Assembly: GCA_016928495.1 (NCBI GenBank)
Contig: JAFGKQ010000113.1
Location: 1 to 7,132, forward strand
Reading direction: 5' to 3'
DNA from: Candidatus Fermentibacterales bacterium
GTDB taxonomy: Bacteria > Fermentibacterota > Fermentibacteria > Fermentibacterales > JAFGKQ01
DNA length: 7,132 nucleotides
Within the stretch, counting starts at the first letter, position 1. The number at the start of each line of letters is the position of its first letter. The position numbers and the translations under genes were made by a program. Under the pieces are notes generated by a model, which saw nothing but the letters and a program-made list of their open reading frames with translations, was not told the origin of the DNA and did no database searches. Below, piece by piece: positions 1-7,132 of this stretch.

Positions 1-1010
1 ATCAGAACTACAGCGGCTATCCGTTCGTCGACGGCGCGACGATGATCGACTCCATGGAGACCGGCCTTATGCCCGGCTGGGACATCACGCACATGAGCGA
101 GCACTGGGGCATCGTGCCATCACCCTTCCCGTGGCCACCCATCAGCGAGTCCGCATTTTCAGGGGCCTGGCGCACCGGGGAGCACGGCGTGGTCAACTGG
201 TCGGGCCACGGTTGGCCGGATGGAGCCTACAGAACCGTCTGGGCCTGGGACGACGGGGACGGGGTGCCCGAGTCCGGAAACGGCGAGCTCCAGAGCTACA
301 GCTTCATCCACGTTTCCACGACCAGCCTCGAGGATGACCACCCGTCGGTCCTGTTCGCCGTGTCCTGCGACGTGGGCTATCCGGAGCCCAATCAGTACGG
401 GAACTGCGGGCTGGACCTTCTGACGGAGCCCGGCTGGGGATCATGCGTCGCCGTTCTCAGCGCATCCAGGCCTGCCGCGGTGTCGGGAGACTGGAAGAGC
501 GACGGAGGAGGGACGGAGCAGATCTGCTACGACTTCAACCGCTATCTGATAGTCGAGAGGGCACGGGTCGGGGAAGCCCTGCATCAGGGCAAGTACGACG
601 CGACGACCAACTACGGCTGGCCGCTCGTCTACGAGTACATGAACCTCTACAACTACAACCTCTACGGGGACCCGTCGCTCGAGCTCGAGGGCGTCTCTAC
701 CGGTATCGAGGGTGGCCAGCCCTGTCCCGGCGCTGCTCCGGCGCTCTCGCTTCCCTGCCCCAACCCCTTTGCCCAGGCCACGTCGCTGGTGCTGTCGCTG
801 TCGACCGAGGCCGTGGTTCAGGCCTCGGTCCTCGACCTGTCGGGCAGGCTCGTTGCGTCAATGTCTCCGGGGAGCTGCCCCGCGGGGGAGACGGCCCTGT
901 GCTGGGATGGAAGGACTGACGACGGTCTACCACTCGATCGAGGCATGTACTTCGTGGTCGTGACCGCAGGCGATCAGCGACTGATCAGGAAGCTGGTGCT
1001 CTTGAGGTAG
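1..1010 (+). CDS. C25-family (gingipain-like) secreted cysteine protease, C-terminal part with FlgD-like/type IX sorting domain; 5' truncated by window edge
   Basis: Role: a probable extracytoplasmic cysteine endopeptidase, exported and processed at the cell surface. The frame is open to base 3 with plausible coding (QNYSGYPFVDGAT) before the first ATG at 42, so the gene begins upstream and ATG 42 is not the real start. Numbering from that ATG, the catalytic His sits in VVNWSGHGW (His56, bases 207-209) and the catalytic Cys in VLFAVSCDVG (Cys109, bases 366-368), the His-then-Cys order of peptidase family C25. A YNLYGDPSLEL segment (about 205-215) matches the conserved end of the C25 catalytic domain. 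Residues about 235-322 form an Ig-like sorting domain: LPCPNPF opening, LDLSGRLV, WDGRTDDG, GMYFVVV, and a basic end RKLVLLR. This is the FlgD-like/T9SS type A pattern. It ends in TAG. Substrate and the N-terminal domains are not visible. Family call confident; secretion route inferred. Confidence 0.85.
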   Translation, partial: QNYSGYPFVDGATMIDSMETGLMPGWDITHMSEHWGIVPSPFPWPPISESAFSGAWRTGEHGVVNWSGHGWPDGAYRTVWAWDDGDGVPESGNGELQSYSFIHVSTTSLEDDHPSVLFAVSCDVGYPEPNQYGNCGLDLLTEPGWGSCVAVLSASRPAAVSGDWKSDGGGTEQICYDFNRYLIVERARVGEALHQGKYDATTNYGWPLVYEYMNLYNYNLYGDPSLELEGVSTGIEGGQPCPGAAPALSLPCPNPFAQATSLVLSLSTEAVVQASVLDLSGRLVASMSPGSCPAGETALCWDGRTDDGLPLDRGMYFVVVTAGDQRLIRKLVLLR

Positions 1011-1058
1011 CCGCGGGAACCTTCTCAGGATCTGGATCTGCGGAAGGGAATGGTCAGC

Positions 1059-1087
1059 TTGTTTACCGGTTCTACTTGCCCGTTAAT
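1059..1087 (+). promoter_or_regulatory. weak sigma70-like promoter candidate upstream of the phosphatase gene
   Basis: The gap after the protease is richer in A/T than its surroundings. It contains TTGTTT (1059-1064) and, 17 bases on, GTTAAT (1082-1087), which could be read as -35 and -10 boxes. The -10 match lacks the important A at its second position, so this is only a candidate. The gap as a whole (1011-1138) shows no other convincing signal, and the promoter consensus of this lineage is unknown. Confidence 0.2.
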
Positions 1088-1093
1088 CGGCGA

Positions 1094-1109
1094 GTTTCTT
1101 AAGTTTCTT
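1094..1109 (+). repeat. short tandem direct repeat GTTTCTT-AA-GTTTCTT
   Basis: Two identical 7-base units (1094-1100 and 1103-1109) with a 9-base period lie between the candidate promoter and the phosphatase start. Such an arrangement could be a regulator half-site pair, an initially transcribed leader element, or chance. No regulator gene is adjacent to help decide. Confidence 0.3.
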
Positions 1110-1128
1110 CAACTACGTCCCCGAATGT

Positions 1129-1133
1129 GAAGG
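1129..1133 (+). promoter_or_regulatory. SD-like GAAGG that favours the ATG start at 1139
   Basis: GAAGG lies 5 bases before ATG 1139. The alternative in-frame GTG at 1127 has no SD-like sequence in front of it (AACTACGTCCCCGAAT). This supports the shorter protein by four residues. The signal is modest, so GTG 1127 remains possible. Confidence 0.45.
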
Positions 1134-1138
1134 CCGGG

Positions 1139-3637
1139 ATGAGACAGAGCCTCTTCGTTGCGCTTTGCGTGATAGTCTCGGTGGTCGTCCTGCTGAACCT
1201 CTCCTGGGAGGTCGGCAAGGCCTGGACCTTCGCCAACATGGGCGACATGTGGAGTCTCATCTGGCTTACCGAGGAACCGGAGGCGGCCTTTGCCGAGGTC
1301 GACCTGCAAGACTTCCCGGCGCCGCCCTACCCCGCTGCCGGGGACACGCTGATAGAAGTAGCCGGGCTTCCCGCGACGGTGGACAACTACTTCAGCATCT
1401 TCACGCCGCGCACGGAGCCGGGCCTCGAGGTCCCGATAAGATTCAGGAGCGGCGGGGAGGTCTTCGAGACCGTCATCGTCACCAGGTCCATCCCCTTCGA
1501 GAACGGGCTGCAGATACTGATCCTGACCGCGCTTCGAATCCCCATCGCCCTGGCTCTGCTGTTCATCGCCATATACGGCGCCGTGAGGCGCCCCGGCTCG
1601 ATCCCGGTGCGGTACCTGTCGCTGTTCTGCCTGGCGATCGGAGCCCAGGTCGGGGGAGGCATCGCTCTGGCCCCCAGCTACGCCATGTTCCAGCTTCCGT
1701 ACTTCATCACGTGGAGCGTCGCGTTCCTCGCCTCGGCGCAGCCTGCCGCCTGGCTGGCTCTCAACCTCCACTTCCCGGTCGAGCACAGCATCGTGAACCG
1801 CAGGCGGAAGCTCGTAGGAACGGTCCTGCTGGCGATTCCCGTGCTGCACTTCACTGCCGACAGGCTGTTCTTCGATAGCCGCATCAGCCCGCTCAGCGCC
1901 CCGGTCAGCATCGTTCTGATCAGTCTGGGCTTCCTCGTCCTCGTCCGCAATCACCACAAGGCTGGCTCCTTCCTCGAGGAGAGGCAGACCAGGCTGATGC
2001 TGCTTGGGGTGACCCCGTCCATGGTGATCGGCCTGGGCCTCACTCTGTGCGTTTCGATAGCTACCGACTGGTTCGTGTCCATAGCGTTCATTACGCGCAT
2101 GTACATGTTCATCCTTCTCTTCTTCGCATATCTCCTCGTTCCTCTCTGCATAGGTCAGGCCATCAGGCGCTACCGGCTTCTCGAGCTGGAGGCCAGGCTG
2201 CGGCGCGGCACCAGGTTCTTCGTGGTGAACCTGCTGCTGATCGGGGTGATGCTGGGCTCCATCTACGTGATCGCCCACTTCGTCCTGGACAGCCTGGGAG
2301 TCCAGAGCCGGACGCCGACCCTCGTGGTCGGCCTGGTGATGGCTCTGGGGTTCGTACCGGGACAGAGGAAGCTCAGAAGAGCACTCGAGAGCCGGTTCTA
2401 CCCGGAGAAGGCCAGGCTCAGGGAGCTCCTTCGGGACTTCCTGCGGACCAGCCTGGCGACCGCAGACTCCGGCAGCTTCTGGGAGCAGCTCGAGCAGAAG
2501 CTGGAGGACGGTCTGGGCACCGAGCGCATACTGCCGGTCCTCAGGCGCCCGGGGTGCGACCAGCTCATGGTCGAGGGAATCGACCAAGCGCCTTTCCGCG
2601 AAGGTGACGAGCTGGTCAGCAGGCTCCGGACCGGCGGGCACCCCATGCTGGTCGACGAGTTGCTGGCAAGCGGCAAGGTCGAAGTGACGGGGGATCAGCG
2701 AGACTGGCTCACTAGCAGCGGAAGCGCGATCCTGCTGCCGCTCCGGACATCATCGGGTCTCGAGGGCTTCCTCGCTCTGGGCAGGAAGACCAGCGAGGAG
2801 GACTACTCCGCCGAGGAGCTCGAGCTCCTGCAGTCGCTGTCATCGCAGGTTGCGCTGGTGACCGAGAACCTGGAGCTGCTGGAGGAGAAGATCCAGAAGG
2901 AGAGGCTCGACCAGCAGCTCGAGGTTGCCAGGTCGATCCAGGAGAGGCTCCTGCCTGACCATTCGCCCAGGACCCCCGGTCTCAGGGTCGAAGCGCTTAT
3001 CCGCTTCTGCCTGGAGGTGGCGGGTGACTACTACGACGTGCTCACTCTCGAGGACGGCAGGACGGTGGTGGCCATCGGCGATGTGTCGGGCAAGGGGGTC
3101 GGCCCCGCCCTTCTCATGGCCAATCTCCAGGCGTCCCTTCGGACGACCCAGGAGATCGGCGTGGAGCTGGCGGAGTCGGTGGCCAGGATCAACAGGCTGG
3201 TCTACGAGAACACGCCGACAGACATGTTCATCACTTTCTTCGTGATGGTGTTCGATCCGGTCAACCGCACCGTCAGGTACGTCAATGCGGGCCACGATTG
3301 GCCGATGCTGTTCCACGCTGACGGCAGGATGGAGCAGCTGTCGACTGGAGGCATGGTCCTGGGAGTGGTGGGCGACGAGACCTATTCCGCCGGTGAGGCT
3401 GCCTTCGGCGATGGGGACACGCTGATCCTCTACACCGACGGGGTTACCGAGGCCATGGACCAGGAGGAGAAGGAGTTCGGTCTGGGGCGGCTCGCGGAGG
3501 TGGTGAGGGAGTGCTCCGACAGGCCTCCGAGCGAGTTACTGGAGGAGATCGAGAGAAGGGTGATCCTCTTTCACGGTGGAGACGATCTCTACGACGACTT
3601 CACCATCATCGCCATCAGGCCGGAGGAGGACCGATGA
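1139..3637 (+). CDS. membrane-bound PP2C/SpoIIE (RsbU-type) serine/threonine phosphatase with PDZ-like sensor segment and GAF-like region
   Basis: Role: a metal-dependent protein phosphatase, by family likely to dephosphorylate an anti-sigma-factor antagonist or similar switch protein in response to an envelope or cytoplasmic signal. Numbering from ATG 1139 (832 aa): a first membrane helix at about 4-20; an extracytoplasmic stretch to about 120 with a PDZ-like core (AGDTLIEVAGLPATVDNYF); then roughly eight or nine hydrophobic helices to about 406. A GAF-like region spans about 425-575 (AILLPLRTSSGLEGFLALG), followed by a charged helical linker to about 604 (KERLDQQLEVARSIQERLLP). The SpoIIE domain fills about 615-830. 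Metal-binding acids are visible: Asp630 in AGDYYDV, Asp648 in GDVSGKG, Asp767 in YTDGVTEA and Asp819/820 in DDFTIIAI, with the NAGHDWP motif between them. The usual GGDYYD is AGDYYD here. The stop overlaps the next gene's ATG, so the two are probably translated together. No kinase, anti-sigma factor or STAS partner is in the window. Confidence 0.88.
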   Translation: MRQSLFVALCVIVSVVVLLNLSWEVGKAWTFANMGDMWSLIWLTEEPEAAFAEVDLQDFPAPPYPAAGDTLIEVAGLPATVDNYFSIFTPRTEPGLEVPIRFRSGGEVFETVIVTRSIPFENGLQILILTALRIPIALALLFIAIYGAVRRPGSIPVRYLSLFCLAIGAQVGGGIALAPSYAMFQLPYFITWSVAFLASAQPAAWLALNLHFPVEHSIVNRRRKLVGTVLLAIPVLHFTADRLFFDSRISPLSAPVSIVLISLGFLVLVRNHHKAGSFLEERQTRLMLLGVTPSMVIGLGLTLCVSIATDWFVSIAFITRMYMFILLFFAYLLVPLCIGQAIRRYRLLELEARLRRGTRFFVVNLLLIGVMLGSIYVIAHFVLDSLGVQSRTPTLVVGLVMALGFVPGQRKLRRALESRFYPEKARLRELLRDFLRTSLATADSGSFWEQLEQKLEDGLGTERILPVLRRPGCDQLMVEGIDQAPFREGDELVSRLRTGGHPMLVDELLASGKVEVTGDQRDWLTSSGSAILLPLRTSSGLEGFLALGRKTSEEDYSAEELELLQSLSSQVALVTENLELLEEKIQKERLDQQLEVARSIQERLLPDHSPRTPGLRVEALIRFCLEVAGDYYDVLTLEDGRTVVAIGDVSGKGVGPALLMANLQASLRTTQEIGVELAESVARINRLVYENTPTDMFITFFVMVFDPVNRTVRYVNAGHDWPMLFHADGRMEQLSTGGMVLGVVGDETYSAGEAAFGDGDTLILYTDGVTEAMDQEEKEFGLGRLAEVVRECSDRPPSELLEEIERRVILFHGGDDLYDDFTIIAIRPEEDR
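3622..3629 (+). promoter_or_regulatory. strong ribosome binding site GGAGGAGG for the beta-barrel gene
   Basis: GGAGGAGG sits 4 bases before ATG 3634, inside the last codons of the phosphatase gene (Glu-Glu-Asp-Arg end). With the ATGA stop/start overlap at 3634-3637 it fixes the start of the downstream gene and suggests translational coupling. Confidence 0.75.
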
Positions 3638-4383
3638 GATCGACCGGAGCAGTGATCCTGACGATCGGGATGCTGACGATGCCTTCCCCTCGCGCTTCAT
3701 CGGGGGCCGAGTGGTTCCTGGACCTCGAGTCGGGTGGGGCTTTCCCGGGCTACAACGATGTCAGGGTGCCGGGCGAGACCGGCACGGACATTTCTGTCAC
3801 CGGTGATCTCGAAACGGATGCAGCCGTCTTCTTCAGGGCCAGAGGCGGCGTAACTGTGGGGGATAGGCACACCCTGAGCGCTCTTGTTGCCCCGTTGACC
3901 CTGGAAGCCTCTGGATCCGTGGGATTCCCGGTGCTCTTCGGGGACGTGGAGTTCGACGCCGCGACCCCTCTGGAGGCGACCTACCGCTTCGACTCCTATC
4001 GCATCAGCTACAGCTACCGCTTCATCGACAACGGCAGCTTGCGGCTCGATGCGGGCCTGACCGCCAAGATCCGCGACGCGGAGATCCGGCTGGAGGGTGG
4101 GGGCCAGACCTCGAGCACAGCCAACACGGGCTTCGTTCCGCTCATACGCTTCGCGCTGGCATGGCGAGTCGGCCCCTCTGTCGAAGTGCTTCTCGACGGG
4201 GACGCGCTTGTGGGGCCCCAGGGCAGGGCGGAGGACGTCTTCGCCGGCGTGGGTGTGGGCCTGTGTCCCCGCCTGGTTCTCAGGGCAGGCTACAGGCTGC
4301 TCGAAGGGGGCGCGGACGTGGAGCAGGTCTACAACTTCACCATGGTCAACTACGCTGCGGTGGGGATCACGGCGATGCTGTAG
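3634..4383 (+). CDS. exported outer-membrane beta-barrel-like protein, function unknown
   Basis: I do not recognise a named family. The 249-residue product starts with a short signal peptide: Arg2, a hydrophobic stretch at about 5-16 (GAVILTIGMLTM), then a polar segment with a plausible cleavage after Ala25 (SGA|EW). The rest has no hydrophobic helix but many alternating amphipathic strands ending at turns, for example TYRFDSYRISYSYRF, LRLDAGLTAKIRDAEIRL, VPLIRFALAWRV, SVEVLLDGDALV and LVLRAGYRLLEGG. This is the look of a small 8- to 10-strand outer-membrane barrel. The last strand (VNYAAVGITAML) ends in Leu rather than the classical aromatic residue. The frame could extend upstream to 3511, but that part is inside the phosphatase gene and lacks a signal peptide; the SD at 3622-3629 and the ATGA overlap select ATG 3634. 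Its 3' end overlaps the convergent activator gene by 17 bp. Being coupled to a signalling phosphatase suggests a linked envelope function, which is inference. Confidence 0.72.
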   Translation: MRSTGAVILTIGMLTMPSPRASSGAEWFLDLESGGAFPGYNDVRVPGETGTDISVTGDLETDAAVFFRARGGVTVGDRHTLSALVAPLTLEASGSVGFPVLFGDVEFDAATPLEATYRFDSYRISYSYRFIDNGSLRLDAGLTAKIRDAEIRLEGGGQTSSTANTGFVPLIRFALAWRVGPSVEVLLDGDALVGPQGRAEDVFAGVGVGLCPRLVLRAGYRLLEGGADVEQVYNFTMVNYAAVGITAML

Positions 4384-5158
4384 TGCTGCCTCTTGCCGCT
4401 TCTGCGGCGATTATGGCAGCGCCCAGTGCTCCCGTGATCTGAGGATCGTAGGGGATGGAGACCTCGAGACCCGTCTCCTCTCCGAGAGCCGCGGCAACGG
4501 CCTCGGTCCTGGCCACCCCTCCGGTGAACACCAGTCGGGGCCTGATCTGCGCTCGCCCCGCCATCGAGATCGTTCTCCTCGCTATTGCCCGGAATACCCC
4601 GTTGAGGATCGTCGGGACCGGCGTGCCTCCCTGAAGGAGGCCTACAAGCTCGCTCTCCGCGAACACTGCGCACATGGACGAGATGTCGACGCTTCCTTGG
4701 TGCCCCCTGACCATGTCGTTCAGGCTCGGCAAGTCGGTACCGACGGTGTGTGCGACCATCTCTACGAACCGTCCGGTTCCGGCGGCGCAGCGATCGTTCA
4801 TGACGAAGTCGACCACTCGGCCCGAGTCGTCGAGGATGATCAGCTTGGAATCCTGACCCCCGATGTCCACAACTGTCCTCGCATCGGGGAACAGGTAGAG
4901 GACACCCCTTCCGTGGCACATTATCTCGGAGACGGCCCTGTCGGACTCCGCGAAGTAGTTCCGTCCATAGCCCGTGGAGACCGTGGCGGCGAGTTCGCTC
5001 CTCCGGATGCCTGCAGCGTCCAAGACCCTGTGGAACAGGCCTCTTGCCGACTCCCTGGGCGAGGTGCCGCTGTCGGCCACTGCCGATTCCACGACCTGCG
5101 CGCCGTCGAACAGCACGACCTCCGTGGACCTTGCACCGATGTCCACTCCGCAGTACAT
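4367..5158 (-). CDS. ASKHA-family activator ATPase (HgdC/BcrAD/YjiL type) for the adjacent iron-sulfur enzyme
   Basis: Role: a homodimeric [4Fe-4S] activator of the BadF/BadG/BcrA/BcrD family. Members couple ATP hydrolysis to single low-potential electron transfer into a 2-hydroxyacyl-CoA dehydratase, benzoyl-CoA reductase or double-cubane partner. The 263 residues show the whole family pattern: phosphate-1 loop GVDIGARSTEVVL (4-16), STGYGR (61-66), CHGRGVLYLFP (81-91), phosphate-2 loop DIGGQDSK (98-105), NDRCAAGTGRF (121-131), SMCAVFAESE (161-170) and the adenosine loop FTGGVA (211-216). Cys124 and Cys163 correspond to the two cysteines per monomer that hold the bridging cluster. Length is normal for a stand-alone activator (about 255-270 aa). 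It starts at ATG 5158, 2 bases after the stop of the upstream partner gene, so the pair form an operon; only a poor SD-like GGAA lies upstream, suggesting coupled translation. It ends with TGA at 4367-4369 and overlaps the convergent beta-barrel gene. Confidence 0.9.
   Translation of the reverse strand: MYCGVDIGARSTEVVLFDGAQVVESAVADSGTSPRESARGLFHRVLDAAGIRRSELAATVSTGYGRNYFAESDRAVSEIMCHGRGVLYLFPDARTVVDIGGQDSKLIILDDSGRVVDFVMNDRCAAGTGRFVEMVAHTVGTDLPSLNDMVRGHQGSVDISSMCAVFAESELVGLLQGGTPVPTILNGVFRAIARRTISMAGRAQIRPRLVFTGGVARTEAVAAALGEETGLEVSIPYDPQITGALGAAIIAAEAARGSTTASP
4385..4420. terminator. two-tier inverted repeat at the convergent gene junction, possible U-tail-less terminator
   Basis: One base after the beta-barrel stop, GCTGCC (4385-4390) pairs exactly with GGCAGC (4415-4420). 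Nested inside, GCCGC (4395-4399) pairs with GCGGC (4404-4408) over the loop TTCT. No T-run follows on either strand, so a classical intrinsic terminator is not shown. The repeat also lies inside codons 247-258 of the activator gene, where Ala-rich coding could create such symmetry by chance. Confidence 0.3.
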
Positions 5159-5160
5159 GT

Positions 5161-7132
5161 CTAGACCATTTCCAGCATCGTCTGAATCCTGATGAGAAGC
5201 CGCTCTCTGTCGGAGTCCGAGTAGTCTGTCTCTATCTTCAGGAAGGGTATTCCAAGGTCTTCCTTGATGTGTCTCTCGATAGCGTACGATTCGACGTTAT
5301 ACGTGTGACAGGCGTGCCAGACAAGATCAACCACCGCCTGCACTCCGAAGTCCCTGAGCAGCCGGTCCTGGAGCTCTATTCGTCCCCTGTTCGGCGTCAT
5401 GCACGAGCAGGGGATCCTGAAGTGCCTACGGGCTATGGCCACCAGAGGTGCCTCGTGCTCGCATACCAGCTCGTCCAGAGGCTTCCAGCCGGAGCAGGTC
5501 TCCTGGACGACCACCACACCGCCGCACTGCTCGATGAGCTCTATTACCTTCATGGTGCCTTCCGCCATGGGGCAGCCGGAGACCATGATCCTGGGGACGC
5601 CGGGCGCGCACACGCTCGTGCCTCTCCTCTTCCTGCTGCGAACGGTCTCGATGGAGGACCGGAGCATTCCCAGGTTCGAGTCGAGGCCCGAAACCCTGTA
5701 GCGAAGCCTCGCCAGATCCAGACCGCTCACCACGGGAGGATCCTCGGCACCCAGCATCAGCGCTTCCCTCAGGAGGCTCCGCTCGGCGTTCATTCGCGCG
5801 ATCCCGCTCCTGAGGTCCTCTTCGGTGATCTCTCTGGAGAAGACCTCCTCCAGGCGAGCTTTCAGCTTCTCGACCTCCGACAGCCAGTGTGAGAAGGCCT
5901 CGCTCTCCTCGACCTTCTGCGTGAGCTCGAGTATGTGCTGCGGCCTGCGGCCGGCGATCAGTTCGTACATCTTCTTCTTGCCATCGCAGGTGGTCTCGGC
6001 AACGATCAGGTCCGACACGACGAAGAAGGGGCACCTGGCTGTGAGGATGTACCCGAACGACGACTTGATCAGCGGGCAGAGGTTAGAGGGAAGAACCGTC
6101 TCGGCCGCCGGTATGGTCCGCCTGCTCGCTCCGCAGAGGCATACCGGGAGGGCCCCGGCAGCCAGTATCAGGTCCCGGGGGGTGAACTCGCAGTAGATCC
6201 CGACCACTCCACGGCCCCTGCGCTTCTCTGCCCTGATTCCGTCCACCTCCCAGGCCATGGAGTTCCTGAAGTACTCCAGAGGGTCGCAGGAGCCGGATGA
6301 GGGGCCGGCGCCCTCCCGGGCGCCCTGGACCGCGACGGTGGAGCGACGCTTGTCCCTGAGTAGCTGCATGAAGCTCTGCATCCTGTTCACGACCTGCTCG
6401 CTGTGGCGCCCGGGGGAGAAGGGCACGTCGAAGGAGAGAACCGGCAGCCCGAGCTCGCGCTGGACGAGTGCGGAGATCGCCTTCTCCTCCCACGGGCAGT
6501 GGCTCGCGCCATAGATGCCGGAGATGACAACGCCCTCGGCCCCGAACTTCCGGGCCCCCTCCACCACCCTCCGCGCCTTGAAGAAGGTCGATCCGAGCAT
6601 GGGATCGTCCATGCAGTTCTCGGCCACTGCATCCAACACCGGCCTGTCGGTCGAGAGGGGCAGGAAGGAGTGCGTTATGAGGTAGTCCGTGCCGGCAACG
6701 CATCCCCCCATGTCCTCGAGAAGCGTCAGCAGGGCCGCGTCTGTGGGCGGTGTCACCCAGAAGACTCGAAGGGGATCCGGAGAGAGAGGGGACTCGTTTC
6801 TCTCGAGCCGTCTCTGCGCGGTTTCCACGAGATCGTCCAGGACCCTCAGGGACTCCTCGGGCTCCGAGCAGGTGTGTATGCCCGTGAACTCCGCCAGGAA
6901 CATCTCCAGCCCGGGAAGTGGCGGCCGCCTCGAGGAGTAGACCATGTCCCTCAGCCCCCGGATCCTGCCCCGCAGGTCATTGAAGAGCGCCCTGCTGCGC
7001 GACAGCATCTCCTCGTCGACGCCGGCTCCCGTGAGCTGCTCGAGCTTCCTGACCACGCCTTGCAGCTGAGTCTTCAGGAACTCCACCGCCGAGAGCTGGT
7101 AGGGTGTTCCCCCGTGCGGAGTGACCGAGTAC
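5161..7132 (-). CDS. tandem two-domain 2-hydroxyacyl-CoA dehydratase / double-cubane cluster (HgdB/BcrC/YjiM)-type reductase, N-terminus beyond the window
   Basis: Role: a radical or low-potential iron-sulfur reductase/dehydratase driven by the adjacent activator; substrate unknown. The frame is open to the right edge. The first available start is GTG 7086 (641 aa, numbering used here), but it has no SD, and 15 further sense codons (YSVTPHGGTPYQLSA) precede it. Residues 1-245 are the C-terminal part of one HgdB-type domain: a helical segment, VFWVTPPTDAALLTLLEDMGG, then LGLPVLSFDVPFSPGRHSE. Residues 246-267 are a Gly/Ser/Ala-rich linker. Residues 268-641 are a complete second domain of normal family size: GIYCEFTPRDLILAAGALPV (Cys299), LCG, SNLCPLIKSSFGY (Cys337), AETTCDGKKKMYEL (Cys367), SGCPM (Cys505), ETCSG (Cys531), IPCSCM (Cys560/562), LGIPFLKIETDYSD and IRIQTMLEMV at the end. 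The TCDGKKKMYE block is typical of double-cubane/YjiM-like members. The first domain lacks the cysteines matching Cys505, Cys531 and Cys560/562. Dehydratase, reductase or double-cubane reductase cannot be told apart from sequence. Confidence 0.85.
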   Translation of the reverse strand, partial: YSVTPHGGTPYQLSAVEFLKTQLQGVVRKLEQLTGAGVDEEMLSRSRALFNDLRGRIRGLRDMVYSSRRPPLPGLEMFLAEFTGIHTCSEPEESLRVLDDLVETAQRRLERNESPLSPDPLRVFWVTPPTDAALLTLLEDMGGCVAGTDYLITHSFLPLSTDRPVLDAVAENCMDDPMLGSTFFKARRVVEGARKFGAEGVVISGIYGASHCPWEEKAISALVQRELGLPVLSFDVPFSPGRHSEQVVNRMQSFMQLLRDKRRSTVAVQGAREGAGPSSGSCDPLEYFRNSMAWEVDGIRAEKRRGRGVVGIYCEFTPRDLILAAGALPVCLCGASRRTIPAAETVLPSNLCPLIKSSFGYILTARCPFFVVSDLIVAETTCDGKKKMYELIAGRRPQHILELTQKVEESEAFSHWLSEVEKLKARLEEVFSREITEEDLRSGIARMNAERSLLREALMLGAEDPPVVSGLDLARLRYRVSGLDSNLGMLRSSIETVRSRKRRGTSVCAPGVPRIMVSGCPMAEGTMKVIELIEQCGGVVVVQETCSGWKPLDELVCEHEAPLVAIARRHFRIPCSCMTPNRGRIELQDRLLRDFGVQAVVDLVWHACHTYNVESYAIERHIKEDLGIPFLKIETDYSDSDRERLLIRIQTMLEMV
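6307..6324. repeat. perfect 7-bp G/C hairpin in the interdomain linker of the fused reductase
   Basis: GGCGCCC (6307-6313), a TCCC loop, and GGGCGCC (6318-6324) form a perfect all-G/C stem. It encodes Gly-Ala-Arg-Glu-Gly-Ala, residues 255-260, in the linker between the two homologous domains. It could mark the fusion joint or slow the ribosome between domains; in GC-rich coding DNA chance is also plausible. Confidence 0.4.

Follow-up and report, generated by a model that had tools for sequence, protein, structure and literature searches.

A fused double-cubane reductase gene of Candidatus Fermentibacterota is part of a broader module, apparently undescribed and linked to selenium

Known double-cubane-cluster proteins (DCCPs) are homodimers of one gene product, whereas the gene studied here joins a DCCP to a diverged paralogue in a single chain. 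What does such a chain look like, is the joining genuine, and which system does it serve? We addressed these questions in a window of 7,132 bases, which is one whole contig (G000:C202) of a genome whose nearest named relatives are Candidatus Fermentibacterota. An earlier note on this DNA had proposed a self-contained, ATP-driven reductase or dehydratase in which a heterodimer is built into one polypeptide.

A DCCP domain fused to a diverged HgdB-type paralogue

The fused gene, referred to here as B::C, occupies 5161..7131 on the minus strand, where 656 codons are visible in one open frame that contains no internal stop codon. Because the window is a whole contig that ends at this point, the gene lacks its 5' part. 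Complete B::C relatives are about 865 amino acids long and hold approximately 210 residues beyond the visible frame; the GTG at 7086 is therefore not the true start. In these relatives, the missing residues account for the greater part of the first alpha/beta domain in the N half (B), which is why only a "C-terminal half-domain" of that half had been noticed before.

The repetition of this half-domain within one chain is real. The HGD-D profile (PF06050, gathering cut-off 28.4 bits) matched each half separately above its cut-off, covering the complete domain in the C half (profile positions 1-341 at 5167-6192, 323.5 bits) and positions 92-341 in the N half (6361-7095, 100.8 bits, 1.1e-28), where the match starts at position 92 because the contig stops there. 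The two halves also aligned with each other in BLASTP (E=1e-6, 24% identity over 262 columns) and in a profile-profile comparison with hhalign (probability 99.1%), and the duplication includes the helical segment ahead of the half-domain, which had likewise been described as duplicated. On the minus strand, the visible chain consists of the C-terminal part of B (6343..7131), assigned with PF06050 and by alignment with B genes of other phyla, a linker of residues 264-287 (6271..6342) and the C half (5164..6270).

The dedicated activator seen by the earlier note is indeed present: an activase gene of the BadF/BadG/BcrA/BcrD ATPase type (4367..5158, minus strand; PF01869, 1.2e-51) starts 2 bases past the B::C stop codon and passes the acyl-CoA dehydratase activase model TIGR00241 (234.6 bits against a cut-off of 125.4). 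Its Cys124 and Cys163 are candidate [4Fe-4S] ligands, a role that we presume from HgdC-type activators. Elsewhere in the window, the plus strand encodes, at 3-1010, the C-terminal portion of a gingipain-like protein (peptidase C25) that carries an Ig domain of the FlgD type and a sorting signal for type IX secretion. The gene at 1127-3637, unrelated and on the strand opposite to B::C, probably encodes a membrane protein; its domains are GAF and a SpoIIE-type phosphatase.

A frameshift or assembly error that joined two normal subunit genes had been named as an outcome that would undo the fusion. We rejected this explanation, because 12 further genomes of this order have a homologue (61-66% identical) that encodes the two halves in a single unbroken frame, and the linkers of these one-frame relatives have diverged freely. 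Outside the window's group and some Nitrospirota, B and C are separate genes, in the order B then C in Lentisphaerota and C, X, B in Planctomycetota, where X is a third paralogue described below. One member of the window's own order, G011, also has B and C as separate genes, with a 4-base overlap. Since the Nitrospirota sequences with B::C adjoin those of Fermentibacterota in the tree (support 99), a single origin of the fusion, followed by a later split in G011, is possible. A different fusion is found in Caldisericota, in which the activase is joined to C (L078 3356-5695, L086 3780-6119 and L061).

The C half is a DCCP, as judged by family model, structural match and cluster ligands. The whole fused protein reached 456.9 bits against the equivalog model NF040772 (cut-off 350 bits), with its best stretch at residues 299-656, and the C part of the Nitrospirota locus L037 reached 451.3 bits by itself. 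The predicted model of a complete relative, L040, matched PDB 6eno with a Z-score of 41.6 at 32% identity, and a relationship of the C half to 6eno is also evident from sequence. Furthermore, all six [8Fe-9S] ligands of BzdN, as listed in PMC11971306, align to cysteines of the window C half. In the numbering of the visible frame, with all codons on the minus strand, these are Cys314 (6190..6192, aligned to BzdN Cys36), Cys352 (6076..6078, Cys73), Cys382 (5986..5988, Cys100), Cys546 (5494..5496, Cys263), Cys577 (5401..5403, Cys293) and Cys608 (5308..5310, Cys327). At five of the six positions, each of the 16 aligned C sequences, or each one that extends over the position, has cysteine; at the remaining one, 12 of 15 do. 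C-type proteins hold an [8Fe-9S] cluster, which would also occupy the C half here. The C half thus resembles the known DCCPs (NF040772; PDB 6eno, 7yyl, 7yzm) in sequence, predicted fold, six Cys ligands and a BadF/HgdC-type activase.

The other half is different. Based on its predicted structure, B is a diverged HgdB-type paralogue with the same fold as C but without the six-Cys set. The earlier note would have given up its reading had the first half failed to match HgdB-like profiles; B matches both HGD-D and known folds. The B-half model of L040 (pLDDT 91.4) gave Z-scores of 35.0 to BzdN, 34.4 to HadB, 33.5 to HadC and 33.3 to DCCP, all within a range of 30-35 that includes BzdO, and these near ties indicate no clear preference of B for alpha- or beta-subunit chains. 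In complete homologues, which cover the part of B that lies beyond the window, the six-Cys ligand set is absent. Five cysteines are conserved (Cys125, 146, 175, 298 and 423 in L040 numbering), of which only Cys146 and Cys175 fall on standard ligand positions, namely 2 and 3; positions 1, 4 and 5 are lost, and Cys423, in the GASH-C motif, is displaced by two to three residues beyond the sixth. The window B half itself holds the conserved HTCS (Cys88) and GASHC (Cys212) motifs. By analogy with BzdO, a three-cysteine [4Fe-4S] site in B is plausible.

It is reasonable to speak of a heterodimer in one chain, as the earlier note did, inasmuch as two HgdB-type subunits share a polypeptide next to an activase gene; its two members are, however, unlike, with only C carrying the six cysteines. 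B and C would pair within the chain, although a fused-chain model of middling confidence (pLDDT 70.7, pTM 0.53) did not resolve their interface. Alignment A5, which combined fused, B and C sequences, placed the B rows wrongly on C and was dropped.

The conserved module and its selenium gene neighborhood

We further analyzed the genes that accompany B and C. A conserved module comprising a methyltransferase (MT), the third HgdB paralogue X, B, C and the activase was found in ten phyla in differing orders. In Fermentibacterota, Nitrospirota and Lentisphaerota, B is immediately preceded by MT and X, and the same genes occur in other orders in Planctomycetota, Myxococcota, Omnitrophota, Verrucomicrobiota, Hydrogenedentota, Caldisericota and an actinomycete MAG. 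In nearly every relative of the fused gene with upstream sequence, X directly precedes it, with a SAM methyltransferase before X. The window contig ends before the expected position of X and MT, and the description of the reductase as self-contained therefore does not hold. The window's own genome, which is approximately 81% complete and fragmented, yielded neither X nor the N-terminal part of B nor a complete SelA. Compared with known DCCPs, the relatives described here thus add a third paralogue and a methyltransferase.

X scores above the HGD-D cut-off and keeps cysteines 1, 2, 3 and 6, as well as 4 and 5 in most sequences. In the Nitrospirota locus L034, X contains a proline-rich insertion with the near-repeat VIDEDYTPPLP / VIDEDHTPPLP (columns ~346-400 of alignment A2). 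The closest families to MT, all below cut-off, are DVU_1556-family, sarcosine/dimethylglycine and arsenite methyltransferases.

To place C among its relatives, we used a tree of 104 DCCP sequences. The window C fell into a clade of 65 sequences (SH-aLRT 99) to which every locus with B belongs. Genes of the sel type (selA, selB, selD, yedF or SclA-like) were present in the loci of 23 of 64 clade members, compared with 2 of 39 DCCPs outside the clade (Fisher p 0.0003, uncorrected for kinship). This linkage, seen in several lineages, is not universal even within the clade and is partly due to shared ancestry. The gene orders concerned vary widely. The actinomycete MAG carries SelA-SelB-C-(DUF3034)-MT-X-B-Act (L048), and a Firestonebacteria MAG carries SelD-C-Act-SelA-SelB (L066). 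In Ferrimonas and Photobacterium, a cysteine-desulfurase-family protein (SclA-like, under the SclA cut-off) is followed by C, Act and YedF, and in Planctomycetota a SelD-AhpD fusion and a divergent SelA adjoin the module. Among 23 genomes with clade loci, SelA exceeded its cut-off in 19 and SelD was present in all, while SelU (selenouridine synthase), which would indicate another use of selenium, exceeded its cut-off in none.

SelD with a C-terminal AhpD-type domain, a selenophosphate synthetase fused to a thiol-redox domain, is found in Planctomycetota and Lentisphaerota and lies beside the module at L043 646-2265, L104 6896-8494 and L085 9323-11083. The DUF3034 protein of the actinomycete MAG is encoded between C and MT (L048 6174-7229).

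In the flanks of Fermentibacterota that we examined, no sel genes were found next to the module. Co-occurrence of the module with SelA within this phylum was discarded as evidence, since SelA is nearly universal there with or without the module. A connection between HGD-D proteins and selenium genes can be found in published data. For Slackia heliotrinireducens, Table 1 of Lin et al. 2015 (PMC5322559) lists HGD-D subunits and a CoA-substrate-specific enzyme activase; these, like SelA, SelB and SelD, are STRING neighbors of YedE, YedF, DUF3343 and a LysR-like gene. In its treatment of this selenium cluster, that paper gives the HGD-D proteins no role and describes no fusion and no selenocysteine (Sec) in them. 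Where a 2022 review (PMC9312934) takes up Lin et al., the proposed selenium genes are YedE, YedF, DUF3343 and LysR_Se, not the HGD-D proteins. The fused double-cubane reductase is part of a broader module that is apparently undescribed and linked to selenium.

An in-frame TGA between B and C in Nitrospirota

A search of 395 Nitrospirota genomes yielded four full-length B::C sequences. Three of them (G101, G366 and G099) have B and C in a common frame that is interrupted by exactly one TGA between the two; the sites are those of L115 (L037 5778-5780), L116 and L118 (L034 5814-5816). The fourth, G394 (L117), has no stop and carries a cysteine at the TGA site when counted from a conserved RR (RRNTS-C against RRKPG-U, RRPST-U and RRAPI-U), the one Cys example in the alignment. 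From the TGA to the Met of the conserved FRNSM, there is no ATG, GTG or TTG, and alignable sequence begins before that Met.

A hairpin with the loop GGUC starts 17 nt after each TGA. Across the three pairs of sequences, 14, 12 and 12 of its 14 bases are identical, whereas the linker bases outside it agree at only 5, 9 and 8 of 31 positions; the outermost hairpin pair varies between T-A and C-G. The Cys form in G394 has no such hairpin. Published bSECIS criteria (PMC13188914) specify a loop of 3-9 nt with a G in its first two positions, a stem of 4-16 bp, a spacing of 16-37 nt and an MFE of -7.5 or lower, and all three hairpins fall within them (loop GGUC, at least 5 bp, 17 nt, MFE -13.7, -8.0 and -18.5). 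These general criteria are also satisfied by 25-68% of shuffles of this GC-rich sequence and carry little weight by themselves, and the MFE is not below that of the shuffles (z -0.15 to -0.64). The argument for a SECIS element rests on position, loop identity and conservation; the exact hairpin arrangement occurred in 0 of 60,000 shuffles. An Rfam search of the Nitrospirota loci returned weak sub-threshold matches, none of them a SECIS. As for the Sec machinery, SelA exceeded its cut-off in G099, G101 and G366, and SelD in G099 and G101.

With only four full-length sequences, these features make a good but thin case that Nitrospirota B::C is an undescribed family of fused selenoproteins. These family names do not appear among the entries of a 2026 review on selenoproteins of prokaryotes; the predicted Sec/Cys site in the linker would, if true, add a family to it. 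Automatic gene calling splits the Nitrospirota B::C at the UGA. The window linker is homologous to the Nitrospirota linker that carries the predicted Sec or Cys, but it has no TGA, and no in-frame UGA is present anywhere in the visible window frame. One may speculate that a Sec in this flexible joint acts as a selenium or redox relay.

Proposed function and alternatives

We give about even chances to the reading that B::C is the one-chain pseudo-heterodimer of an ATP-driven double-cubane reductase module (MT, X, B, C and activase) that most likely serves selenium metabolism. In activases of known families, ATP hydrolysis lowers the potential of the electron passed to an HgdB-type partner. Here, an activase dimer would use ATP to drive an electron of low potential from its own [4Fe-4S] cluster onto the [8Fe-9S] cluster of C, and C would pass electrons on to B and/or X, where the substrate would sit. 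The methyltransferase may act on the substrate or the product. The module might, for example, reductively release selenium from an oxidized or organic form for selenophosphate and selenocysteine synthesis, and this role may extend to the window's own lineage. A more specific version, in which three HgdB-type subunits form an ATP-driven double-cubane complex dedicated to selenium metabolism, two of them in one chain that in Nitrospirota is a selenoprotein with Sec at the joint, is put forward tentatively, at somewhat less than even chances.

Three other functions were weighed, each of which we consider improbable. The first is a classical acyl-CoA enzyme, either an (R)-2-hydroxyacyl-CoA dehydratase or a reductase of the benzoyl-CoA type, in fused form; B would bind the substrate as the alpha subunit, and C would store electrons as the beta subunit. 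The fold is that of HadB/HadC and BzdO/BzdN. The (R)-2-hydroxyisocaproyl-CoA dehydratase HadABC (PDB 3o3m, 3o3n, 3o3o) likewise combines one activase with two HgdB-type subunits, and the class I benzoyl-CoA reductase BzdNOPQ (PDB 8s02, 8s1t, 8s2r) and the 3-methylbenzoyl-CoA reductase MbdONPQ are HgdB-type heterodimers with one [8Fe-9S] subunit, which is BzdN in the former (PMC11971306), and BadF-type ATPases. B also keeps two of the three cysteine positions of such enzymes (Cys146 and Cys175 of L040), with a shifted third. However, Bzd and Mbd consist of separate chains with a defined acyl-CoA substrate and two activase subunits each, compared with one activase gene here, and B keeps different cysteines from those of HadABC. 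Scores amounted to a small fraction of the NCBIfam equivalog cut-offs for HadB (18.7 of 750 bits), HadC (69.6 of 700), bzdN (72.1 of 453.8) and bcrC (58.5 of 421). No CoA ligase, CoA transferase or beta-oxidation gene was recognized among the classified neighbors, and a neighborhood of X, a methyltransferase and sel genes is foreign to those systems. Of the earlier note's "reductase or dehydratase", the dehydratase is accordingly the least likely.

It is also doubtful that the module is a general small-molecule or detoxification reductase whose proximity to sel genes reflects only shared anaerobic genome islands. DCCPs act in vitro on acetylene, azide and hydrazine (PMC11971306), and many of them have no sel genes nearby, as this explanation would have it. 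Its difficulty lies in the repeated siting inside sel loci, with differing gene orders in several phyla, and in the Sec predicted in the same protein.

The third possibility, similarly unlikely, is the synthesis or breakdown of a methylated metalloid or organometallic compound, be it of arsenic, selenium or another element; MT would then be the key enzyme of the module, and the reductase would form or cleave the carbon-element bond. The nearest families to MT and the AhpD-type domain on SelD, which resembles the AhpD domains of metalloid-related selenoproteins, would fit this explanation, but no arsenic gene was recognized among the classified neighbors and the methyltransferase similarity is generic. 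Finally, it is very improbable that the picture stems from an artefact, either an error that joined two subunit genes or an ordinary TGA stop between genes in Nitrospirota: the separate B and C genes of most phyla and of G011 would suit it, but the single frame recurs in 12 independent genomes although their linkers have diverged, and the lack of a start codon before FRNSM, the alignable sequence ahead of its Met, the conserved hairpin amid diverged linker bases and the Cys of G394 all speak against it.

For the preferred reading, a reductase module linked to selenium, the broader interest is that double-cubane proteins hold an unusual iron-sulfur cluster, and selenium handling is a concrete, testable proposal for the natural role of one clade of them. 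The fused form may also be handy for structural work, as it provides two subunits at fixed stoichiometry.

In one fused gene (L018; G041:C7), the frame is broken within C, close to query residue 546, which is either a sequencing error or a sign of a pseudogene; the activase match at this locus is also spread over two separate frames.
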